In this document: positions 1 through 64,000 of the stretch, piece after piece
Layout of the letters: every line of letters starts with the position of its first letter
Position numbering within the stretch: position 1 is the stretch's first letter
From: Pseudomonas sp. IAC-BECa141
GTDB lineage: Bacteria > Pseudomonadota > Gammaproteobacteria > Pseudomonadales > Pseudomonadaceae
DNA: 64,000 bases
NCBI RefSeq assembly: GCF_020544405.1
Contig: NZ_CP065410.1
Span: forward strand, 3,038,001-3,102,000
Reading direction: 5' to 3'
The notes under the pieces: model-generated
What the model was told of the DNA's origin: nothing
What the model saw: only the letters and a program-made list of their open reading frames with translations
Database searches by the model: none
Made by a program: the position numbers and the translations under genes

Positions 1-221
1 AACAGAGAAAATAGCACCGCGACTTCGGTCAGGTGCTCCATCCACAAAGAGGCTTCGTCCAGCGGCAATTTCAGCAAATCAAGCCCGACCGGCCCGATGC
101 CGACACCCAACAGCAGGCATACCGCAGATGTCGTCACCGGCATCCATCGCAGATAGGAGGACGTCAGTGCAAGCATGAGCAGCACGGCGCCGAGCACCGC
201 GACCCAAACGATGAAGCTCAC
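1..221 (-). CDS. Cation:proton antiporter, N-terminal part
   Basis: The gene runs off the left edge, so only about 73 N-terminal residues are visible. They begin at a GTG codon at 221 with MSFIVWVAVLGAVLLM and form a hydrophobic segment, then a second one around VCLLLGVGIGPVGLDLL, then an acidic stretch and LTEVAVLFSL. This hydrophobic pattern and the GPxGLDLL turn resemble the start of Pseudomonas sodium/proton antiporters of the CPA type, which sit in the inner membrane and exchange cations for protons. It starts 48 bases after the Yip1-family gene on the same strand and may be cotranscribed with it. No alternative start exists in frame back to the upstream stop. Assignment rests on a short fragment. 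Confidence 0.6.
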   Translation of the reverse strand, partial: MSFIVWVAVLGAVLLMLALTSSYLRWMPVTTSAVCLLLGVGIGPVGLDLLKLPLDEASLWMEHLTEVAVLFSL

Positions 222-269
222 GACGGGAGGCCCGCCGCGCCGATTCGATGTCGCCGCAACATGCCCGAC

Positions 270-881
270 CTAACCCGCGGTCGTGCGCAGGTATTGCGGC
301 GTCAGCACGTTGAACCACAGCAGAATCATCGATACCAGCAACGTCACCAGCACCAGCAGCGCAACGCCCCAGACGCTCGCCGAATACAGCAAGCCCTGTT
401 CCTTGCGCTCGTGCATGAAGGTCGGCAGGCCAACGAACAGCAGAAACGTCGAATAAATCGACGCCGCGCCCAGCACCAGTACCGCCAGCCAGCGGCTCGG
501 GTACAGGCCGGCGATCCCGGCGAGGAAAAACGGGCTGACGGTATACGCCGCGAAACCTATGCACTGATTGAGCGTCGGCCGCGCATCGAAGGTGCGCGAC
601 ATCCAGCGGATGAAACCGCCGATGATCGCCACACCGACGACGATAGTGAGGTAGAGCATGACACTCAGCTGCAGAGCGCTGGCACTGCTGAGCCTGACGG
701 TTTCACCCGCCGCCAGGCTCCAGCCGACATAAGTCGTGCCGATGAACAGGCACACCGCCGGAACAAGTGCCAGTAACAGCAGATGGGCGAGGTAATGACG
801 CGGATGCGCTTCTTCTTCGCGGCGGATATCGGTCCAGGCGAAGTTCGGCTGGGTGAAGAGTTTGACGATAGGTGCGGACAT
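270..881 (-). CDS. Yip1 family inner-membrane protein
   Basis: A 203-residue protein with a hydrophilic N-terminus of about 30 residues followed by five hydrophobic segments (near residues 32-52, 70-90, 108-125, 130-152 and 168-190). This matches the bacterial Yip1 domain family, whose members are inner-membrane proteins of unknown biochemical role. The ATG at 881 is preceded by the Shine-Dalgarno-like AGGAGG in the window 885-895 (minus strand). The gene leads an apparent pair with the antiporter downstream. Function cannot be inferred beyond membrane localisation. Confidence 0.75.
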   Translation of the reverse strand: MSAPIVKLFTQPNFAWTDIRREEEAHPRHYLAHLLLLALVPAVCLFIGTTYVGWSLAAGETVRLSSASALQLSVMLYLTIVVGVAIIGGFIRWMSRTFDARPTLNQCIGFAAYTVSPFFLAGIAGLYPSRWLAVLVLGAASIYSTFLLFVGLPTFMHERKEQGLLYSASVWGVALLVLVTLLVSMILLWFNVLTPQYLRTTAG

Positions 882-971
882 GACGACCTCCTGATCTCTT
901 GCAACCCGAACGGGCCATGAAGGTATGGAGAGGTCGCCTTGTCCAGCGGTTCACTTTTTTCGGCGGTGTGA

Positions 972-1829
972 TCAGAGCATGGGTTTGCCGCCGGTCACGC
1001 CATAGCGCTGACCGGTGATGTAGCTGGCTTCGTCCGACGCCAGCAGCACATAGATCGGCGCGACTTCCACTGGCTGGCCGGGCCGGCCGAGTGGTGTCTG
1101 CTCGCCGAAGTTCTGCACTTCTTCATCCGGCATGGTCGAGACGATCAGCGGCGTCCAGATCGGCCCCGGCGCGACGCAGTTCACGCGAATCTCCCTCGGC
1201 CCGAGTATCTGGGCCAGACCACCGGTGAAATTGGCGATGGCGCCTTTGGTGGTGGCGTAGGCGAGCAGGGTGGGTTTGGGCATGTCCGAGTTGACCGAAC
1301 TGGTGTTGATGATCGAAGCGCCGGGGCCCATGTGTTTGATGGCGGCCTGGCACAGACGGAAAATCGCGGTGATGTTGACGTCGAAGGTCATCACCCATTC
1401 ATCGTCGGGAATCTCCTCGAAGGTTTCATGAGTCATCTGGAAGGCTGCATTGTTGACCAGCACGTCGATGCGGCCGAAGCGCTCGACAGTTTGGTCCACC
1501 AACGCCTGGCACTGGGCCTTCTGGGCAATGTCGCCGGGCAGCAGCAGGCACTGGCGGCCGGCCTGTTCGACCCAGCGCGCGGTTTCCTTGGCATCTTCGT
1601 GTTCGTTGAGATAGGCGACCGCTACATCTGCACCTTCACGAGCGAAGGCAATTGCCACCGCCCGGCCGATGCCGCTGTCGGCGCCGGTAATCAGCGCAAT
1701 CTTGCCGGCCAGCCGACCGGAGCCGGTGTAGCTTTGCTCGCCGCAATCGGGGTAGGGCTCCATCTTGCGCTGGGAGCCAGGAACCGGTTGTGCCTGTTTC
1801 GGGAATGGGGGTTTTGGATAGTGCGTCAT
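972..1829 (-). CDS. Short-chain dehydrogenase/reductase (YghA/YhdF-like)
   Basis: A 285-residue NAD(P)-dependent oxidoreductase of the classical SDR fold. With the ATG at 1829 it has the cofactor motif TGADSGIG near residues 48-55, the NNAA motif near 126-129, and the catalytic set Ser178, Tyr191 and Lys195 in the YATTK context. The about 40-residue proline-rich N-terminal extension (PKPPFPKQ) before the Rossmann fold is typical of the YghA/YhdF subgroup, often linked to general stress. The ATG at 1829 has GGAG seven bases upstream; a TTG two codons earlier is less likely. The true substrate is not readable from sequence. It lies between the Yip1 gene and patB on the same strand, with about 90 bases on each side. 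Confidence 0.85.
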   Translation of the reverse strand: MTHYPKPPFPKQAQPVPGSQRKMEPYPDCGEQSYTGSGRLAGKIALITGADSGIGRAVAIAFAREGADVAVAYLNEHEDAKETARWVEQAGRQCLLLPGDIAQKAQCQALVDQTVERFGRIDVLVNNAAFQMTHETFEEIPDDEWVMTFDVNITAIFRLCQAAIKHMGPGASIINTSSVNSDMPKPTLLAYATTKGAIANFTGGLAQILGPREIRVNCVAPGPIWTPLIVSTMPDEEVQNFGEQTPLGRPGQPVEVAPIYVLLASDEASYITGQRYGVTGGKPML

Positions 1830-1924
1830 CGTCAATCTCCGGGTCTCATGTCAGGTAGGCCGGTTGACCCGGCCTGTCTTGAGTGAGTTCGATCGGATTG
1901 ACGCTTGGGTTTGTCCTGACGTGA

Positions 1925-3073
1925 TTACCGGGACTTCAAGGCTCGCTCCATCCGCGAGATCCCTTCTTCCAGCATCGAGCGCGGGCAGCCGAAGTTCAGG
2001 CGCACGAACTGTTGGCTGAGATCGCCAAAATCCAGGCCAGGGCTGAGGCCGACGCGGGCGTGCTCCAGGAAGAATTTCTGTGGGTCGTCCAGATCCAGCG
2101 CCGAGCAGTCGAGCCACGCCAGATAAGTGCCTTGTGGAACGTTGATCGTTACGCCGGGCAGACGGCTGCGAACCGCTTCTACCAGCCAGTCACGGTTGGC
2201 TTGCAGGTATTGCTTGAGTTCCTTCAGCCACGGACCGGCCTCGCTGTAGGCCACGCGGGTGGCTTCCATGCCCAACGGGTTGACGCTGTCGACCATGCCG
2301 CAACGGGCGTGGTTGACGCGTTCGCGCAGGGCGGCGTCCTGGATGATCATGAACGAGGTCTTGAGACCGGCGATGTTGTAGGCCTTGCTCGCCGACATCA
2401 GGGTGATGGTGCGACGGGCGATCTCCGGGCTCAGGGAGGCGGTCGGGATGTGCACACGGCCGTCGTAGCACAGCTCGGCGTGGATCTCGTCGGAGATGAT
2501 CCAGGCGTCCTGCGCCATGCAGATGTCGGCCACCGCTTGCAGTTCTTCACGGCCGAAGACCTTGCCGATCGGGTTGTGCGGGTTGCTCAGCAGCAGGGCG
2601 CCGCCACCTTTCAGGGATTCACGCAAGGCATCCAGCGGCGTGGCGTAGGTGCCGTCGGCCAGAGCGTTGAATTCCAGTTCGACCTTGTTCAGGCCCCAAT
2701 GGCCCGGCGCATGGCGCAGCGGCGGGTAGTTCGGGGTTTGCACCACGACGTTCTGCTGAGGCTGCACCAGCGCCTTGAGCGCCATGTTGAAACCCGATTC
2801 AACACCCGGCAGGAAGATCAGCTCCTGCGGTTTGACCCGCCAGGCGAACTTGTTCCAGAGGTCGGCAACGATGGCCTCGCGCAGGTTGTCCTGGGCCACG
2901 CTGTAACCCACCAACGGGTGCAGCAGGCGCTGTTGCAACGCCTCGATGACCACTGGCGGCGCAGCGAAATCCATGTCAGCGACCCACATCGGCAACACGT
3001 CGGCCGGATAGCGGCTCCACTTGGTGCTGCCGGTGTCGTGGCGGTCGAATACCTGATCAAAATCGAAAGTCAT
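1925..3073 (-). CDS. patB: PatB/MalY-type PLP-dependent C-S beta-lyase
   Basis: A fold-type I aminotransferase-like enzyme of 382 residues. The PLP Schiff-base lysine is in SASKAYN (about Lys230), the cofactor Asp in ISDEIHAE (about Asp195) and the substrate-binding region in SNPHNPIGKV. The N-terminal MWVADMDFAAPP motif is typical of PatB/MalY cystathionine beta-lyases, which cleave carbon-sulfur bonds of cysteine conjugates to pyruvate, ammonia and a thiol. The open frame extends 22 codons upstream, but the ATG at 3073 fits the usual start (MTFDFDQVFDRH). Either cystathionine or another cysteine S-conjugate may be the physiological substrate. Confidence 0.85.
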   Translation of the reverse strand: MTFDFDQVFDRHDTGSTKWSRYPADVLPMWVADMDFAAPPVVIEALQQRLLHPLVGYSVAQDNLREAIVADLWNKFAWRVKPQELIFLPGVESGFNMALKALVQPQQNVVVQTPNYPPLRHAPGHWGLNKVELEFNALADGTYATPLDALRESLKGGGALLLSNPHNPIGKVFGREELQAVADICMAQDAWIISDEIHAELCYDGRVHIPTASLSPEIARRTITLMSASKAYNIAGLKTSFMIIQDAALRERVNHARCGMVDSVNPLGMEATRVAYSEAGPWLKELKQYLQANRDWLVEAVRSRLPGVTINVPQGTYLAWLDCSALDLDDPQKFFLEHARVGLSPGLDFGDLSQQFVRLNFGCPRSMLEEGISRMERALKSR

Positions 3074-3147
3074 GCGCGGTCTCTGAAGGCGGAGATGGGT
3101 CGTGCCCGCCATGATAAGCCCATGCTCCTGAAGGAGCACACAAAACC

Positions 3148-3231
3148 TGTGGGAGCGAGCTTGCTCGCGAATGCGTCTGGTCAGGCAGCATCAATGTTGA
3201 ATGACACACCGCTTTTCGCGAGCAAGCTCGC
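3148..3231. repeat. REP doublet (REPIN), right half interrupted by IS110
   Basis: Two inverted copies of the Pseudomonas REP core lie head to head: CTGTGGGAGCGAGCTTGCTC beginning at 3148 and the inverted TTCGCGAGCAAGCTCGCT ending at 3232. The second copy stops abruptly after GCTCGCT, and its expected remainder CCCACAGG is found at 4409-4416, on the other side of the IS110 element. Together these rebuild one REP doublet of about 95 bases that was split by transposition. Confidence 0.9.
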
Positions 3232-3244
3232 TTGTATGCTGGTA

Positions 3245-3397
3245 CTTGAAGGGAGGAGGAGGGACAAGGCTCGATTCTGACTGTTGGCGCAGTACAGATC
3301 CGTGGGAGATTTCTCCCCTCCTCCTTTCACCCAAGCGCCGATAAAGAATGCATCTGGCTAGACCGACGATAGGAACAAGCCTGCGCCTCTGGGTGAG
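3245..3397 (+). ncRNA. Candidate IS110 bridge RNA
   Basis: Two consecutive stem-loops lie in the left noncoding end. The first stem pairs the purine-rich GAAGGGAGGAGGAGG (3248-3262) with CCTCCTCCTTTC (3317-3328). Its loop holds GCTCG (3269-3273), identical to the left target, and GTGGGAG (3302-3308), complementary to the right target including the CT core. The second stem pairs CACCC (3328-3332) with GGGTG (3391-3395) and GCGC (3335-3338) with GCGC (3383-3386). Its loop holds AGAAT (3345-3349), identical to the right end of the element at 4402-4406, and ACAAG (3375-3379), complementary to CTTGT at the left junction (3231-3235). These are the four guides expected of a bridge RNA that pairs donor and target DNA for the transposase. 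RNA ends are estimated. Confidence 0.75.
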
Positions 3398-3435
3398 CCC
3401 TTCAAGTGCTCAAAACCATATCTCGGGGGTGTTCA

Positions 3436-4383
3436 ATGGCAATGTCGGTTTCTGTTTCCAAGCCAATCGTGGGCGTGGATGTCGCCAAAGATGAGCTGGT
3501 GATCTACCAGACCGAACTGGATCTGCTGGAAACGCTTCCCAATAACAAGCCAGCCATCAAGAAATGGCTGAAAACCTTGCCGGCACCGGTCGACATAGCA
3601 ATTGAGTCGACCAATATCTATCACTTGGAATTCGCCGATCTGGCCCATGATGCCGGCTGCACGATTTACATGGTCGGTGGCTATGAACTAAGCCACTACC
3701 GCAAAGGTGTGAAGGTTCGCGCCAAAACCGACGCGCTGGATGCAAAGCTGCTCGCCCGTTATCTGAAAAACGAATATGAAGAGCTTCACCCATGGACTCC
3801 ACCATCGCCGCTGTATCGTCAGCTCTTGAGCCTTTTCCGCCGGCGCGCCGCGCTGGTTCAGGCACGAGTTGGCCTGGTACAGAGCTGGGCAAATGAGCCG
3901 CTGCTCAAAGCCGCTTTTGCCGAGCAAATAGCCTCAATGCAGAGGCTTGAAGTGCTGGTCGAGAAGATGATCAACGACCTCCTTAAAGAGGCCGGTTTAC
4001 TTGTCCATCTAAGGCGCTGCATGAAAGTTGAAGGCATAGGCTTTTTGACTGGAGCTCGCCTGATCGCGGCGTTTCAACGGGGCGAGTTTAAAAACGCTGA
4101 CGCATTCATCGCTTTTTTGGGGATGGATTTACGGGTTTCACAGTCGGGGCAGAAGGACGGTCGTCGCAGTCTGACAAAACGAGGTGATCCGGAGGCGCGC
4201 CGACTTTTGCACAATGCAGCCATGTCGGCCAGCCGAACAGCGACCTGGAAAGGTTTTTATGAAGAGCAACGAGCTAAAGGGTTCAGCACCACTCAGGCAC
4301 TGGTGATTCTGGCCCGTAAACTTGCTCGGGTCGTATTCGCACTACTAAAGGGGCAGAGCGAATACCAGCCGAAAGCAAGTTGA
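3436..4383 (+). CDS. IS110 family transposase (recombinase)
   Basis: A 315-residue IS110 transposase. The N-terminal RuvC-like DEDD domain shows Asp15 (VGVDVAKDE), Glu57 (AIESTN), and Asp99 and Asp102 (KTDALDAK). The C-terminal Transposase_20 domain contains the EGIGFLTGARL helix-hairpin-helix-like segment and the conserved AAMSAS motif with the likely nucleophilic serine. The frame is open from a GTG at 3406, but the ATG at 3436 has the better ribosome site (GGGGG seven bases upstream). The reading frame is intact, so the element may be active. The protein would act on donor and target DNA together with the RNA encoded just upstream. Confidence 0.92.
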   Translation: MAMSVSVSKPIVGVDVAKDELVIYQTELDLLETLPNNKPAIKKWLKTLPAPVDIAIESTNIYHLEFADLAHDAGCTIYMVGGYELSHYRKGVKVRAKTDALDAKLLARYLKNEYEELHPWTPPSPLYRQLLSLFRRRAALVQARVGLVQSWANEPLLKAAFAEQIASMQRLEVLVEKMINDLLKEAGLLVHLRRCMKVEGIGFLTGARLIAAFQRGEFKNADAFIAFLGMDLRVSQSGQKDGRRSLTKRGDPEARRLLHNAAMSASRTATWKGFYEEQRAKGFSTTQALVILARKLARVVFALLKGQSEYQPKAS

Positions 4384-4408
4384 GGGTTTCCCCTAAACCA
4401 TAGAATCT

Positions 4409-4571
4409 CCCACAGGGAGGTGGTGATCCGACAAACGGCCGACGGTCGGTTTTCACACTGGCCAACCACACGTTGTCTACAGTGAAAAAGTCGGCACTCA
4501 AGTGCCGCAACCGTGATTGTCCAGAACAGACCCGGCACCAGTACCGGGTTCCACCTGATCAGGAGTGCACG
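4409..4571 (+). promoter_or_regulatory. fdnG upstream leader with two hairpins
   Basis: The 163 bases between the IS110 right end and fdnG contain two perfect hairpins: CGGCAC-TCAA-GTGCCG at 4492-4507 and ACCCGG-N8-CCGGGT at about 4530-4549. Neither has a T-tract, so they are not obvious terminators. A ribosome-binding site AGGAG at 4561-4565 precedes the ATG at 4572. I see no convincing Anr box or sigma-54 promoter here. Because the IS lies immediately upstream, part of the native control region may have been displaced. Confidence 0.4.
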
Positions 4572-7500
4572 ATGGATCTCAGCCGTCGTCAGTTCTTCAA
4601 GGTCGCCGGTATCGGCCTTGCAGGCTCTAGCCTGGGCGCGTTGGGCATGGCCCCGACGCTGGCCTTCGCCGAGCAGGTGCGCCACTTCAAGCTTGCCCAC
4701 ACCCATGAAACCCGCAACACCTGCCCGTATTGCTCGGTCGGTTGCGGGTTGATCATGTACAGCCAGGGCGATGCCGCGAAGAACGTTGCGCAAAACATCA
4801 TCCATATCGAGGGCGACGCCGACCACCCGGTCAACCGTGGCACCCTGTGCCCGAAAGGCGCGGGCCTTCTGGATTTCATTCACAGCCCCGGCCGCCTGCA
4901 GTACCCGCAGGTGCGCAAGCCCGGCAGCAGCGAATGGACCCGGATCACCTGGGACGAAGCCCTCGACCGCGTCGCCGACCTGATGAAGGCCGACCGCGAC
5001 GCCAATTTCGTCGAGCAGAACGCCCAGGGGCAGACGGTCAATCGCTGGCTGACTACCGGTTTCCTCGCGGCGTCTGCAGCGTCCAACGAAGCGGGCTACA
5101 TCACCCACAAGGTGGTACGCAGTCTCGGCATGCTGGGGTTCGATAACCAGGCGCGTGTCTGACACGGCCCGACGGTGGCAAGTCTTGCCCCGACGTACGG
5201 CCGTGGAGCCATGACCAACACCTGGACCGATATCGCCAACGCGAATCTGATCCTGGTGATGGGCGGCAACGCAGCAGAAGCCCATCCTTGCGGCTTCAAA
5301 TGGGTGACCGAAGCCAAGGCGCACAACGCCGCGCGGCTGATTGTGGTCGATCCGAGGTTTACCCGGACCGCGTCCGTGGCCGATTACTACGCGCCGATTC
5401 GCACCGGCAGCGACATCGCGTTCATGGGCGGGCTGATCAATTACCTGCTGACCGAGGACAAGATCCAGCACGAATACGTGCGCAACTACACCGACGTGTC
5501 GTTCATCGTCAAAGCCGGGTTCGGCTTCGAAGACGGACTGTTCACCGGTTACGACGCAGCCAAACGCAGCTACACCGACAAATCCACCTGGGGTTACGAA
5601 CTGGGTGACGACGGCTTCGTCAAAGTCGACCCGACCCTGCAGGACCCGCGCTGCGTCTATCAATTGATGAAGCAGCATTACAGCCGCTACAACATCGACC
5701 TCGCGAGCCAGATCTGTGGCATGCCGGTCGACGCGATGAAAAAGATCTGGGAGGAAATCGCCACTTGCTCGCAACCGGGCAAGACCATGACCATCCTCTA
5801 TGCGTTGGGCTGGACCCAGCACTCGATCGGCTCGCAGATCATCCGCAGCGCAGCCATGGTGCAACTGTTGCTGGGCAACGTCGGCATGCCCGGCGGCGGG
5901 GTCAACGCCTTGCGCGGGCACTCGAACATTCAGGGCCTGACCGACCTCGGCCTGCTGTCCAACGCGCTGCCGGGTTACCTGACCCTGCCCACCGACATGG
6001 AGCAGGACTACAACGCCTACATCAAGAAACGCACGCAAGTACCGCTGCGGCCGGGGCAATTGTCCTACTGGCAGAACTACAGCAAGTTCCACGTCAGCCT
6101 GATGAAAGCCTGGTACGGCGCCAATGCCACCGCCGAGAATCAGTGGGCCTACCACTACCTGCCGAAACTCGACATCCCCAACTACGACATCCTCAAGGTG
6201 TTCGACCTGATGGGGCAGGGCAAGGTCAACGGCTACATGTGTCAGGGCTTCAACCCGATTGCCGCGTTGCCGGACAAGAACCGGGTGATGGCCGCATTGG
6301 CCAAGCTGAAATGGCTGGTGGTCATGGACCCGCTGGCCACCGAAACCTCGCAGTTCTGGGAACACGTCGGGCCGTTCAATGATGTGAAGAGCGCCGACAT
6401 CCAGACCGAAGTGATCCGTCTGCCGACCACCTGTTTTGCTGAAGAGGACGGTTCGCTGGTCAACAGCAGCCGCTGGCTGCAATGGCACTGGAAAGGTGCC
6501 GACGGCCCCGGCGAGGCGCGCACTGACGTGCAGATCATGAGTGCGCTGTTCCTGCGCCTGCGTGAGCGTTATCAGGCCCAGGGCGGCAAATTCGCCGATC
6601 CGCTGTTGAAGCTGTCGTGGCCGTACAAGATCGCCGAAGAACCCTCGCCGGAAGAGATCGCCAAAGAGATCAACGGCTACGCCACCACGGATTTCACCGA
6701 CGCCACCGGCGCGACGATCAAGGGCAATTCGCAACTGGCCGGGTTCGCCCAGCTCAAGGATGACGGCAGCACCGCGTCCGGCTGCTGGATCTTCTGCGGC
6801 AGCTGGACCGAAGCCGGCAACCAGATGGCCCGCCGTGACAATAACGACCCTTACGGCATGCATCAGCATCAGGGTTGGGCGTGGGCCTGGCCGGCCAACC
6901 GGCGGATTCTGTACAACCGCGCTTCTGCGGACGTCGCCGGCAAACCGTGGGATCCGAAAAAACGCCTGGTGTGGTGGAACGGCAAGGCCTGGGGCGGCAC
7001 CGACGTGCCGGATTACAAGGCCGACGTGCCGCCGGAGGCCGGGATGAACCCGTTCATCATGAACCCCGAAGGCGTGGCGCGGTTCTTCGCCGTCGACAAG
7101 ATGAACGAAGGGCCATTCCCCGAGCACTACGAGCCGTTCGAAACCCCGATCGGCATCAACCCGCTGCACCCGGAAAACAAGAAAGCCATCAGCAACCCTG
7201 CGGCACGGATTTTCGATTCGGTGTGGGACAGCCTTGGCGTCGCCAAGGATTACCCGTACGCCGCCACCAGCTACCGGCTGACCGAGCATTTCCACTTCTG
7301 GAGCAAGCACTGCAAGTTGAACGCGATTGCCCAACCCGAGCAGTTCGTGGAAATCGGCGAAGTGCTGGCCAAGGAAAAAGGCATCGCTGCCGGCGACCGG
7401 GTGCGGGTCACCTGCAAGCGCGGGTTCATTGAAGCGGTAGCGGTGGTGACCAAAAGGATCCGGCCGTTGCAGGTCAACAACCAGGTGGTGCACCAGATCG

Positions 7501-7637
7501 GCATTCCGCTGCACTGGGGCTTCACCGGCCTGACGCGTCACGGTTACCTGACCAACACCCTGGTGCCGTTCCTCGGCGATGGCAATACACAGACCCCGGA
7601 ATCCAAGTCATTCCTGGTCAACGTGGAGAAGCTCTGA
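4572..7637 (+). CDS. fdnG: Formate dehydrogenase-N/O alpha subunit, selenoprotein
   Basis: Catalytic subunit of the membrane-associated respiratory formate dehydrogenase, oxidising formate to CO2 on a bis-MGD molybdenum or tungsten centre at the periplasmic face. The product is 1021 residues including selenocysteine at codon 197, encoded by the in-frame TGA at 5160-5162 in the context NQARV-U-HGPTVASL. The N-terminus has a twin-arginine signal (SRRQFFK, residues 4-10), then Cys51, Cys54 and Cys58 (CPYCSVGCG) plus CPKG near residue 93, which bind one [4Fe-4S] cluster. The ATG at 4572 has AGGAG six bases upstream and matches the usual start just before the Tat motif. It leads an operon with the beta and gamma subunits, fdhE, selA and selB. 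An automatic caller would split it at the TGA; this is recoding, not a mutation, as shown by the SECIS and the sel genes downstream. Confidence 0.97.
5160..5205 (+). promoter_or_regulatory. UGA(Sec) codon and bacterial SECIS hairpin
   Basis: Directly after the TGA at 5160-5162, CACGGCC (5163-5169) pairs with GGCCGTG (5199-5205). The apical stem GGCA (5177-5180) pairs with TGCC (5186-5189) around the loop AGTCT. Lower stem, distance from the TGA and the GTCT-type loop agree with the known bacterial formate dehydrogenase SECIS element that recruits SelB with Sec-tRNA. It lies inside the coding sequence. Confidence 0.9.
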
Positions 7638-7651
7638 TGGAGAATCTTTAG

Positions 7652-8587
7652 ATGGCCAGCCAAGACATCATTGCCCGCTCGGCCACCACCACACCGGCGC
7701 CGTCGATACGCGACCAGGAACAGGTGGCCAAACTGATCGACACCACCAAATGCATCGGTTGCAAGGCTTGTCAGGTCGCGTGCTCGGAATGGAACGAGTT
7801 GCGCGACGAGGTCGGCCACAACCACGGCACCTACGACAACCCGCAGGACCTGAGCGCCGATTCATGGACGCTGATGCGCTTCACCGAGCATGAAACCGAC
7901 GCCGGCAATCTCGAATGGCTGATCCGCAAGGACGGCTGCATGCACTGCGCCGAGCCCGGTTGCCTGGCGGCGTGCCCCAGCCCCGGCGCGATCATCAAGC
8001 ACGCCAACGGCATCGTCGATTTCGACCAGGACCACTGCATCGGCTGCGGTTATTGCATCACCGGTTGCCCGTTCAACATCCCGCGCATTTCGCAGAAAGA
8101 TCACAAGGCCTACAAATGCACGCTGTGTTCGGACCGGGTGGCGGTGGGGCTTGAGCCGGCCTGTGTGAAAACCTGCCCGACCGGTGCCATCGTGTTCGGC
8201 ACCAAGGACGATATGAAGACCCACGCCGCCGAGCGCATCGTCGACCTGAAAAGCCGTGGCTTCGACAATGCCGGCCTGTATGACCCGGAAGGCGTCGGCG
8301 GCACCCACGTCATGTACGTGTTGCACCACGCCGACACGCCGAAAATCTACGCCGGACTGCCGGACAACCCCGAGATCAGTCCGCTGGTGGGCTTGTGGAA
8401 AGGCATCAGCAAACCGCTGGGCCTTTTGGCCATGGGCGCCGCGGTGCTGGCCGGGTTCTTCCATTACGTGCGGATCGGCCCGAACCGGGTCGAAGAAGAT
8501 GAACATCCCGATCCGCCCGACACCTCGGTGCACGTCGTCGATCCGGCAGTGCACACCTTCGACCCACGCGGGGAGGGCCGGCCATGA
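7652..8587 (+). CDS. fdnH: Formate dehydrogenase iron-sulfur (beta) subunit
   Basis: A 311-residue electron-transfer subunit carrying four [4Fe-4S] clusters from formate dehydrogenase alpha to the cytochrome b subunit. Cysteine groups are visible as [11 protein letters not shown] near residue 34, [14 protein letters not shown] near 97, [12 protein letters not shown] near 130 and CTLCSDR with CVKTCP near 152-172. A single hydrophobic helix near residues 255-275 ([17 protein letters not shown]) anchors the C-terminus, as in FdnH/FdoH. It begins 14 bases after fdnG with GGAG at 7640-7643 and overlaps the gamma subunit gene by four bases, so translation is probably coupled. Confidence 0.96.
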
Positions 8588-9237
8588 GCAACAAGACGAT
8601 CCTGCGCTACACCGCCAATCAGCGCACCAATCACTGGCTGGTGGCGATTCTGTTCTTCATGGCCGGACTGTCGGGGCTGGCTTTGTTTCATCCGTCGATG
8701 TTCTGGCTGACCCACCTGTTCGGAGGCGGGCCTTGGACGCGGATCCTGCATCCGTTCATGGGCGTGCTGATGTTCGTGTTTTTCCTCGGCCTGGTGTTTC
8801 GCTTCTGGCGCTCGAACTTCTTCATCGACAACGACTGGAAGTGGCTGCGGCGAATTGACCGGGTAATGGTCAACGACGAAGAAACCGTGCCGCCGGTGGG
8901 CAAGTACAACGCCGGGCAAAAACTGCTGTTCTGGACTTTACTGCTGTGCATGCTCGCATTGCTGTTCACGGGACTGGTGATCTGGCGCGCGTATTTCAGT
9001 CATTACTTCGGCATCACCACGATTCGCTGGGCCATGTTGCTGCACGCACTGGCGGGGTTTGTGCTGATCCTGAGCATCATCGTGCACATCTACGCCGGGA
9101 TCTGGATCAAGGGTTCGGTGGACGCGATGATGCACGGCTGGGTCAGTCGCGCCTGGGCCAGGAAACACCATGCACTCTGGTATCGCGAGGTGGAAAGCCA
9201 GGATCCGCCAGAGCGACCGGTCACGAAAAAGGGCTGA
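8584..9237 (+). CDS. fdnI: Formate dehydrogenase cytochrome b556 (gamma) subunit
   Basis: A 217-residue integral membrane protein with four hydrophobic helices and the haem-ligand histidines of the FdnI/FdoI family (NHWLVA near residue 16, HPFMGV near 57, LHALAGF near 153 and IVHIYAG near 168). It takes electrons from the beta subunit and reduces quinone. The start ATG overlaps the fdnH stop (ATGA). The next gene, fdhE, follows after three bases. Confidence 0.95.
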
Positions 9238-9240
9238 CAG

Positions 9241-10167
9241 TTGCCAACCATCCTTGAACCCGGAGAAATCGAAGCGGCCGCCAGTTCGCCGCCGTTTCTG
9301 CACTTGCCACCGCACAACCTGTTCATGTTGCGGGCCCGGCGTCTTGAACGTTTGGCCGAAGGTCATCCGCTGGCCGACTACCTGCAGTTGATTGCCGGGC
9401 TGTGCCAAGTCCAGCAGCAGATCCTCGATGATCCGCCCTCGACCGCGTCGCTTGATGAACAGCGGCTCGAAGTCTGCCGGCAACACGGCATGCCGCCGTT
9501 CGCCGCCGACACATTGATTCGCGAGGACACCTGGCAGCTTTATCTCGAAGCCTTGCTGCAGCGTTATGTCGCCCCCGAGCAACCTGCTGTGGTCGAGGCC
9601 GTGACCACGCTGCGCCTTGCCAGCCCCGGCCAGTTGCGCGCCTGGGCCGTGGCGCTGGTCAGCGGCCAATATTCGCTGGTGCCCGCGGCGCTGGTGCCGT
9701 TTCTCGGCGCGGCGCTGCAAGCGGCGTGGAGTCATTGGCTGCTCAGCGCAGCGAATCTGCAACTGACACCCGGCGACAGCCTCAGCCAGTGCCCGGCCTG
9801 TGGTTCGCCGGCCATGGCCGGGGTGATCCGCCATCGCGGCAAGCACAACGGCCTGCGTTATCTGGTGTGTTCGCTGTGTGCCTGCGAATGGCATGTGGCG
9901 CGGGTCAAGTGCGTGTATTGCGAACAGAGCAAAGGGCTTGAATACCTGAGTCTTGAGGATGACCGCCACGCCGCCAATCAGGCGCCGTTGCGCGCCGAAG
10001 TCTGTCCGGGCTGCAACAGCTATCTGAAGCTGCTGTATCTGGAAAACGACGCGGAGGGCGAGGCGCTGTCGGCAGATCTGGGCAGTCTGCTGCTCGACAT
10101 GCGCCTGGCTCAGGACGGTTATCAGCGGCTGGCGCCGAATCTGCTGCTGGCACCAGGAGACGAATGA
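9241..10167 (+). CDS. fdhE: Formate dehydrogenase accessory protein FdhE
   Basis: A 308-residue cytoplasmic maturation factor of the FdhE family. The C-terminal half carries rubredoxin-like cysteine pairs: CPACGSP near residue 182, CSLCACEW near 208, CVYC near 222 and CPGC near 255. FdhE proteins are required for an active Tat-exported formate dehydrogenase and are thought to act on the Sec-containing alpha subunit before export. The start is a TTG at 9241, three bases after the fdnI stop, with AAGGG about eight bases upstream; no ATG fits the conserved N-terminus. The weak start codon may lower its expression relative to the structural subunits. Confidence 0.93.
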
Positions 10168-10213
10168 CGCAAGGGTCTACACTCAGGCGCATCGGTTTTT
10201 TCCGGAGTGCCTG

Positions 10214-11623
10214 ATGTCCGTCAGTGTCTTTGCCTTGCGTTTACCTTCCATCGACAGCCTGTTGCGCCATCCCGCGTGTCAGCCATTGGCCGAGCGTTAC
10301 GGGCGCGAGGCGCTGTTGACGGGGTTTCGCCAGTTGTTGGATGACTTGCGCGAAGCCGTGCTGGCGGGGCAATTGACCGCCGTTGAAATCAGCCCCGAAG
10401 CCCTGGCCGGAAGGGTGGCCGAGCGTCTGGCGTTGAAGCAGCGCAGCCAGGTGCGCCGGGTGTTCAACCTGACCGGCACCGTGCTTCACACCAACCTCGG
10501 GCGCGCCTTGTTGCCCGAAGAAGCCATTGACGCGGTGCAACTCGCGGCGCGCTATCCGTTGAATCTGGAGTTCGACCTGGCCAGCGGCAAGCGCGGCGAC
10601 CGCGATGACCTGATCGAAGGCCTGATCCGCGAACTGACCGGCGCCGAAGCCGTGACCGTGGTCAACAACAATGCCGCCGCCGTACTGCTGACCCTCAACA
10701 GCCTCGGCGCGCGCAAGGAAGGCATCATTTCCAGGGGCGAGCTGATCGAAATCGGCGGCGCGTTCCGCATCCCCGACATCATGAGCCGCGCCGGCGTGCG
10801 TCTGCACGAAGTCGGCACCACCAACCGCACCCATGCCCGCGACTACGAAGCCGCCATCAGCCCACGAAGCGGCCTGATCATGCGCGTGCACGCAAGCAAC
10901 TACAGCATCGAAGGCTTCACCGCCCGGGTCCCGACCGCCGAACTGGCCGCGTTGGCCCATCGGCATGATCTGCCGCTGCTGGAAGATCTTGGCAGCGGCA
11001 GTCTGCTGGATCTGACTCGCTGGGGCCTGCCGGCGGAACCGACGGTGCGCCAGGCGCTGCTCGATGGCGCCGACATCGTCACCTTCAGCGGTGACAAATT
11101 GCTCGGCGGCCCGCAGGCGGGGGTGATCGTCGGGCGCAAGGAGTTGATCGCGAAGATCAAGAAGAATCCGCTGAAACGCGCGTTGCGGGTCGACAAACTG
11201 ACCCTGGCCGCACTGGAAGCGGTGCTCGGTCTCTATCGCGACCCGGATCGTCTGGCCGAACGTTTGCCCAGCCTGCGCCTGCTGACCCGGCCGCAAGCCG
11301 AGATTCTGGCCCAGGCCGAACGCCTGCAACCGGCCATGTCCGAATTGTTGGGCGAGGGCTGGACCGTCACCGCAGAACTTGCGCTGGGCATGATCGGCAG
11401 CGGAAGCCAACCGGTGGCACGCCTGCCGAGCGCAGCGCTGTGCCTGCGCCCGCAGGTATCGAAACGCCTGCGCGGACGTAGCCTGCTGAACCTGGACGCC
11501 GGGTTGCGCGCCTTGCCGATCCCGGTGCTCGGGCGCATCGATGACGACGCGTTGTGGCTGGATCTGCGGCAACTCGACGATGAACCGGCGTGGCAGGCGC
11601 AACTCGGGCAATTGCAAACGTGA
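10214..11623 (+). CDS. selA: L-seryl-tRNA(Sec) selenium transferase
   Basis: A 469-residue PLP enzyme that converts seryl-tRNA(Sec) to selenocysteyl-tRNA(Sec) with selenophosphate. The PLP lysine is Lys295 in [13 protein letters not shown], the same position as in E. coli SelA, and the N-terminal region contains the conserved [16 protein letters not shown] segment. Start ATG at 10214 has CGGAG upstream. The stop overlaps the selB start by four bases. Its position directly after fdhE keeps the Sec synthesis machinery with its only visible client gene. Confidence 0.97.
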
Positions 11624-13530
11624 TCATCGGCACGGCAGGGCACATCGACCACGGCAAGACGTCATTGCTGCAAGCGCTCACGGGGCAAACCGGCGACCGC
11701 CGCCCGCAGGAACGCGAACGCGGCATGACCATTGACCTCGGTTATCTGTACGCAGAACTGGCGCCGGGCGCCGGGCTGACAGGTTTCATCGACGTACCAG
11801 GTCACGAGAAATTCACCCACAACATGCTCGCTGGCGCGCAAGGCATCGATCTGGTGTTGCTGGTGGTGGCGGCGGATGACGGAGTGATGCCGCAGACCCG
11901 CGAGCATCTGGCGATTGTCGAGCTGCTGGGCATCCCCCGGGCGCTGGTGGCGATCACCAAGTGCGATCGGGTTGAAGCGGGCAGGGTGGAAGAAGTCCGC
12001 CGACAGGTTGGAAGCCTTCTGGCGTCTGGCCCCTATGCCGGGGCGCCGCTGTTGACGGTTTCCAGCGTGACGGGCGAGGGTGTCGACGCGTTGCGCCAGA
12101 CGTTGCTGCAGATAGAAAGCGAAGAACGCAGTCGCGACGGTGGATTTCGTCTGGCGATCGACCGGGCGTTCAGTGTCGCCGGCGCCGGCATCGTGGTGAC
12201 GGGGACGGCGCTTTCAGGCGCGGTCGCCGTGGGTGACAGACTCAGCCTCGGCCCGGCGGGCAAAACCGTGCGAGTCAGGGGACTGCACGCGCAGAATCAG
12301 GCCGCCGAGCAGGCATTCGCCGGCCAGCGCGTAGCCCTGAACATCAGCGCGGATCGTCTGGAACTTGGGCAGATTCATCGCGGCCAATGGTTGCTCGCCG
12401 AATGGCTGCACGCACCGACCCAGCGGCTGGACATCGAATTCCGGTTGTTGCCGGGCGAACGGGTTTTCCAGCATTTCCAGCCAGTGCACCTGCATCTGGG
12501 CACGCAGGACGTGATCGCCCGGGTCGCCTTGCTGGAAGGCTCGAGCCTGGCGCCCGGCGAGCGCATGTTTGCGCAACTGCTGACGAACGTCCCGGTGCAC
12601 GGCGTCCACGGTGACCCGCTGATCCTGCGTGACGCCAGTGCCCAGCGAACGCTCGGCGGTGGACGCGTGCTCGATCCCTTCGCGCCAGCCCGTCAACGGC
12701 GCAGCCCGGAACGGCTGGCGCAGCTGCGCGCACTGGCGATCAACTCCGAGCTGGAACAGGCCTTGCCGACGTTGCTGGAATACAGCGAAAGCGGCCTTGA
12801 TCCGCAGCGCCTGGAGCGTCAGTTCAATCGTCCGCGTGAGCGTTGGTCATTGCCGGATAACGTCCGCCTGATCGAAACCCGGCAAGGACCGATGCTGTTC
12901 AATGCGCAACGCTGGGGCATGCTCAAGTTCACCTTGCTGGAGCAACTGGCACGCTTTCATGAGCTGGAGCCCGATCAGATGGGGCCGGATCGCGACCGTC
13001 TGCGACGCTTCAGCGGTTTGAGTGTCGAACGTGCAACGTTCATCAGCCTGCTGGAAGAACTGCTCGGCGCCGGTTCACTGGTCGCCAGCGGCCCGTGGCT
13101 GCATTTGCCCGAGCACCAGGTACGCCTGAGTGCCGACGACGAAACCCTGTGGCAGGCGCTCCAGCCATTGTTCGAACAAAACGGTTTCGATCCGCCGTGG
13201 GTACGCGACATGGCAAAAGTCGTCGACCAGGAAGATGCGACCGTGCGTTTGCTGCTGCGCAAACTGGCGCGCCTTGGCGTGACGCATCAAGTGGTGCGCG
13301 ACCTGTTTGTCACCGACATCACGTTGCGGCAAATGGCGGCGGTGTTGCTGCGCCTGGCTGAAGAAAATCCGCAAATCGAAGTCACGGCATTCCGTGATGC
13401 GCTAGGCTTGGGACGCAAACGCAGTATTCAGATCCTTGAATACTTCGATCGGCTGGGCCTGACCCGGCGCGTCGGCGAAGGCCGGCAGATCCGCTTCGAC
13501 AGTGCGCTGGCCAACTCTGGCGCCAGCTGA
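11620..13530 (+). CDS. selB: Selenocysteine-specific elongation factor SelB
   Basis: A 636-residue translation factor that delivers Sec-tRNA to UGA codons marked by a SECIS. The EF-Tu-like G domain starts at once with [12 protein letters not shown] (residues 4-15), followed by DVPGHEKF and the TKCD guanine-specificity motif. The C-terminal third is a series of winged-helix domains that bind the SECIS RNA (ending [15 protein letters not shown]). The GTG at 11620 overlaps the selA stop and gives the canonical N-terminus; an ATG 30 bases upstream would add ten residues of selA-overlapping sequence and is unlikely. The tRNA-Sec gene follows after six bases. Confidence 0.96.
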
Positions 13531-13536
13531 GTTCAA

Positions 13537-13632
13537 GGAAGGCAATCGCGCCCGGTGGCGCGGCCGGGCTTCAAACCCGGTTGGGGACGGCATCCGTTCC
13601 CGGGCAGGTTCGACTCCGGCTGCCTTCCGCCA
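13537..13632 (+). tRNA. selC: tRNA-Sec (UCA)
   Basis: A 96-base tRNA with the features of bacterial selenocysteine tRNA: an eight-base-pair acceptor stem (GGAAGGCA with TGCCTTCC), a long variable arm (13581-13603), anticodon TCA at 13571-13573 within the CTTCAAA loop, the T-loop GGTTCGACTCC, and encoded GCCA at the 3' end. It starts six bases after selB and is probably part of the same transcript. Its 3' end is eight bases from the stop of the convergent OprD gene. Confidence 0.97.
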
Positions 13633-13640
13633 TTTTCCCT

Positions 13641-14936
13641 TCAAAAACCCAGCGGGTACTGGATCACCACGTAGATCCGGTCGATATCATCCCCTGCCTG
13701 GGCGCTGTTGGCCCGGTGTGAAACGTGGGACAGCTGCACTGACAAATCCTTGGCCGCGCCGGACTGGACGATGTAGCGCAGATCGATATCGCGCTCCCAG
13801 TGTTTGCCGCCGTCCCCTTGCTGTGGCTGGAATTGCCCGCTGTCCGCGTCGAACGGGTTATAAGCGCCGCCCTTGGGTGCGTGGGTGCCGTCGATGTGGC
13901 CGCCGGAAACATAACGGGTCATGAAGTTCAGCCCCGGAATGCCGAAGGCGCCGAGATCGAGGTCGTAACGCGCTTGCCAGGAGCGTTCGTGGGCACCGTT
14001 GAAGTCGGCGTATTTGATCGAGTTGGCCAGGTAGATCGAGTCGCCACCGACGAAATCGAACGGCGTGTCGCCATTGATGCGTTGCCAGCCGAGCATCACC
14101 GCATGGGCGCCAAAGGTGTATTTGCCCGAGAAACTGAACGCGGTGTTGTCGATGTCGCCGGCCAGCGCCTGACCGGTATCGCGGGTGTGGTAGACGTTGG
14201 CATCGAGCAACAGACCGGACTGTTTGAAATGCAGGTTGGCGTAGTACTGGCGCCAGGTGTCGCTCAGATCGGACGCATACAGCGCGCCACCCACCGGGCT
14301 GTCGCTGAACAGGTCGGTGCCGACGAAACTGATGCTTTCGCCTCGGGTGCTGGCGCCGTAGCCCTGAAAATCGCCTTTGCCGGAAGAACTGTCCTGGTTC
14401 TTGAATGCCGTGAAGCGCCCGGCGACAAGGCGCGCGTTTTCGATCTCGTGGCTGTCGAGCAGAAACCCCGTGGCGTATTCCGGTTGCAGCCGTTTGTCCG
14501 AGGTGTCGAACACCGGCGTTTCCACGGTCATTTCACCGAAGGCGAGGGTAGTCTTCGAGGCCTTGAGCTTCAGCGCACCGCCGGCGCTGGAATAGTCGCT
14601 TGCGCTACGGCCGTCACTGTCCACCGGCAACAGCCCCGTGCCGGAGTGCCCTTTACCGCCATCAAGTTTCAGTCCGTAAAAAGCGTGGGCATCAAGGCCT
14701 AATCCGACGGTTCCATCCGTGAAACCGGATGCAAAAGTGCCGATAAACCCCTGAGCCCATTCCTGTTTGTAGTTTTTGCCGGTGGGTGAGGGCGAGCGGT
14801 AGTCGTTGCTCAGGTAGAAGTTGCGGCTGAGCACTTCGGCCTTGGCGTCGTCGAGAAATCCGCTGGCAAATGCCGAGTCGGCCATTGCGCAATACAAGAG
14901 TGCCAGGGCAAAACGCGGTTGCATGAAAGCTTTCAT
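13641..14936 (-). CDS. OprD family outer-membrane porin
   Basis: A 431-residue precursor with a signal peptide ending near SAFA-SGFLDD, then the OprD-family N-terminal signature (DDAKAEVLSRNFYLSNDYRS) and repeated aromatic beta-strands, ending with IQYPLGF, the terminal phenylalanine of an outer-membrane barrel. OprD-family channels take up basic amino acids, peptides or small acids; the particular substrate cannot be told. It is convergent with the selB-selC unit and is preceded by 87 bases before the GGDEF/EAL gene on the same strand. Confidence 0.9.
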   Translation of the reverse strand: MKAFMQPRFALALLYCAMADSAFASGFLDDAKAEVLSRNFYLSNDYRSPSPTGKNYKQEWAQGFIGTFASGFTDGTVGLGLDAHAFYGLKLDGGKGHSGTGLLPVDSDGRSASDYSSAGGALKLKASKTTLAFGEMTVETPVFDTSDKRLQPEYATGFLLDSHEIENARLVAGRFTAFKNQDSSSGKGDFQGYGASTRGESISFVGTDLFSDSPVGGALYASDLSDTWRQYYANLHFKQSGLLLDANVYHTRDTGQALAGDIDNTAFSFSGKYTFGAHAVMLGWQRINGDTPFDFVGGDSIYLANSIKYADFNGAHERSWQARYDLDLGAFGIPGLNFMTRYVSGGHIDGTHAPKGGAYNPFDADSGQFQPQQGDGGKHWERDIDLRYIVQSGAAKDLSVQLSHVSHRANSAQAGDDIDRIYVVIQYPLGF

Positions 14937-15023
14937 GTGTCAGTGACCGGCCGTGAGGGAAGTCGCCGGATACTGAAGCAAACCGTCGTGCTGCGATTGA
15001 GCGGATGTGCTGAGTCAGCGTCC

Positions 15024-17645
15024 TCAGTTCACCCGGCCTTTTCGCTGTCTGGCAGGCTCGACAGGGGTGGCTCTTGATGCCTGCAGAAGACTGGCGAAGG
15101 CCGCCTTGTCGATCGGGCGACTCATGAAATAACCCTGCACTTCGTTGCATTGATCCTTGCCCAGGATGTCCAGTTGTTCCTCGGTTTCAACGCCTTCGGC
15201 AGTCACGGTCAGCCCCATCGCTTTACCCAGGCCAATGATGGCCTGGACCACCGCCCGATCATTGGCGCCGGTGCTGATGGAAGCAATGAAACGTTTGTCG
15301 ATCTTGATGCCGTCGAACGGGTAGGCGCGCAGATAGCCAAGGGATGAATAACCGGTGCCGAAGTCATCCATGTTCAGGCGCACGCCCAGTTCCTTGAGCG
15401 CGTTCATGGTGGTCAACGCGCCGTCGGTGTCGTTGAGCATGACGTTCTCGGTGATTTCCAGTTCCAGTCGGCTGGCCGGGAAGCGAGTGCCGACCAGCAC
15501 CTCGCGTACATCTTCGACCACATCGCTGATCGCAAACTGCGCGGGGGACAGGTTGACCGACAGCAAAATGTCCGCCGGCCAGGTCAGTGCCGTTTCACAC
15601 GCTTCACGCAGGACCCAGCGGCCCAAGGGGACAATCAGGTCGGTCTGTTCGGCCAGCGGAATGAAGACATCCGGCCCGAGCAACCCTTTGACAGGGTGCT
15701 GCCAGCGCACCAATGCCTCGACCGAGACGATTTTCTTGCCATCGACCGTGTATCGGGGCTGGTAGTGCAGCACAAACTGATTGTTCGTCAGGGCGCGGCG
15801 CAGTTCATCCTCCATCTGCCGGCGCGTCTGGATCTGATCGCTCATGTGCGCTTCGAAATAGCACCAGGTGTTCTTGCCTTCGGATTTGGCCTGGTACAGC
15901 GCAATGTCCGCGCAACGGATCAGCTCGCTGGCAACGTACCCGTGACGCCGGCTCAGGGCGATTCCGACACTGGCGCCGATGTGCAACGGTTGCTGTTCGA
16001 AGAGGATGGGCTGATGCAGGCTGCCGATCAGGCGTGTGCAGAATTTGTCGATCTCCTGATGCGTGTCCATGCCGCAGAGCACCACGACGAACTCGTCACC
16101 GCCCAGACGGGCGACGATATCGTGGTCGCGCGTGCATTCGCGCAAGCGGCTGGCGACTTCTTGCAACACAGCATCGCCTGCCGGATGCCCGAGCGAATCG
16201 TTGATCGGCTTGAAGTTATCCAGGTCAATCATCAGCAGCGACAAAGGCGGGGCGTGCTCCTTGAGTAACAGGGCGTCGTCCAGATAGCGCGACAGCTTGT
16301 TGCGGTTGGGCAGGCCCGTCAGCGCGTCATGCAGGGACAAGTGCTGGATCTGCGCATGGGCGGCGACTTCATCGGTGATGTCGCTGGCCGTGCCGCGATA
16401 ACCGACGACTGCCGCACCCTCCACGATGGGCCTGGCCGAGAGGCGGCAGTGGCGCTGTTGTTCCTTGCGGTCACGGTAGGTGCAGCGCAGGTCGCTGGCG
16501 TTGCTCCCGTCATCGAGTTTTTTCAGCCACAGATCCAGTGGCGTGGTGTCGCAGACCAGCAAGTGCCCGATGTGTTTGCCGATCCACTGGGCCTGCTCAT
16601 AGCCGGTGACTGCACTGAACCGGGCCGACAGATAGGTGATGGCCAACGCTTCATCCACTTCCCAGATCCAGTCGGAAGCCGCTTCGGCCACCGCCCGGAA
16701 GCGCTCCTCGCTGGCTTCAAGGGCGCGGTTGGACGCCAGCAGTGCCTGATTCGAGGCCTGCATCGCTTCAAAACTGTCGTCGACGTAGCGCGAGGAACGC
16801 AGCGCATGGCGAAAGAACCACGCGGTCAGGGCCATCAACACGATCAAAGCGGGGCCGAGGGTAGGCAACAACGACCACAGCAGATGCTGGCCCGGTCGCT
16901 CCAGATCAGCAACGAGGCTGTAGCCGGTACTGTCCAGCGGGACGCGGGGCTGGCCGGGGTCGATGGTGCCATCCGGTGCCAGCTTCAGATTGTTCAGCCC
17001 GTACCCGCTGCCGATCTTGCGCAACTTGGTGGGCGTCAGCTTGTCGACGAAGACCAGCACGGAGGTTTTTTGTGGATCGCCCACCGGACGCTCATCGTTG
17101 GGAAGGATCGCCGCAGCGGTGACCAGCGCCGGCCAGCCTTCGAACAATGAATAAGTACTGACAGGCCTGGTCAGGTCCGGCTGGTTCTGCACTTGTTCCA
17201 CCAGGCTGAGCGCCGGAACCTCAAGAAACTGGCGCATTTGCGCATCGAGCAATTGCCCGCGAACGACGGTGTATTTGGTGCGGTCCCGATCCAGCACGAA
17301 CAGACCGTCATAGCCGTCGTTGGTAAACAGGGTCTTGCCCATGTTCTGCTCGGTGTACGCCCAATTCGTGTCGACTGTGCCGCCCAAACGTTCATACGCT
17401 GTCGTCCAGTAGGCGTAACTGCTGATGTAGTTCTTCGATGCGGTGATCCGGTTTTCCAGCGCTCGCGCCGAATAGAACCGCACGTCGTCGACGTCCTCCT
17501 CATCCAGATGAGTGGCAATACCGAGCAACGCGGCAGTTGCCGCCATCACCCCGGCAATGAACAGAGCACCCACCGCCACAGCCAGACGCCGGGTGACAGG
17601 GCCCTGAAGGTTGGGGAGTGGCGTCGAATGGCTGGAGATATCCAT
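15024..17645 (-). CDS. CHASE4-PAS-GGDEF-EAL cyclic-di-GMP protein
   Basis: An inner-membrane signalling protein of 873 residues. Order of domains: TM helix (about 24-45), periplasmic CHASE4 sensor (about 50-210), second TM helix (about 260-280), PAS (about 310-425), GGDEF (about 430-600) and EAL (about 620-870). The GGDEF motif is intact (RLGGDEF near 515), with an RxxD inhibitory site five residues before it. The EAL motif (SVEALVRW) and the later DDFGTGYSSL loop are also intact, so both c-di-GMP synthesis and breakdown are possible. The ATG at 17645 has AAGGA upstream; a TTG ten codons earlier is weaker. It is divergent from the OsmC-YcaO gene. Confidence 0.92.
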   Translation of the reverse strand: MDISSHSTPLPNLQGPVTRRLAVAVGALFIAGVMAATAALLGIATHLDEEDVDDVRFYSARALENRITASKNYISSYAYWTTAYERLGGTVDTNWAYTEQNMGKTLFTNDGYDGLFVLDRDRTKYTVVRGQLLDAQMRQFLEVPALSLVEQVQNQPDLTRPVSTYSLFEGWPALVTAAAILPNDERPVGDPQKTSVLVFVDKLTPTKLRKIGSGYGLNNLKLAPDGTIDPGQPRVPLDSTGYSLVADLERPGQHLLWSLLPTLGPALIVLMALTAWFFRHALRSSRYVDDSFEAMQASNQALLASNRALEASEERFRAVAEAASDWIWEVDEALAITYLSARFSAVTGYEQAQWIGKHIGHLLVCDTTPLDLWLKKLDDGSNASDLRCTYRDRKEQQRHCRLSARPIVEGAAVVGYRGTASDITDEVAAHAQIQHLSLHDALTGLPNRNKLSRYLDDALLLKEHAPPLSLLMIDLDNFKPINDSLGHPAGDAVLQEVASRLRECTRDHDIVARLGGDEFVVVLCGMDTHQEIDKFCTRLIGSLHQPILFEQQPLHIGASVGIALSRRHGYVASELIRCADIALYQAKSEGKNTWCYFEAHMSDQIQTRRQMEDELRRALTNNQFVLHYQPRYTVDGKKIVSVEALVRWQHPVKGLLGPDVFIPLAEQTDLIVPLGRWVLREACETALTWPADILLSVNLSPAQFAISDVVEDVREVLVGTRFPASRLELEITENVMLNDTDGALTTMNALKELGVRLNMDDFGTGYSSLGYLRAYPFDGIKIDKRFIASISTGANDRAVVQAIIGLGKAMGLTVTAEGVETEEQLDILGKDQCNEVQGYFMSRPIDKAAFASLLQASRATPVEPARQRKGRVN

Positions 17646-17824
17646 CTGCTCGTCCTTGATCCGGTGTCTGTTCAATCTAGAACATCTTCAGCCTGGGGAT
17701 GTTCAGAAGTTGTGCCAGTCGTGTCTGACCGCTCGGACGTCCTTGACCCGAAAGCACAAGACTTCACGCTCAAAAACCGGATAATGGCGGCCAATTTGTT
17801 TAGCTCGCTATTCTGGTAACCCGC

Positions 17825-20011
17825 ATGGAAATCAAGGTCAATTTTCTCGACAACCTCCGACTCGAAGCCAAGTTCGATGACTTCACGGTGGTGGCCGATC
17901 AACCGATCCGTTACAAGGGCGATGGCTCTGCACCGGGTCCGTTCGACTATTTCCTGGCGTCGTCGGCCTTGTGCGCGGCTTACTTCGTAAAGTTGTACTG
18001 CAGCACCCGCAATATCCCGACCGAAAACATTCGTCTGTCGCAGAACAACATTGTCGATCCGGAAAACCGCTACAACCAGATCTTCAAGATCCAGGTCGAG
18101 CTGCCGGCGGACATCTCCGAGAAGGATCGCCAGGGCATCCTGCGCTCGATCGACCGTTGCACGGTTAAAAAGGTTGTGCAGGCCGGGCCAGAGTTTGTGA
18201 TCGAGGAAGTCGAGAACCTCGACGCCGATGCCCAGGCCTTGTTGATGCCGGTTGCAACGTCCGGCGCGGGCACCCGCATTGCCGGCAAGGACCTGCCGCT
18301 GGAGCAAACCATCGCCAATATGTCGGGGATTCTGGCCGACCTGGGCATGAAGATCGAAATTGCTTCGTGGCGCAACATCGTGCCCAACGTCTGGTCGCTG
18401 CACATCCGCGATGCGCAGTCGCCGATGTGCTTCACCAACGGCAAGGGCGCGACCAAAGAAAGCGCGCTGGCCTCGGCGCTGGGCGAGTTCATCGAGCGGC
18501 TGAATTGCAACTTCTTCTACAACGATCAGTTCTGGGGCGAAGAGATCGCCAATGCCGAGTTCGTGCATTACCCGGACGAGCGCTGGTTCAAGCCTGGCGC
18601 CAAAGATGAGTTGCCTGCGGAAATCCTCGACGAATACTGCCTGGGCATCTACAACCGTGACGGCGAACTGCGCGGCTCGCACCTGTACGACACCAACTCC
18701 GGCAACACCCAGCGCGGCATCTGCTCGCTGCCGTTCGTGCGCCAGTCGGACAACGAGGTCGTGTATTTCCCGTCCAACCTGATCGAAAACCTGTTTCTCA
18801 GCAACGGCATGAGCGCCGGCAACACCCTGGCCGAAGCGCAAGTGCAGTGCCTGTCGGAAATCTTCGAGCGGGCGGTCAAGCGCGAAATCCTCGAAGGGGA
18901 AATGGCCCTGCCGGATGTACCGCAAGAGGTACTGGCGAAATACCCGGGCATCCTCGCCGGGATCAAGGCGCTGGAAGAGCAGGGCTTCCCGGTGCTGGTC
19001 AAGGACGCGTCGCTGGGTGGTGAATTCCCGGTGATGTGCGTGACGCTGATGAACCCGCGCACCGGCGGCGTGTTCGCCTCGTTCGGCGCGCACCCGAGCT
19101 TCGAAGTGGCGCTGGAACGCAGCCTCACCGAATTGCTGCAGGGCCGCAGCTTTGAAGGCCTCAACGATCTGCCGCAGCCGACCTTCTCGGGCCAGGCCGT
19201 GACCGAACCGAACAACTTCGTCGAGCACTTCATCGATTCCAGCGGCGTGGTGTCGTGGCGTTTCTTCAGCGCCAAGGCCGATTTCGAATTCGTCGAGTGG
19301 GACTTCTCCGGCAATGGCGAAAACTCCAACGCCGAAGAGGCCGCGACGCTGTTCGGCATCCTTGAAGACATGGGCAAGGAAGTCTACATGGCGGTCTACG
19401 AGCACATCGGCGCCAAGGCTTGCCGCATTCTGGTGCCGGACTACTCGGAGATCTATCCGGTAGAGGACCTGATCTGGGACAACACCAACAAAGCGCTGCA
19501 ATTCCGTGCCGACATCCTCAACCTGCACAACTTGAGCAAGGTCGGCCTGCGCAATCTCGTCAAAGGCCTGGAACACAGCGAGCTGGACGATTACACCGAC
19601 ATCACCACGCTGATCGGCATCGAGTTCGACGACAACACGCCATGGGGCAAGTTGACCATTCTCGAACTGCGCCTGCTGATCTACCTCGCCTTGCAGAAGT
19701 ACGAGCAGGCCAAGGATCTGGTCGAAGCCTTCCTGCAATACAACGACAACACCGTCGAGCGCGGCTTGTTCTATCAAGCGGTCAACGTCGTGCTGGAAAT
19801 GGAGCTGGACGAGGATCTGGAGCTGGAAGACTACGAAGCCAACTTCCGCCGCATGTTCGGCGACGAGCGCATGGATGCGGCGATCGGCTCGGTCAATGGC
19901 AGCGTGCGCTTCTACGGCCTGACGCCGACCAGCATGAAGCTGGAAGGGCTGGATCGGCACCTGCGCCTGATCGAGAGCTACAAGAAATTGCACGCGGCGC
20001 GCGTCAACTGA
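17825..20011 (+). CDS. OsmC domain-YcaO domain fusion protein
   Basis: A 728-residue fusion. Residues 1 to about 140 form an OsmC-like domain (GPFDYFLASSALCAAYFV with the redox cysteine, and a second Cys in IDRCTVKKV). The rest is a YcaO domain (ESALASALGEFIERLNCNFF, EAQVQCLSEIFERAVK, LTELLQGR) with a C-terminal tail. YcaO proteins are ATP-dependent backbone cyclodehydratases or thioamide-forming enzymes; the stand-alone E. coli YcaO has been connected with RimO methylthiolation of ribosomal protein S12. No precursor peptide or maturase gene is adjacent, so this looks like the housekeeping type rather than a RiPP cluster. It is monocistronic and followed by a strong terminator. Confidence 0.92.
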   Translation: MEIKVNFLDNLRLEAKFDDFTVVADQPIRYKGDGSAPGPFDYFLASSALCAAYFVKLYCSTRNIPTENIRLSQNNIVDPENRYNQIFKIQVELPADISEKDRQGILRSIDRCTVKKVVQAGPEFVIEEVENLDADAQALLMPVATSGAGTRIAGKDLPLEQTIANMSGILADLGMKIEIASWRNIVPNVWSLHIRDAQSPMCFTNGKGATKESALASALGEFIERLNCNFFYNDQFWGEEIANAEFVHYPDERWFKPGAKDELPAEILDEYCLGIYNRDGELRGSHLYDTNSGNTQRGICSLPFVRQSDNEVVYFPSNLIENLFLSNGMSAGNTLAEAQVQCLSEIFERAVKREILEGEMALPDVPQEVLAKYPGILAGIKALEEQGFPVLVKDASLGGEFPVMCVTLMNPRTGGVFASFGAHPSFEVALERSLTELLQGRSFEGLNDLPQPTFSGQAVTEPNNFVEHFIDSSGVVSWRFFSAKADFEFVEWDFSGNGENSNAEEAATLFGILEDMGKEVYMAVYEHIGAKACRILVPDYSEIYPVEDLIWDNTNKALQFRADILNLHNLSKVGLRNLVKGLEHSELDDYTDITTLIGIEFDDNTPWGKLTILELRLLIYLALQKYEQAKDLVEAFLQYNDNTVERGLFYQAVNVVLEMELDEDLELEDYEANFRRMFGDERMDAAIGSVNGSVRFYGLTPTSMKLEGLDRHLRLIESYKKLHAARVN

Positions 20012-20060
20012 TGACTTTGATCGGTTGAACGGCCTTTTTTCGTCTGTTGCTCGCACGAAA

Positions 20061-20091
20061 ACAAACGCCCCAACCAAGTCGGGGCGTTTGT
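20061..20091. terminator. Bidirectional rho-independent terminator
   Basis: ACAAACGCCCC (20061-20071) and GGGGCGTTTGT (20081-20091) form an 11-base-pair stem with a nine-base loop. A/T-rich flanks on both sides let it serve both the YcaO gene and the convergent oprB gene. Confidence 0.9.
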
Positions 20092-20161
20092 TGCACTGGC
20101 CTTCAGTGCGTTTTCACACAGTCTGTCCGGGTGCTTTTTTTGTGGTCGCTAAACGTCGGTA

Positions 20162-21460
20162 TCAGAGCGCGGCTTTCACCTGCAATCCAAACACCAGTGC
20201 ATTGTCGATGTCCTGTCCGGAAAACGCGCCCGGCTCGATGATGTACTGCACATTCGGGCGCAGCGTCAGCCATGGAGTGGCTTGATAGCCGTAACCGAGT
20301 TCGATCAATTGCTCGGCACTGTCGAGATTGGGGAACGCAGCGCCATTGGCGATTGCGGCGTCCTGCTGCACATCGCGGCTGCGCGGATTCGGCACTGCGC
20401 GGCCATAGCCCAGGGCCACGGTGTCACGCGGGCGGCCTTCGAACGGTTTGTACAGAACCAGCCCGGTGCCGTACCACTTGCTGAATGGCGACGCGGCTTC
20501 GCTGGCCGCCGAGTATTGGCCGAAAGCGTGCAGGCTGCGGCCTTCGGAGGCGTCCGAGGCCCAGACGGCCTGGTCGATCAGGACGTAATGGCCGCCGCGT
20601 CCGGACACTTCCTTTTCACTGCCGATGCGTTTGACGTCGGAGCTGTCGTAGTAATAACCGACCTTGTACTCGCCCGGCAGTTTGCCCGCCTGCTTGTAGA
20701 CCAGTTCGATCGGCACCACGGTGCCGGTGGTGTGTTTCGGGCCCAGGTGCCAGGCACGGCTGGAATTGCCGTTGCTTTGCGGGTCGACATTGAACGCGGC
20801 CACGCGCAGTTGCCAGGCCGGGGAGAGGTCGTATTTCACCCGAACACCCAGGTGGGCGTTGGGGTAGTTGGTCCAGCCGCTGCCGCCGGACATGTTCAGC
20901 GGATGGCCGCAGAAACCGGCGTTCATGAAGTTGCAGAGAATGCCACTGTCGAGACCGCCGAGGTCGTTGCCCATGGCCATGTAGCCGAGTTTGACGTTCA
21001 GCGCCGGGGTAAACAGGCTGCGTTCGTAACTGAGTTCGGTCAGGCGCGTGTAGAGGCCACCGTAGTTTTCCTGGATGGGCAGACGGTTGCCGACCAGATC
21101 TTCGGAGGCACTGTTGCCGCGTCGGTCGTTGATGCTCAGCTGGATCTTGCCGGCGTTTTCGACGCCGTACAGTTTGCTCAGGTCGAACTGCGCGCCGAGC
21201 TTGATGTTTTGCGAGTAGCGCGCCGAGCGATGCAGGCCACCGTCGGCGTTGTAGGCGGTTTCGCCGGTGTAGTCGCCGGTGAACTTGATGCCGTCTTCGT
21301 CGAACTGGTGGCGCAGTCCGCCCCAGTCGCCGGTCAGGGTATTGCGGGTAAAAACGCTCGAATCGGTATCGGCGAAAGCGGGCAGGGCAGCGCCGCAGGT
21401 GAGACCGAACAGCATGCCGGTGAATACGCCGGCGTGAGAAAAGCGAACAGCCAATGACAT
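20162..21460 (-). CDS. oprB: Carbohydrate-selective porin, OprB family
   Basis: An outer-membrane porin of 432 residues. A signal peptide ends at PAFA-DTDSS. The mature part begins with the family signature LTGDWGGLRHQFDEDGI and has repeated beta-strands with aromatic girdles (YSQNIKLGAQFDLSKLYG), plus a C-terminal strand ending QVKAAL. OprB admits glucose and related sugars to the periplasm. The frame is open from a GTG at 21517, but the ATG at 21460 gives a normal signal peptide. It lies 84 bases downstream of gcd on the same strand, so the porin and the periplasmic glucose oxidase are probably coexpressed. Confidence 0.9.
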   Translation of the reverse strand: MSLAVRFSHAGVFTGMLFGLTCGAALPAFADTDSSVFTRNTLTGDWGGLRHQFDEDGIKFTGDYTGETAYNADGGLHRSARYSQNIKLGAQFDLSKLYGVENAGKIQLSINDRRGNSASEDLVGNRLPIQENYGGLYTRLTELSYERSLFTPALNVKLGYMAMGNDLGGLDSGILCNFMNAGFCGHPLNMSGGSGWTNYPNAHLGVRVKYDLSPAWQLRVAAFNVDPQSNGNSSRAWHLGPKHTTGTVVPIELVYKQAGKLPGEYKVGYYYDSSDVKRIGSEKEVSGRGGHYVLIDQAVWASDASEGRSLHAFGQYSAASEAASPFSKWYGTGLVLYKPFEGRPRDTVALGYGRAVPNPRSRDVQQDAAIANGAAFPNLDSAEQLIELGYGYQATPWLTLRPNVQYIIEPGAFSGQDIDNALVFGLQVKAAL

Positions 21461-21544
21461 TGCGCAAATCCAGAGCGAAGGACATAAAACGACGCGGCAC
21501 CCGAAGGCGCCGCGCACAAGTGAAATAAAGGAGGGCGCTGCGGT

Positions 21545-23950
21545 TTACGGCAGCGCGTACGCCATCACGTAGTCGCCACGATCGGTCGACTGACGGGCGC
21601 CACCCGCGGTGATGACCACGTACTGCTTGCCGGTTTTCGGCGACACATACGTCATCGGGCCGCCCTGGCTGCCGACCGGCAGACGAGCTTTCCAGATTTC
21701 TTCACCGTTGCCGCTGTTGTAGGCGCGCAGGTAGAAGTCCTGGGTGCCGGCAATGAAGATCAGGCCACCTTGAGTCGACAGGGTGCCGCCGAGGGTTGGC
21801 AGACCGATCTTGATCGGCAGGTGCATGCGAATACCCAGTGGACCGGTGTCTTCAACGGTGCCGACCGGCACTTGCCAGGCGACTTTCTGGGTCTTCATGT
21901 CGATCGCGGTCAGGGTGCCGAACGGCGGTGCCTGGCAGGGAATGCCGGCGACCGACAGGAAGCGGTTCTTGTTGACCGCGTACGGCGTACCTTTCAGCGG
22001 CACAGCGCCCATGCCCGTGTTCAGCGCTTCGCCACCGGAAGTTGCCTGGCCCTTGTTCTGCGACGGGATCATCTGAATCCACAGCCCCAGGCGCATGTCG
22101 TTGACGAAGATGAAGCCGTGCACCGGGTCAGTCGAGATGCTGCCCCAGTTCATGCCGCCCAGCGAGCCCGGGAAGCTCAGGGATTTGTCAGTGCCTGGCG
22201 CGGTGTACAGACCGTCGTAGCGCATCGACTTGAAATCGATCCGGCACAGCAACTGGTCGTACGGGGTTGCGCCCCACATGTCCGACTCGGTCAGGTGCTG
22301 GGCACCGATCTGCGGCATGCCTACCGATTTCGGCTGGGTTGGCGAGTAGGGTTCGTTTGGAATGTTCGACGCCTTGACCGGTACTTCTTTAACGTCGGTC
22401 AGCGGTTTGCCGGTGGCACGGTCGAGCACGTAAATCTGTCCGGCCTTGGTGCCGATCACCACCGCGGGCACGGTTTTGCCGTCCTTGGTGAAGTCGATCA
22501 GGCTTGGCTGCATCGGCAGGTCGAAGTCCCAGAGATCGTTGTGCACGGTCTGGTAGACCCACTTTTCTTCGCCGCTGTTGGCGTCCAGCGCCAGGATCGA
22601 GGCGCCGTAGGTGTGATCCAGTTTGCTGCGCTCGACCCCATAGATGTCGGTGGACGAACTGCCCATTGGCAGGAAGATTGTGTTGGTTGCCGGGTCATAG
22701 GACATCGGCGCCCAGCTGTTCGGCGTGCTGCGAACATAGGTTTTGCCATCGGCCGGTGCCTTTTTATCCTGCGGATTGCCCGGGTCGAACGCCCAGCGCA
22801 TGGCACCGGTCATCACGTCGAAACCACGGATCACGCCGCCCGGCATGTCGGTCTGCACGTTGTCGGCCACACGACCGCCAACCACCACGGTGGTGCCGGC
22901 CATCAGCGGCGCGGATGACAATTGATAGTAGCTGTCGGGCACATCGCCCAGACCGGCCTTCAGATCAACCTGGCCGTTGTTGCCGAAACCCTGGCAGAAC
23001 TCGCCGGTGTCGGCATCGACTGCGATCAGGCGGGCGTCGATGGTGTTGGTCAGCAAACGACGGGTGCAGTTGGCAGCAGAAGCGGCCGGGGGCTCGGTGA
23101 CAGGCGAACCGGCCGGTTTGGCGACGGCTGCGCTGGCATCGAAGTAGGCCATGCCACGGCAACGCTGCCAGACTTTGGACTGAGCGTTGATCGCGTTTTT
23201 CCAGAGTTCTTTACCGGTGTCGGCATCCAGCGCGATCAAGTTGTTGTGCGGGGTGCAGATGAAGACTTTGTTGCCGATCTGCAGTGGAGTCAGCTGGTCT
23301 TCGGCCCCGTTGCCGTCGCTTTCGGCGATGTCGCCGGTGTGGTAGGTCCACGCGACTTTCAATTTGTCGACGTTGCTGCGATTGATCTGGTCCAGCGCAG
23401 CGAAGCGACTGCCGCCCTCGGTATTACCGTAGTGCGCCCAGTCTTTCTGCGCCTTTTCCGGCTCCACTGGCGTCAGGCCCGGGCCAGTACCGGTAGGCGC
23501 GACGGTCGGGTGCGTAACGAACATGTTGCCCGCGGCCACCGCCAGTCCAACCGCCAGAACAGCCGCAACACCGTAAGCACCGCGACCCGCGACGCCGCCA
23601 TCGGCGCGTTTGAGCATCGGGTAGACCAGCGCGACCACCAGGCCCACGGCGCTGAACATGAACAGACGCGAGAACACCGGCCAGAACACCAGCCCTGCAT
23701 CGATCACTGCCCAGATCGCCGTCCCCAGCAGGAACGCCGCAAACAGCCAGGCGCCGGCAGGCTTGCGGCGGGCGATCAGCAGACCGGAAACGGCCATCGC
23801 CAGACCGCCGACCAGGAAGTACCAAGAGCCTCCCAGGCTGACCAATTTCACACCGCCAGCGGCCAGTGCCAGGCCGAGCAGGGCGATGATCACGCCCAGC
23901 CCGACCAGAATGAATGTTGATATGCCCGAGAGGCGTTGACTCTGCTTCAC
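21545..23950 (-). CDS. gcd: Membrane-bound PQQ glucose dehydrogenase
   Basis: A quinoprotein of about 801 residues. The N-terminus has five hydrophobic helices (about 1-135). The periplasmic PQQ beta-propeller follows, with propeller motifs such as KLKVAWTYHTGDI, ALDADTGKELWK, ALDANSGEEKWVYQTVHNDLWDFD and AYNSGNGEEIWKA. It oxidises glucose to gluconolactone and passes electrons to ubiquinone. The longest frame starts at an ATG at 23980, but that codon overlaps the promoter -10 element. The GTG at 23950 has GGGA about eight bases upstream and is the better start. OprB downstream supplies its substrate. Confidence 0.93.
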   Translation of the reverse strand: MKQSQRLSGISTFILVGLGVIIALLGLALAAGGVKLVSLGGSWYFLVGGLAMAVSGLLIARRKPAGAWLFAAFLLGTAIWAVIDAGLVFWPVFSRLFMFSAVGLVVALVYPMLKRADGGVAGRGAYGVAAVLAVGLAVAAGNMFVTHPTVAPTGTGPGLTPVEPEKAQKDWAHYGNTEGGSRFAALDQINRSNVDKLKVAWTYHTGDIAESDGNGAEDQLTPLQIGNKVFICTPHNNLIALDADTGKELWKNAINAQSKVWQRCRGMAYFDASAAVAKPAGSPVTEPPAASAANCTRRLLTNTIDARLIAVDADTGEFCQGFGNNGQVDLKAGLGDVPDSYYQLSSAPLMAGTTVVVGGRVADNVQTDMPGGVIRGFDVMTGAMRWAFDPGNPQDKKAPADGKTYVRSTPNSWAPMSYDPATNTIFLPMGSSSTDIYGVERSKLDHTYGASILALDANSGEEKWVYQTVHNDLWDFDLPMQPSLIDFTKDGKTVPAVVIGTKAGQIYVLDRATGKPLTDVKEVPVKASNIPNEPYSPTQPKSVGMPQIGAQHLTESDMWGATPYDQLLCRIDFKSMRYDGLYTAPGTDKSLSFPGSLGGMNWGSISTDPVHGFIFVNDMRLGLWIQMIPSQNKGQATSGGEALNTGMGAVPLKGTPYAVNKNRFLSVAGIPCQAPPFGTLTAIDMKTQKVAWQVPVGTVEDTGPLGIRMHLPIKIGLPTLGGTLSTQGGLIFIAGTQDFYLRAYNSGNGEEIWKARLPVGSQGGPMTYVSPKTGKQYVVITAGGARQSTDRGDYVMAYALP

Positions 23951-23978
23951 GTTGAATGTCCCGTTGAAATGAGGGGGC

Positions 23979-24007
23979 ATTATATAGTTAGGTAACTACC
24001 TAGTTAA
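23979..24007 (-). promoter_or_regulatory. gcd promoter with palindromic operator
   Basis: On the minus strand a perfect -10 TATAAT (23984-23979) lies about 22 bases before the predicted GTG start, with a weak -35 TTAACT seventeen bases upstream. The spacer contains the perfect inverted repeat TAGGTA-AC-TACCTA (23989-24002). A protein bound there would block RNA polymerase, so repression by a TetR/MarR/GntR-like dimer is likely. The regulator is not identifiable here. Confidence 0.6.
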
Positions 24008-24298
24008 ATCACTAATTCAGAATGAAGTGTAGTTTGCTGCTCAATGGCGTGCTCTAGCACCGAAAGCGCAGCCAGCGGGCTCCACGCCAATGTCCAAGGG
24101 GCGGTAAAAATTCGCCTTTGTGTCAGCAGAAATGGAATTTGTGACAGCTACAGATAACTGCTGATGCCCGGAGCAACCTCAAGCAGGATTGCAATCAGCC
24201 CATGCGTCACTTGATGGAGGGGCTCGACATCCACACGAACTTCGCCGTCCGCCGGACTGTCCAGTCCTTTACATGCACTGGGTGAAGGCGAAAACGAC
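24008..24298. other. Intergenic region between gcd and the TPP enzyme gene
   Basis: About 290 bases between divergent genes. A small palindrome GTGCT-CT-AGCAC is at 24049-24060. On the minus strand, 24148-24270 reads as about 40 protein-like codons without a start (ending LEVAPGISSYL), which may be a gene fossil. A weak purine-rich ribosome site (GAAGGCG) precedes the ATG at 24299. I see no Anr box and no terminator. Confidence 0.4.
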
Positions 24299-26086
24299 AT
24301 GACAATGACTGTAGGCGATTTTCTGGTCGAGCGACTGAGCGAGTGGGGCGTGACGCGGTTTTTTGGGTATCCGGGCGACGGCATCAACGGCGTTTTCGGC
24401 GCACTGAGCCGGGCGCGGGGAAAGATCGAATTCATTCAAGCGCGGCACGAAGAGATGGCCGCGTTCATGGCCTCGGCGCATGCCAAGTTCACCGGCGAGC
24501 TGGGGGTATGTATCGCCACGTCAGGCCCTGGTGCCTCACATCTGATCACGGGACTCTACGACGCGCGCATGGATCACGTACCCGTGCTGGCGATTGTGGG
24601 GCAACAGGCCCGCGCGGCACTCGGTGGTCACTATCAGCAGGAGCTCGACCTGCTGTCGATGTTCAAGGATGTCGCCGGTGCCTTCGTGCAACAGGCGTCA
24701 GCCCCGGCGCAGGTTCGCCACTTGATCGACAGGGCGGTACGCACGGCTGTCGGTGAGCGGCGCGTCACGGCAATCATCCTGCCCAACGATTTGCAGGACA
24801 TCGAATATGAAGCTCCGGGACGAACCCATGGCACTGTGCATTCCGGGGTGGGCTATACCAAACCGAAAGTCGTGCCTTATGACGCGGATCTGCAACGTGC
24901 CGCCGAGGTTCTGAATGCAGGCGAAAAAGTGGCGATCCTGGTGGGGGCCGGTGCGTTGCAGGCAACCGACCAGGTCATCGCCGTGGCGGAAAAGCTTGGC
25001 GCCGGTGTCGCCAAGGCGCTTCTCGGTAAAGCGGTACTGCCGGACGAACTGCCCTGGGTCACGGGCAGCATCGGTTTGCTGGGCACCGAACCCAGCTACA
25101 AGCTGATGACCGAATGCGACACCTTGCTGATGATCGGCTCTGGGTTTCCGTATTCTGAATTTCTGCCAAAGGAAGGTCAGGCACGCGGGGTGCAGATCGA
25201 TTTGCAACCCGACATGCTTAGTTTGCGCTACCCCATGGAGGTCAATCTGGTAGGTGACGCCGGAGAAACCCTCGCTGCACTGTTGCCATTGCTTGAGCAC
25301 AAAACTTCACGCAAATGGCGCAAAAAGGTCGAGGGCTGGCGCGCTACCTGGGAGAAAACCCTGGAAAAACGCGCCATGGCCAAGGCCGATCCCGTCAATC
25401 CGCAACGGGTGGTGTTCGAACTGTCGCCACGTCTGCCGGAACTTTCGATCATCGCCAGCGATTCCGGCTCTTGCGCCAACTGGTACGCCCGCGATCTGAA
25501 AGTGCGGCGCGGCATGAAGTGTTCCCTGTCTGGCGGCCTGGCCTCGATGGGCGCCGCTGTGCCTTATGCGATTGCGGCCAAATTCGCGTTCCCGGAGCGT
25601 CCCGTGATCGCGCTGGTGGGCGATGGCGCGATGCAGATGAGCAATATGGCGGAGTTGATCACCGTGGCCAAATATTGGCGGCAGTGGGCAAGCCCCAAAT
25701 GGATCTGCGCCGTCTTCAACAATGAAGACCTCAATCAGGTGACTTGGGAGCAACGGGTCATGGAGGGGGATCCGAAGTTCGAAGCGTCGCAGAGCATTCC
25801 CGATGTTCCTTATCACCTGTTCGCCATCTCCATTGGGCTGAAAGGCATATTCGTCGACCGCGAAGACGACGTGGCCGCCGCGTGGGAGCAGGCGCTGGCT
25901 TCGGATGTCCCCGTGCTGATCGAGTTCAAGACCGACCCCAACGTTCCACCGCTTCCCCCGCACATCAAGCTCGAGCAAGCGAAGAAGTTCGCCACCACGT
26001 TGCTCAAGGGTGATCCGGACGAGGCGGGGATTGTCGTGCAAACCGCCAAACAGGTGTTAGGGGCTGTGCTTCCGCGCAAAAAATGA
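24299..26086 (+). CDS. Thiamine diphosphate-dependent enzyme (PoxB/acetolactate synthase family)
   Basis: A 595-residue enzyme with the three domains of the TPP decarboxylase/oxidase family. The N-terminal pyrimidine-binding domain has FGYPGDGINGVF and the activating glutamate Glu51 in RHEEMAAFMA. The C-terminal domain has the TPP-Mg motif GDGAMQ followed about 30 residues later by FNNEDLNQ. Substrate could be pyruvate or another 2-oxoacid; the variant KYWRQW and the unusual NED in the TPP motif set it apart from housekeeping IlvB and PoxB. It is followed by a carbonic anhydrase gene after 139 bases on the same strand, an appropriate neighbour for a CO2-releasing enzyme, although this link is inferred. 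Confidence 0.85.
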   Translation: MTMTVGDFLVERLSEWGVTRFFGYPGDGINGVFGALSRARGKIEFIQARHEEMAAFMASAHAKFTGELGVCIATSGPGASHLITGLYDARMDHVPVLAIVGQQARAALGGHYQQELDLLSMFKDVAGAFVQQASAPAQVRHLIDRAVRTAVGERRVTAIILPNDLQDIEYEAPGRTHGTVHSGVGYTKPKVVPYDADLQRAAEVLNAGEKVAILVGAGALQATDQVIAVAEKLGAGVAKALLGKAVLPDELPWVTGSIGLLGTEPSYKLMTECDTLLMIGSGFPYSEFLPKEGQARGVQIDLQPDMLSLRYPMEVNLVGDAGETLAALLPLLEHKTSRKWRKKVEGWRATWEKTLEKRAMAKADPVNPQRVVFELSPRLPELSIIASDSGSCANWYARDLKVRRGMKCSLSGGLASMGAAVPYAIAAKFAFPERPVIALVGDGAMQMSNMAELITVAKYWRQWASPKWICAVFNNEDLNQVTWEQRVMEGDPKFEASQSIPDVPYHLFAISIGLKGIFVDREDDVAAAWEQALASDVPVLIEFKTDPNVPPLPPHIKLEQAKKFATTLLKGDPDEAGIVVQTAKQVLGAVLPRKK

Positions 26087-26225
26087 GTTCCGTCAGGAGC
26101 CGCCTCACCCGTCGTGGATTGAATACATCCAATGCGCGTGAGGTCTGCAATAATGAGCACCATTGCGGCACGAGGTCATGTCGAGTGCTCGTGTCGGTAT
26201 CCGGCAGTTTGATTTGGAGGATTCC

Positions 26226-26885
26226 ATGCGTGACATTATTGATGGCTTTCTGCGTTTTCAGCGCGAGGTGTATCCACAGCGCGTCGAGCTTTTCAAGCAG
26301 CTCGCGACAGAACAGAACCCCAAGGCGCTGTTCGTCACGTGCTCGGACAGTCGTGTAGTGCCTGAACTCCTCACACAGCGCGAACCGGGCGAGCTATTCG
26401 TGATCCGCAACGCCGGCAACATCGTGCCGTCGTACGGACCTGAACCGGGTGGGGTTTCGGCCACTGTCGAATATGCGGTTGCCGTGCTCGGCGTAAAGGA
26501 CATCGTGATTTGCGGCCATTCGGATTGTGGGGCGATGGGCGCGATTTCACGCTGCACCTGTCTGGATCATCTTCCGGCCGTTGCCAACTGGCTTCGTCAC
26601 TCGGATGCGGCGAAAGCGATTAACGCCGCGCATGAATTCGATACGCCACGTGACAAGCTCGATGGCCTCGTTCGCGAAAACGTGATTGCACAATTGGCGA
26701 ACCTGCGCACTCATCCATCGGTGGCGCTCGCGCTCGAGCAGGGGAGTTTGAATCTGCATGGCTGGGTCTATGACATCGAGGCAGGTTGCATCGATGCGCT
26801 GGATGGCGCCACTCGGCGTTTCGTCAAACTTTCCGATTCACCGACCACCGTTGCCGTTGCTGCGCGCAACGTTGATCACGTGTAA
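26226..26885 (+). CDS. Beta-class carbonic anhydrase
   Basis: A 219-residue zinc enzyme interconverting CO2 and bicarbonate. The zinc ligands are Cys39 ([10 protein letters not shown]), His98 and Cys101 ([10 protein letters not shown]), with the catalytic Asp41-Arg43 pair. The ATG at 26226 is preceded by GGAGG at 26217-26221, so the 21 extra codons upstream in the open frame are not coding. It is probably cytoplasmic, as no signal peptide is present. It follows the TPP enzyme gene on the same strand. Confidence 0.95.
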
Positions 26886-27247
26886 CAGCGACGGACGAGC
26901 CAGGACGGAGATGTCTTCGTCCTGGTCAAGCAGTACCAGGCCCGAGATAAAGGAACTGCCGGCGAACGGAGTCATCGGCAGCGTCGAGCAGTAAACTGCT
27001 TGGGCGGATTTTCCTCACGAGACGGATTTTTTACCCCGACGCGACAACCACTTGACGCATTTTTTAGCCATATCGGCATTGCCTCACCTAACCCGTGATT
27101 GAACCAGCGGGCTTGTCATCTTTATCTGAGGCTATTGACTCCACTCGTCAGCGCGATGCCGTTGCCCACCTTGACAGTTCAGTTGTCTGGCGAAATACTC
27201 GCCCCAAGATTCATATAGATGACTAGATAACAAGGTGAATAAAGTCG
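26886..27247. other. Intergenic region with hairpin and CheW-like fossil
   Basis: A perfect eight-base inverted repeat, CCAGGACG-N10-CGTCCTGG (26900-26925), lies just after the carbonic anhydrase stop and may form a terminator-like hairpin without a T-tract. Read on the minus strand, 26883-27005 encodes about 40 residues (including LPMTPFAG and LARPSLLH) that resemble the end of a chemotaxis CheW-type domain but lack a start. The right part is A/T-richer and holds the presumed gntR promoter, with the repeated TAGAT of ATAGATGACTAGATAAC at about 27217-27233. Confidence 0.35.
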
Positions 27248-27979
27248 ATGAATTCTCTTTCCAGTGATGCTCGCCTGCCGCTTTACCAACGCCTGCGTGA
27301 CCACTTGGCTGAACAGATCGCTAACAACCGCTGGCGTCCAGGCGAGGCTATTCCCACTGAGGCCGCACTGTCAGCGGAATACCAGTTGTCTACTGGCACC
27401 GTGCGCAAAGCGGTCGATTCGTTGGTCAGCGAGGGAATTCTTGAGCGGCAACAAGGCCGAGGCACTTTCGTTCGCCGACCCCAGTTTCAATCGTCGTTGT
27501 TTCGATTCTTTCGTTTTCAAACCGCTGCCGGCGAACGCCAGGTACCGGAGAGTCGCATTCTGTCCATCGAAGCAGTAGCCGCGCCTTCAGCTGTAGCCCA
27601 AGCGTTAGGGTTACCGGTCGAAGCGCCGGTTATCCGCATTGTCCGTGTTCGATTGCTCGAAGTTCAGCCCGTGCTTGCCGAAGAGATCTGGCTGCCGCGC
27701 AACCGCTTTCAAGCACTGCTGGAAGTTGACCTCAGCCGGAAAGGCCCACTGCTATATCCGATCTACGAAGAAATCTGCGGTCAGGTCGTCGCCTACGCCG
27801 AAGAGACACTCACGGCTGAATCGGTGAGTGAGGTGCATGCTCGACTGCTGCAGGTACCGGTCAGCAGCCCAGTGGTAGTGATCGAGCGATTGGCTCGTGA
27901 TTACGCCGGCACACCACTGGAGTGGCGTCGTTCCCGTGGGCATGCGGAGCACTTCCGATACAGCGTGGATATCCGCTAG
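27248..27979 (+). CDS. GntR/HutC family transcriptional regulator
   Basis: A 243-residue regulator. The winged helix-turn-helix occupies residues 10-75 (PLYQRLRDHLAEQI, PTEAALSAEYQLSTGTVRKAV, RQQGRGTFV). The C-terminal part from about 95 is a UTRA effector domain of the HutC subfamily. It precedes an MFS transporter, an amidohydrolase and a GntP permease on the same strand and probably senses their substrate. The repeated TAGAT motif just upstream could be its own operator. The ligand is unknown. Confidence 0.9.
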   Translation: MNSLSSDARLPLYQRLRDHLAEQIANNRWRPGEAIPTEAALSAEYQLSTGTVRKAVDSLVSEGILERQQGRGTFVRRPQFQSSLFRFFRFQTAAGERQVPESRILSIEAVAAPSAVAQALGLPVEAPVIRIVRVRLLEVQPVLAEEIWLPRNRFQALLEVDLSRKGPLLYPIYEEICGQVVAYAEETLTAESVSEVHARLLQVPVSSPVVVIERLARDYAGTPLEWRRSRGHAEHFRYSVDIR

Positions 27980-28111
27980 CACCTACCTGTGTAGTGAATC
28001 GTTGAGCGGCGAGTAAGTCGCCGCTGGTTTCCTGTTTATTGCCAAAAATGGCCCTGTAGCGGAGCGGTTCGCTTTCGGCTGCCTTAAGTTCCACTTATAA
28101 GGATAAGAATC

Positions 28112-29401
28112 ATGTTCAGCTGGTATCGCCAAATCACTCCTCGGGAGCGCAAAACGTTTTGGGCCTGCTTCGGCGGATGGTCGCTCGACGCACTGGAAGT
28201 ACAAATGTTTGGCTTGGCGATTCCGGCGCTGATCGCCGCATTCGCCCTGACAAAGGGTGACGCGGGACTAATCAGTGGCGTTACGCTGGTTACTTCGGCC
28301 ATCGGCGGATGGGTAGGGGGGACATTGTCCGACCGCTACGGCCGGGTACGCACGCTGCAATGGATGATCTTGTGGTTCTCGTTCTTCACCTTTCTGTCGG
28401 CGTTCGTCACTGGTTTCCATCAGTTGCTGATCGTCAAAGCACTTCAAGGCTTCGGCATTGGCGGTGAGTGGGCGGCCGGCGCGGTGCTGATGGCCGAGAC
28501 CATCAACCCTGGACTTCGTGGCAAGGTAATGGGTACGGTGCAAAGCGCCTGGGCTGTGGGTTGGGGCCTGGCGGTCGGTGTGTTTGCGTTGATTTATTCG
28601 TTCGTGCCGCAGGATATGGCCTGGCGTGTGATGTTTATCGTTGGCTTGCTGCCGTCGTTCCTGATTATCTGGGTACGGCGCAATGTTGAGGAGCCTGATA
28701 GTTTCCAGCGCCTGCAAAAAGAAAAAGCCATCCCGCAAAGTTTCTTCAAATCCCTGGCAGGTATCTTCCGTCCTGAACTGATTCGCGTGACGCTATTCGG
28801 TGGTCTGTTGGGCTTGGGCGCGCACGGTGGTTACCACGCAGTGATGACCTGGCTGCCGACGTTCCTCAAGAGCGAGCGTAACCTCTCGGTGCTGAACTCT
28901 GGTGGTTACCTCGCAGTGATCATCTTCGCCTTTTGGTGCGGATGCGTGGTCAGTGGATTTTTGATCGACCGCATTGGCCGTCGTAAAAACATCGTGCTGT
29001 TCGCGTTGTGCTGTGTCGTCACTGTGCAGTGTTACGTGTTCCTGCCACTGACCAATACCCAGATGCTGTTCCTGGGGTTCCCGCTCGGCTTTTTTGCGGC
29101 CGGTATTCCCGCAAGCCTTGGCGCGTTATTCAACGAGCTATACCCGGCAGACGTGCGCGGTGCCGGTGTGGGCTTCTGCTACAACTTTGGCCGAGTGCTG
29201 TCAGCGGTATTCCCGTTCCTGGTCGGCCACATGAGCGACTCCATGTCCCTTGGCTCTGCGATTGGTATCGACGCCGGGATTGCCTATGGCGTGGCGGTGA
29301 TCGCGGCACTTTGTCTGCCGGAAACCCGTGGACGCAGCCTCGAAGCTTCAAATACATCGGTGGCAGTAGCGATCAACGGCAACGAGAGTGCGCGGGCCTG
29401 A
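28112..29401 (+). CDS. MFS transporter, organic acid type
   Basis: A 429-residue permease with twelve predicted helices. Family signatures are the GGWVGGTLSDRYGR loop between helices 2 and 3 and the repeated FLIDRIGRRKN loop in the second half, as in the sugar/metabolite-proton symporters of the NiaP/ShiA/AAHS type. Start ATG at 28112 has AAGGA upstream. It is 132 bases after gntR and 20 bases before the amidohydrolase gene, so a catabolic operon is likely. Its substrate is probably an aromatic or sugar-derived acid or lactone, by inference from the neighbours. Confidence 0.88.
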   Translation: MFSWYRQITPRERKTFWACFGGWSLDALEVQMFGLAIPALIAAFALTKGDAGLISGVTLVTSAIGGWVGGTLSDRYGRVRTLQWMILWFSFFTFLSAFVTGFHQLLIVKALQGFGIGGEWAAGAVLMAETINPGLRGKVMGTVQSAWAVGWGLAVGVFALIYSFVPQDMAWRVMFIVGLLPSFLIIWVRRNVEEPDSFQRLQKEKAIPQSFFKSLAGIFRPELIRVTLFGGLLGLGAHGGYHAVMTWLPTFLKSERNLSVLNSGGYLAVIIFAFWCGCVVSGFLIDRIGRRKNIVLFALCCVVTVQCYVFLPLTNTQMLFLGFPLGFFAAGIPASLGALFNELYPADVRGAGVGFCYNFGRVLSAVFPFLVGHMSDSMSLGSAIGIDAGIAYGVAVIAALCLPETRGRSLEASNTSVAVAINGNESARA

Positions 29402-29421
29402 TGCCCATTACCTTCTATTAG

Positions 29422-30276
29422 ATGAATGCTATGACTGATACCTGCTCTACACCGATCACCGGCATCGACTCCCATGCTCATGTGTTTAGCCGTGATCTGA
29501 ATTTGATCGGTGAACGGCGCTACACCCCTGATTACAACGCCACGCTTGAGCAGTATCTGACGCACTTGCACGCTCATGGCCTAAGCCATGGCGTATTGGT
29601 GCAACCGAGCTTTCTCGGTACTGACAATAGCTACTTGCTGGCGGCGTTGAGGCAAGCGCCGGATCAGTTGCGAGGCGTGGTTGTGCTGGAGCCAGGCGTC
29701 AGTCGCGCCATGTTGAATGACATGGATCGCCTGGGCGCGGTCGGCGTTCGCTTGAACCTGATGGGCAAGGCGTTACCTGATTTTCGTAACAGTGCCTGGA
29801 GAGCGTTTTTCAGCCACATTGCTGATCTTGACTGGCATGTCGAATTGCATCGGGAGGTAAAGGATCTGCCTGGGCTGATTCATCAATTGGCCCCGTTCGG
29901 TTTGAAGTTGGTGATCGATCACTTTGGCCGGCCGGATGCCAATTCGGGCGTCGATCAGCCCGGTTTTTGCGAGTTACTGGAGTTGGGGTCAAAAGGTTCG
30001 ATCTGGATGAAGGTATCGGGAATCTATCGTTTGGGAGGTACGCCGCAACAGAACATCAATTTCGCTCGAGTGGCATTACCGCTGCTGGAACAAAGTTTTG
30101 GCGTTCGCCAGTTGGTGTGGGGTAGCGACTGGCCGCATACGCAGCATGAGCAAAGCATCGGTTTTCGCACCGTAGTCGATCAGTTAAAAGCCCTGGAGTG
30201 TTCGCCGCAGGTTAGCTATTCGCTTCTGGTGCAAGCCCCTCGAAGGTTGTTCGGTTTTGCGAAAGGCAAAAGCTGA
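29422..30276 (+). CDS. Amidohydrolase 2 family hydrolase (lactonase-like)
   Basis: A 284-residue TIM-barrel metal-dependent hydrolase. The N-terminal metal motif is DSHAHVF (about residue 17), further ligand positions include the VELHRE and VIDHFGRP strands, and the catalytic aspartate is in WGSDWPH near residue 234. Closest in pattern are 2-pyrone-4,6-dicarboxylate lactonases and related sugar lactonases. With a GntR regulator, an MFS importer and a GntP permease beside it, hydrolysis of an imported lactone to its acid is plausible but unproven. No strong ribosome site precedes the ATG, so a start at the fourth codon is possible. Confidence 0.85.
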   Translation: MNAMTDTCSTPITGIDSHAHVFSRDLNLIGERRYTPDYNATLEQYLTHLHAHGLSHGVLVQPSFLGTDNSYLLAALRQAPDQLRGVVVLEPGVSRAMLNDMDRLGAVGVRLNLMGKALPDFRNSAWRAFFSHIADLDWHVELHREVKDLPGLIHQLAPFGLKLVIDHFGRPDANSGVDQPGFCELLELGSKGSIWMKVSGIYRLGGTPQQNINFARVALPLLEQSFGVRQLVWGSDWPHTQHEQSIGFRTVVDQLKALECSPQVSYSLLVQAPRRLFGFAKGKS

Positions 30277-30429
30277 AACTTGCGCCTGCATTCGCAAATG
30301 CCCATTCATCTCTCCCATTTAAATCAATACCTACAGAACGTTCGACGTGCGACGTTGCATTAAAACCTGCCGTGCCTCATCGGGACGTTTTGTGTAGCAG
30401 CTGATTCCAATTACAAAAGAGCAGATTCC

Positions 30430-30573
30430 ATGAACATGTCATCCGAAATCGAAATTGAACCCACCCAAACGAAGCTTCGCTTATTACATGCACCGACAGG
30501 CGTTACGGTTTCAAACTTTTCTTTCAAATCCGAGTGCAGTTTTTGCGTCGGCCCAACCGAGATCCTTTCATGA
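30430..30573 (+). CDS. Small ORF overlapping the gntP start
   Basis: A 47-codon frame (beginning MNMSSEIEIEPTQTK and ending CVGPTEILS) whose TGA overlaps the ATG of the GntP permease gene (ATGA). AAGAGCAG upstream is a possible ribosome site. The overlap suggests translational coupling, or that this is the remnant of a longer gene. I do not recognise a domain; two cysteines lie near the end. It could equally be non-coding. Confidence 0.3.
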   Translation: MNMSSEIEIEPTQTKLRLLHAPTGVTVSNFSFKSECSFCVGPTEILS

Positions 30574-31955
30574 CCCCCTTAGATATAGACCTGTTACTGA
30601 CCGCATTGGTGAGCGTCCTGGTGCTGGTGGGGCTCATCGTGTCACGTCTCAAAATGCACCCGCTCCTGGCCTTGCTGGTGGTTTCCGTGGGCGTCGGCTT
30701 TGCAACCGGAATGGAGCCGGAATCCATCGTCTCCCACGTGATCACCGGCGCCGGAAAGACACTGGGTGCAGTAGGGGTGGTCATCGCGCTTGGAGCGATG
30801 CTGGGCAAAATTCTTGCTGACGCAGGTGTCACAGAGCAGATCGCCGAGGTCATCCTCAAGCGGACATCGGATCGGATGATCCCTTGGGCCATGATGATGG
30901 TTGCATTTGTAATTGGTATTCCCATGTTTTTCGAGGTAGGCCTGGTGATCATGCTGCCGCTGATATTCAGCGTGGCGCGAAAACTGGAAAGCCAGGCTCG
31001 CTTCAAAGGTTCAGCGTATGTGTATGTGGGTGTTCCGGTGATTGCGGCACTTGCAGCCATGCACGGGATGGTACCGCCGCACCCTGGCCCCTTGACGGCC
31101 ATCGCCGCGCTCAAAACCTCGGTTGGGCCCACAATGCTCTATGGCTTCCTTGCCGCAATTCCTGCAATGATTTTGGGCGGCCCGCTTTATGGCGCATTCA
31201 TTTCGCCGCGTATGAGCACCCGGCCGGATCAGGTTTTGCTGGATCAGTTCACCCTGGCTGAAAAAGCCGACGATCAACCAAGCACCAGCGTATGGCTTGG
31301 CGTGCTGGCAGCCTTGCTACCGGCGATCCTGATGCTGATTCATGCCGTCGCCGAGATGCTATTACCCAAGGGCAATGCAATCCTGAAGATGGCCAGTTTC
31401 TTGGGCAATCCCCTGATAGCCATGCTTCTGGGCGTTCTGTTCGCAGGGGCGAGTCTGGTACTCGCGCGAGGTGGCGATGCAGGGCAACTGCGCGAATCCC
31501 TGGGCAAGAGCCTCAAGCCCATCGCTTCAATCATCATGATCATCGCCGGCGGTGGTGCCTTTCAGGAACTGCTGACCAGCGCCAAGGTAGGCGATGCCAT
31601 TGTGCACCTGACCCAGCAGTCTGCGTTCCCTCCGCTGATCCTGGGTTGGTTGATCGCCATGCTGCTCTCGGTATCTACCGGTTCAGCCACTGTAGGTATC
31701 GTTGGTGCTGCGGGTTTGCTGGCGCCGCTTGCAGGTGCTGATCCCAGCCTCAACCTGCCGCTGCTAGCCTTGTCCATAGGCTGTGGCTCGCTGTTCTTCA
31801 ACTATGCGAACCATGCGGGCTTCTGGATGGTGAAGGAATCCTTTGGCATGACTATGGGCGAAGCCACCAAAACCATTTCGGTGGTTCAATCCATCGTAGC
31901 CGTGGTCGGTTTGATTGTGGTGTTGATGTTGAATGCGGCTGTCACGGTGACTTGA
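30570..31955 (+). CDS. GntP family gluconate/sugar-acid permease
   Basis: A 461-residue membrane protein with about twelve hydrophobic helices and the GntP-family features GKTLGAVGVVIALGAMLGKIL, AAMHGMVPPHPGP near residue 165 and GCGSLFFNYANHAGFW near 405. GntP permeases are proton symporters for gluconate and other sugar acids. The ATG at 30570 overlaps the upstream small ORF; a GTG 36 bases earlier would add twelve residues. It probably belongs to the catabolic set led by the GntR gene, although a 293-base gap separates it from the amidohydrolase. Confidence 0.92.
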   Translation: MTPLDIDLLLTALVSVLVLVGLIVSRLKMHPLLALLVVSVGVGFATGMEPESIVSHVITGAGKTLGAVGVVIALGAMLGKILADAGVTEQIAEVILKRTSDRMIPWAMMMVAFVIGIPMFFEVGLVIMLPLIFSVARKLESQARFKGSAYVYVGVPVIAALAAMHGMVPPHPGPLTAIAALKTSVGPTMLYGFLAAIPAMILGGPLYGAFISPRMSTRPDQVLLDQFTLAEKADDQPSTSVWLGVLAALLPAILMLIHAVAEMLLPKGNAILKMASFLGNPLIAMLLGVLFAGASLVLARGGDAGQLRESLGKSLKPIASIIMIIAGGGAFQELLTSAKVGDAIVHLTQQSAFPPLILGWLIAMLLSVSTGSATVGIVGAAGLLAPLAGADPSLNLPLLALSIGCGSLFFNYANHAGFWMVKESFGMTMGEATKTISVVQSIVAVVGLIVVLMLNAAVTVT

Positions 31956-32092
31956 GTCAGGATCTGTTCGCAGATAGCAACCGTGCCCGAGCGAGTCAGT
32001 CGAGGGGTCAGGCACAGGCTCCTCTACCACAGGAGCAGACACTTGCTCTTCGGGCTCAGGCTTAACCAGCACTTGTGTACAGGAGATACAAA

Positions 32093-32527
32093 ATGCACAT
32101 CGATTGGATCAACTTCACACCCTGGACGTCATTAGGCGGCGGCGCCTTGATAGGGCTGGCGGCCAGCTTGTTCGTTCTCGCTAATGGTCGTATCGCGGGC
32201 ATCAGCGGCTTGCTAGGTAGCGTGATGCAATTTGATAGTGAAGGCTGGAGCGAAAAGGCGTTGTTTCTTCTTGGTCTTTTACTTGCGCCCTTGTTGTGGG
32301 GAGCGTTGACCGTTTTGCCGGAAATAGAGATCAAGACAGAGTGGCCGGCCCTGATTATTGCGGGGCTGCTCGTCGGCGTGGGAACCCGTTACGGCTCGGG
32401 CTGTACGAGTGGTCACGGCGTGTGCGGGATCTCCCGGTTGTCTCCTCGCTCCATCGTGGCAACGGTGTGTTTTATGACCGCCGGCTTCGCAACGGTGTAC
32501 GTCATTCGTCATGTTTTGGGAGCTTGA
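32093..32527 (+). CDS. YeeE/YedE family protein, first half
   Basis: A 144-residue membrane protein with four hydrophobic helices and the YeeE/YedE (TsuA-like) signature [21 protein letters not shown] near residues 107-127, whose cysteines line the transport path for sulfur compounds such as thiosulfate. AGGAG lies nine bases before the ATG at 32093. It is followed after two bases by its second half, the usual split arrangement of this family. Confidence 0.9.
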
Positions 32528-32529
32528 AG

Positions 32530-32949
32530 ATGATCAAGTTGAGCGCATTTTTTGCAGGGTTGATCTTTGGCTTAGGTCTACTCCTGGCAGGCATGGCGAA
32601 CCCTGCCAAGGTATTGGCTTTTCTTGATGTCGCCGGAGCTTGGGATCCGTCACTTGCTCTGGTGATGGGAGGGGCGATTGCAGTGGCGATTATTCCCCTG
32701 AATTGGGCGCGCAAGAACAAGCAATCCTTGCTGGGTGCCCGCATGCAGATACCCGTAAAGCGAGAGCTGGACTCCCGCTTGATTGGCGGCAGTCTAGTGT
32801 TCGGTGTTGGTTGGGGAATTGCGGGGATTTGTCCTGGGCCGGCTGTAGCTACTCTGCTGACGGGGCACTGGCAAATAATCATTTTCGTGTTGGCTATGTT
32901 GGCCGGTATGTATTTGTTCTCTGTATTGGAAAGCCGACGCGTGTGTTGA
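32530..32949 (+). CDS. YeeE/YedE partner (DUF6691 family)
   Basis: A 139-residue membrane protein and the second half of a split YeeE/YedE transporter. It has the family pattern FGLGLLLAGMANPAKVLAFLD near the N-terminus and GVGWGIAGICPGPAVATL near residue 100, the latter holding the conserved cysteine. The gene starts two bases after the first half and both should be translated together. A sulfur-compound import role is known for relatives and is inferred here; no rhodanese or sulfur regulator is adjacent. Confidence 0.9.
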   Translation: MIKLSAFFAGLIFGLGLLLAGMANPAKVLAFLDVAGAWDPSLALVMGGAIAVAIIPLNWARKNKQSLLGARMQIPVKRELDSRLIGGSLVFGVGWGIAGICPGPAVATLLTGHWQIIIFVLAMLAGMYLFSVLESRRVC

Positions 32950-33037
32950 TCAGGTGATAACCATGGACGTAAATGACGGAAACGCTGTCCGATACCTCCA
33001 CCCTCCGAGTGTTCTATTGAGACGCCGCTCCCTGATA

Positions 33038-36000
33038 TCAGAATCGCGTTGCAAGTCTGAGCATCAGCGCATGAGATCTGGAGTCGTCCCCCAATCCGTA
33101 TGACCCTTGATAGGTCACGCCTGTCGTCAAGCCACCGGGCAGTGAGAAGTCAGCTCCCAGTGCGACGGTCATCAGGTTTTCGCTTTGCCCCTGGGTGGAC
33201 ACGCCATAGGTGGCGTCACTGATGTCGGCGTACCCCATGTGCGCCGTGCTGTCACCGCTGAAGGTGTGGCTGTATTCGAGGCGACCACGCAGCGTCACTT
33301 CCGTCGGCTTCAGCGACAGGCCATATTGCCCCCGCAAACCACCGGTTCCGGACAACACGCTCATGCGTTGTGCCGCGTATGCAAGGTCGAACGCGCCGCT
33401 GCCGGATTCGCGAAATCCATCGAGCTTCGTCGATGACACGTCGACACGGCCATAAGGTGCGATACGCCAGGTGTCTTCCCTGAATTCATAACCCGAGCTG
33501 AGCGAGCCGAAGATCTGATCGCCGTCACGCGAGCCCTTGGCGTATCCGCCGTTATCGGTCACATAGCGGCGACTGTCGAACGACAGGTTGCTATACCCAA
33601 GCAAGCCGTCGATGAACACGCGGCCAGGGTGGAAGCTGCCGTAGATCGCGCCGCTGAATGAATCGCCTTTGCTGTGGCTGCCTTCGGAGCCGATATCGCT
33701 GGAGTCCCGGCCGTACCCGAAACCGATGCCGGCGGTGAAGGCATCGAAGAAGCGATAGTCGACGCCGGCGCTCATACCGACCATGGTGCTGTCGAGCTTC
33801 ACATCGTCTCGGCGGGTATCACTGACGTTGACGTAGCCACCACTCCAGAACGACAGGTTCTCATCTCCCAGCAATCCGCTGTTTGAGCCGGGGGCTGCGG
33901 ACAATTGTGGGGAGGCTGTGCGATCGCTGCCACTGAGTGACGACAGTGCCTGGTACATCTCCGAGGCGCTGGTATTGCCGGTGCGTGACTGGCGTGATTG
34001 CGGCAAGCCGAGTTGCAGGTTGAAGCTGCTGCCACGACGGTTCTCTTTGTCGTGCAGTTGTTCGAGGCGGTCGTTGAAGTTGTCGATCTGTGCGCGGGCA
34101 AAACGTGCGGCACTTTGCGCTTGGGCGCCGAGCATGCCGATCACTTCCTGGTCTTTGCTCGGGTCGGAACGTCCGGCCACTTGCAGCGTCAGGGTGATGG
34201 GTTGCGACGCGCCCCAGCGATTGCTGAGGGTGTAACGGATGATCGCAGCGCCTGAAGCTTGTGCGGCAGCCACAAATGTCAGACTCGTCCCGCTGAGCGT
34301 CGTCTGTCCCATGGCTTTGGAAGGCGTGTCCACCAATGCCGCGCCGGTGAATGGCCCGCCGCTGATGCCATCCGCCAGGTTCACGGTGACTGCCTGCCCG
34401 GCGTACAAGGATGCGCTGCGGTCGGCGCCGCTTGGCAACGTGCCGCCGATGCTCAGGCTGTAAGCGACATTGAGCGTCGCACCGGTGGCGTCCGTGATTT
34501 GCACGGCAATGGTCGCCGAGCCTGCTTCCGAAGGTGTGCCGGAAATTGTCCCGGAGGAGGCATCGATGTTCAGGCCCGACGGCAGACCAGTGGCGCTGAA
34601 ACGATAGGGGCTGCTGCCACCGCTTACGCTCAATGCTTGTGAGTAACGGGCACCGATTGTTGCCGCTGGCAGCGATCCGGCGGCGGGGGAAACGATCAGG
34701 GTAGGGGCTGAAATCGTCAGATTGACCGTCGCTGCCGGCGAGGTGCCTGAGGCATTACTGGCGGTGTAGGTGAAGCTGTCCGTCCCGGAGAACCCGGCCA
34801 CTGGCGTATAGGTGATCGTCAGGCCTCGGGCCATCGCACTGCCGTGCATTGGTGCAGTGACAACCGCGACCGACGTGGCTGTTCCTCCCGCCAGAGACAG
34901 CGCAATACTGCCGCTGCTATTGGCAGCGATGGCGGCGGAAACCGGGTTGGCCACAGGCACTGGCCCACCCGCAATGCTCAGCGTGTAATTGGCATTGCCG
35001 ACGGCGCCATGTTGATCCGTCACGCTGACAGAGAGGTTGTAGCTGCCAGGACTGGCGGGCGTACCACTCAGAACGCCACTGGCTGCATCGAGAGTCAGCC
35101 CTGCGGGAACTCCGGAGCTTGTATAGCTGTAAGGCGCCGAGCCCCCGGTCGAGCTGAATGATTGACTGTAGGCCGTTCCCGCCTGACCGGCAGGCAACGC
35201 ACCGGCAGCCGGGGTCAACACCAGTGTCGGCGCCGTCACCGTTAGCGTGACCGTCGCGGGGGAGGAGGTGCCCGACAAGTTACTGGCGGTGTAGGTGAAG
35301 CTATCTGGGCCTGAGTAACCTGATGCCGGCGTATAGCTGATGGAGGTGCCGCTGGCGGTGGCAAGCCCGTGTAAAGGGGCGGATGCAACGGCAACCGACG
35401 TCGCAGTGCCGCCTGAGAGGGCCAAAGTGATCGGATTGCCGGAACTGTTGGAAGCCACGGTCGCGGAGACATTGCTCGCATCCGGCGCAGCGACGGCCCG
35501 AGTGACCGTGATGGTGTACAGGTGCGTGGTACTCCCGTCCTGGGCAGTACCCAATACGCTGATCGTGTTCGACCCCGTGTTCAGGCTGATTGCTGGCGAT
35601 GTAGCACCCGAGCCCACACTCATTCCGTTGATCGTGATCGTAGCGTTACTGTCGGAGGCCGTCGGCGTGAAGGTGATTGAAGATACGTTGCTCGCGACCG
35701 CGACATTGTAGGTACTGGTGCCCGATGAAAATGAAGGCGACAAGGTACCGGCTGAAGGGATCAGGTTCGACAGGGTGGCATCGCTGGAAACCGCCGCACC
35801 ACAGTTGATGGTCACCGTGCTCAGGTAGGTGCCGACCTTGGTGCTGATGAACAGCCCGTTGGTCAGATTTGCAGCCGAAGCACTGCCCGCATGACTACCT
35901 GCACTGCCGGTGTTGCTGCGGTAGTCGAAGTAGGGCGAGAACGTGGTCGGGTTGCGCAGGATCACGTTATCGGCGGACGACGGATTGCTGTTGCCGACGT

Positions 36001-36262
36001 TGCCGCCGTTGTCACTGAACGTGACCGAGACGCTCTCGCCGGCAGAAAAGGAACCAGCAGGAAAGGAGCGAGAAAAGCTACCCGAACCGCTCAAACCGTT
36101 GAGCGTCGTGCAGCTGGCCGATAACGCGTACGCCGAAGATGAAACAAACAGCAGGCTGCAAATGGCGAGTGCCATGAACACAAAAAATCTGGAAACCCTG
36201 AATGAAACGTACCGACCGTTCAGTACCGTTGTTTTGCAGACAAGCTTTTGCGTTGAATACAT
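33038..36262 (-). CDS. Autotransporter with cadherin-like/Ig repeats
   Basis: A 1074-residue type V secretion protein. An extended signal region (1-46, hydrophobic helix 27-46) is followed by a small N-terminal domain with Cys51 and Cys154, a cadherin-like beta-sandwich domain (161-255), and two tandem units of about 172 residues (260-432 and 437-607). Each unit joins a cadherin-like segment (DSFTYTASN) to a putative Ig domain (LSGTPASPG-type). A linker with a short helical part follows, then a C-terminal beta-barrel (about 800-1074) ending LATRF. The passenger is probably a surface adhesin. It is convergent with the YeeE/YedE pair. Confidence 0.88.
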   Translation of the reverse strand: MYSTQKLVCKTTVLNGRYVSFRVSRFFVFMALAICSLLFVSSSAYALSASCTTLNGLSGSGSFSRSFPAGSFSAGESVSVTFSDNGGNVGNSNPSSADNVILRNPTTFSPYFDYRSNTGSAGSHAGSASAANLTNGLFISTKVGTYLSTVTINCGAAVSSDATLSNLIPSAGTLSPSFSSGTSTYNVAVASNVSSITFTPTASDSNATITINGMSVGSGATSPAISLNTGSNTISVLGTAQDGSTTHLYTITVTRAVAAPDASNVSATVASNSSGNPITLALSGGTATSVAVASAPLHGLATASGTSISYTPASGYSGPDSFTYTASNLSGTSSPATVTLTVTAPTLVLTPAAGALPAGQAGTAYSQSFSSTGGSAPYSYTSSGVPAGLTLDAASGVLSGTPASPGSYNLSVSVTDQHGAVGNANYTLSIAGGPVPVANPVSAAIAANSSGSIALSLAGGTATSVAVVTAPMHGSAMARGLTITYTPVAGFSGTDSFTYTASNASGTSPAATVNLTISAPTLIVSPAAGSLPAATIGARYSQALSVSGGSSPYRFSATGLPSGLNIDASSGTISGTPSEAGSATIAVQITDATGATLNVAYSLSIGGTLPSGADRSASLYAGQAVTVNLADGISGGPFTGAALVDTPSKAMGQTTLSGTSLTFVAAAQASGAAIIRYTLSNRWGASQPITLTLQVAGRSDPSKDQEVIGMLGAQAQSAARFARAQIDNFNDRLEQLHDKENRRGSSFNLQLGLPQSRQSRTGNTSASEMYQALSSLSGSDRTASPQLSAAPGSNSGLLGDENLSFWSGGYVNVSDTRRDDVKLDSTMVGMSAGVDYRFFDAFTAGIGFGYGRDSSDIGSEGSHSKGDSFSGAIYGSFHPGRVFIDGLLGYSNLSFDSRRYVTDNGGYAKGSRDGDQIFGSLSSGYEFREDTWRIAPYGRVDVSSTKLDGFRESGSGAFDLAYAAQRMSVLSGTGGLRGQYGLSLKPTEVTLRGRLEYSHTFSGDSTAHMGYADISDATYGVSTQGQSENLMTVALGADFSLPGGLTTGVTYQGSYGLGDDSRSHALMLRLATRF

Positions 36263-36414
36263 GCAGAGAAACCTGATTCAGAGGCGGAGCGCGCGCGATG
36301 CTGCCCATTCTGGCGACTCGTACGATATCGACTGCGCAGAATGAGTCTTTAAGCCGTAGTTAGAGGTGACTTGCGTGAATCTGAATGGCAGCGGGGAAGA
36401 GGTGAAAGCGCAGA

Positions 36415-36463
36415 GCGCCGCTCTAAAGGATGCTCCGGACATCACTATCGCCCAGAGCGGCGC
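36415..36463. repeat. Perfect 10-bp inverted repeat upstream of the autotransporter
   Basis: GCGCCGCTCT (36415-36424) and AGAGCGGCGC (36454-36463) are perfect inverted copies separated by 29 bases. A third half-copy, AGAGCG at 36412-36417, overlaps the first. They lie about 150-200 bases upstream of the autotransporter start and could form a long hairpin or a pair of binding sites. Confidence 0.5.
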
Positions 36464-36495
36464 CTTGTTTGACCGAATAGGTTTCTACCGAGGTA

Positions 36496-36957
36496 TCAAA
36501 ACATCTTCTTTAACATAATATACATTACACGTAACAAAATATTACAACGTGAAACCGCTTCGCTGATCAACCCGAATCCATTCTCGCCATTCAGCAATCT
36601 GGATGCTTTCCAGATTCCGCCCGGTACGTGGAACTGCAGTTGCTGTCCAGCCAGGACGTCACTACCCATCACCAATGTCTGTAGTGAACCGTCTGCATGA
36701 ATCAGGCTGTATTCGATGGCGTCGCCCAGATGGAAATAATGCAGGATGTCGGAATGATTGAAATGAAACTGGCCCACCGGCGATTCCTCGGTCAGCAAGT
36801 AGTAAATCGACGTCATCAGATACCGCGGTCCGCCGATAGTTTCGAGCATGTCCCGGTGGTCGGCCTGATAGGTTCTGCGAAAAAAACCGCCTTCAACGTG
36901 CGGTTCCAGATCCAGAGCAGTGATCACGTCCTTGGCGGTCATATGACTTAGTTTCAT
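36496..36957 (-). CDS. DUF985 cupin-like protein with replaced C-terminus
   Basis: A 153-residue frame. Residues 1-133 match the DUF985 (cupin_5) family: EPHVEGGFFRRTYQA, TSIYYLLTEESPVGQFHFNHSDILHYF and FHVPGGIWKAS are typical. After GFGLISEAVS the family normally continues with an acidic PGFxYAD segment. Here it is replaced by about 18 residues encoded by a sharply A/T-rich stretch (36500-36545). The gene therefore seems to have lost its 3' end by a junction or deletion. It may still fold, as the cupin core is present, but could be a decaying pseudogene. Confidence 0.7.
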   Translation of the reverse strand: MKLSHMTAKDVITALDLEPHVEGGFFRRTYQADHRDMLETIGGPRYLMTSIYYLLTEESPVGQFHFNHSDILHYFHLGDAIEYSLIHADGSLQTLVMGSDVLAGQQLQFHVPGGIWKASRLLNGENGFGLISEAVSRCNILLRVMYIMLKKMF

Positions 36958-37230
36958 AGGCTTTCCCAGTCATTTTCGATGTGCTTCGTGTATAGCTCAA
37001 CTAAACATCTATTTACTTGAGCTAACTATAAGCGCTCCTGGAGCAGGAGGATTTGCTGTCACATCTGCCCTCCTTTGGCTCAAAACTATGCGGCCGCAGC
37101 TAGTGAGACCGACGCCCTCAGGTTTTTCCCTGCAGTTGATTTTAATCAAACACACATGCGCGCTTCTCGACGAAATTAATCCTCGACGTTCGCGGTCAAT
37201 GCCGACCATTCCGTCTCGTGGAGGTACGTC
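36958..37230. other. Divergent intergenic region before the antiporter
   Basis: This 273-base stretch separates the truncated cupin from the antiporter gene. It carries an Anr/Dnr box at 37136-37149 and the strong ribosome site GGAGG near 37218. No coding sequence is convincing. It marks the left boundary of the Anr-box-rich block. Confidence 0.5.
37136..37149 (+). promoter_or_regulatory. Anr/Dnr box TTGAT-TTTA-ATCAA
   Basis: A perfect 10/10 match to TTGAT-N4-ATCAA, centred about 88 bases before the antiporter ATG. If centred at -41.5 it would place a transcript start near 37184, leaving a leader of about 47 bases. FNR-type activation under low oxygen is expected. Confidence 0.85.
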
Positions 37231-38724
37231 ATGGCTACTCAACTACAAGACATCCAACCGGGCGCTACCCCCGCCCAACATCCCCCACTGGCCGGCAGCT
37301 TACCCAAAACCGAGCCCAAGCGACTCACTCTGAGCCTTCTGGTCGCTCTGGTGGTGGGATCGATGATCGGCAGCGGGATTTTCAGCCTTCCTCAAAACAT
37401 GGCGGCCAGCGCCGGGGCCGGGGCGATCCTCATTGGCTGGCTGATCACCGGCGGCGGCATGCTATCGCTGGCACTGGTCTATCAGTCCCTGTCCAACCGC
37501 CAGCCGGCATTGGATAACGGTGTGTTTGCCTATGCTCGGGCACTCGGTGGTGACTTTCTCAGTTTCAACTCTGCCTGGGGCTACTGGATCAGTGCCTGGA
37601 TCGGCAACGTCAGCTATCTGGTGATTCTGTTTGCCGCGCTCAGTTACTTCTTTCCAGCATTTGGTGAAGGCAATAACAAAGCAGCGATTGCCGGCGCGTC
37701 AGTGGTGCTCTGGTCCTTGCACTGGATGATCTTGCGGGGCATGCGTACGGCGGCTCGTGCCAATGCCTTGAGCACCGCGGCCAAGATTGTGCCGCTGTTG
37801 CTGTTCATCGGCTTCGTGATCGCGGCGTTCCGGCGCGACACGTTCGCCATGGACTTCTGGGGAACACCGGGGCTGGGCAGCACTCTCGACCAAGTCAAAA
37901 GCACAATGCTGGTGACGGTTTGGGTGTTTATCGGCATCGAAGGCGCCAATGTGTTTTCTGCCCGCGCGGCAGAGCGCGCCGATGTCGGACGCGCCACTGT
38001 CATCGGTTTTATCATCACCTTATTGTTGTTGATCGCGGTGTCCCTGCTGTCACTGGGCATACTCAAACAACCGGAACTGGCCGCCCTTAAAAATCCTTCG
38101 ATGGCCGGCGTACTGCAGGCCGCCGTCGGACCATGGGGTGCCGTGCTGATCAGCATCGGTTTGATTGTTTCGGTCGGTGGCGCCCTACTCGCCTGGACAC
38201 TGCTGGCGGCTGAATCGGTGTTCACACCGGCGAAAGAAAAGGTCATGCCACCGTCGCTTGGTAAGGAGTCCGCCCGGGGCGTGCCTGCCCACGCTTTGTG
38301 GCTGACCAACGGATGCATCCAGCTGTTTTTGCTGTTGACGCTTTACTCGAGCGCCAGTTACCTGGCACTGATTTCTCTTGCCACCTCGATGATCCTGCTG
38401 CCCTACCTGCTCAGCAGTCTGTATGCATTGAAAATGACCTGGCAGGGCGAAACCTACGCCGGTCATCGCGCCTTGCAAGTGCGAGACCTGGCCATCGCGC
38501 TGGTCGCCACGCTGTATTGCGTCTGGTTGCTGTACGCCGCAGGCCCCAAATACTTGCTGCTCAGCGCGTTGCTCTACGCCCCTGGCTCACTGATCTACCT
38601 GGGCACACTGAAAGCCCGTGAGGGTCAGCCTCTTGGCGGTCCCGAGACAGGTTTGCTGATCATCATCTGGATCGCAGCGGCCTATGCGGGCTGGATGCTG
38701 TGGTCCGGGACGTTGACGCTGTAA
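37231..38724 (+). CDS. APC family basic amino-acid antiporter (ArcD-like)
   Basis: A 497-residue transporter with about twelve hydrophobic helices and the APC-superfamily glycine motif VVGSMIGSGIFSLPQNMA (residues 41-58). It resembles arginine/ornithine and lysine antiporters (ArcD/LysP-type), including VWVFIGIEGANVFSARAAERADVG near residue 230. ArcD imports arginine for the Anr-controlled deiminase pathway, and the perfect Anr box upstream agrees with an anaerobic role. No arcABC genes are adjacent, so the exact substrate pair is uncertain. It is followed by hsp20 after 75 bases, probably on one transcript. Confidence 0.85.
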   Translation: MATQLQDIQPGATPAQHPPLAGSLPKTEPKRLTLSLLVALVVGSMIGSGIFSLPQNMAASAGAGAILIGWLITGGGMLSLALVYQSLSNRQPALDNGVFAYARALGGDFLSFNSAWGYWISAWIGNVSYLVILFAALSYFFPAFGEGNNKAAIAGASVVLWSLHWMILRGMRTAARANALSTAAKIVPLLLFIGFVIAAFRRDTFAMDFWGTPGLGSTLDQVKSTMLVTVWVFIGIEGANVFSARAAERADVGRATVIGFIITLLLLIAVSLLSLGILKQPELAALKNPSMAGVLQAAVGPWGAVLISIGLIVSVGGALLAWTLLAAESVFTPAKEKVMPPSLGKESARGVPAHALWLTNGCIQLFLLLTLYSSASYLALISLATSMILLPYLLSSLYALKMTWQGETYAGHRALQVRDLAIALVATLYCVWLLYAAGPKYLLLSALLYAPGSLIYLGTLKAREGQPLGGPETGLLIIIWIAAAYAGWMLWSGTLTL

Positions 38725-38799
38725 GGAGTTCTTTCAGTCTGCGCGGTTCGCCGACAGGACGTCCGACGCTGCGCCTTCAATCCGAGAGGAGTACCGAAA

Positions 38800-39342
38800 A
38801 TGAGCAATTCCTTGAAAAAGATGCAGGAACATGCGGAAGCAAAATCCAGTCAGGTGCCCGTGACGACCGATATCTGGCGCCCACTCGAAAAGCTGCGGCA
38901 GCAGGTTGATCACCTGTTCGAGGATTTTCACCGTGGATCATTGATGTCACCCTTCAGCCGCGGGCTGTTTGATGTAGAACCGTTCTTCTCGCGTGACGTC
39001 TTCTCCCCCAGCATGCCGGCCGTGGATATCACCGAAAAGGATAAAAGCTTCGAAATCACGGCCGAACTGCCCGGCATGGACCAGAAGAACATCGAAATCA
39101 AACTGTCCAACGGCAGCCTGATCATCAAGGGCGAAAAGAAAGAGGACAAGGAAGAAAAACGCAAGGGCTATTACTTGAGCGAGCGTCACTATGGTTCCTT
39201 CGAGCGTGTGTTCAACCTGCCCAAAGGGGTCGACGCCGAGAAGATCGATGCGCACTTCAGCAAAGGCGTATTGAGCATCTCGCTGCCGAAAAAGCCCGAA
39301 GCGATGAAAGCGGACAAGGTCGTGCCGATCAAGGGCGAATGA
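38800..39342 (+). CDS. Hsp20 family small heat-shock protein
   Basis: A 180-residue protein with an alpha-crystallin domain (about 75-168): AVDITEKDKSFEITAELPGMDQ, ELSNGSLIIKGE-type strands and the terminal GVLSISLPK. It is an ATP-independent holdase preventing aggregation of unfolded proteins. GAGAGGAG precedes the ATG. It follows the antiporter gene and shares its Anr box unless a further promoter lies in the 75-base gap. A strong terminator follows. Confidence 0.93.
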   Translation: MSNSLKKMQEHAEAKSSQVPVTTDIWRPLEKLRQQVDHLFEDFHRGSLMSPFSRGLFDVEPFFSRDVFSPSMPAVDITEKDKSFEITAELPGMDQKNIEIKLSNGSLIIKGEKKEDKEEKRKGYYLSERHYGSFERVFNLPKGVDAEKIDAHFSKGVLSISLPKKPEAMKADKVVPIKGE

Positions 39343-39356
39343 ATCCGCAGATGTAT

Positions 39357-39389
39357 GCCCCTTGCCGGAAAACTGGCAAGGGGCTTTTT
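39357..39389 (+). terminator. Rho-independent terminator after hsp20
   Basis: GCCCCTTGCC (39357-39366) pairs with GGCAAGGGGC (39375-39384), followed by TTTTT. It ends the antiporter-hsp20 unit and lies just before the convergent ABC-exporter operon's stop. Confidence 0.92.
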
Positions 39390-39397
39390 CTTGGGCC

Positions 39398-40540
39398 TCA
39401 GCCTCTGAAAATGTCGAACGGCTCGATCTTCAGCACCTTGCGAATGCCCAGGTAGCTGGAAAACCCGGCAATCAACAGCACCAGACCAAACGCCAGTCCC
39501 AGATTCCAGAAAGTGACGATCGCAGCGTAGTTGGGAAGATAGGTTCGTGCGATGACGATCATCAGAGTCACCAGTCCGATGCCCAGACCATAACCGGTCA
39601 TCGCGGTGAACATGGCCATGAAGAAGATCATGTAGACCATCTCCCGGTTCTTGGCGCCGATGGCTTTCAAAGCGGCAAACTTATCCAGGTTTTCCAGAAT
39701 GAAACTGTAGAACGTCTGACCGGAAATCGACAGGCCGACCAGAAAACTGATGACTGTCATCATCAGAATATTGGTCCCGACACCGGTCTGATAGATGTAG
39801 AAGTCGGCAATACGCCGGTTGAACTCATCCCTGGTCAGGGCGATGTAGCCCAACCGCGCCACTTGCTGCTTGATGGCTGCCTCACCTTGCCGGCTTCTGG
39901 GCTTGAGCAAGATGTATGACACGGTGAAGCGTGTCGTAGGGATGTATTCGATGGCACGCCGGTAGGTTGTGTAAAGCGTCGGCACTCCGGTCAATCCACC
40001 GACCAGAACCCTGGCGATGCCGACGATGATGCCCCGGTGGTCGTTGAGCTCGAACGAGGTACCGATGGCAGGGTTGCCCAGTTTTGCGAATTCAGCATCG
40101 TGAACCACGATGAACGCGTTTTCGGCGTAGATATCCTCGATGGCGCCCTGCTCCAGGGCCGGACGACCGAGCAGGCTGGTGTCGTCCAGACCAATCACGC
40201 TAACCCCTTGATATGTGCCATTTTCCAGGCGCACCTGGGCGCTGCCAATGAATACCGGGACGGCGTATTCCACCTGCTGCATGCTGCGCACTGCGTCCAG
40301 CAGGTAGTCCGGCAACGGGATGGCAATCGTCGGGGTGTTGACCGCCGGATCGATGATCCACATCGGTGCTCCGACATTGGTGACCGTCGAATAGGCGCGG
40401 TTCAGGATGCCAGCGAACATGGCGGTCATTTGCATCATCAGGAACACTGAGAAGGTGATACCCACCAGTAACGCCGAGAATTTGGCGCGATCATTGACTA
40501 GGAGTTTGTACCCGATGCGCAGAATTCCACTGTATTTCAT
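39398..40540 (-). CDS. ABC transporter permease, FtsX/DevC type
   Basis: A 380-residue permease with one N-terminal helix (about 20-45), a large periplasmic domain and three C-terminal helices (about 258-280, 305-330 and 345-365), as in DevC/MacB-type permeases. The C-terminal segment LENLDKFAALKAIGAKNREMVY is the typical FtsX coupling region. It is the last gene of an operon with lipoprotein, ATPase, membrane fusion protein and outer-membrane factor genes, and overlaps the latter by four bases. A tripartite efflux pump for a lipid, peptide or drug is the likely complex. Confidence 0.9.
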   Translation of the reverse strand: MKYSGILRIGYKLLVNDRAKFSALLVGITFSVFLMMQMTAMFAGILNRAYSTVTNVGAPMWIIDPAVNTPTIAIPLPDYLLDAVRSMQQVEYAVPVFIGSAQVRLENGTYQGVSVIGLDDTSLLGRPALEQGAIEDIYAENAFIVVHDAEFAKLGNPAIGTSFELNDHRGIIVGIARVLVGGLTGVPTLYTTYRRAIEYIPTTRFTVSYILLKPRSRQGEAAIKQQVARLGYIALTRDEFNRRIADFYIYQTGVGTNILMMTVISFLVGLSISGQTFYSFILENLDKFAALKAIGAKNREMVYMIFFMAMFTAMTGYGLGIGLVTLMIVIARTYLPNYAAIVTFWNLGLAFGLVLLIAGFSSYLGIRKVLKIEPFDIFRG

Positions 40541-42021
40541 GGCCAGTTTCCGCTAATGCCAGTATCGGGCCGGTTCCACCAGCCACCGCCCAGCGCCACG
40601 AACAACGCAACCGTGTCCTGATGCCGCTGCGCCAATGCTTGAAGGTAAGCAATATCGACCTGATGCAACTGCACGTTGGCCACGAGCAGATCCAGATAGG
40701 TCACCAAACCCGAGCGATAGTTGGCCTGTAATAATCTCAAGGCCTCTCGGGCAGCGGCCTGCGCCTCGGCCTGCTTCTGTAACGTTTGCGCATCGAGCTC
40801 TATTGCCCTGAGCACATCCGCCACCTGCGCGAAAGACTCCAGCACCACTTGTCGGTAGTTCGCCGCTGCTTGCTGATAGGCGTCAATTGCCGACTGGCGG
40901 CTGTACCACAGGCGCCCTCCCTGAAACAGCGGAATATCGATCGACGGCCCGAAGTTCCAGAATCGTCCGGCACCGGCAAACAGTGAACCGGTGTACGACC
41001 CAGCCGCCCCGTAGGTACCGCTCAAGCTGAAGCTGGGAAACATAGCCGCCGTGGCGACACCGATTTGCGCGCTGGCCTGATGCAATTGCGCCTCGGCGGT
41101 GAGGATATCCGGACGCTGGCGCACTAGGTCGGAAGGCAGACTGACCGGCAGATCGTGCGGTAACGAAAGTGCTGTCAAGCGAATGTCGGGAAGTTTGAGT
41201 TCTGCAGGCATCACGCCTTCGAGCGTGGCCAGCAAGTGCTCGCTTTGACTGACTTTCTGTTTGAGCGCCGGTAACGAGGCCTCGTTAGTCGCGATCAGGC
41301 TCTGCAGGCTCAATGTCGCCGAATAAGGCACCGTTCCGCTGCGCACCTGAACCTGGGTGGACTGCAGCTGCTGGCGCTGCAAACCGATCAATTGTTCCGT
41401 GGCCTCGATCTGCGCGGTATAGGCTGCCCGGGCAATGGCCGTATTGACGACATTGGCCGTTAGCGTGAGATAGGCCGCCTGAGTCAGCCAGGTCTGGCGA
41501 TCGACCTGGGCTTGCAAGCCCTCCACGGCACGTCGCTCGCCGCCAAAGACATCGAGGGTGTAGCTGATCGTGCCACTGAAGATCATCACGTTAAAGATCG
41601 AGCCTGCCGTCGTCAGCCCTTGCTGGACCGGCGCGCTGCGCTCACGACTGGCGCTGAAGCGGGCATCGAGCTGCGGATAGAAGACCCCGTGACCGGCTCT
41701 GAGCGCGTTCTGGCTTTGACGCAAACTGGCCTCGGCCGCCTGCACGGTCATGTTATGGGTGATCGCCTGGCGCACCAGTGCATCAAGCGCCGTCGAGTGG
41801 AAAAAACGCCACCAGTCCGGTGTGACCTCACCGCCGGGCACGAACTGTTGAACCTCGCCCTGCGCCGCAACAGTCCCCGGCAGCGGCTCGTTCAGATAAC
41901 GCTCTGACACAGGCGTGGCCGGAGGCGAAAAATCCGGGCCGACCGTGCATGCGCTGCCCAGCAACAGGCTCAGTGCAAGGCAGAAGCGTCCAGTGCGGCG
42001 TAACCGGTCTACCCTTTCCAT
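40537..42021 (-). CDS. Outer-membrane efflux lipoprotein (NodT/OprM family)
   Basis: A 494-residue TolC-like channel. A lipoprotein signal ends at LLLGSAC-TVGPDF, with the acylated cysteine near residue 25. The following region shows the NodT-family pattern DWWRFFHSTALDALVRQA, long alpha-helical stretches with SLRQSQNALRAG and a second helical repeat, and SLSGTYGAAGSY near the barrel. It provides the outer-membrane exit for the ABC pump. The start overlaps the HlyD stop (TAATG). Confidence 0.92.
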   Translation of the reverse strand: MERVDRLRRTGRFCLALSLLLGSACTVGPDFSPPATPVSERYLNEPLPGTVAAQGEVQQFVPGGEVTPDWWRFFHSTALDALVRQAITHNMTVQAAEASLRQSQNALRAGHGVFYPQLDARFSASRERSAPVQQGLTTAGSIFNVMIFSGTISYTLDVFGGERRAVEGLQAQVDRQTWLTQAAYLTLTANVVNTAIARAAYTAQIEATEQLIGLQRQQLQSTQVQVRSGTVPYSATLSLQSLIATNEASLPALKQKVSQSEHLLATLEGVMPAELKLPDIRLTALSLPHDLPVSLPSDLVRQRPDILTAEAQLHQASAQIGVATAAMFPSFSLSGTYGAAGSYTGSLFAGAGRFWNFGPSIDIPLFQGGRLWYSRQSAIDAYQQAAANYRQVVLESFAQVADVLRAIELDAQTLQKQAEAQAAAREALRLLQANYRSGLVTYLDLLVANVQLHQVDIAYLQALAQRHQDTVALFVALGGGWWNRPDTGISGNWP

Positions 42022-42908
42022 TATTTCTGACCTATGAACACATCCACCAACTGCCCCGGGTAGACGTTCGGCAGATCTTTCTTCTCGAAGCGAAAAATCA
42101 CCGCCAGCACCCTCAGGTCAACTTTTTCCCGGCGCTGGTTGGACAGCTCGATTTTCGGCGATACGTAGGGCTGCACCCGCACGAAGGCCAGCGGCACACG
42201 GATGTCCGTGCCGTGAATCAGCATCTGCGCCTGCATGTGCTCGGGCGCTGGTAATCGGGCGATCAGAATCTCGTCCACATAACAGCGCACAGCCAGATGC
42301 GCCTGATCGGCGCTCATGACCAGCAGCGGCGCGAACCCTTGGGTGTAAACGTCATAGGCCCCCTGGGGCGATACATAACTGCCCACTGCGCTGTTAATAG
42401 TCATCACCACACCGTCCGCTGGCGCCTTGATGAGGTATTGCGCCAGCAACGCCGCCGACGCCTTGAGGGCAGCCTGCGCCTGGGTCACGGAATTGCGCGC
42501 GGTGTCCAGGGTATCTTTGCTGATCGATTTCGGATCAATGTTGTAAGACGCCAAGCGCTTGTTGTACTGGTCGCGGGCGGTGGCCAGGCTGGCCTGGGCC
42601 AGTTCAAAATTGGCGCGTGGCACCGCGTCGTCAAGTGTGACCAGCGGCTCCCCGCGTTTGACCGTCTGCCCCTCCTGCACCCACACCCGGGTTACCGGCG
42701 CGGCCACCTGCGGATAGATCACGATATTGCTGCCACCGGGCTGCTCGCCCTCGATGATGCCATTGGCATAGATCGCGCTGGCATCGTTGCTGCTCGCTGG
42801 TGCGAAGGCGGGCGGCAGCGGCTGCGGTGTCCGCCCGAGCAGATAGGCGGCGATCAGCCCCCCGAGAACACCGACTACCGCCAGCGTAAACAGCAGGGAC
42901 TTTTTCAC
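42021..42908 (-). CDS. HlyD family membrane fusion protein
   Basis: A 295-residue periplasmic adaptor with one N-terminal helix (5-25), a lipoyl-like segment (PVTRVWVQEGQTVKRGEPLVTLDD), a short coiled-coil hairpin (about 105-160) and a beta-barrel domain (APADGVVMTINSAVGSYVSPQG). The C-terminal part ends YPGQLVDVFIGQK. It links the FtsX-type permease to the outer-membrane channel. The gene overlaps the ATPase stop by four bases. Confidence 0.92.
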   Translation of the reverse strand: MKKSLLFTLAVVGVLGGLIAAYLLGRTPQPLPPAFAPASSNDASAIYANGIIEGEQPGGSNIVIYPQVAAPVTRVWVQEGQTVKRGEPLVTLDDAVPRANFELAQASLATARDQYNKRLASYNIDPKSISKDTLDTARNSVTQAQAALKASAALLAQYLIKAPADGVVMTINSAVGSYVSPQGAYDVYTQGFAPLLVMSADQAHLAVRCYVDEILIARLPAPEHMQAQMLIHGTDIRVPLAFVRVQPYVSPKIELSNQRREKVDLRVLAVIFRFEKKDLPNVYPGQLVDVFIGQK

Positions 42909-43603
42909 GATATGGCATGCCCGGTTTCGCTGATTCGGCCGTCAGCCATGTAGATGATACGGTCGGCGTACTCGTTGATCCGTGCATCGTGAGTGACAAT
43001 AAGGATGCAGCGTTGCTGATTGAGTACTCTCTCCTTGACGAACGCGATGATCATTTTTCCCGTGTCCCCATCCAGAGATGCCGTAGGCTCGTCCATTATC
43101 AAGATTTGCGGCTCCCCCACGATGGCTCTGGCAATGGCAACGCGCTGTTGCTCCCCTCCGGAAAGCTTCATGGGCAAGATGTTCCCCCGATCCTTCAGGC
43201 CCACCACCTCCAGACTCTGGCGGGCCTTCGAAAGCGCATCGTTCCATTTGTGATGCCTAAGGATCAGGGGGATGGCGACGTTCTCGGCCGCCGTCAACCG
43301 CGAAAACAAGTGATAGTCCTGGAACACGAACCCGATGTGATCCAGGCGCAGTTCGGCCAATCTGTCGCTATTCAGGCTCCAGATGTCCAGGCCATTAATC
43401 AGCACCGTTCCAGAGTCGGGTCGCAGGATGCCGGAGAGGATGCTCAATAGTGTGGTCTTGCCGCTACCCGAGGGGCCGACGACAAACACCATTTCGCCGA
43501 ACTGCGCGACCAGCGCCACCTGGTCGACCGCTTTCATGCGCGTACTGCCTTCGCCAAACCACTTACACAACCCGCTCGCAACGATGGCCGGGTGGGGGGT
43601 CAT
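42905..43603 (-). CDS. ABC transporter ATPase, LolD/MacB type
   Basis: A 232-residue ATPase with Walker A GPSGSGKT (43-50), Q-loop VFQDYHLF (93-100), signature LSGGEQQR (147-154) and Walker B ILIMDE (167-172), followed by the D-loop ASLD and the switch histidine in IVTHD. It powers the FtsX-type permease two genes later. The start ATG overlaps the stop of the lipoprotein gene (TAATG), showing translational coupling. Confidence 0.95.
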   Translation of the reverse strand: MTPHPAIVASGLCKWFGEGSTRMKAVDQVALVAQFGEMVFVVGPSGSGKTTLLSILSGILRPDSGTVLINGLDIWSLNSDRLAELRLDHIGFVFQDYHLFSRLTAAENVAIPLILRHHKWNDALSKARQSLEVVGLKDRGNILPMKLSGGEQQRVAIARAIVGEPQILIMDEPTASLDGDTGKMIIAFVKERVLNQQRCILIVTHDARINEYADRIIYMADGRISETGHAIS

Positions 43604-43857
43604 TATTTGCGACTCGCCTTTTCAAGCATTCGGCTGGCGCGTTCATTGGCCTCATCGGCGGTGCGTTGTGCCTGACTGGCCGCGGCCTGCGCCTGTTCCG
43701 CTTTTGAATACGCGGCATCGGCTCTGGATTGCGCAGCAGCGGCAGCGCTTTGTGCCGAATCGATACGAGCATTCATTTCTTGCACATGCTTATGACTGCA
43801 CCCCGCCGTCATCGCCAGAAGGACGCTCAGCACAACAACAGATAAACGCTTGTTCAT
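43603..43857 (-). CDS. OprI/Lpp-like small lipoprotein
   Basis: An 84-residue lipoprotein with a signal ending [11 protein letters not shown] (lipobox) and a mature part that is one alanine-rich coiled coil ending [11 protein letters not shown]. This end is the same as in OprI, the Pseudomonas murein lipoprotein, whose C-terminal lysine can be linked to peptidoglycan. GGAGAACC precedes the ATG at 43857; the longer frame from 43899 is not needed. It is the first gene of the ABC-pump operon rather than a stand-alone gene, which is unusual for an OprI paralogue. Confidence 0.88.
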
Positions 43858-43933
43858 GGTGGTTCTCCTCAGTTGAGTGAGCCGGGAACACGCCGGCACC
43901 CCTCAAAGTATCCGCCCCCCCTGCGCCGGCACT

Positions 43934-43947
43934 GTGATTTTTGTCAA
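43934..43947 (-). promoter_or_regulatory. Degenerate Anr/Dnr box TTGAC-AAAA-ATCAC
   Basis: An 8/10 match to TTGAT-N4-ATCAA, centred about 83 bases before the lipoprotein gene start. It is the weakest of the ten boxes in this block, but its distance from the gene matches the others. Confidence 0.55.
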
Positions 43948-44033
43948 TGAATGGCCAACCCGGCGTGCCGGTTAATCACTCGTCGCAATAATGTGCGCGT
44001 GCCCGCTCATCCGGATGAATGCTCAGCGGTGCA

Positions 44034-44594
44034 TCAACCAATCCAGCGAATCTCTGGTGCCTGATGGGCAACAGGCGCCGGCGCGGCTTTCGGATGGCCG
44101 ACGATGATCGGTGCTACCGGAACCCACGCCTGTGGAAGATTCAGCATTTGCTTGCCCTGTTGAGTATTGAGATACGGCTGGGCAAAACCGATCCAGCAAG
44201 TGCCCAGTCCTTCTGCACAGGCACTGAGCATCAGGTTCTGGGCGGCCAGCGCACAGTCTTCGACCACCCATTGCCCGGGTGCGTCAGCCGAGATCAGGAT
44301 CAGTACCGGTGCGTGATAGAAAATCTGAAAGTGCTCGTCATCGAGCAACGCGTGAAAGCGCTCTGATTGTGATCCCGGTGCCAGCGTCTTGAGCATGCAG
44401 GCTTTCGCCTCGCGTGAAATTCGATCCAGCAACGCTTGGTCGCGAACCACGGTGAATCGCCAGGGTTGTTGGTTCATCGCACTTGGCGCCAAGGTGGCGG
44501 CACCGATCAAGCGCACAATGACCTCTTCATCGACAGCCTGCGCCGTGTATTCACGTGTCGAATGACGGCCAGAAATGGCCTGGTCAATGTTCAT
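44034..44594 (-). CDS. Nitroreductase family FMN protein
   Basis: A 186-residue flavoprotein of the nitroreductase superfamily. FMN-contacting motifs are RHSTREYT near residue 10, APSAMNQQPWRF near 36-47 and GLGTCWIGF near 130. These enzymes reduce nitro compounds, quinones or other electrophiles with NAD(P)H. The ATG at 44594 has AGGAGG eight bases upstream; another ATG six bases earlier is too close to it. It follows the Usp gene by 34 bases and ends the groEL-like/usp/nitroreductase unit. Confidence 0.9.
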   Translation of the reverse strand: MNIDQAISGRHSTREYTAQAVDEEVIVRLIGAATLAPSAMNQQPWRFTVVRDQALLDRISREAKACMLKTLAPGSQSERFHALLDDEHFQIFYHAPVLILISADAPGQWVVEDCALAAQNLMLSACAEGLGTCWIGFAQPYLNTQQGKQMLNLPQAWVPVAPIIVGHPKAAPAPVAHQAPEIRWIG

Positions 44595-44628
44595 GAGCAT
44601 TCCTCCTACAGGGACCTCCGGCGCGGTG

Positions 44629-45516
44629 CTACACAGCCAGAACGTTGCAAGGGACCTGATACAGAATGTGCTCGGTGGTACTGCCGAGCAGCTTGTCCAG
44701 ACCGTGGAATTGCACGCGCCCCATGACGATTACATCCACCTGATGCTCGTCTGTGAACTCGCTGAGCGCCGCAACGGGGTTACCCACCACAAAATGCCGG
44801 CGATCAGCCGGTACGCCATGCTGACTGGCCCAGTCGAGGTAGGTCTTTTCAAACTCACGGCGCAAGCCTTTAGTCAGTTCGGCGATTTTCAGGCCATCGC
44901 CCAGTTCTGCCAGGTATTCCTGCGAAACGTCATAGGCATACAACAGGTGCAATTCGGCATCACACTGGATAGCCAGCGCAGTGGCCTGCTGGATGATGCG
45001 CTCGTTCAACCGATTATTTTCCAAGCCGTTCGTAGAGACATCGACCGCGGCTACAACCTTGCGCGGTAATGCATGGGCCGCGCCGCCAAGCAGGTACACC
45101 GGCACTTGGCATTGGCGCAAAAGATACCAGTCCAGTGGGGTGAAGAATGCACGTTTGAGCAGTGACTCGTGTTGCACTTCCTTAATAAGCAAGTCGGGAT
45201 TCAACTCTGTAACGTGATCAGAAATCTCCTGTTTTATGTCGTCCGCCCAAGCGACTTCGCAGGTCACTGCTACGCCTCGGCCAGACAGTTTCTCCGCCTG
45301 GGACTTCAACCAGTCGCGTTGGTTCTGAAGATAGCTTTCCCGAACCTGTTTCCTGCTGCCCTCGTCAAGTAGCCACAGAATGTCCAGTGTCTTGACGAGG
45401 GCGACGATGTGCAATGTCGCACCACTGGCCCTGGCCAGCGCGCCGGCATGGTTGATTGCCGGAGAGCGGCGCAGGAGCGGGTTGATGATCAGCAAAAGGC
45501 GTTGATATTGGCTCAT
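44629..45516 (-). CDS. Universal stress protein, tandem Usp domains (UspE type)
   Basis: A 295-residue cytoplasmic protein of two Usp domains (about 1-145 and 150-295). The second holds the ATP-binding-like pattern VMGRVQFHGLDKLLGSTTEHIL. A paralogue with the same start (MSQYQRLLLIINP) and end is present at 62521-63411. Usp proteins of Pseudomonas under Anr control support anaerobic survival. The gene lies 67 bases after the groEL-like gene and is probably in the same transcript. Confidence 0.93.
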   Translation of the reverse strand: MSQYQRLLLIINPLLRRSPAINHAGALARASGATLHIVALVKTLDILWLLDEGSRKQVRESYLQNQRDWLKSQAEKLSGRGVAVTCEVAWADDIKQEISDHVTELNPDLLIKEVQHESLLKRAFFTPLDWYLLRQCQVPVYLLGGAAHALPRKVVAAVDVSTNGLENNRLNERIIQQATALAIQCDAELHLLYAYDVSQEYLAELGDGLKIAELTKGLRREFEKTYLDWASQHGVPADRRHFVVGNPVAALSEFTDEHQVDVIVMGRVQFHGLDKLLGSTTEHILYQVPCNVLAV

Positions 45517-45583
45517 GATCTGTCTCCCGTCAGGCAGGTCGCGAGACCGGCCTTGCTCAAACGCCCGGCGACACTGCCGGACC

Positions 45584-47200
45584 TCATTCGCTGAACCCAG
45601 GCGGGATCGGCGACTCTTTCTCCGGAATATCCGTCAATATTGCCTCGGTCAGCAGCAGGATGCTGGCCACTGACACTGCATTTTCAAGGGCGATCCGCAC
45701 CACTTTGGATGGGTCGATGATTCCGGCCTCGTAAAGATCGACGTAGCGATTGACCGACGCGTCGAAGCCAATGTTGCCAGGCTCCGCCAACATCCTCGCA
45801 ACAACGACGCCGGCATCCACTGCCGAGTTTTCAGCGATGACCCTGGCCGGCGCCTCCAAAGCGCGCCGCATGATTTGCAGACCCGTGCGGGCATCCCCCT
45901 CATACTGCATCTCCTCGGCGGCAATCTTCGGGACGGCCTTGAGCAAAGACATGCCGGCGCCTGGCACAATGCCTTCGGCGATGGCTGCACGAGTGGCGGA
46001 AATGGCGTCATCCAACGCATCCTTGCGGGTTTTCATCTCGGCTTCCGAAGGCGCTCCGACCCGGACCACCGCGACGCCGCCCGAGAGCCTGGCCAAGCGT
46101 TCCTGTAGCTTTTCACGGTCGTAGTCGCTGGTAGTCGTCTCCATTTGTGCGCGGATTTGCTGCATCCGCGCCTCGATGGCCTCGCGATTGCCAGCCCCCC
46201 CGATCAACGCCGAACTGTCCCTTTGCACCACCACCCGATGCGCCCGGCCCAATTGACTCAACTCGATCTGTTCGAGGGCAAAGCCCAGGTCATTGGAAAT
46301 CACCGTTCCTGCGGTCAGAACGGCCATGTCCTGCAGCATCTCCTTGCGCCGGTCACCGAAGCCCGGAGCTTTGATCGCCACCGCTCGCAGCACACCGCGT
46401 ATCTGATTGACCACCAGCGTGGTCAACGCCTCCCCTTCTATGTCATCCGCGATCAACACCAGGGGCTGGCCGCTCTTGGCCACGAGCTCCATCAGGGGCA
46501 GCAACTCCTTGAGATTCAGAATCTTGTGGTCGCAAAACAACAGGTAAGCGTCATCGAGTTCCACCTGCATCTTTTCGGTATCGGTGACGAAATATGGCGA
46601 GACATAGCCTCGGTCGAAGCGCATGCCTTCCATGACCTCGACCACCGTTTCAGTGGTTTTTGACTCCTCGACGCTGACCACTCCTTCAATACCAACCTTC
46701 TCCAGGGCATCGGCTACCAGTTGGCCAATGACCGCATCGTTATGCGCGGATAGCGTCGCGACCTGGACCTTTTCCCTGGGCGTACTCACTGGTCGCGACA
46801 GCGTCCTCAACGACTCCACAACCAAAGCGAGTCCGCGATCGAGCCCGCGTTTGAGGTCGATCGCACTGGCACCCGCCACCACATTGCGGATACCGTCCGC
46901 GAGGATGGCCTGGGCCAGCACCGTTGCAGTGCTGGTACCGTCCCCCACCGCGTCACCGGTGCGCTCGGCAGCCTGACGCAACATTTGCGCACCGAGATTT
47001 TCTTCCGGATCCAGCAGGTCGATGCGCCTGGCGATCGTTACACCGTCATTGCAGACTGTTGGATTGCCCCATTTATTCTGAATCAGCACCGATTTGGACT
47101 TGGGGCCCAGCGTCACGCGCACGGCATCCGCCAACTGAGTGGCACCGCTGAGAATCCTCTCGCGGGCGGCGCCGCGAAATACCAGTTTGCTGTGAGCCAT
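45584..47200 (-). CDS. Divergent GroEL-type chaperonin without GroES partner
   Basis: A 538-residue Hsp60. Conserved ATP-site features are VTLGPKSKSV (29-38), DGVTIAR (52-58) and GDGTSTAT (86-93), and the apical and intermediate domains are complete. It differs from housekeeping GroEL in having CNDGVT for TKDGVT, a shortened C-terminus ending PPGFSE and no GGM repeats. No groES is adjacent. The ATG at 47200 has GGAG upstream; the nine codons before it are unlikely. A client-specific or stress-specific ring is possible. An Anr-like box lies 61 bases upstream. Confidence 0.92.
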   Translation of the reverse strand: MAHSKLVFRGAARERILSGATQLADAVRVTLGPKSKSVLIQNKWGNPTVCNDGVTIARRIDLLDPEENLGAQMLRQAAERTGDAVGDGTSTATVLAQAILADGIRNVVAGASAIDLKRGLDRGLALVVESLRTLSRPVSTPREKVQVATLSAHNDAVIGQLVADALEKVGIEGVVSVEESKTTETVVEVMEGMRFDRGYVSPYFVTDTEKMQVELDDAYLLFCDHKILNLKELLPLMELVAKSGQPLVLIADDIEGEALTTLVVNQIRGVLRAVAIKAPGFGDRRKEMLQDMAVLTAGTVISNDLGFALEQIELSQLGRAHRVVVQRDSSALIGGAGNREAIEARMQQIRAQMETTTSDYDREKLQERLARLSGGVAVVRVGAPSEAEMKTRKDALDDAISATRAAIAEGIVPGAGMSLLKAVPKIAAEEMQYEGDARTGLQIMRRALEAPARVIAENSAVDAGVVVARMLAEPGNIGFDASVNRYVDLYEAGIIDPSKVVRIALENAVSVASILLLTEAILTDIPEKESPIPPGFSE

Positions 47201-47260
47201 CGGATCGCTCTCCTGCCGATTCCACATTCAAGCAGGGTCCATTAACCACTCCCGACGACG

Positions 47261-47274
47261 TTGACTTTTATCAA
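47261..47274 (-). promoter_or_regulatory. Anr/Dnr box for the groEL-like unit
   Basis: Sequence TTGAC-TTTT-ATCAA, 9/10, centred about 67 bases before the groEL-like start. A second box 100 bases away serves the divergent unit, so this region is a bidirectional Anr control region. Confidence 0.75.
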
Positions 47275-47361
47275 CAAAGTCCTGCGCAGCCCGGTCTTCC
47301 TGTCGCCTCATGCCTGAACGCGGACCATTGGTTCGAGCTGCCTTCCGCGCTTGCATCGCAG

Positions 47362-47375
47362 TTGATAAAAATCAA
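47362..47375 (+). promoter_or_regulatory. Anr/Dnr box TTGAT-AAAA-ATCAA
   Basis: A perfect 10/10 box centred about 90 bases before the zinc-ribbon protein gene at 47459. Confidence 0.85.
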
Positions 47376-47458
47376 CCTGCTGGAACCCGGATCGCGTCGA
47401 AATGAGCAGGTGCGCTTCAGCAAGCGCCGGTTGTTTTGATCATCTCTGGAGGAACATC

Positions 47459-47956
47459 ATGGACAAGTTTCAGCAAAGCCAAAAAGACAAACTGTTCAAG
47501 AACGTCTCACATGACCCTTATAGCGCCCCACGCACGGAGGGCCCTGCCGTTTGCCCCAAATGTGATGCCGTGTATACCGCGGGAATCTGGAGCTGGAAAC
47601 GCCAGGAAAACACCGTGGTTCACGGTGCGCAAACAATGATCTGTCCAGCCTGTCGGCGCATCGAAGACAACAGGCCTGCGGGTATCCTGACCCTGTCCGG
47701 CGGCTACGTGCACCAGCACCGTGGGGAAATCGTCCAGCTGATTAAACACACTGAGGAAAAGGAAAAGGCCGAGCATCCCCTTGAGCGCATCATCAAGCTC
47801 GATGACGCGTCCGATGAGCTGGTCGTGACCACTACTGGCATTCACCTTGCCAATCGTCTTGGGCACGCCCTGAAAGGTGCTTTCAAAGGCAACTCTGAAT
47901 ACCACTACAGCGATAGCGAATATGGCATGAGCGTGCGCTGGTCTCGTGAGGAATAA
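47459..47956 (+). CDS. BCAM0308-like zinc-ribbon protein
   Basis: A 165-residue protein with two CxxC pairs, CPKC at about 32-35 and CPAC near 62-65, as in the uncharacterised BCAM0308 family (NMD3-like zinc ribbon). The rest is hydrophilic with conserved tryptophan and histidine positions. TGGAGGAACATC precedes the ATG. It is the first gene behind a perfect Anr box and is followed by a small protein and the ftsH-like gene. Binding to RNA or the ribosome could be imagined from NMD3 but is not shown. Confidence 0.8.
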   Translation: MDKFQQSQKDKLFKNVSHDPYSAPRTEGPAVCPKCDAVYTAGIWSWKRQENTVVHGAQTMICPACRRIEDNRPAGILTLSGGYVHQHRGEIVQLIKHTEEKEKAEHPLERIIKLDDASDELVVTTTGIHLANRLGHALKGAFKGNSEYHYSDSEYGMSVRWSREE

Positions 47957-48019
47957 CCCGGACAGCGCAGTTGTTGTACATCCCCGACTCGACTACCTGT
48001 CTGCTCAAGGTCAACGGCC

Positions 48020-48250
48020 ATGCCCATCAATGAATCAACGAACCCTTATGTGGCCGACAGCGACGCCATCAAACACTGCAAGGCGCTGTTTCTTGAAGCT
48101 GATCGTCTCACCGATCAAGCCTACTCCGTTCTGGATGAACCCTTTTCCTCCCAGACCATGCTCAAGTTCTCGATCGCCAAAAAATGTGCAGATGAGAAAT
48201 ACCGGCAGGCTTGGCAAGCATGGCTGCTTGCAAGAAAACACGCTCAATAG
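48020..48250 (+). CDS. Small hypothetical protein
   Basis: A 76-residue, mainly alpha-helical and charged protein (beginning MPINESTNPYVADSDA) with no signal, membrane helix or motif that I recognise. AAGG lies about eleven bases before the ATG. It sits 63 bases after the zinc-ribbon gene and 181 bases before ftsH on the same strand, so it is likely part of the Anr-controlled unit. Natural codon use and position support a real gene. Confidence 0.55.
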   Translation: MPINESTNPYVADSDAIKHCKALFLEADRLTDQAYSVLDEPFSSQTMLKFSIAKKCADEKYRQAWQAWLLARKHAQ

Positions 48251-48327
48251 GCTGCTTGATCTGCACGAAGCCTGGCGGTCGCGGCATGGTCTTCAGCGGC
48301 GTTCAGTCGGGCGTCGAACGGGCATTG

Positions 48328-48341
48328 TTGATATTCCTCAA
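48328..48341 (+). promoter_or_regulatory. Anr/Dnr-like box TTGAT-ATTC-CTCAA
   Basis: A 9/10 match, centred about 97 bases before the ftsH-like gene. It would give ftsH its own oxygen-responsive promoter in addition to read-through from 47362. Confidence 0.6.
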
Positions 48342-48431
48342 GGATTTTTTGCCACTCAGGTGTAGAAAAAAACAAGGCGACCGTGCCCTGCTCTCTTGCA
48401 TCGTGGCCACCGTCTTCGTTGAGACAAGACC

Positions 48432-50273
48432 ATGAAAAACAACCACCAGTGGAACCTTTCGTACTTCCTGATCGCCTTCATTGTTCTGGCACTCGTGCAG
48501 TTTTGGTTTGCCGAACGTCATGCTGTGCAGAGCATTCCGTACAGCCAGTTCCTGCAACTGGTGAACGACCAGAAGGTCAACGATCTGCGGGTCGAGAAAG
48601 ACCAGATCAGCGGCAAGTTACTGGAGCCCATCGACGGCCATGAACTATTCACTACGTTCCGGGTGGATTCGACGCTGGCGGCGGACCTGGCGCATTCGGG
48701 GGTCAGATTCAGCGGCGCCAATGAAGACACCTTGCTCAGCGGGCTGTTGGGCTGGTTACTACCGTTGATCCTGATCACGGTGGTCTGGCACTTTGCGTTC
48801 CGCGGTTTCGCCGAAAAGCAGGGCCTTGGAGGGTTGATGAGTATCGGCAAGTCACGGGCAAAGGTGTTTGTCGAACGGGATACAGGCGTCACATTTGACA
48901 ACGTTGCCGGGATCGATGAAGCCAAGCTCGAACTGATGGAAATTGTGTCGTTCTTGAAGGATAAGGCCCGCTATGCCCGTCTGGGCGCACACATACCCAA
49001 AGGGACGCTGCTGGTCGGCCCGCCCGGTACCGGAAAGACGCTGGTGGCCAAGGCCATCGCGGGTGAGGCCGGTGTGCCGTTTTTCTCGATCTCTGGTTCT
49101 GAGTTCGTCGAAATGTTCGTCGGGGTCGGTGCCGCCCGGGTCCACGATCTGTTCGAGCAGGCACGCCAGGCCGCGCCCTGCATCATCTTCATTGATGAGC
49201 TGGATGCACTGGGCAAAATGCGCGGAGTCGGCGCGTTCGGTGGCAATGACGAGAAGGAGCAGACCCTCAATCAACTGCTCTCGGAACTGGACGGCTTCGA
49301 CCCTCGCGAAGGCGTGGTATTACTGGCTGCGACGAACCGACCTGAGATTCTCGATCCTGCGCTGTTACGCGCTGGAAGGATCGACCGCCAAGTGCTGATC
49401 GACCGACCGGACCGCAAAGGCCGACAAGCGATCCTTAAGGTACACCTGCAGAAAATCACCGTGTCACCGACTATCGATAGCGAAAGGATCGCTGACATCA
49501 CTACAGGATTCACTGGCGCGGATCTGGCGAACCTGGTGAATGAAGCGGCAATTGTTGCGACCCGCCGCGGCGCGGACGTGGTGGAACTCGTCGACTTCAC
49601 CGCCGCCGTGGAACGACTGGTTGCCGGCATCGAGCGCAAGAGCAGCATCTTGCGTCCCGAGGAACGCCAGATAGTGGCCTATCACGAGATGGGCCATGCG
49701 CTCGCCGCGAGTCACTTACCGGCCATGGATCCGGTGCACAAAGTCTCGATCGTTCCCCGGGCCATCGGCTCGCTGGGCTACACCTTGCAGCGACCGACCG
49801 AAGACCACTTTCTTATCAGTTGCCAGATGCTCAAGGACCGGATGGTCGTGCTGATGGCCGGACGCGCGGCGGAATTTCTGGTGATCGGGGAGATTTCCAC
49901 CGGCGCTGCCGATGATCTGGCCCACGCCACGGACATCGCCCGTCAAATCGTCACGCGTTTTGGTATGAGTAGCGAACTCGGCCAAGCGGTTCTGGAGCGG
50001 CGCAATGCGACCTGGCTTGGCGAGCGAGTGCCCGAATCCGGCGAAAAGGACTATTCGGAGCAGACCGCGCGGGAAATCGACCTCGCTATTCGCGCACTGC
50101 TGGACGACGCGTGGCAACGAGCCAAAGCCCTGCTCGAGAGGTTGCGTCCTGAGCTGGAGGCCGGCGCCCGCCTCTTGCTGCAAAAGGAAACCCTGACTCC
50201 CGAGGAGTTCGCCGCGCTAAGGCCGCTTGAGCGCACTGCGCAACCTGCACGGACTGACGCGGCATCGTCCTGA
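48432..50273 (+). CDS. ftsH: FtsH-type AAA+ zinc metalloprotease (accessory copy)
   Basis: A 613-residue membrane protease. Two helices flank a small periplasmic domain (about 9-26 and 104-124). The AAA module has Walker A GPPGTGKT (196-203), Walker B IIFIDE (251-256) and the second region of homology ([19 protein letters not shown]). The protease domain has HEMGH (418-422), a variant of the usual HEAGH, and the third zinc ligand in [10 protein letters not shown]. It degrades membrane and regulatory proteins. The setting beside stress genes and the HEMGH variation suggest an accessory paralogue rather than the essential copy. The ribosome site is weak (GAGAC). Confidence 0.93.
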
Positions 50274-50289
50274 CAAGGGAGGCTGGCGA

Positions 50290-50715
50290 ATGCTGGCAGT
50301 CACGCTGATCAACACGTTGGTGGTGATCGTCACCGTGGTGATTCACTACGAATGCCTGCTGCGTCTGAATGATTGGTTGCCGCGCCTGAAAATGTGGCGC
50401 CGGTTCAGAATTGTCGTTGGCGTGTTCGGCAGTCTGCTGGCCCATGCCATCGAAGTCTGGGCATTTGCCCTGGCTTATTACCTGATGGCGCATTCCGGCC
50501 AGTGGGGCTATCTGACAGGCAACTTCGACGGCACCTTCATGGACTGCGTGTACTTCTCCTTCACGACCTACACGACCATCGGTTTCGGTGATATTTCCCC
50601 GGTCGGCCACCTCAAGTACCTGACCGGCCTTGAAGCGCTGACCGGTCTGGTCCTCATTACGTGGACCGCTTCGTTTCTGTTTCTCGAAATGCAGAAGTAC
50701 TGGAAGGGTAAGTAG
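50290..50715 (+). CDS. Two-helix potassium channel protein
   Basis: A 141-residue Ion_trans_2 protein with an N-terminal helix, a second helix (about 40-60), a pore loop with the selectivity filter TTIGFGD (about 100-106) and a final helix (115-135). GGGAGG seven bases before the ATG at 50290 fixes the start, seventeen bases after ftsH. No ligand-binding RCK domain is attached. Its coexpression with FtsH may indicate control of membrane potential or cytoplasmic K+ in stress, which is inference. Confidence 0.88.
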   Translation: MLAVTLINTLVVIVTVVIHYECLLRLNDWLPRLKMWRRFRIVVGVFGSLLAHAIEVWAFALAYYLMAHSGQWGYLTGNFDGTFMDCVYFSFTTYTTIGFGDISPVGHLKYLTGLEALTGLVLITWTASFLFLEMQKYWKGK

Positions 50716-50719
50716 CCGT

Positions 50720-53095
50720 TTACGGGACCGGTGGAGACGTCCATTGCCAGTTGCGCACCTCGGGCAGATCCTCGCCATGCTCGATGAGATGGAGCTTGTG
50801 CCGCTCCATTTGCGACCAGTAGCGCGTCCGCGCCTCATGCACCAAGTCCTGCAGCCGAGGTACGCGCTCGAACACATCGAGCATTAATCGATAGCGATCC
50901 AGACCATTGATTACAGCCATGTCGAACGGGGTGGTGGTCGCGCCCTCCTCCGTAAAGCCGCGGACATGGAAGTTGTCATGGTTAGCGCGCTTATAAAGCA
51001 ACCGATGGATCAGCGCCGGGTACCCGTGGAAGGCAAAAATCACCGATTTGTTGACGGTAAACAGCGCGTCGAACGCACTGTCCGACAAACCGTGAGGGTG
51101 CTGATACGACGGTTGAAGCACCATCAGGTCCACGACATTCACCACCCGCACTCGCAGGTCCGGTACGTAGTCGCGCAATAATGTCACGGCTGCGAGGGTT
51201 TCCAGGGTCGGTACGTCTCCGGCGCAGGCCATGACCACGTCCGGTGTCTCGTCATCGCGGCAGGCCCAGGCCCAGCGGCCGATGCCGGCCTGGCAATGGC
51301 GCTGCGCCGCGTCGATGTCCAGCCACTGCCATTCCGGTTGTTTGCCGGCCACGATGACGTTGATGTAATGGCGGCTGCGCAGGCAATGGTCGGCCACCGA
51401 CAGCAGGCAATTGGCGTCCGGCGGCAGGTAGATTCGCGCGATGTCGGACTTTTTGTTCGCCAGCAGATCGATGAACCCCGGGTCCTGATGCGAAAAGCCA
51501 TTGTGGTCCTGGCGCCACACATGGGAGGTGAGCAAAAAATTGAGCGACGCCACCGGCTTGCGCCACGGTACTTCGGCAGCGGTCTTGAGCCACTTGGCGT
51601 GCTGGTTGACCATCGAATCGACGATATGGATGAACGCCTCATAGCAAGATAGCAAGCCGTGGCGGCCGGTCAGCAGATAACCTTCCAGCCAGCCCTCGCA
51701 TACCTGCTCGCTGAGTATTTCCATCACCCGGCCATCAGTGCTCAGGTTGAGGTCGTCAGGATCCAGCGGGTCGAGCCAGGTTTTGCCGGTCACTTCATAC
51801 ACCGCATCAAGTCGGTTAGAGGCGGTTTCGTCGGGTCCGAACAGGCGAAAATTATGCGTCGCCAGGCTGTTTTTCATCACGTCACGCAAGTATTTCCCCA
51901 GCACACGCGTCGCTTCGGCACGCACGCTGCCGGGCGTTTCGACCGGCACGGCATAGTCGGCGAACCGCGGCAGATCCAGTGCCCGTAGCAACAGGCCGCC
52001 ATTGGCGTGGGGATTGGCACTCATGCGCCGCTGCCCAGTGGGTGCCAGCGCTGCAATTTCCGGCACCAGAGTCCCTTGGGCGTCAAACAGTTCTTCGGGA
52101 CGATAGCTTCTTAACCACTCTTCCAACTGTCGCAGGTGAACCGGCTGACTGAAGTCGGCCAGAGGGACCTGATGAGCTCGGCAGGTGCCTTCAACCCGGT
52201 GTCCATCGACAAACTGGGGCCCTGTCCAACCCTTGGGGGTGCGCAATACCAGCATTGGCCAGACGGGCCGCTGCGACACGGCGTGGGCCGGCCGTCGACG
52301 CGCCTCACGCTGGATCCGACGAATCTTCAACAGCATCGTATCCAGGGTTTGCGCCATGGCCTGGTGCACCTGCACCGAGTCAGTGCCTTCGACGAAATAG
52401 GGATCGTAGCCGTAGCCACGCATCAGTGCCGAAAGTTCATCCTCGGGGATTCGGGACAACACCGTGGGGTTGGCGATCTTGTAGCCATTGAGGTGCAGGA
52501 TCGGCAGCACCGCCCCGTCACACACGGGATTGAGAAACTTGTTCGAATGCCAGCTGGCGGCCAGCGTACCGGTTTCAGCCTCGCCGTCGCCGATCACGCA
52601 AGCGACGATCAGATCCGGGTTGTCGAACGCAGCGCCATAGGCGTGTGCCAGGCTGTAACCCAGTTCGCCGCCTTCGTGGATGGAGCCGGGAATCTGCGCC
52701 GACACATGACTGGAGAGGCCATACGGCCAGGAAAACTGCCGAAACAGACTCAACAGGCCATTGGCGTTGCGCTCGACCGTTGGACAAATTTCGGTGTAAG
52801 TGCCTTCCAGATACGTTTGCGCAACGACCGCCGGCCCGCCATGGCCGGGGCCGGCAACAAACAGCATGTTCAGGTCATACGTGGTGATCAGCCGGTTGAG
52901 ATGGGTGTAAATCAGGTTCAACCCCGGCGTCGTGCCCCAGTGCCCTAACAGACGCGATTTGATGTCACTGCGACGCAGAGGCACCCTGAGCAAAGGGTTG
53001 TCTTTGAGGTAAATCTGCCCGACGGCCAGATAATTGGCTGCTCGCCAGTAAGCATCCAGACCGTCCAATTGCTCGGCACTGAGAAAATCGCTCAT
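50720..53095 (-). CDS. xfp: Xylulose-5-phosphate/fructose-6-phosphate phosphoketolase
   Basis: A 791-residue TPP enzyme splitting xylulose 5-phosphate (and often fructose 6-phosphate) with phosphate to acetyl phosphate and a smaller sugar phosphate. Family motifs visible include [23 protein letters not shown], the TPP site GDGEAETG and ILHLNGYKI. It gives acetyl phosphate and hence ATP through acetate kinase without respiration, which fits the Anr box. The open frame continues 26 codons upstream to a TTG that lies in the Anr box itself; the ATG at 53095 ([10 protein letters not shown]) is the realistic start. It ends four bases after the convergent channel gene. Confidence 0.94.
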
Positions 53096-53159
53096 GAAAT
53101 TGCCCGCCAGACCATTCAACGCCAGTTCCCAGATTCTGAAAGGCTGAAGCTCTCGGGAC

Positions 53160-53173
53160 TTGATATAAATCAA
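53160..53173 (-). promoter_or_regulatory. Anr/Dnr box overlapping an upstream stop codon
   Basis: Sequence TTGAT-TTAT-ATCAA on the minus strand, 10/10, centred about 71 bases before the phosphoketolase ATG. It overlaps the stop codon (53172-53170) of the small membrane protein upstream. Confidence 0.85.
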
Positions 53174-53655
53174 GCGTCACCCTCGGCGAACACCCCCACA
53201 ACGGGCAAGCGCCCGGTCCATTCAGCATCATGCTTCCACAGAGCATTGATGCAGGCTTCTGCATCTTGCTCTGTTACGGGCTCAAGTGACTGCGGAGCCA
53301 GTAAGTGGCTGTCGACCAAGGCAAGTCGCACAACTCCGTTTTTTTTGAGCAGCGCTTTTGCCTGACATTCGCACAAGGATCGCGATAGAACTTCGAGCGG
53401 AGGCTCTACTTCGGCCTGTTCGAACTCTACTTCAAAACGCGCGGTACAAACGTTCACCAGCTCCCTCAACGTATGGGCAGCAAAGTGATACGCAGTGAAG
53501 TATCCAACCGGCAACAGCAGCAAGATTATCAACAGGTGGGTTGCGTCACGTATCCAATGCCTTTTGCCCGGTCGGCGCAGATTTCCAGCTGTTGCTCCCC
53601 TGCTCCGCCGCCAGCCTTGCACCGCGTGAATCCCCATTGGTTTGTTGGTGTTCAT
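53170..53655 (-). CDS. Hypothetical membrane-anchored protein
   Basis: A 161-residue protein with a basic N-terminus, one helix near residues 40-57 ([18 protein letters not shown]) and a soluble C-terminal domain with Cys74, Cys94, Cys96 and a later cysteine. I do not recognise the family. The topology predicts the C-terminal part in the periplasm, where a CxC pair could be redox active or bind metal. It has its own perfect Anr box 64 bases upstream and directly precedes the phosphoketolase gene. Confidence 0.65.
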
Positions 53656-53712
53656 GACCCGGCGCCAATCTCCGCATGTGACCAGAGCATGGAACCGATG
53701 ACAGGCTGCCTA

Positions 53713-53726
53713 TTGATTTAGATCAA
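53713..53726 (-). promoter_or_regulatory. Anr/Dnr box TTGAT-TTAG-ATCAA
   Basis: A perfect 10/10 box centred about 64 bases before the start of the orphan membrane protein. Confidence 0.85.
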
Positions 53727-54012
53727 CCTGGCTGCCTGCAGCTTACTCATGTTCAGTAATCTGCAGGCTTAAGCACTTCGGGTTATTAATAACAAAAGAA
53801 ACATGTGCTTTTGATCAATCAAAGCAACGCTGTTGAACAACTGTGGTTGCACGCGAATGAGGCCCGACGTCAATCAGCAAACGCTCGACTTAAAATTGAT
53901 AAAAATCAATGTTGGCCCCAATAAGTTGCCTCTCAATACAGTCGAGGAGTCGGTCGATAGTCCGTTCCAGTTGTCTTCCTTTGCACTCAATTGAGTCTGA
54001 TGGGGATCGAGC
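53727..54012. other. Intergenic region with palindromes and Anr box
   Basis: About 290 bases of A/T-rich divergent intergenic DNA. A perfect 12-base palindrome GTTATTAATAAC lies at 53782-53793. A TTGAT-ATCAA pair at 53811-53822 has only two bases between its halves and is probably not an Anr site, whereas the box at 53896-53909 is. No coding sequence is seen. Confidence 0.5.
53896..53909 (+). promoter_or_regulatory. Anr/Dnr box TTGAT-AAAA-ATCAA
   Basis: A perfect 10/10 box, identical to that at 47362, centred about 110 bases before the HAD-ATPase fusion gene. Confidence 0.85.
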
Positions 54013-55692
54013 ATGCACTTCCTTGCCTTGGCAGTTGACTACGACGGGACCATTGCCGAAAACGGTAGCGTTCCTGCTCAAGTCTGCGCATCGCTCAGCG
54101 AAGTGAAAAAAAGCGGTCGCAAGTTATTGCTGATTTCAGGCCGGGAATTGCAAGCGCTTAAACATCATTTTCCGCATCTGGATCTTTTTGACAGGGTGGT
54201 TGCCGAAAATGGCGCGCTCTTGTACGACCCGAGTACCGATACCGAGGAGCTTATTGCAGATCCCGCTTCAACCGAGCTGGTGGGTCACCTGCGCGCCAAA
54301 GGGGTGTCACCGTTGTCGATCGGACAGTCGGTCATCGCTACTTGGCAGCCATTCGAAAATGAGGTGATCAGTAGCATTCACGAGTTGGGGCTTGAACTGC
54401 AGATAACCTTCAACAAGGACGCCATCATGATCCTGCCGCCTGGCGTGAACAAAGCGTCCGGTCTTGTTGCAGCGTTACGAGATTTAGGCATATGCGAATT
54501 GAACGTGGTCGGAGTGGGCGATGCGGAAAACGACCATTCCTTTCTGTCGATCTGCGGCTGTGCCGCAGCGGTCAGCAATGCCATAGCCTCCATAAAATCC
54601 AGCGCTGACCTGTGCCTGACGCGTGACCATGGTCAAGGCGTGTGCGAGCTGGTCGAAATGCTGCTGGAAAAAGATGCCGCGCTGGTTGGCGTCGAACGCA
54701 TCGGGGTTCAGTTGGGGCAGTCCACCGATGGGCACCCGTTATGGCTGCCTCCAGAATCGGTGATGTTGGTAATTGGCAATTCCGGGGCCGGAAAATCCAG
54801 TTACATCACCTGGCTGACGGAAAGAATGGTCCAGGCTCATCAGGGATTCTGCATCATCGATCCAGAGGGCGACTACCTCACGCTGGAAGACGCGGTGACC
54901 ATCGGCGGCCTCACTGCGCCCCCGACGACAGAAGATGCCGTGCACTATCTTTTGCAGGCGCAGCTCAATGTGGTGGTCAATGCCCTTGCCCTGGATCTCT
55001 CGGCGCGCGTGCAGTTGTTTGGCGACCTGCTGCCTTTTCTTCAGCATTTGCGCAGCACTTCAGGTCGCCCCTACTGGTTGATCGTCGACGAAGCGCATTA
55101 CATGCTTCCCCACTGTTCAAGTTGGCCGCCCGGCTTTCTCAAGGACATCGGCGCAATCATCGTAGCCCTCGACTTCGACCAGGTCTGCCCGGAGCTACTT
55201 GATGGGGTCGACGTGCTGGTAACGCTTGGCAGCACTGCTCGGGAACTGGTCGAGCAATTCGCCAAGCGCATGCAGCGACCTTCCCCTCGGTTTCCCGAGC
55301 GGACGCCAGGTCTGGAGCATGCCTGTCTCTGGAGCTTGCACGGAGACGACGAGGTATACCTGATCGAACAGATGCAGCCGCATCAAAAGCACCATCGCCA
55401 CAGCGGCAAGTACGTTGCGGGAGACGTCGGTGCATGGCGATCATTCTATTTTCCTGCGCTTGGCCGGAGTGCCGCCAACCTGACTGAGTTTTTATCCTGT
55501 TTAACGCAAATTGAAGAACCAGCCCTTCGAGAGCATCTCGATGCCGGGGATTTCTCCAATTGGTTTCGCAAAGTGATCCGGGACGATGTGCTTGCCAATA
55601 AGACCCGCCTTATCGAAATGGACAAAAGCATGGTCCCCAAAAAGGCAATGGATCAGATCAGGCGCATCATCCAATCGCGCTATCACCTCTGA
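54013..55692 (+). CDS. HAD-IIB phosphatase fused to a P-loop ATPase
   Basis: A 559-residue two-domain protein. Residues 1 to about 215 form a HAD type IIB phosphohydrolase: motif I DYDGT with Asp9 and Asp11, motif II ISGRE (41-45), the lysine in PGVNKASG (147) and motif III GDAENDHSF (169-177), as in sucrose/trehalose-phosphate and Cof-like phosphatases. Residues from about 230 form a P-loop ATPase: Walker A GNSGAGKSS (255-263), DPEGDY (283-288) and Walker B LIVDEAH (356-362), similar to HerA/VirB4-type ATPases. No membrane helix is seen. The ATG is preceded by GGGGA. The substrate of either domain is unknown; the fusion implies ATP-driven coupling to a phosphorylated metabolite or a signal. 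Confidence 0.85.
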   Translation: MHFLALAVDYDGTIAENGSVPAQVCASLSEVKKSGRKLLLISGRELQALKHHFPHLDLFDRVVAENGALLYDPSTDTEELIADPASTELVGHLRAKGVSPLSIGQSVIATWQPFENEVISSIHELGLELQITFNKDAIMILPPGVNKASGLVAALRDLGICELNVVGVGDAENDHSFLSICGCAAAVSNAIASIKSSADLCLTRDHGQGVCELVEMLLEKDAALVGVERIGVQLGQSTDGHPLWLPPESVMLVIGNSGAGKSSYITWLTERMVQAHQGFCIIDPEGDYLTLEDAVTIGGLTAPPTTEDAVHYLLQAQLNVVVNALALDLSARVQLFGDLLPFLQHLRSTSGRPYWLIVDEAHYMLPHCSSWPPGFLKDIGAIIVALDFDQVCPELLDGVDVLVTLGSTARELVEQFAKRMQRPSPRFPERTPGLEHACLWSLHGDDEVYLIEQMQPHQKHHRHSGKYVAGDVGAWRSFYFPALGRSAANLTEFLSCLTQIEEPALREHLDAGDFSNWFRKVIRDDVLANKTRLIEMDKSMVPKKAMDQIRRIIQSRYHL

Positions 55693-55735
55693 ATCGGCCG
55701 GAGTCAGACGCTCAGCCGGTATCCACAACGTTCGT

Positions 55736-58018
55736 TCAGCGTGAGTCAAGGAAACGGAACAGCTCCTCCTCTTGGTCAAAGTGCAGGCGCACCAGGGTAT
55801 CGAGCCTGATCAATTGATGCTGAATTTCGTCGGCATCGGCCCTGGCCGATTCGGCATTGAAATCACGACTCATGCGCGCCAGCAAATGGATCAGGCGGAA
55901 GATCTCTCGGTGGGCGTGACTCATGGCTGACATCGGGTCCTCGCCTGGCAACCGTTGCGTTAAAAGCGGGTAAAGCAGCTGTTCATCATCATGCTCGTGG
56001 TGCGCCAATGAGGTTTGTAACCTGTCGACCAGCTCCTGCAGTTCGGTTCGTGCCTGTACAACCGGGCGCCGGGCGAAGTCAGCGGCCAGGTGGTGCAGGT
56101 CACTCAGCACGCTGGACAGTTGCCGGTGTTCATCCTGCAGCCGATCAATATGCTCTGCAGTCAGCATGCCCTTTCGACGCCCCCACAGTGGCCCCAATGC
56201 CCGCAACGCATTGAGGATAATCAGCACATCAATGCCCTCCTGCACCACAGCGCCGATGAGTGGCGCAAGAAAGCCGAGCGCCGCCGCGACCATGGCCAGC
56301 AACGATAGGCCCATGCCGGCCAGCACACCGACGACAGCGATATGACGGGTTCGCTGAGCGATGTCCAGGGCCTCGACCAGACGATCCAGGCGATCGACCA
56401 GCAGAACGACGCCTGCGGCTTGTGCCGAAGCGGTTGCACCGCTGGCCCCCATTGCCACACCAACGTTAGCCGCCGCCAATGCGGGCGCATCATTGATGCC
56501 GTCACCGACCATCAGCGTGGGGCTGCGCAAACAGCCCTCCTGCACAGCCCGCACCTTATCCTCGGGTGTCAAACCCGCGCGCAGCTCGTCGATTCCGGCA
56601 GACATTGCGATCATCTCGGCAGTTTCCGGGCGATCGCCGGTGAGCATGACGATTCTCTCGATCCCTTTGCAGCGTAACCGGCGCAGCGTTTGTGGAGTTT
56701 CGCGCCGAACAGTGTCAGCGAGGACCAAAAGGCCCGCCAGTTTTCCATCCACTTCGATAAAGCTTCCGCTACAGGCCAGATAATCCATGTGGCGAAGCAT
56801 GGCGACAGCCCAATCGGTTTCGTAAGCGTCCTGATGAGCAAAAGACAGTGTGCCCAATCGCACCTGCTTACCGTCGATGCGCCCGCAAAGCCCCTCGCCC
56901 GGACTCTCCTGCACCTCGGTTGGCAGGCTCAGGGACACCCTGCGCTGTTGCGCTGCCTCGACAATGGCCTGAGAGATGGGATGCGTCGAAGCCTGTGCGA
57001 GCGAGGCCGCCAGGCCAAGCAATTGCTGCGGATCGGCCAGTCCATTGACTTCGATCGACTGCAGGCGCGCGTGTCCACTGGTCAGCGTGCCGGTTTTGTC
57101 GAAAAACACTTGTTTGATCCCGGCCAGCGCTTCCAGGGTGGCGCCATCCTTGATCAATATTCCGCGCCGCGCGGCTCGGGATATACCCGACATGATCGAA
57201 ATGGGCACTGCCAGAATCAGAGGACAAGGCGTGGCCACCACCAGCACCGCCAACGCTCGCAAGGGGTCGCCGCTCAGATGCCACGCCAGCGCCGCCACCA
57301 ACAAAGTCAACGGGATAAAAAACAGTGCATAGCGGTCAGCCAGGCGCACAAAAGGCGCGCGTGAACGGCGCGCCGCTTCGGCCAGCCGCACGATGGCAGC
57401 GTAGGTGCTTTGCGCAACCGTTCGCGTAGCGACCAGCAGAATGGGGGCGCCTACGTTGGAGACTCCGCTGGGCAACTGCTCACCTTCTCTTCGGGTCACG
57501 GGCAAGGATTCACCGCTGAGTGCCGACTCGTCCAGAATCGCTGTCGGGCTGAGCAAGCGACCATCGACCGGTACAACCTCTCCTAGCCGTACCAGCAATG
57601 TCTGATCTGGATGAATCTGTTCAACGGGAATCTGGCGTAAGCCCCCCTTCTCCTGCAACCAGGCAAAACGCGGTGCCCGATCGATAAGCGCACGCAGTTC
57701 ACGCTCGGCTCGTTGACGGGTAAAGAATTCCAGCGTGCGACCGGTCGCCAGCATCAGAGCGATCACTGCTGCGACCAAAGCCTGCTCGAAAAACAGGGCG
57801 GCGCTGATCGACAACAGTGCGATCAAATCCACTCCTGCCTCACGTCGGGCCAATCGCCCGGCAATCTCGACGAGCAGAACCAATGCCATCGTCAGGCTGC
57901 CTGCGGCCCAGCAATACGATGCCCAATCATTCTCTTGCGCACGATGTGCAACGACACCAGCCAGCAACGCCAGCGTTGTAAGCAGCAAAAGCATGGGGTC
58001 CAGCCATTTACTGAACAT
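55736..58018 (-). CDS. P1B-5 type metal-transporting ATPase with hemerythrin domain
   Basis: A 760-residue P-type ATPase without an N-terminal metal-binding domain. Landmarks are the actuator SGES (168-171), the membrane metal site TPCP (263-266), phosphorylation site DKTGT (307-311), His346 of the HP locus, TGDR (460-463) and GDGINDAP (505-512). After the last helix the C-terminal 140 residues form a hemerythrin-like helical bundle with HHEHDDE, HAHREIF and HFDQEEE histidine/glutamate ligands. TPC in the membrane together with a hemerythrin tail defines the P1B-5 group, whose studied member Nia of Sinorhizobium exports Ni and Fe. The tail could sense oxygen or iron. It is divergent from the BON gene, with an Anr-like box between. 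Confidence 0.9.
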   Translation of the reverse strand: MFSKWLDPMLLLLTTLALLAGVVAHRAQENDWASYCWAAGSLTMALVLLVEIAGRLARREAGVDLIALLSISAALFFEQALVAAVIALMLATGRTLEFFTRQRAERELRALIDRAPRFAWLQEKGGLRQIPVEQIHPDQTLLVRLGEVVPVDGRLLSPTAILDESALSGESLPVTRREGEQLPSGVSNVGAPILLVATRTVAQSTYAAIVRLAEAARRSRAPFVRLADRYALFFIPLTLLVAALAWHLSGDPLRALAVLVVATPCPLILAVPISIMSGISRAARRGILIKDGATLEALAGIKQVFFDKTGTLTSGHARLQSIEVNGLADPQQLLGLAASLAQASTHPISQAIVEAAQQRRVSLSLPTEVQESPGEGLCGRIDGKQVRLGTLSFAHQDAYETDWAVAMLRHMDYLACSGSFIEVDGKLAGLLVLADTVRRETPQTLRRLRCKGIERIVMLTGDRPETAEMIAMSAGIDELRAGLTPEDKVRAVQEGCLRSPTLMVGDGINDAPALAAANVGVAMGASGATASAQAAGVVLLVDRLDRLVEALDIAQRTRHIAVVGVLAGMGLSLLAMVAAALGFLAPLIGAVVQEGIDVLIILNALRALGPLWGRRKGMLTAEHIDRLQDEHRQLSSVLSDLHHLAADFARRPVVQARTELQELVDRLQTSLAHHEHDDEQLLYPLLTQRLPGEDPMSAMSHAHREIFRLIHLLARMSRDFNAESARADADEIQHQLIRLDTLVRLHFDQEEELFRFLDSR

Positions 58019-58091
58019 TGCTCTTCACGCCTCTGAACCGAATGTAGCCCCGCCTGTTACCGGAGCTCTGCACCCGGGAGTTGTGGTCTTT

Positions 58092-58105
58092 TTGATTTAG
58101 CTCAA
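58092..58105. promoter_or_regulatory. Anr/Dnr-like box TTGAT-TTAG-CTCAA
   Basis: A 9/10 match placed between divergent genes, about 80 bases from the metal ATPase start and 90 bases from the BON gene start. It could activate either or both. Confidence 0.7.
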
Positions 58106-58188
58106 AGTCTTTCTATCGCTCCAGCGTAGAAAAAAGACATGGGCTTTGCCGGCCCATGCATTTCAGTCACCTGGAAGAGGACAAGATC

Positions 58189-58836
58189 ATGAGCGACATC
58201 ACCCTGCGCAATACCATTTTGGATGAGCTTGACTTTCAACCCGACATCGATGCCGCCCACATTGGCGTCAGCGTGGAAAATGGCATCGTCACACTGTCCG
58301 GCCACGTGAAAAGCTACGCTCAAAAAATCAGCGCCGAGCGCGCGGTCAAGGCGATCAAAGGAGTACGTGCCGTGGCTGAAGAAATACAGGTTCGCCTGGA
58401 TAAGGGTGCAGGTACGGACGATGACACCATCGCAAACCGTGCCGTCAATATCATCTCGTGGCGTTCCGACACACCCGCCGGCGACATCAAGGTCGTCGTG
58501 CAAAAAGGCTGGGTAACCCTGGAAGGCCAGGTGGACTGGCAGTATCAGAAAGAAGTCGCTGAAAGTGCGGTGCGCAAATTGTCAGGCGTTGTCGGGGTGG
58601 ATAACCGAATCACCCTGCGCCCGAGAGTGAAGGTCGTCGATATCCAACAAAGTATCGAAGAAGCCCTCAAGCGCAATGCCGAAGTTGATGCCAAGGGCAT
58701 ACGGATCAAGGTCGATGGCAGTGTTGTAAAACTCGAAGGCAAAGTGCATTTCTGGCGTGAGCGTGAAATCGCCGAACGAGCAGCGTGGTCGGTGCCGGGC
58801 GTCAGCAAAGTGGAAGACCAGCTATTGATAGCCTGA
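58189..58836 (+). CDS. Triple BON-domain protein
   Basis: A 215-residue protein of three BON domains (about 5-68, 78-142 and 148-215), each with the GIVTLSGHV / GWVTLEGQV / SVVKLEGKV strand pattern. BON domains bind phospholipid or serve as interaction modules. OsmY-like relatives are periplasmic, but here I see no signal peptide, so a cytoplasmic or membrane-surface role is more likely. GGAAGAGGAC lies before the ATG at 58189; eleven additional codons upstream are not needed. A hairpin follows the stop. Confidence 0.88.
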   Translation: MSDITLRNTILDELDFQPDIDAAHIGVSVENGIVTLSGHVKSYAQKISAERAVKAIKGVRAVAEEIQVRLDKGAGTDDDTIANRAVNIISWRSDTPAGDIKVVVQKGWVTLEGQVDWQYQKEVAESAVRKLSGVVGVDNRITLRPRVKVVDIQQSIEEALKRNAEVDAKGIRIKVDGSVVKLEGKVHFWREREIAERAAWSVPGVSKVEDQLLIA

Positions 58837-59083
58837 ATCACGGCCCCGGAAATTCCCTGAATATCCGGGGCTGTCCATGCTACGCCGCCTCCATCGGGGA
58901 ATCGTGTGTGATCACGACATGCTGATGCTGCCGGGCAACATGAATGAGGAAATTGGCATCTACGTGGGCCTGCTTTTTGAGTCCATATGCAGATCAAGTC
59001 CGGTGACGGCCAACAGCGCAAGAAAGAACTTGAGCGTTTGAGATTTCCTTGCGTCAAGTGACCGCCCGATGGAGGGCTGAACG
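58837..59083. other. Intergenic region with hairpin after the BON gene
   Basis: GCCCCGGA (58843-58850) and TCCGGGGC (58864-58871) form an eight-base-pair hairpin without T-tract, a possible weak terminator. The remaining 210 bases contain no recognisable gene; GGAGG before the GTG at 59084 is the only further signal. Confidence 0.45.
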
Positions 59084-59563
59084 GTGAACGCCTCTGAAAA
59101 TTCCTGGATTGATATTCTCGGCAACGGCCGCCCGGTGTTGATCAGGTATGTCACGCAAGCAGATCAAGTTCGTGAATACGCTCTGGTCCGGCATTCGGCG
59201 CCTGAATCCCGGCATGCGCTTTTACTCAGGCAGCAGCACGCCCCCCACCAGACCCAAGCCTGTATCGCGCTGGCCCACGAGAATGGCCGCTTGATCGAAA
59301 TCGGCGCCAGTCGCTATGCCGCGACGGGCAAATACCAGTGCGAATGCGCCGTGACCATCGCATCTGGCTGGAAACGCCTCGGTCTGGGAACGTTATTGCT
59401 GGAGTACTTGATCGACGCTGCCCGCGCCAATGGCGTCCACCACTTGTACTCGGTCAGCACCTCCAGCAACGCGCCCTTTCGTGAGTTGGCCAGATGTCTG
59501 GGTTTTGAAACCCACGACGATCCTTTCGACCCCCATAAGGTCATTCATCGCCTGTACCTGTAA
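59084..59563 (+). CDS. GNAT family N-acetyltransferase
   Basis: A 159-residue acetyltransferase. The GNAT acetyl-CoA motif is present as ASGWKRLGLGTLLLEYLIDAA (about 92-112, Q/RxxGxG/A type). The preceding strand CECAVTIA and the C-terminal segment NAPFRELARCLGFE are also typical. The start is GTG at 59084 with GGAGG upstream. It may acetylate a protein or small molecule; the target is not readable. It precedes the erythromycin-esterase-like gene by 94 bases. Confidence 0.85.
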   Translation: MNASENSWIDILGNGRPVLIRYVTQADQVREYALVRHSAPESRHALLLRQQHAPHQTQACIALAHENGRLIEIGASRYAATGKYQCECAVTIASGWKRLGLGTLLLEYLIDAARANGVHHLYSVSTSSNAPFRELARCLGFETHDDPFDPHKVIHRLYL

Positions 59564-59657
59564 CGCCTGTGCAAAGTTTCAAGCCGACGCATCAACTTCT
59601 GGTATGACCCGAGCGCCTTGCCGCCACAAGTTGCTCGCCATTCGGAGGACGACACTC

Positions 59658-61025
59658 ATGAACTCTCATACGCACACATTGCTGGACAAATTAATCGGCC
59701 AGCGACACTTCCATGACACATCGCACATACCGGCAGTGTTGCGTCAATACGCCGAGCCGCTACCAGACCTGGACTCCCCCGCTTTCGGGGACCTGTTTGA
59801 TCGCTACGCTGACGCGAGGGTGGTGATGATTGGCGAAGCAAGCCATGGGACCGCCGATTTCTATCGAGCCCGGGCAGTCATCACCCAAAGCCTGATCGAG
59901 CGACACGGTTTTAATATCGTCGCAGTGGAAGCCGACTGGCCGGACGCCGGCCACGTAGATCAGTATGTCCGAGGTCTGGCGCACACGGCGTGGACGCGCC
60001 ACATTTTCAGCCGTTTCCCCACCTGGATGTGGCGAAACGGCGAAGTAAAAGCCTTCGCCCACTGGCTGCATCAATTCAACCATCGGCAGAGCCCTCAACA
60101 TCGCGTCGAGTTTCGCGGCCTGGATGTCTACAGCTTGCGCAACTCCATCCATGAGGTACTGAGTTATCTGGATCGGATTGACCCGAAATTGGCCCAAGAA
60201 GCGCGTCGGCGCTATGGGTGTCTGACCCCATGGCAGGATGATCCTTCTTTGTACGGTCATTTCGTCGAGCGTGGCGGCGTGATGCCCTGTGAGCAACCAG
60301 TGATCGAGCAGCTCAGTGCCATGCTGGCTGACCAATTGACGGGGCTTATCCAAAACAACGAAGCATTCTTCAATGCGACGCAGAATGCCCGCGTAGTGAT
60401 AGCGGCCGAGCAATATTACCGCGCGATCTATCGGGGTTCGGCAGCCTCCTGGAACCTGCGAGACCGACACATGTTCGATACGTTGCGCGCAGTACTGGAA
60501 CATCGGGGGCCGCAGGCCAAGGCTGTGGTCTGGGCCCACAACTCCCATATCGGCAATGCCGCCGCCACGGAAATGGGCTGGAAGGGGCAGTTCAATATCG
60601 GCCAACTGTGCCGCAATGCCTTTGGACGTGATGTGGTCCTGATTGGTATGGCCACCGACCGTGGTCAGGTCGCAGCGGCCGATGACTGGGATGGCGAGAT
60701 GTTGATCAAGGACATTCGCCCTTCTCGACCAGACAGCTGGGAACATCAATTTCTCAAGGCCGGGGTTGCAGCATCATTGACGGACTGGCGTGCTCCGCAG
60801 CAAAAGGAGCTTCGCAGTGCTCTGTCCGCGGTCTTGCTGGGACGCGCCATCGGGGTGATTTACCGTCCCCAGACTGAACGCTTCAGTCACTACTTCGAGT
60901 CGATGCTGGCGGAGCAATTCGATGCCATGATCTGGTTCGAGCAAACCAGGCCGGTCACCGCGCTGCCGCTGCCGAAAAACCAGCGACTGGAAGCAGAAGA
61001 TGAAACCTATCCGTTTGGCGTGTGA
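59658..61025 (+). CDS. Erythromycin esterase-like protein
   Basis: A 455-residue member of the erythromycin esterase/succinoglycan-biosynthesis (EreA/Bcr136) superfamily. The N-terminal GEASHGT motif (59-65) holds the catalytic Glu-His pair, followed by FYRARAVITQ and VAVEADWPDAG, and the second histidine is in VWAHNSHIGN near 293. Macrolide hydrolysis is known for EreA, but most chromosomal relatives have no shown substrate, so this should not be read as a resistance gene. GGAGG precedes the ATG at 59658; the longer frame upstream overlaps the GNAT gene and is not coding. Confidence 0.88.
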   Translation: MNSHTHTLLDKLIGQRHFHDTSHIPAVLRQYAEPLPDLDSPAFGDLFDRYADARVVMIGEASHGTADFYRARAVITQSLIERHGFNIVAVEADWPDAGHVDQYVRGLAHTAWTRHIFSRFPTWMWRNGEVKAFAHWLHQFNHRQSPQHRVEFRGLDVYSLRNSIHEVLSYLDRIDPKLAQEARRRYGCLTPWQDDPSLYGHFVERGGVMPCEQPVIEQLSAMLADQLTGLIQNNEAFFNATQNARVVIAAEQYYRAIYRGSAASWNLRDRHMFDTLRAVLEHRGPQAKAVVWAHNSHIGNAAATEMGWKGQFNIGQLCRNAFGRDVVLIGMATDRGQVAAADDWDGEMLIKDIRPSRPDSWEHQFLKAGVAASLTDWRAPQQKELRSALSAVLLGRAIGVIYRPQTERFSHYFESMLAEQFDAMIWFEQTRPVTALPLPKNQRLEAEDETYPFGV

Positions 61026-61113
61026 TGAACCTGAAACGATGTTCAGCGTTATGGTTGACGACTATCGCGAGCAATTAGTGTTGGCAATCTGCTGCGACAG
61101 TAAGAACGACCCA

Positions 61114-61767
61114 CTACGTCGTCCGCAGGTGCTGCTCAAACCAGTCGCCGGCGAGCCTGGCGACTTCTTCCAGCGTGCCAGGCTCTTCAAAAAGATGCGT
61201 GGCACCCTCCACGACTTCCAGCCGTTGCTCACACCGCAGGATTTGTGAGCTCCGGCGATTCAAGGCCAGTGTCATTGGGTCTTGTGCGCCAACAATCTGC
61301 AACGTTGGCGCCTTCACTCGGGCCAGGGCCGGCCCGGCCAGATCGGTTCGCCCACCCCGGCTGACCACTGCCCCTACCACCGACGCTCGCTCGGCGGCAG
61401 CCACCATTGCTGCCGCCGCACCGGTACTGGCGCCGAACAGACCCATGAGCAAAGAACACAACTCACGGTCCCGCCCGACCCAATCGATCACATCGATCAA
61501 CCGTCTAGCCAGCAGGGAAATATCGAAGCGCAGGACCCCGCTAAGATTATCCAGGCGCTGCTCCGGTTCCGTCAGCAAGTCGAACAGCAGCGAGGCCAAG
61601 CCCCGAAGGGCTAATACATCGGCCACGTATTGATTGCGCGGGCTCAATCGACCACTCCCGCTGCCGTGTACGAAGATGACCAGGGCGCGCGCGTTCTCCG
61701 GCAAACGCAAATCGGCGGACAATTCAACGCCAGGCAGATCCAGGCATCTAAATTCAGCTTCAGGCAT
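61114..61767 (-). CDS. Dienelactone hydrolase-like alpha/beta hydrolase
   Basis: A 217-residue alpha/beta hydrolase with the oxyanion segment VIFVHGSGSGR (30-40), nucleophile elbow GASTG (112-116, Ser114), an acid in IVGAQDPMT and the catalytic histidine in EGATHLFEEPGTL. It overlaps the phosphoribosyltransferase gene by eight bases, the usual partner of this hydrolase type in stress loci. The natural substrate is unknown. Confidence 0.88.
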   Translation of the reverse strand: MPEAEFRCLDLPGVELSADLRLPENARALVIFVHGSGSGRLSPRNQYVADVLALRGLASLLFDLLTEPEQRLDNLSGVLRFDISLLARRLIDVIDWVGRDRELCSLLMGLFGASTGAAAAMVAAAERASVVGAVVSRGGRTDLAGPALARVKAPTLQIVGAQDPMTLALNRRSSQILRCEQRLEVVEGATHLFEEPGTLEEVARLAGDWFEQHLRTT

Positions 61768-62464
61768 CGCGATGTTCCGTGCAGGAGACGCTCGGCAATT
61801 TTCGCTCCCAAGCGCGTTGCAAGAGATCGATGACTTCTTCGTCCGAGGTCTGGGGAAAATCCAGATACCAGTAGCCGATCGACATCATCCAGTCAGGAAT
61901 GAGCGAACAGACGACTTCGTCCACTTGCATCGATAAATCCTCGACTGTTTCCCGAGGAGCAACCGGTACCGCAACGATGACGCGCTCCGGCGCCTGCATC
62001 TTTACCGCCTGGATCGCAGCCATCATCGAAGAACCTGTGGCAAGACCGTCGTCGATCAGGATGACCACCTGGCCCCTTACTTTCGGTGGCGGGCGGGTTC
62101 CCCGATACGCTTTTTCACGTCGCGACAGCTCCTGCGCTTCCCGGGCGACCACCGCCTCGAAACCGGCTCGATCGATCGGGTGCGCCCGCAGCGCATCCTC
62201 GTTGAGGATTTGTACACCGCCACTGGCTATGGCGCCCATGGCGTATTCGGGGTGCGAAGGGACGCCGAGCTTGCGTACCAGCATCAGGTCCAGCCGCACA
62301 CGCAGGGCGGTGGCGACTTCATAGGCCACCGGGACACCGCCACGGGGCAAGGCCAGGATGATTACCTCAGGCCTGTCAGCGTATTTGAGCAAGGGTTCGA
62401 CCAAGCGCCGACCGGCTTCGGCGCGGTTAGGCAAGGTCGTTTGCAGTGAGGGACTGTGGATCAC
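61760..62464 (-). CDS. Phosphoribosyltransferase family protein
   Basis: A 234-residue type I PRTase-like protein. The PRPP-binding motif VVILIDDGLATGS is at 133-145, and ALPRGGVPVAYEVA near 38-51 forms the pyrophosphate loop. Compared with purine PRTases it has a large insert (VVAREAQELSRREKAYRG), as in a widespread stress-associated family of unknown reaction. The start is GTG at 62464 with AGGAGG upstream. It is between the Usp gene (56 bases) and the hydrolase. Confidence 0.88.
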   Translation of the reverse strand: MIHSPSLQTTLPNRAEAGRRLVEPLLKYADRPEVIILALPRGGVPVAYEVATALRVRLDLMLVRKLGVPSHPEYAMGAIASGGVQILNEDALRAHPIDRAGFEAVVAREAQELSRREKAYRGTRPPPKVRGQVVILIDDGLATGSSMMAAIQAVKMQAPERVIVAVPVAPRETVEDLSMQVDEVVCSLIPDWMMSIGYWYLDFPQTSDEEVIDLLQRAWERKLPSVSCTEHRDA

Positions 62465-62520
62465 GTTAACCTCCTGGGAAGTTGAAGAAGGAAGTTGAAC
62501 AATGGCGATTCATGACCGCG

Positions 62521-63411
62521 CTAAACGGCCAGGATGCTGCACGTCACCTGGTACAGGACATGTTCGGTGGTGCTGCCCAACAGTTTGTCCATGCCGTGAC
62601 GCTCGACTCTGCCCATCACAATCACGTCCATCTCTCGCTCATCGGCGAACGCTTGCAGCACGGCTACGGGATGCCCCTCGATGAAATGCCGCCGGTCAGC
62701 CGGCACGCCATACCGACCAGCCAGGTCGAGGAAGGATTTTTCATGGCCTTGGCGCAACTGACTGTAGAGATCCGGGAGGGTCAGGCCCCCGCCGCCCATA
62801 TCACCCAGGAACAGCGCAGATGCGTCGCAGGCATACACCAGGTGCAACTCGGCCTGACACTGGATAGCCAGGCTGGACGCCTGCTGGATGATCCGCTCAT
62901 TGAGCCCGTCCTCCTGTTCCAGGGTGTCGGCCACATCGACCGCTGCCACTACCTTGCGCGGCAAAGGATGATCACCTTCGCCAGGCAGGTACACCGGTAC
63001 CGGACAATGACGCAACAGACGCCAGTCCAGTGGGGTAAAGAAACCGCGCTTGAGCGCGGGCTCGCGTTGCACCTGCTTGATCAACAGGTCGGGCTGCATT
63101 TCCGCGACATAATCGAGAATGTCTTGCTGCAGGTCATCGGCCCATTTCGCCTCCGCCGTCACCTCAAGCCCCCTGCTGCGCAGGTGACCGGTGTGGTATT
63201 CGAGCCAGTTGCGCTGGTCTTGCAGGTACTCTTCGCGTGCTTTTTCCCGATCGCCTTCTTCGAGTAGCGACAAGAGCTTCCAGGTTGGGATCAAGGCGGC
63301 GACGTGCAGGCTGGCACCACTGGCCTTGGCCAGCGCGGCGGCATGGTCCAGGGCTTTGGACTGGCGCAGGGCCGGGTTGATGATCAGCAATAATCGTTGA
63401 TACTGGCTCAT
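62521..63411 (-). CDS. Universal stress protein, tandem Usp domains (second copy)
   Basis: A 296-residue paralogue of the Usp at 44629-45516: both begin MSQYQRLLLIINP, share FFTPLDW and end with the GRVxxHGxDKLLGSTTEH block. Two Usp domains are present. The ATG at 63411 has GGAG nine bases upstream; the 25 additional codons of the open frame are not conserved. It heads a unit with the phosphoribosyltransferase and hydrolase genes, 123 bases downstream of an Anr-like box. Confidence 0.93.
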   Translation of the reverse strand: MSQYQRLLLIINPALRQSKALDHAAALAKASGASLHVAALIPTWKLLSLLEEGDREKAREEYLQDQRNWLEYHTGHLRSRGLEVTAEAKWADDLQQDILDYVAEMQPDLLIKQVQREPALKRGFFTPLDWRLLRHCPVPVYLPGEGDHPLPRKVVAAVDVADTLEQEDGLNERIIQQASSLAIQCQAELHLVYACDASALFLGDMGGGGLTLPDLYSQLRQGHEKSFLDLAGRYGVPADRRHFIEGHPVAVLQAFADEREMDVIVMGRVERHGMDKLLGSTTEHVLYQVTCSILAV

Positions 63412-63527
63412 GATCGGACTCCACGAAACTTGCTTGTCGCTGCCCGCCACCCTGAACGAACCGCTTGCTGTCCGGTGACCAGGCACCTGTATGGATTTCA
63501 GAATCCACCGTGAAGGCGGCCTTGACG

Positions 63528-63541
63528 TTGATTTATGTCAA
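63528..63541 (-). promoter_or_regulatory. Anr/Dnr-like box overlapping the mgtA stop
   Basis: Sequence TTGAC-ATAA-ATCAA on the minus strand, 9/10, whose first half contains the stop codon of the MgtA-type ATPase. It is placed to drive the usp-phosphoribosyltransferase-hydrolase unit. Confidence 0.7.
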
Positions 63542-64000
63542 GTGCCTGTACGAGCAGGCGACTTGTGGTCAAGCGCACGCTTCGCGCCTTCGGCACACAC
63601 CGTGTACAGCAGACTGATCGCCAGCACCGATGCCAGGATCGGTAACGGCAAAGGCGCCAATCCCAGCGAAGCGGCGATTGAGCTGTACGGCAGCCCGATC
63701 GCCAGCAGCCCGACCGCCAGGGCACTGACCATCAGTAGCGTTGCCGGGCGACTGCGATAGAACGGTTTGTAGGTACGCACAATGAAAATCGTCAGCAGCT
63801 GAGTCAGCAGCGACTCCACGAACCAGCCGCTGCGAAAAACCTCGGGCACCATCTGCGACAGCAGGTACAAAGCCACGAACGTCACGATGTCGAACAACGA
63901 GCTCACCAGCCCGAAGACCACCATGAAATTGCGGATCTGAATGATGTCCCAGCGATGCGGGGTACTTTGCCATTCCCGGTCAACGTTATCGCTGGCGATA
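63538..64000 (-). CDS. mgtA: MgtA-type Mg2+-transporting P-type ATPase, C-terminal part
   Basis: The C-terminal 153 residues of a P3-type ATPase, cut by the window edge. The visible part begins IASDNVDREWQSTPHRWDIIQIRNFM and continues VVFGLVSSLFDIVTF, followed by three more helices, which matches the end of MgtA/MgtB magnesium importers (ASDNVD, RWD, IRNFM, FGLVSSxFD). The ATPase domains lie outside the window. Its stop overlaps the Anr-like box of the usp unit. Confidence 0.85.
   Translation of the reverse strand, partial: IASDNVDREWQSTPHRWDIIQIRNFMVVFGLVSSLFDIVTFVALYLLSQMVPEVFRSGWFVESLLTQLLTIFIVRTYKPFYRSRPATLLMVSALAVGLLAIGLPYSSIAASLGLAPLPLPILASVLAISLLYTVCAEGAKRALDHKSPARTGT

Follow-up and report, generated by a model that had tools for sequence, protein, structure and literature searches.

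How an insertion sequence recognises the repeat in which it sits is the question raised by the window, the whole stretch of 64,000 nucleotides of Pseudomonas DNA that was analysed here. It contains an IS110-group element inserted in a REP sequence. From this one copy, a first-pass annotation had proposed that the left end of the element encodes a bridge RNA aimed at the REP. Bridge RNAs of IS110 and IS1111 elements, which covary with target and donor, have been published (PMC11208160; PMC11187229), and the bridge-RNA mechanism as such is already known. Less ordinary here are the closed fold predicted for the RNA and the way in which the guides are associated with the repeats of their hosts. 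We find it very probable that the left end gives rise to a two-loop bridge RNA whose guides match the REP and the element's own ends, and that this RNA directs insertion at the CT core of REPs.

The element, its site and its guides

The element and its surroundings comprise the following features.

3148..3172, reverse strand: intact partner REP of an inverted pair (pattern match 3148-3160)
3226..3230, forward strand: left target GCTCG (REP)
3231..3232, forward strand: core CT of the left junction, common to target and donor
3233..4406, forward strand: IS110-group element, 1174 bp, with left end TGTATG and right end ATAGAAT, the ends being identical in the genome's four copies
3436..4383, forward strand: open transposase gene of 315 residues (PF01548 and PF02371)
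4407..4408, forward strand: core CT of the right junction
4407..4413, forward strand: right target CTCCCAC (REP, including the core)

The second REP of the inverted pair is the one split by the element. Its neighbours, by gene names read from the translations, resemble an aminotransferase gene on one side and, on the other, a formate-dehydrogenase gene that has a SECIS element. A TGA splits the reading frame of the latter into ORFs at 4473-5162 and 5175-7637, and the SECIS element (5157-5215) and a selenocysteine tRNA gene (13537-13628) lie close to this gene in the window.

As defined in PMC11208160, IS110-group elements have a long left end, a short right end and a short STIR. Here, 203 bases precede the transposase gene, 23 follow it, and a short STIR is present (ATA at 4400-4402 and TAT at 3235-3237). 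The marks of the IS1111 group, a bridge RNA in the right end and a long STIR, were not found in the element, as its right end has 23 bases and the RNA model described below matches the left end. The transposase scored 74.8 bits for PF01548 (DEDD domain) and 69.8 bits for PF02371 (Tnp domain), against cut-offs of 29 and 21.3. Its residues E57, D99, D102 and S237 align with E60, D102, D105 and S241 of IS621, where the offset in the IS621 chain numbering is our own reading. These are four of the five catalytic residues, and all of those within the aligned range are kept; the first D (D15) lies outside that range and was placed by motif. A search of plasmid records gave no named counterpart of the element among the best 30 of 1504 matches, which had 27 to 29% identity.

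The copies within the genome were compared, as the first-pass annotation had suggested, and all four were found at the same REP position with different outer flanks. The copies differ at 4 alignment columns. In L004, the left flank follows the REP consensus only as far as CAAGCTCG. Across the genome, 282 uninterrupted instances of the 17-base site were counted, and 0 of its reversed control. Just upstream of the transposase start codon there are five G in the window copy (3425-3429) and six in L002-L004.

Within the left end, the guides and the predicted handshake bases (so named in PMC11208158) are placed as follows.

3269..3273, forward strand: left target guide (LTG) GCTCG
3302..3308, forward strand: right target guide (RTG) GTGGGAG
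3309..3310, forward strand: predicted target-loop handshake bases AT, complementary to AT at 4405-4406
3345..3349, forward strand: left donor guide (LDG) AGAAT, matching the right end at 4402-4406
3375..3379, forward strand: right donor guide (RDG) ACAAG, complementary to the left junction CTTGT at 3231-3235
3380..3380, forward strand: predicted donor-loop handshake base C, complementary to G3230

The handshake base goes beyond what the first-pass annotation had observed. The positions and matches that it gave for the four guides were borne out by a word search of 3245-3408, in which GCTCG, GTGGGAG and AGAAT each occur once and ACAAG occurs at 3375-3379 and a second time at 3264. In 100,000 dinucleotide shuffles of the same interval, the single guide words appeared in 1.9 to 22.4%. 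All four guides appeared in any order in 10 shuffles and in the observed order in 0.

The predicted RNA and its closing stem

Since no bridge-RNA family of Rfam reached its gathering score in the window, a covariance model (R1) was built from 23 close relatives including the window copy. The predicted structure is given here.

3245..3408, forward strand: predicted bridge RNA with target loop, donor loop and closing stem (R1, 201.4 bits, sole forward match in the window)
3245..3253, forward strand: predicted 5' arm of the closing stem, pairing with 3398-3406 (pair probability 0.96-1.0)
3254..3263, forward strand: 5' arm of the target-loop stem, pairing with 3316-3325
3316..3325, forward strand: 3' arm of the target-loop stem
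3326..3338, forward strand: 5' arm of the donor-loop stem
3383..3397, forward strand: 3' arm of the donor-loop stem
3398..3406, forward strand: predicted 3' arm of the closing stem

The only other R1 match in the window is on the reverse strand (E 0.8). This check by covariance model was one that the first-pass annotation had suggested; the match covers the whole RNA extent that it had given (3245..3397) and runs slightly further, to 3408. R1 matched all 41 of the IS110-type relatives supplied, the least similar being L172 with 33% identity (E 0.0064), and 0 of 9 IS621-like loci. The absence of a two-loop structure from homologues had been named beforehand as grounds for doubt, and the structure proved to be conserved in them. 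Folding of 3233-3435, also suggested beforehand, gave a z of -2.01 with 7 of 200 shuffles as low, and folding of 3245-3412 gave a z of -2.79 with 2 of 200 as low. When the RNA is folded by itself, pairing predominates at several of the guide bases, which counts against the explanation that we favour.

Covariation was counted on a model-based alignment (A4) of 44 RNAs, 43 of them distinct and part of them also in R1. In its helices, 93.5% of the pair cells are standard. Double-sided changes were seen in 37 of 44 pairs, compared to a shuffled mean of 18.0 with 0 of 500 as high, but A4 was fitted to the structure and this favours the count. Sliding the partners by 1 to 3 columns as a control left 7 to 13 pairs with double changes. 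A consensus fold predicted de novo on A4 contained 29 pairs, 27 of them with double changes. Two other alignments were set aside: a MAFFT alignment (A1), in which the target-loop stem was misaligned between subfamilies and which A4 replaced, and a model alignment (A3), which contained reverse-strand matches and was excluded from counting.

The closing stem would pair the 5' end of the window element's RNA with its 3' end, a closed fold that is so far predicted. Seven closing-stem pairs are invariant across 54 Pseudomonas left ends, so it is the changed pairs of the wider set that provide covariation evidence for the stem. Within the element, 12 bases precede the closing-stem arm, and the stems of the two loops follow each other directly. 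When three distant relatives (L165, L167 and L172) were folded, the minimum-energy fold contained a local 5' stem-loop and not the closing stem. In L165 and L167, the strand able to close the RNA with the 3' end also forms this stem-loop and, because one strand serves both folds, the two are mutually exclusive; a switch between these modelled folds is possible. A promoter search at the junction gave weak candidates only, TTGAGG-15-TAGAAT and TTTCCC-18-TATGCT.

Guides, targets and host repeats among relatives

A match at E up to 1e-40 was carried by 56 of 398 Pseudomonas genomes. Up to 5 candidates were scored in each genome, which makes the copy numbers minimum values (at least the number given), and the copies analysed are part of those listed. 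From 148 placed matches, 135 copies from 47 genomes entered the guide-target test. The 13 omitted were two presumed same-genome repeats (L007 and L008, taken to be from the genomes of L056 and L021), six duplicates (L015, L015.1, L017, L080, L080.1 and L141), L066 without the left-end motif, L135 without the right end, and L043, L045 and L130, each a lone copy from a genome that is not among the 42 in which REP variants were counted (see below). The better of two guide registers was chosen for each genome (the second for G128 and G383), and this slightly favours own matches.

Over these 135 copies, the left guide 5-mer and the left target had an identity of 0.915. When the left guides were shuffled among genomes, the mean was 0.752 and the maximum 0.814, with 0 of 5000 shuffles as high as observed. 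The 5-mer was fully identical in 96 of the 135 copies and identical or G.U in 107. One or more non-pairing left bases were present in the other 28, which counts against guiding, and the mismatch extends across whole lineages (G011/G216/G254, G245, G301, G364 and all three G139 copies). The first-pass annotation had named copies with the same loops at unrelated targets as evidence that would tell against it. Such copies were not the rule, and what stands of that objection is these 28 copies and the different flank of L025 described below.

The right target is almost constant, and its pairs were 936 of 945 Watson-Crick, 6 G.T and 3 A.C. Where the right guide changes, the right target mostly changes as well. 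In G094, a new left guide together with GTAGGAG faces AGTTCG-CTCCTAC in 4 of 4 copies examined (of 5 listed), and the right pair GTAGGAG/CTCCTAC recurs in the more distant L146, L167 and L171. Against this, the right guide of G080 has one A.C mismatch in 3 of 3 copies. The right side had 6 G.T versus 3 A.C, but A>G differences (26) exceeded G>A (18) on the left side, and a wobble rule for the mismatches was dropped.

According to the cryo-EM description of IS621, the base after the right donor guide pairs with target position 7 once strands have been exchanged (PMC11208158). The corresponding donor-loop base could pair with that position in 132 of 135 copies. It is C opposite G in 129 copies and G opposite C in the 3 copies of G080; the 3 misfits are the G139 copies, which have T. 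The first target-loop handshake base is A in 135 of 135 copies.

Several flanks have peculiarities of their own. In L025 (G186), CTCCCACATTTGGTAGCT is found on both flanks of the element, so what stands to its left is no REP left half. A rearrangement, an insertion away from the target or an assembly error may be the cause. Two copies in G066 (L036 and L080) lie 1352 bases apart on the same strand with identical left flanks and may be a tandem duplication or an assembly effect. Beyond about 10 bases left of the core, L004, L048, L122, L038 and L139 have a piece of another palindromic repeat and not the usual REP, and these flanks may reveal how short a target suffices. The guides of G364 (L103-L105) and G301 (L106-L108 and L144) fit their own targets poorly; they may match an uncounted REP variant or use a shifted register.

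Since the element ends are nearly invariant within the clade, the donor guides were examined in more distant relatives. These were 24 loci at 27 to 60% protein identity. Pseudomonas contributed 5 of them and other genera of the class 19; they are what was left of 27 loci with matches of at least 240 residues after three without the left-end motif were dropped. Their right ends were placed by motif, and L149, which is without a left flank, was scored zero for the left target. The left target, the right target and the left donor each fitted the RNA of their own element better than in shuffles (0 of 2000 as good for each). Within the 10 loci with a GTATC-type donor, the left donor again gave 0 of 2000, and the ATGG, ACGG and ACAG forms were mirrored in 9 of 10. 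Within the 14 loci of the ATAG type, the nearly constant donor class of the window element, 146 of 2000 shuffles did as well. The right donor, for which the 24 relatives offer no power, was equalled by 488 of 2000. The proposal of a bridge RNA aimed at the REP thus gained support from the comparisons of targets, left donor, handshake base and helices.

Seven REP variants, chosen after the guides and targets were known, were counted in 42 of the 56 element-bearing genomes. The guide was identical to the host's commonest counted variant in 29 of the 42 (shuffled mean 11.8, maximum 21) and differed from it in 13, which counts against an association. The mean share of a host's counted REPs matched by the guide was 0.548, compared to 0.260 after shuffling (0 of 10,000 as high). 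Striking cases are G018 (ATTCG), G080 (CCGCC), G094 (GTTCG with CCTAC) and G385 (GCCGG). On the best transposase tree of 47 rows, the left guide changed at least 18 times. Close relatives carry different guides (GCTCG in the G000 clade, GCCAG in its sister pair, then GCCCG in G252), which together with these changes indicates that the guides do change. Among 8 independent pairs, about 6.9 agreed with the target and 1.0 disagreed (median p 0.07); relative to the host's commonest variant, 5.7 were for and 0.6 against (median p 0.125). Allowing for ancestry thus leaves few pairs, which counts against the explanation that we favour, and the control for ancestry is only partial. Because the guides differ among relatives and usually match their own hosts' repeats, the element likely finds its landing sites by RNA pairing. 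Likewise, since the left guide has changed repeatedly and is usually identical to the most frequent REP variant counted in its host, the element probably goes on finding sites by following host repeats. No published account of guides following host REP variants was found in titles and the first parts of abstracts in a mostly open-access literature, bioRxiv preprints being outside it.

Proposed mechanism, alternatives and known systems

What the sequence itself provides (the ends and the core, the guides, a conserved fold, an open transposase gene whose catalytic residues align, and guides that change together with their targets) can be set into a scheme modelled on IS621. By this analogy, the left end would be transcribed, and the element would leave as a circle joined at CT with its bridge RNA bound by the transposase. 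The left guide of the target loop would pair with the bottom strand of the REP and its right guide with the top strand, and the donor loop would do likewise with the circle junction. The top strands would then be cut after CT and exchanged.

Another way to account for the site would be that protein contacts alone recognise the REP palindrome and that the left-end fold merely controls translation of the transposase, similar to the proposal for the 5'-UTR of ISPpu9. REPs are indeed conserved palindromes, the folded region lies directly upstream of the transposase start codon, and a translation-blocking 5'-UTR has been reported for ISPpu9 (PMC8450116). However, recognition by protein gives no reason to expect that loop bases change along with the target, that the handshake base and target position 7 swap together, or that the loops match the ends of the element itself, and we consider this alternative very unlikely. 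It is scarcely credible that the guide matches are due to chance or to REP fragments captured in the left end. The single words are short and common in shuffles, but the four in order never arose in them, and the covariation extends over 47 genomes and 24 distant relatives.

For the clade as a whole, the bridge-RNA reading can be taken further, in a form to which we give an even chance. The RNA would be a closed three-way junction, in which pairing between the 5' and 3' ends replaces the 5' stem-loop of IS621 and the two loops abut, and the target guides would have been reprogrammed repeatedly by the elements themselves as host REPs diverged, with the donor loop fixed and the guide serving as a record of the dominant repeat. 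The same RNA mechanism would operate if guides were not rewritten and elements settled only where the host REPs fit; only the evolutionary reading would differ. The guide-host association fits rewriting and sorting equally, and the 13 guides unlike the host's commonest counted variant are what would be expected of recent arrivals. Near relatives with different guides and the repeated changes on the tree argue against sorting, which we regard as a serious possibility, though short of probable. If the guides are rewritten, these elements are a case of natural retargeting that indicates which guide changes evolution tolerates, whether of a single target side or of both, while the donor loop stays nearly untouched. 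They offer a ready collection of guides with their matching targets for a compact Pseudomonas recombinase guided by RNA, and make it testable how a mobile element keeps pace with host repeats. It also becomes testable whether one closed RNA with both loops alters the scheme proposed for IS621, where a complex would take its two loops from two RNA molecules (PMC11208158).

The bridge RNA of IS621 from Escherichia coli was demonstrated by experiment and cryo-EM (PMC11208160; PMC11208158). IS621 and the window element share the CT core, the two loops, the guide layout, the handshake bases, the DEDD and serine residues and a REP target, and the transposase matched the IS621 structure 8wt6 at E 2.3e-20. 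They are distant in sequence, however, and the donor is ATAGAAT in the window element versus the GTATC type in IS621-like loci. The IS621 RNA is described as having a 5' stem-loop and a linker between the loops (PMC11208158), whereas the window element leaves no room for such a stem-loop, its loop stems abut and a closing stem is predicted. Deletion of the 5' stem-loop is reported to have reduced IS621 recombination only slightly (PMC11208158). The best PDB match of the transposase was the IS110-family transposase ISCro4 (structure 9t56, E 1.9e-21), whose likeness is known here from that match.

Among elements of Pseudomonas, insertion of ISPpu9, ISPpu10 and ISPa11 into REPs was reported in 2006 (PMC1525189). 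ISPpu10 of Pseudomonas putida resembles the window element in host genus, IS110 group, predicted bridge RNA (Durrant et al. 2024, Extended Data Fig. 10c; PMC11208160) and location in a REP, found in 7 of 7 copies (PMC1525189). Known here by description, it may be very close to, or nearly the same kind of element as, the window element, and the closing stem may already be present in its published fold. ISPpu9 of Pseudomonas putida KT2440 likewise belongs to the IS110 family, targets REPs and has a structured region upstream of the transposase, but the small RNAs reported for it by Northern blot are Asr9, which is antisense, and Ssr9, which lies downstream of the transposase gene (PMC8450116). 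ISPa11, of the IS1111 group with its seekRNA, also targets REPs in a Pseudomonas with an RNA guide from a non-coding end; its RNA is encoded downstream of the transposase gene, in contrast to the upstream position in the window element (PMC11187229).

One relative, L043 (G091), has an open transposase gene and a 119-base left end with the target loop and the closing-stem arms but without a donor loop, and its R1 match is just 86 bases long. Judged by its sequence, it may encode a natural one-loop guide RNA that perhaps relies on the donor loop of another copy.
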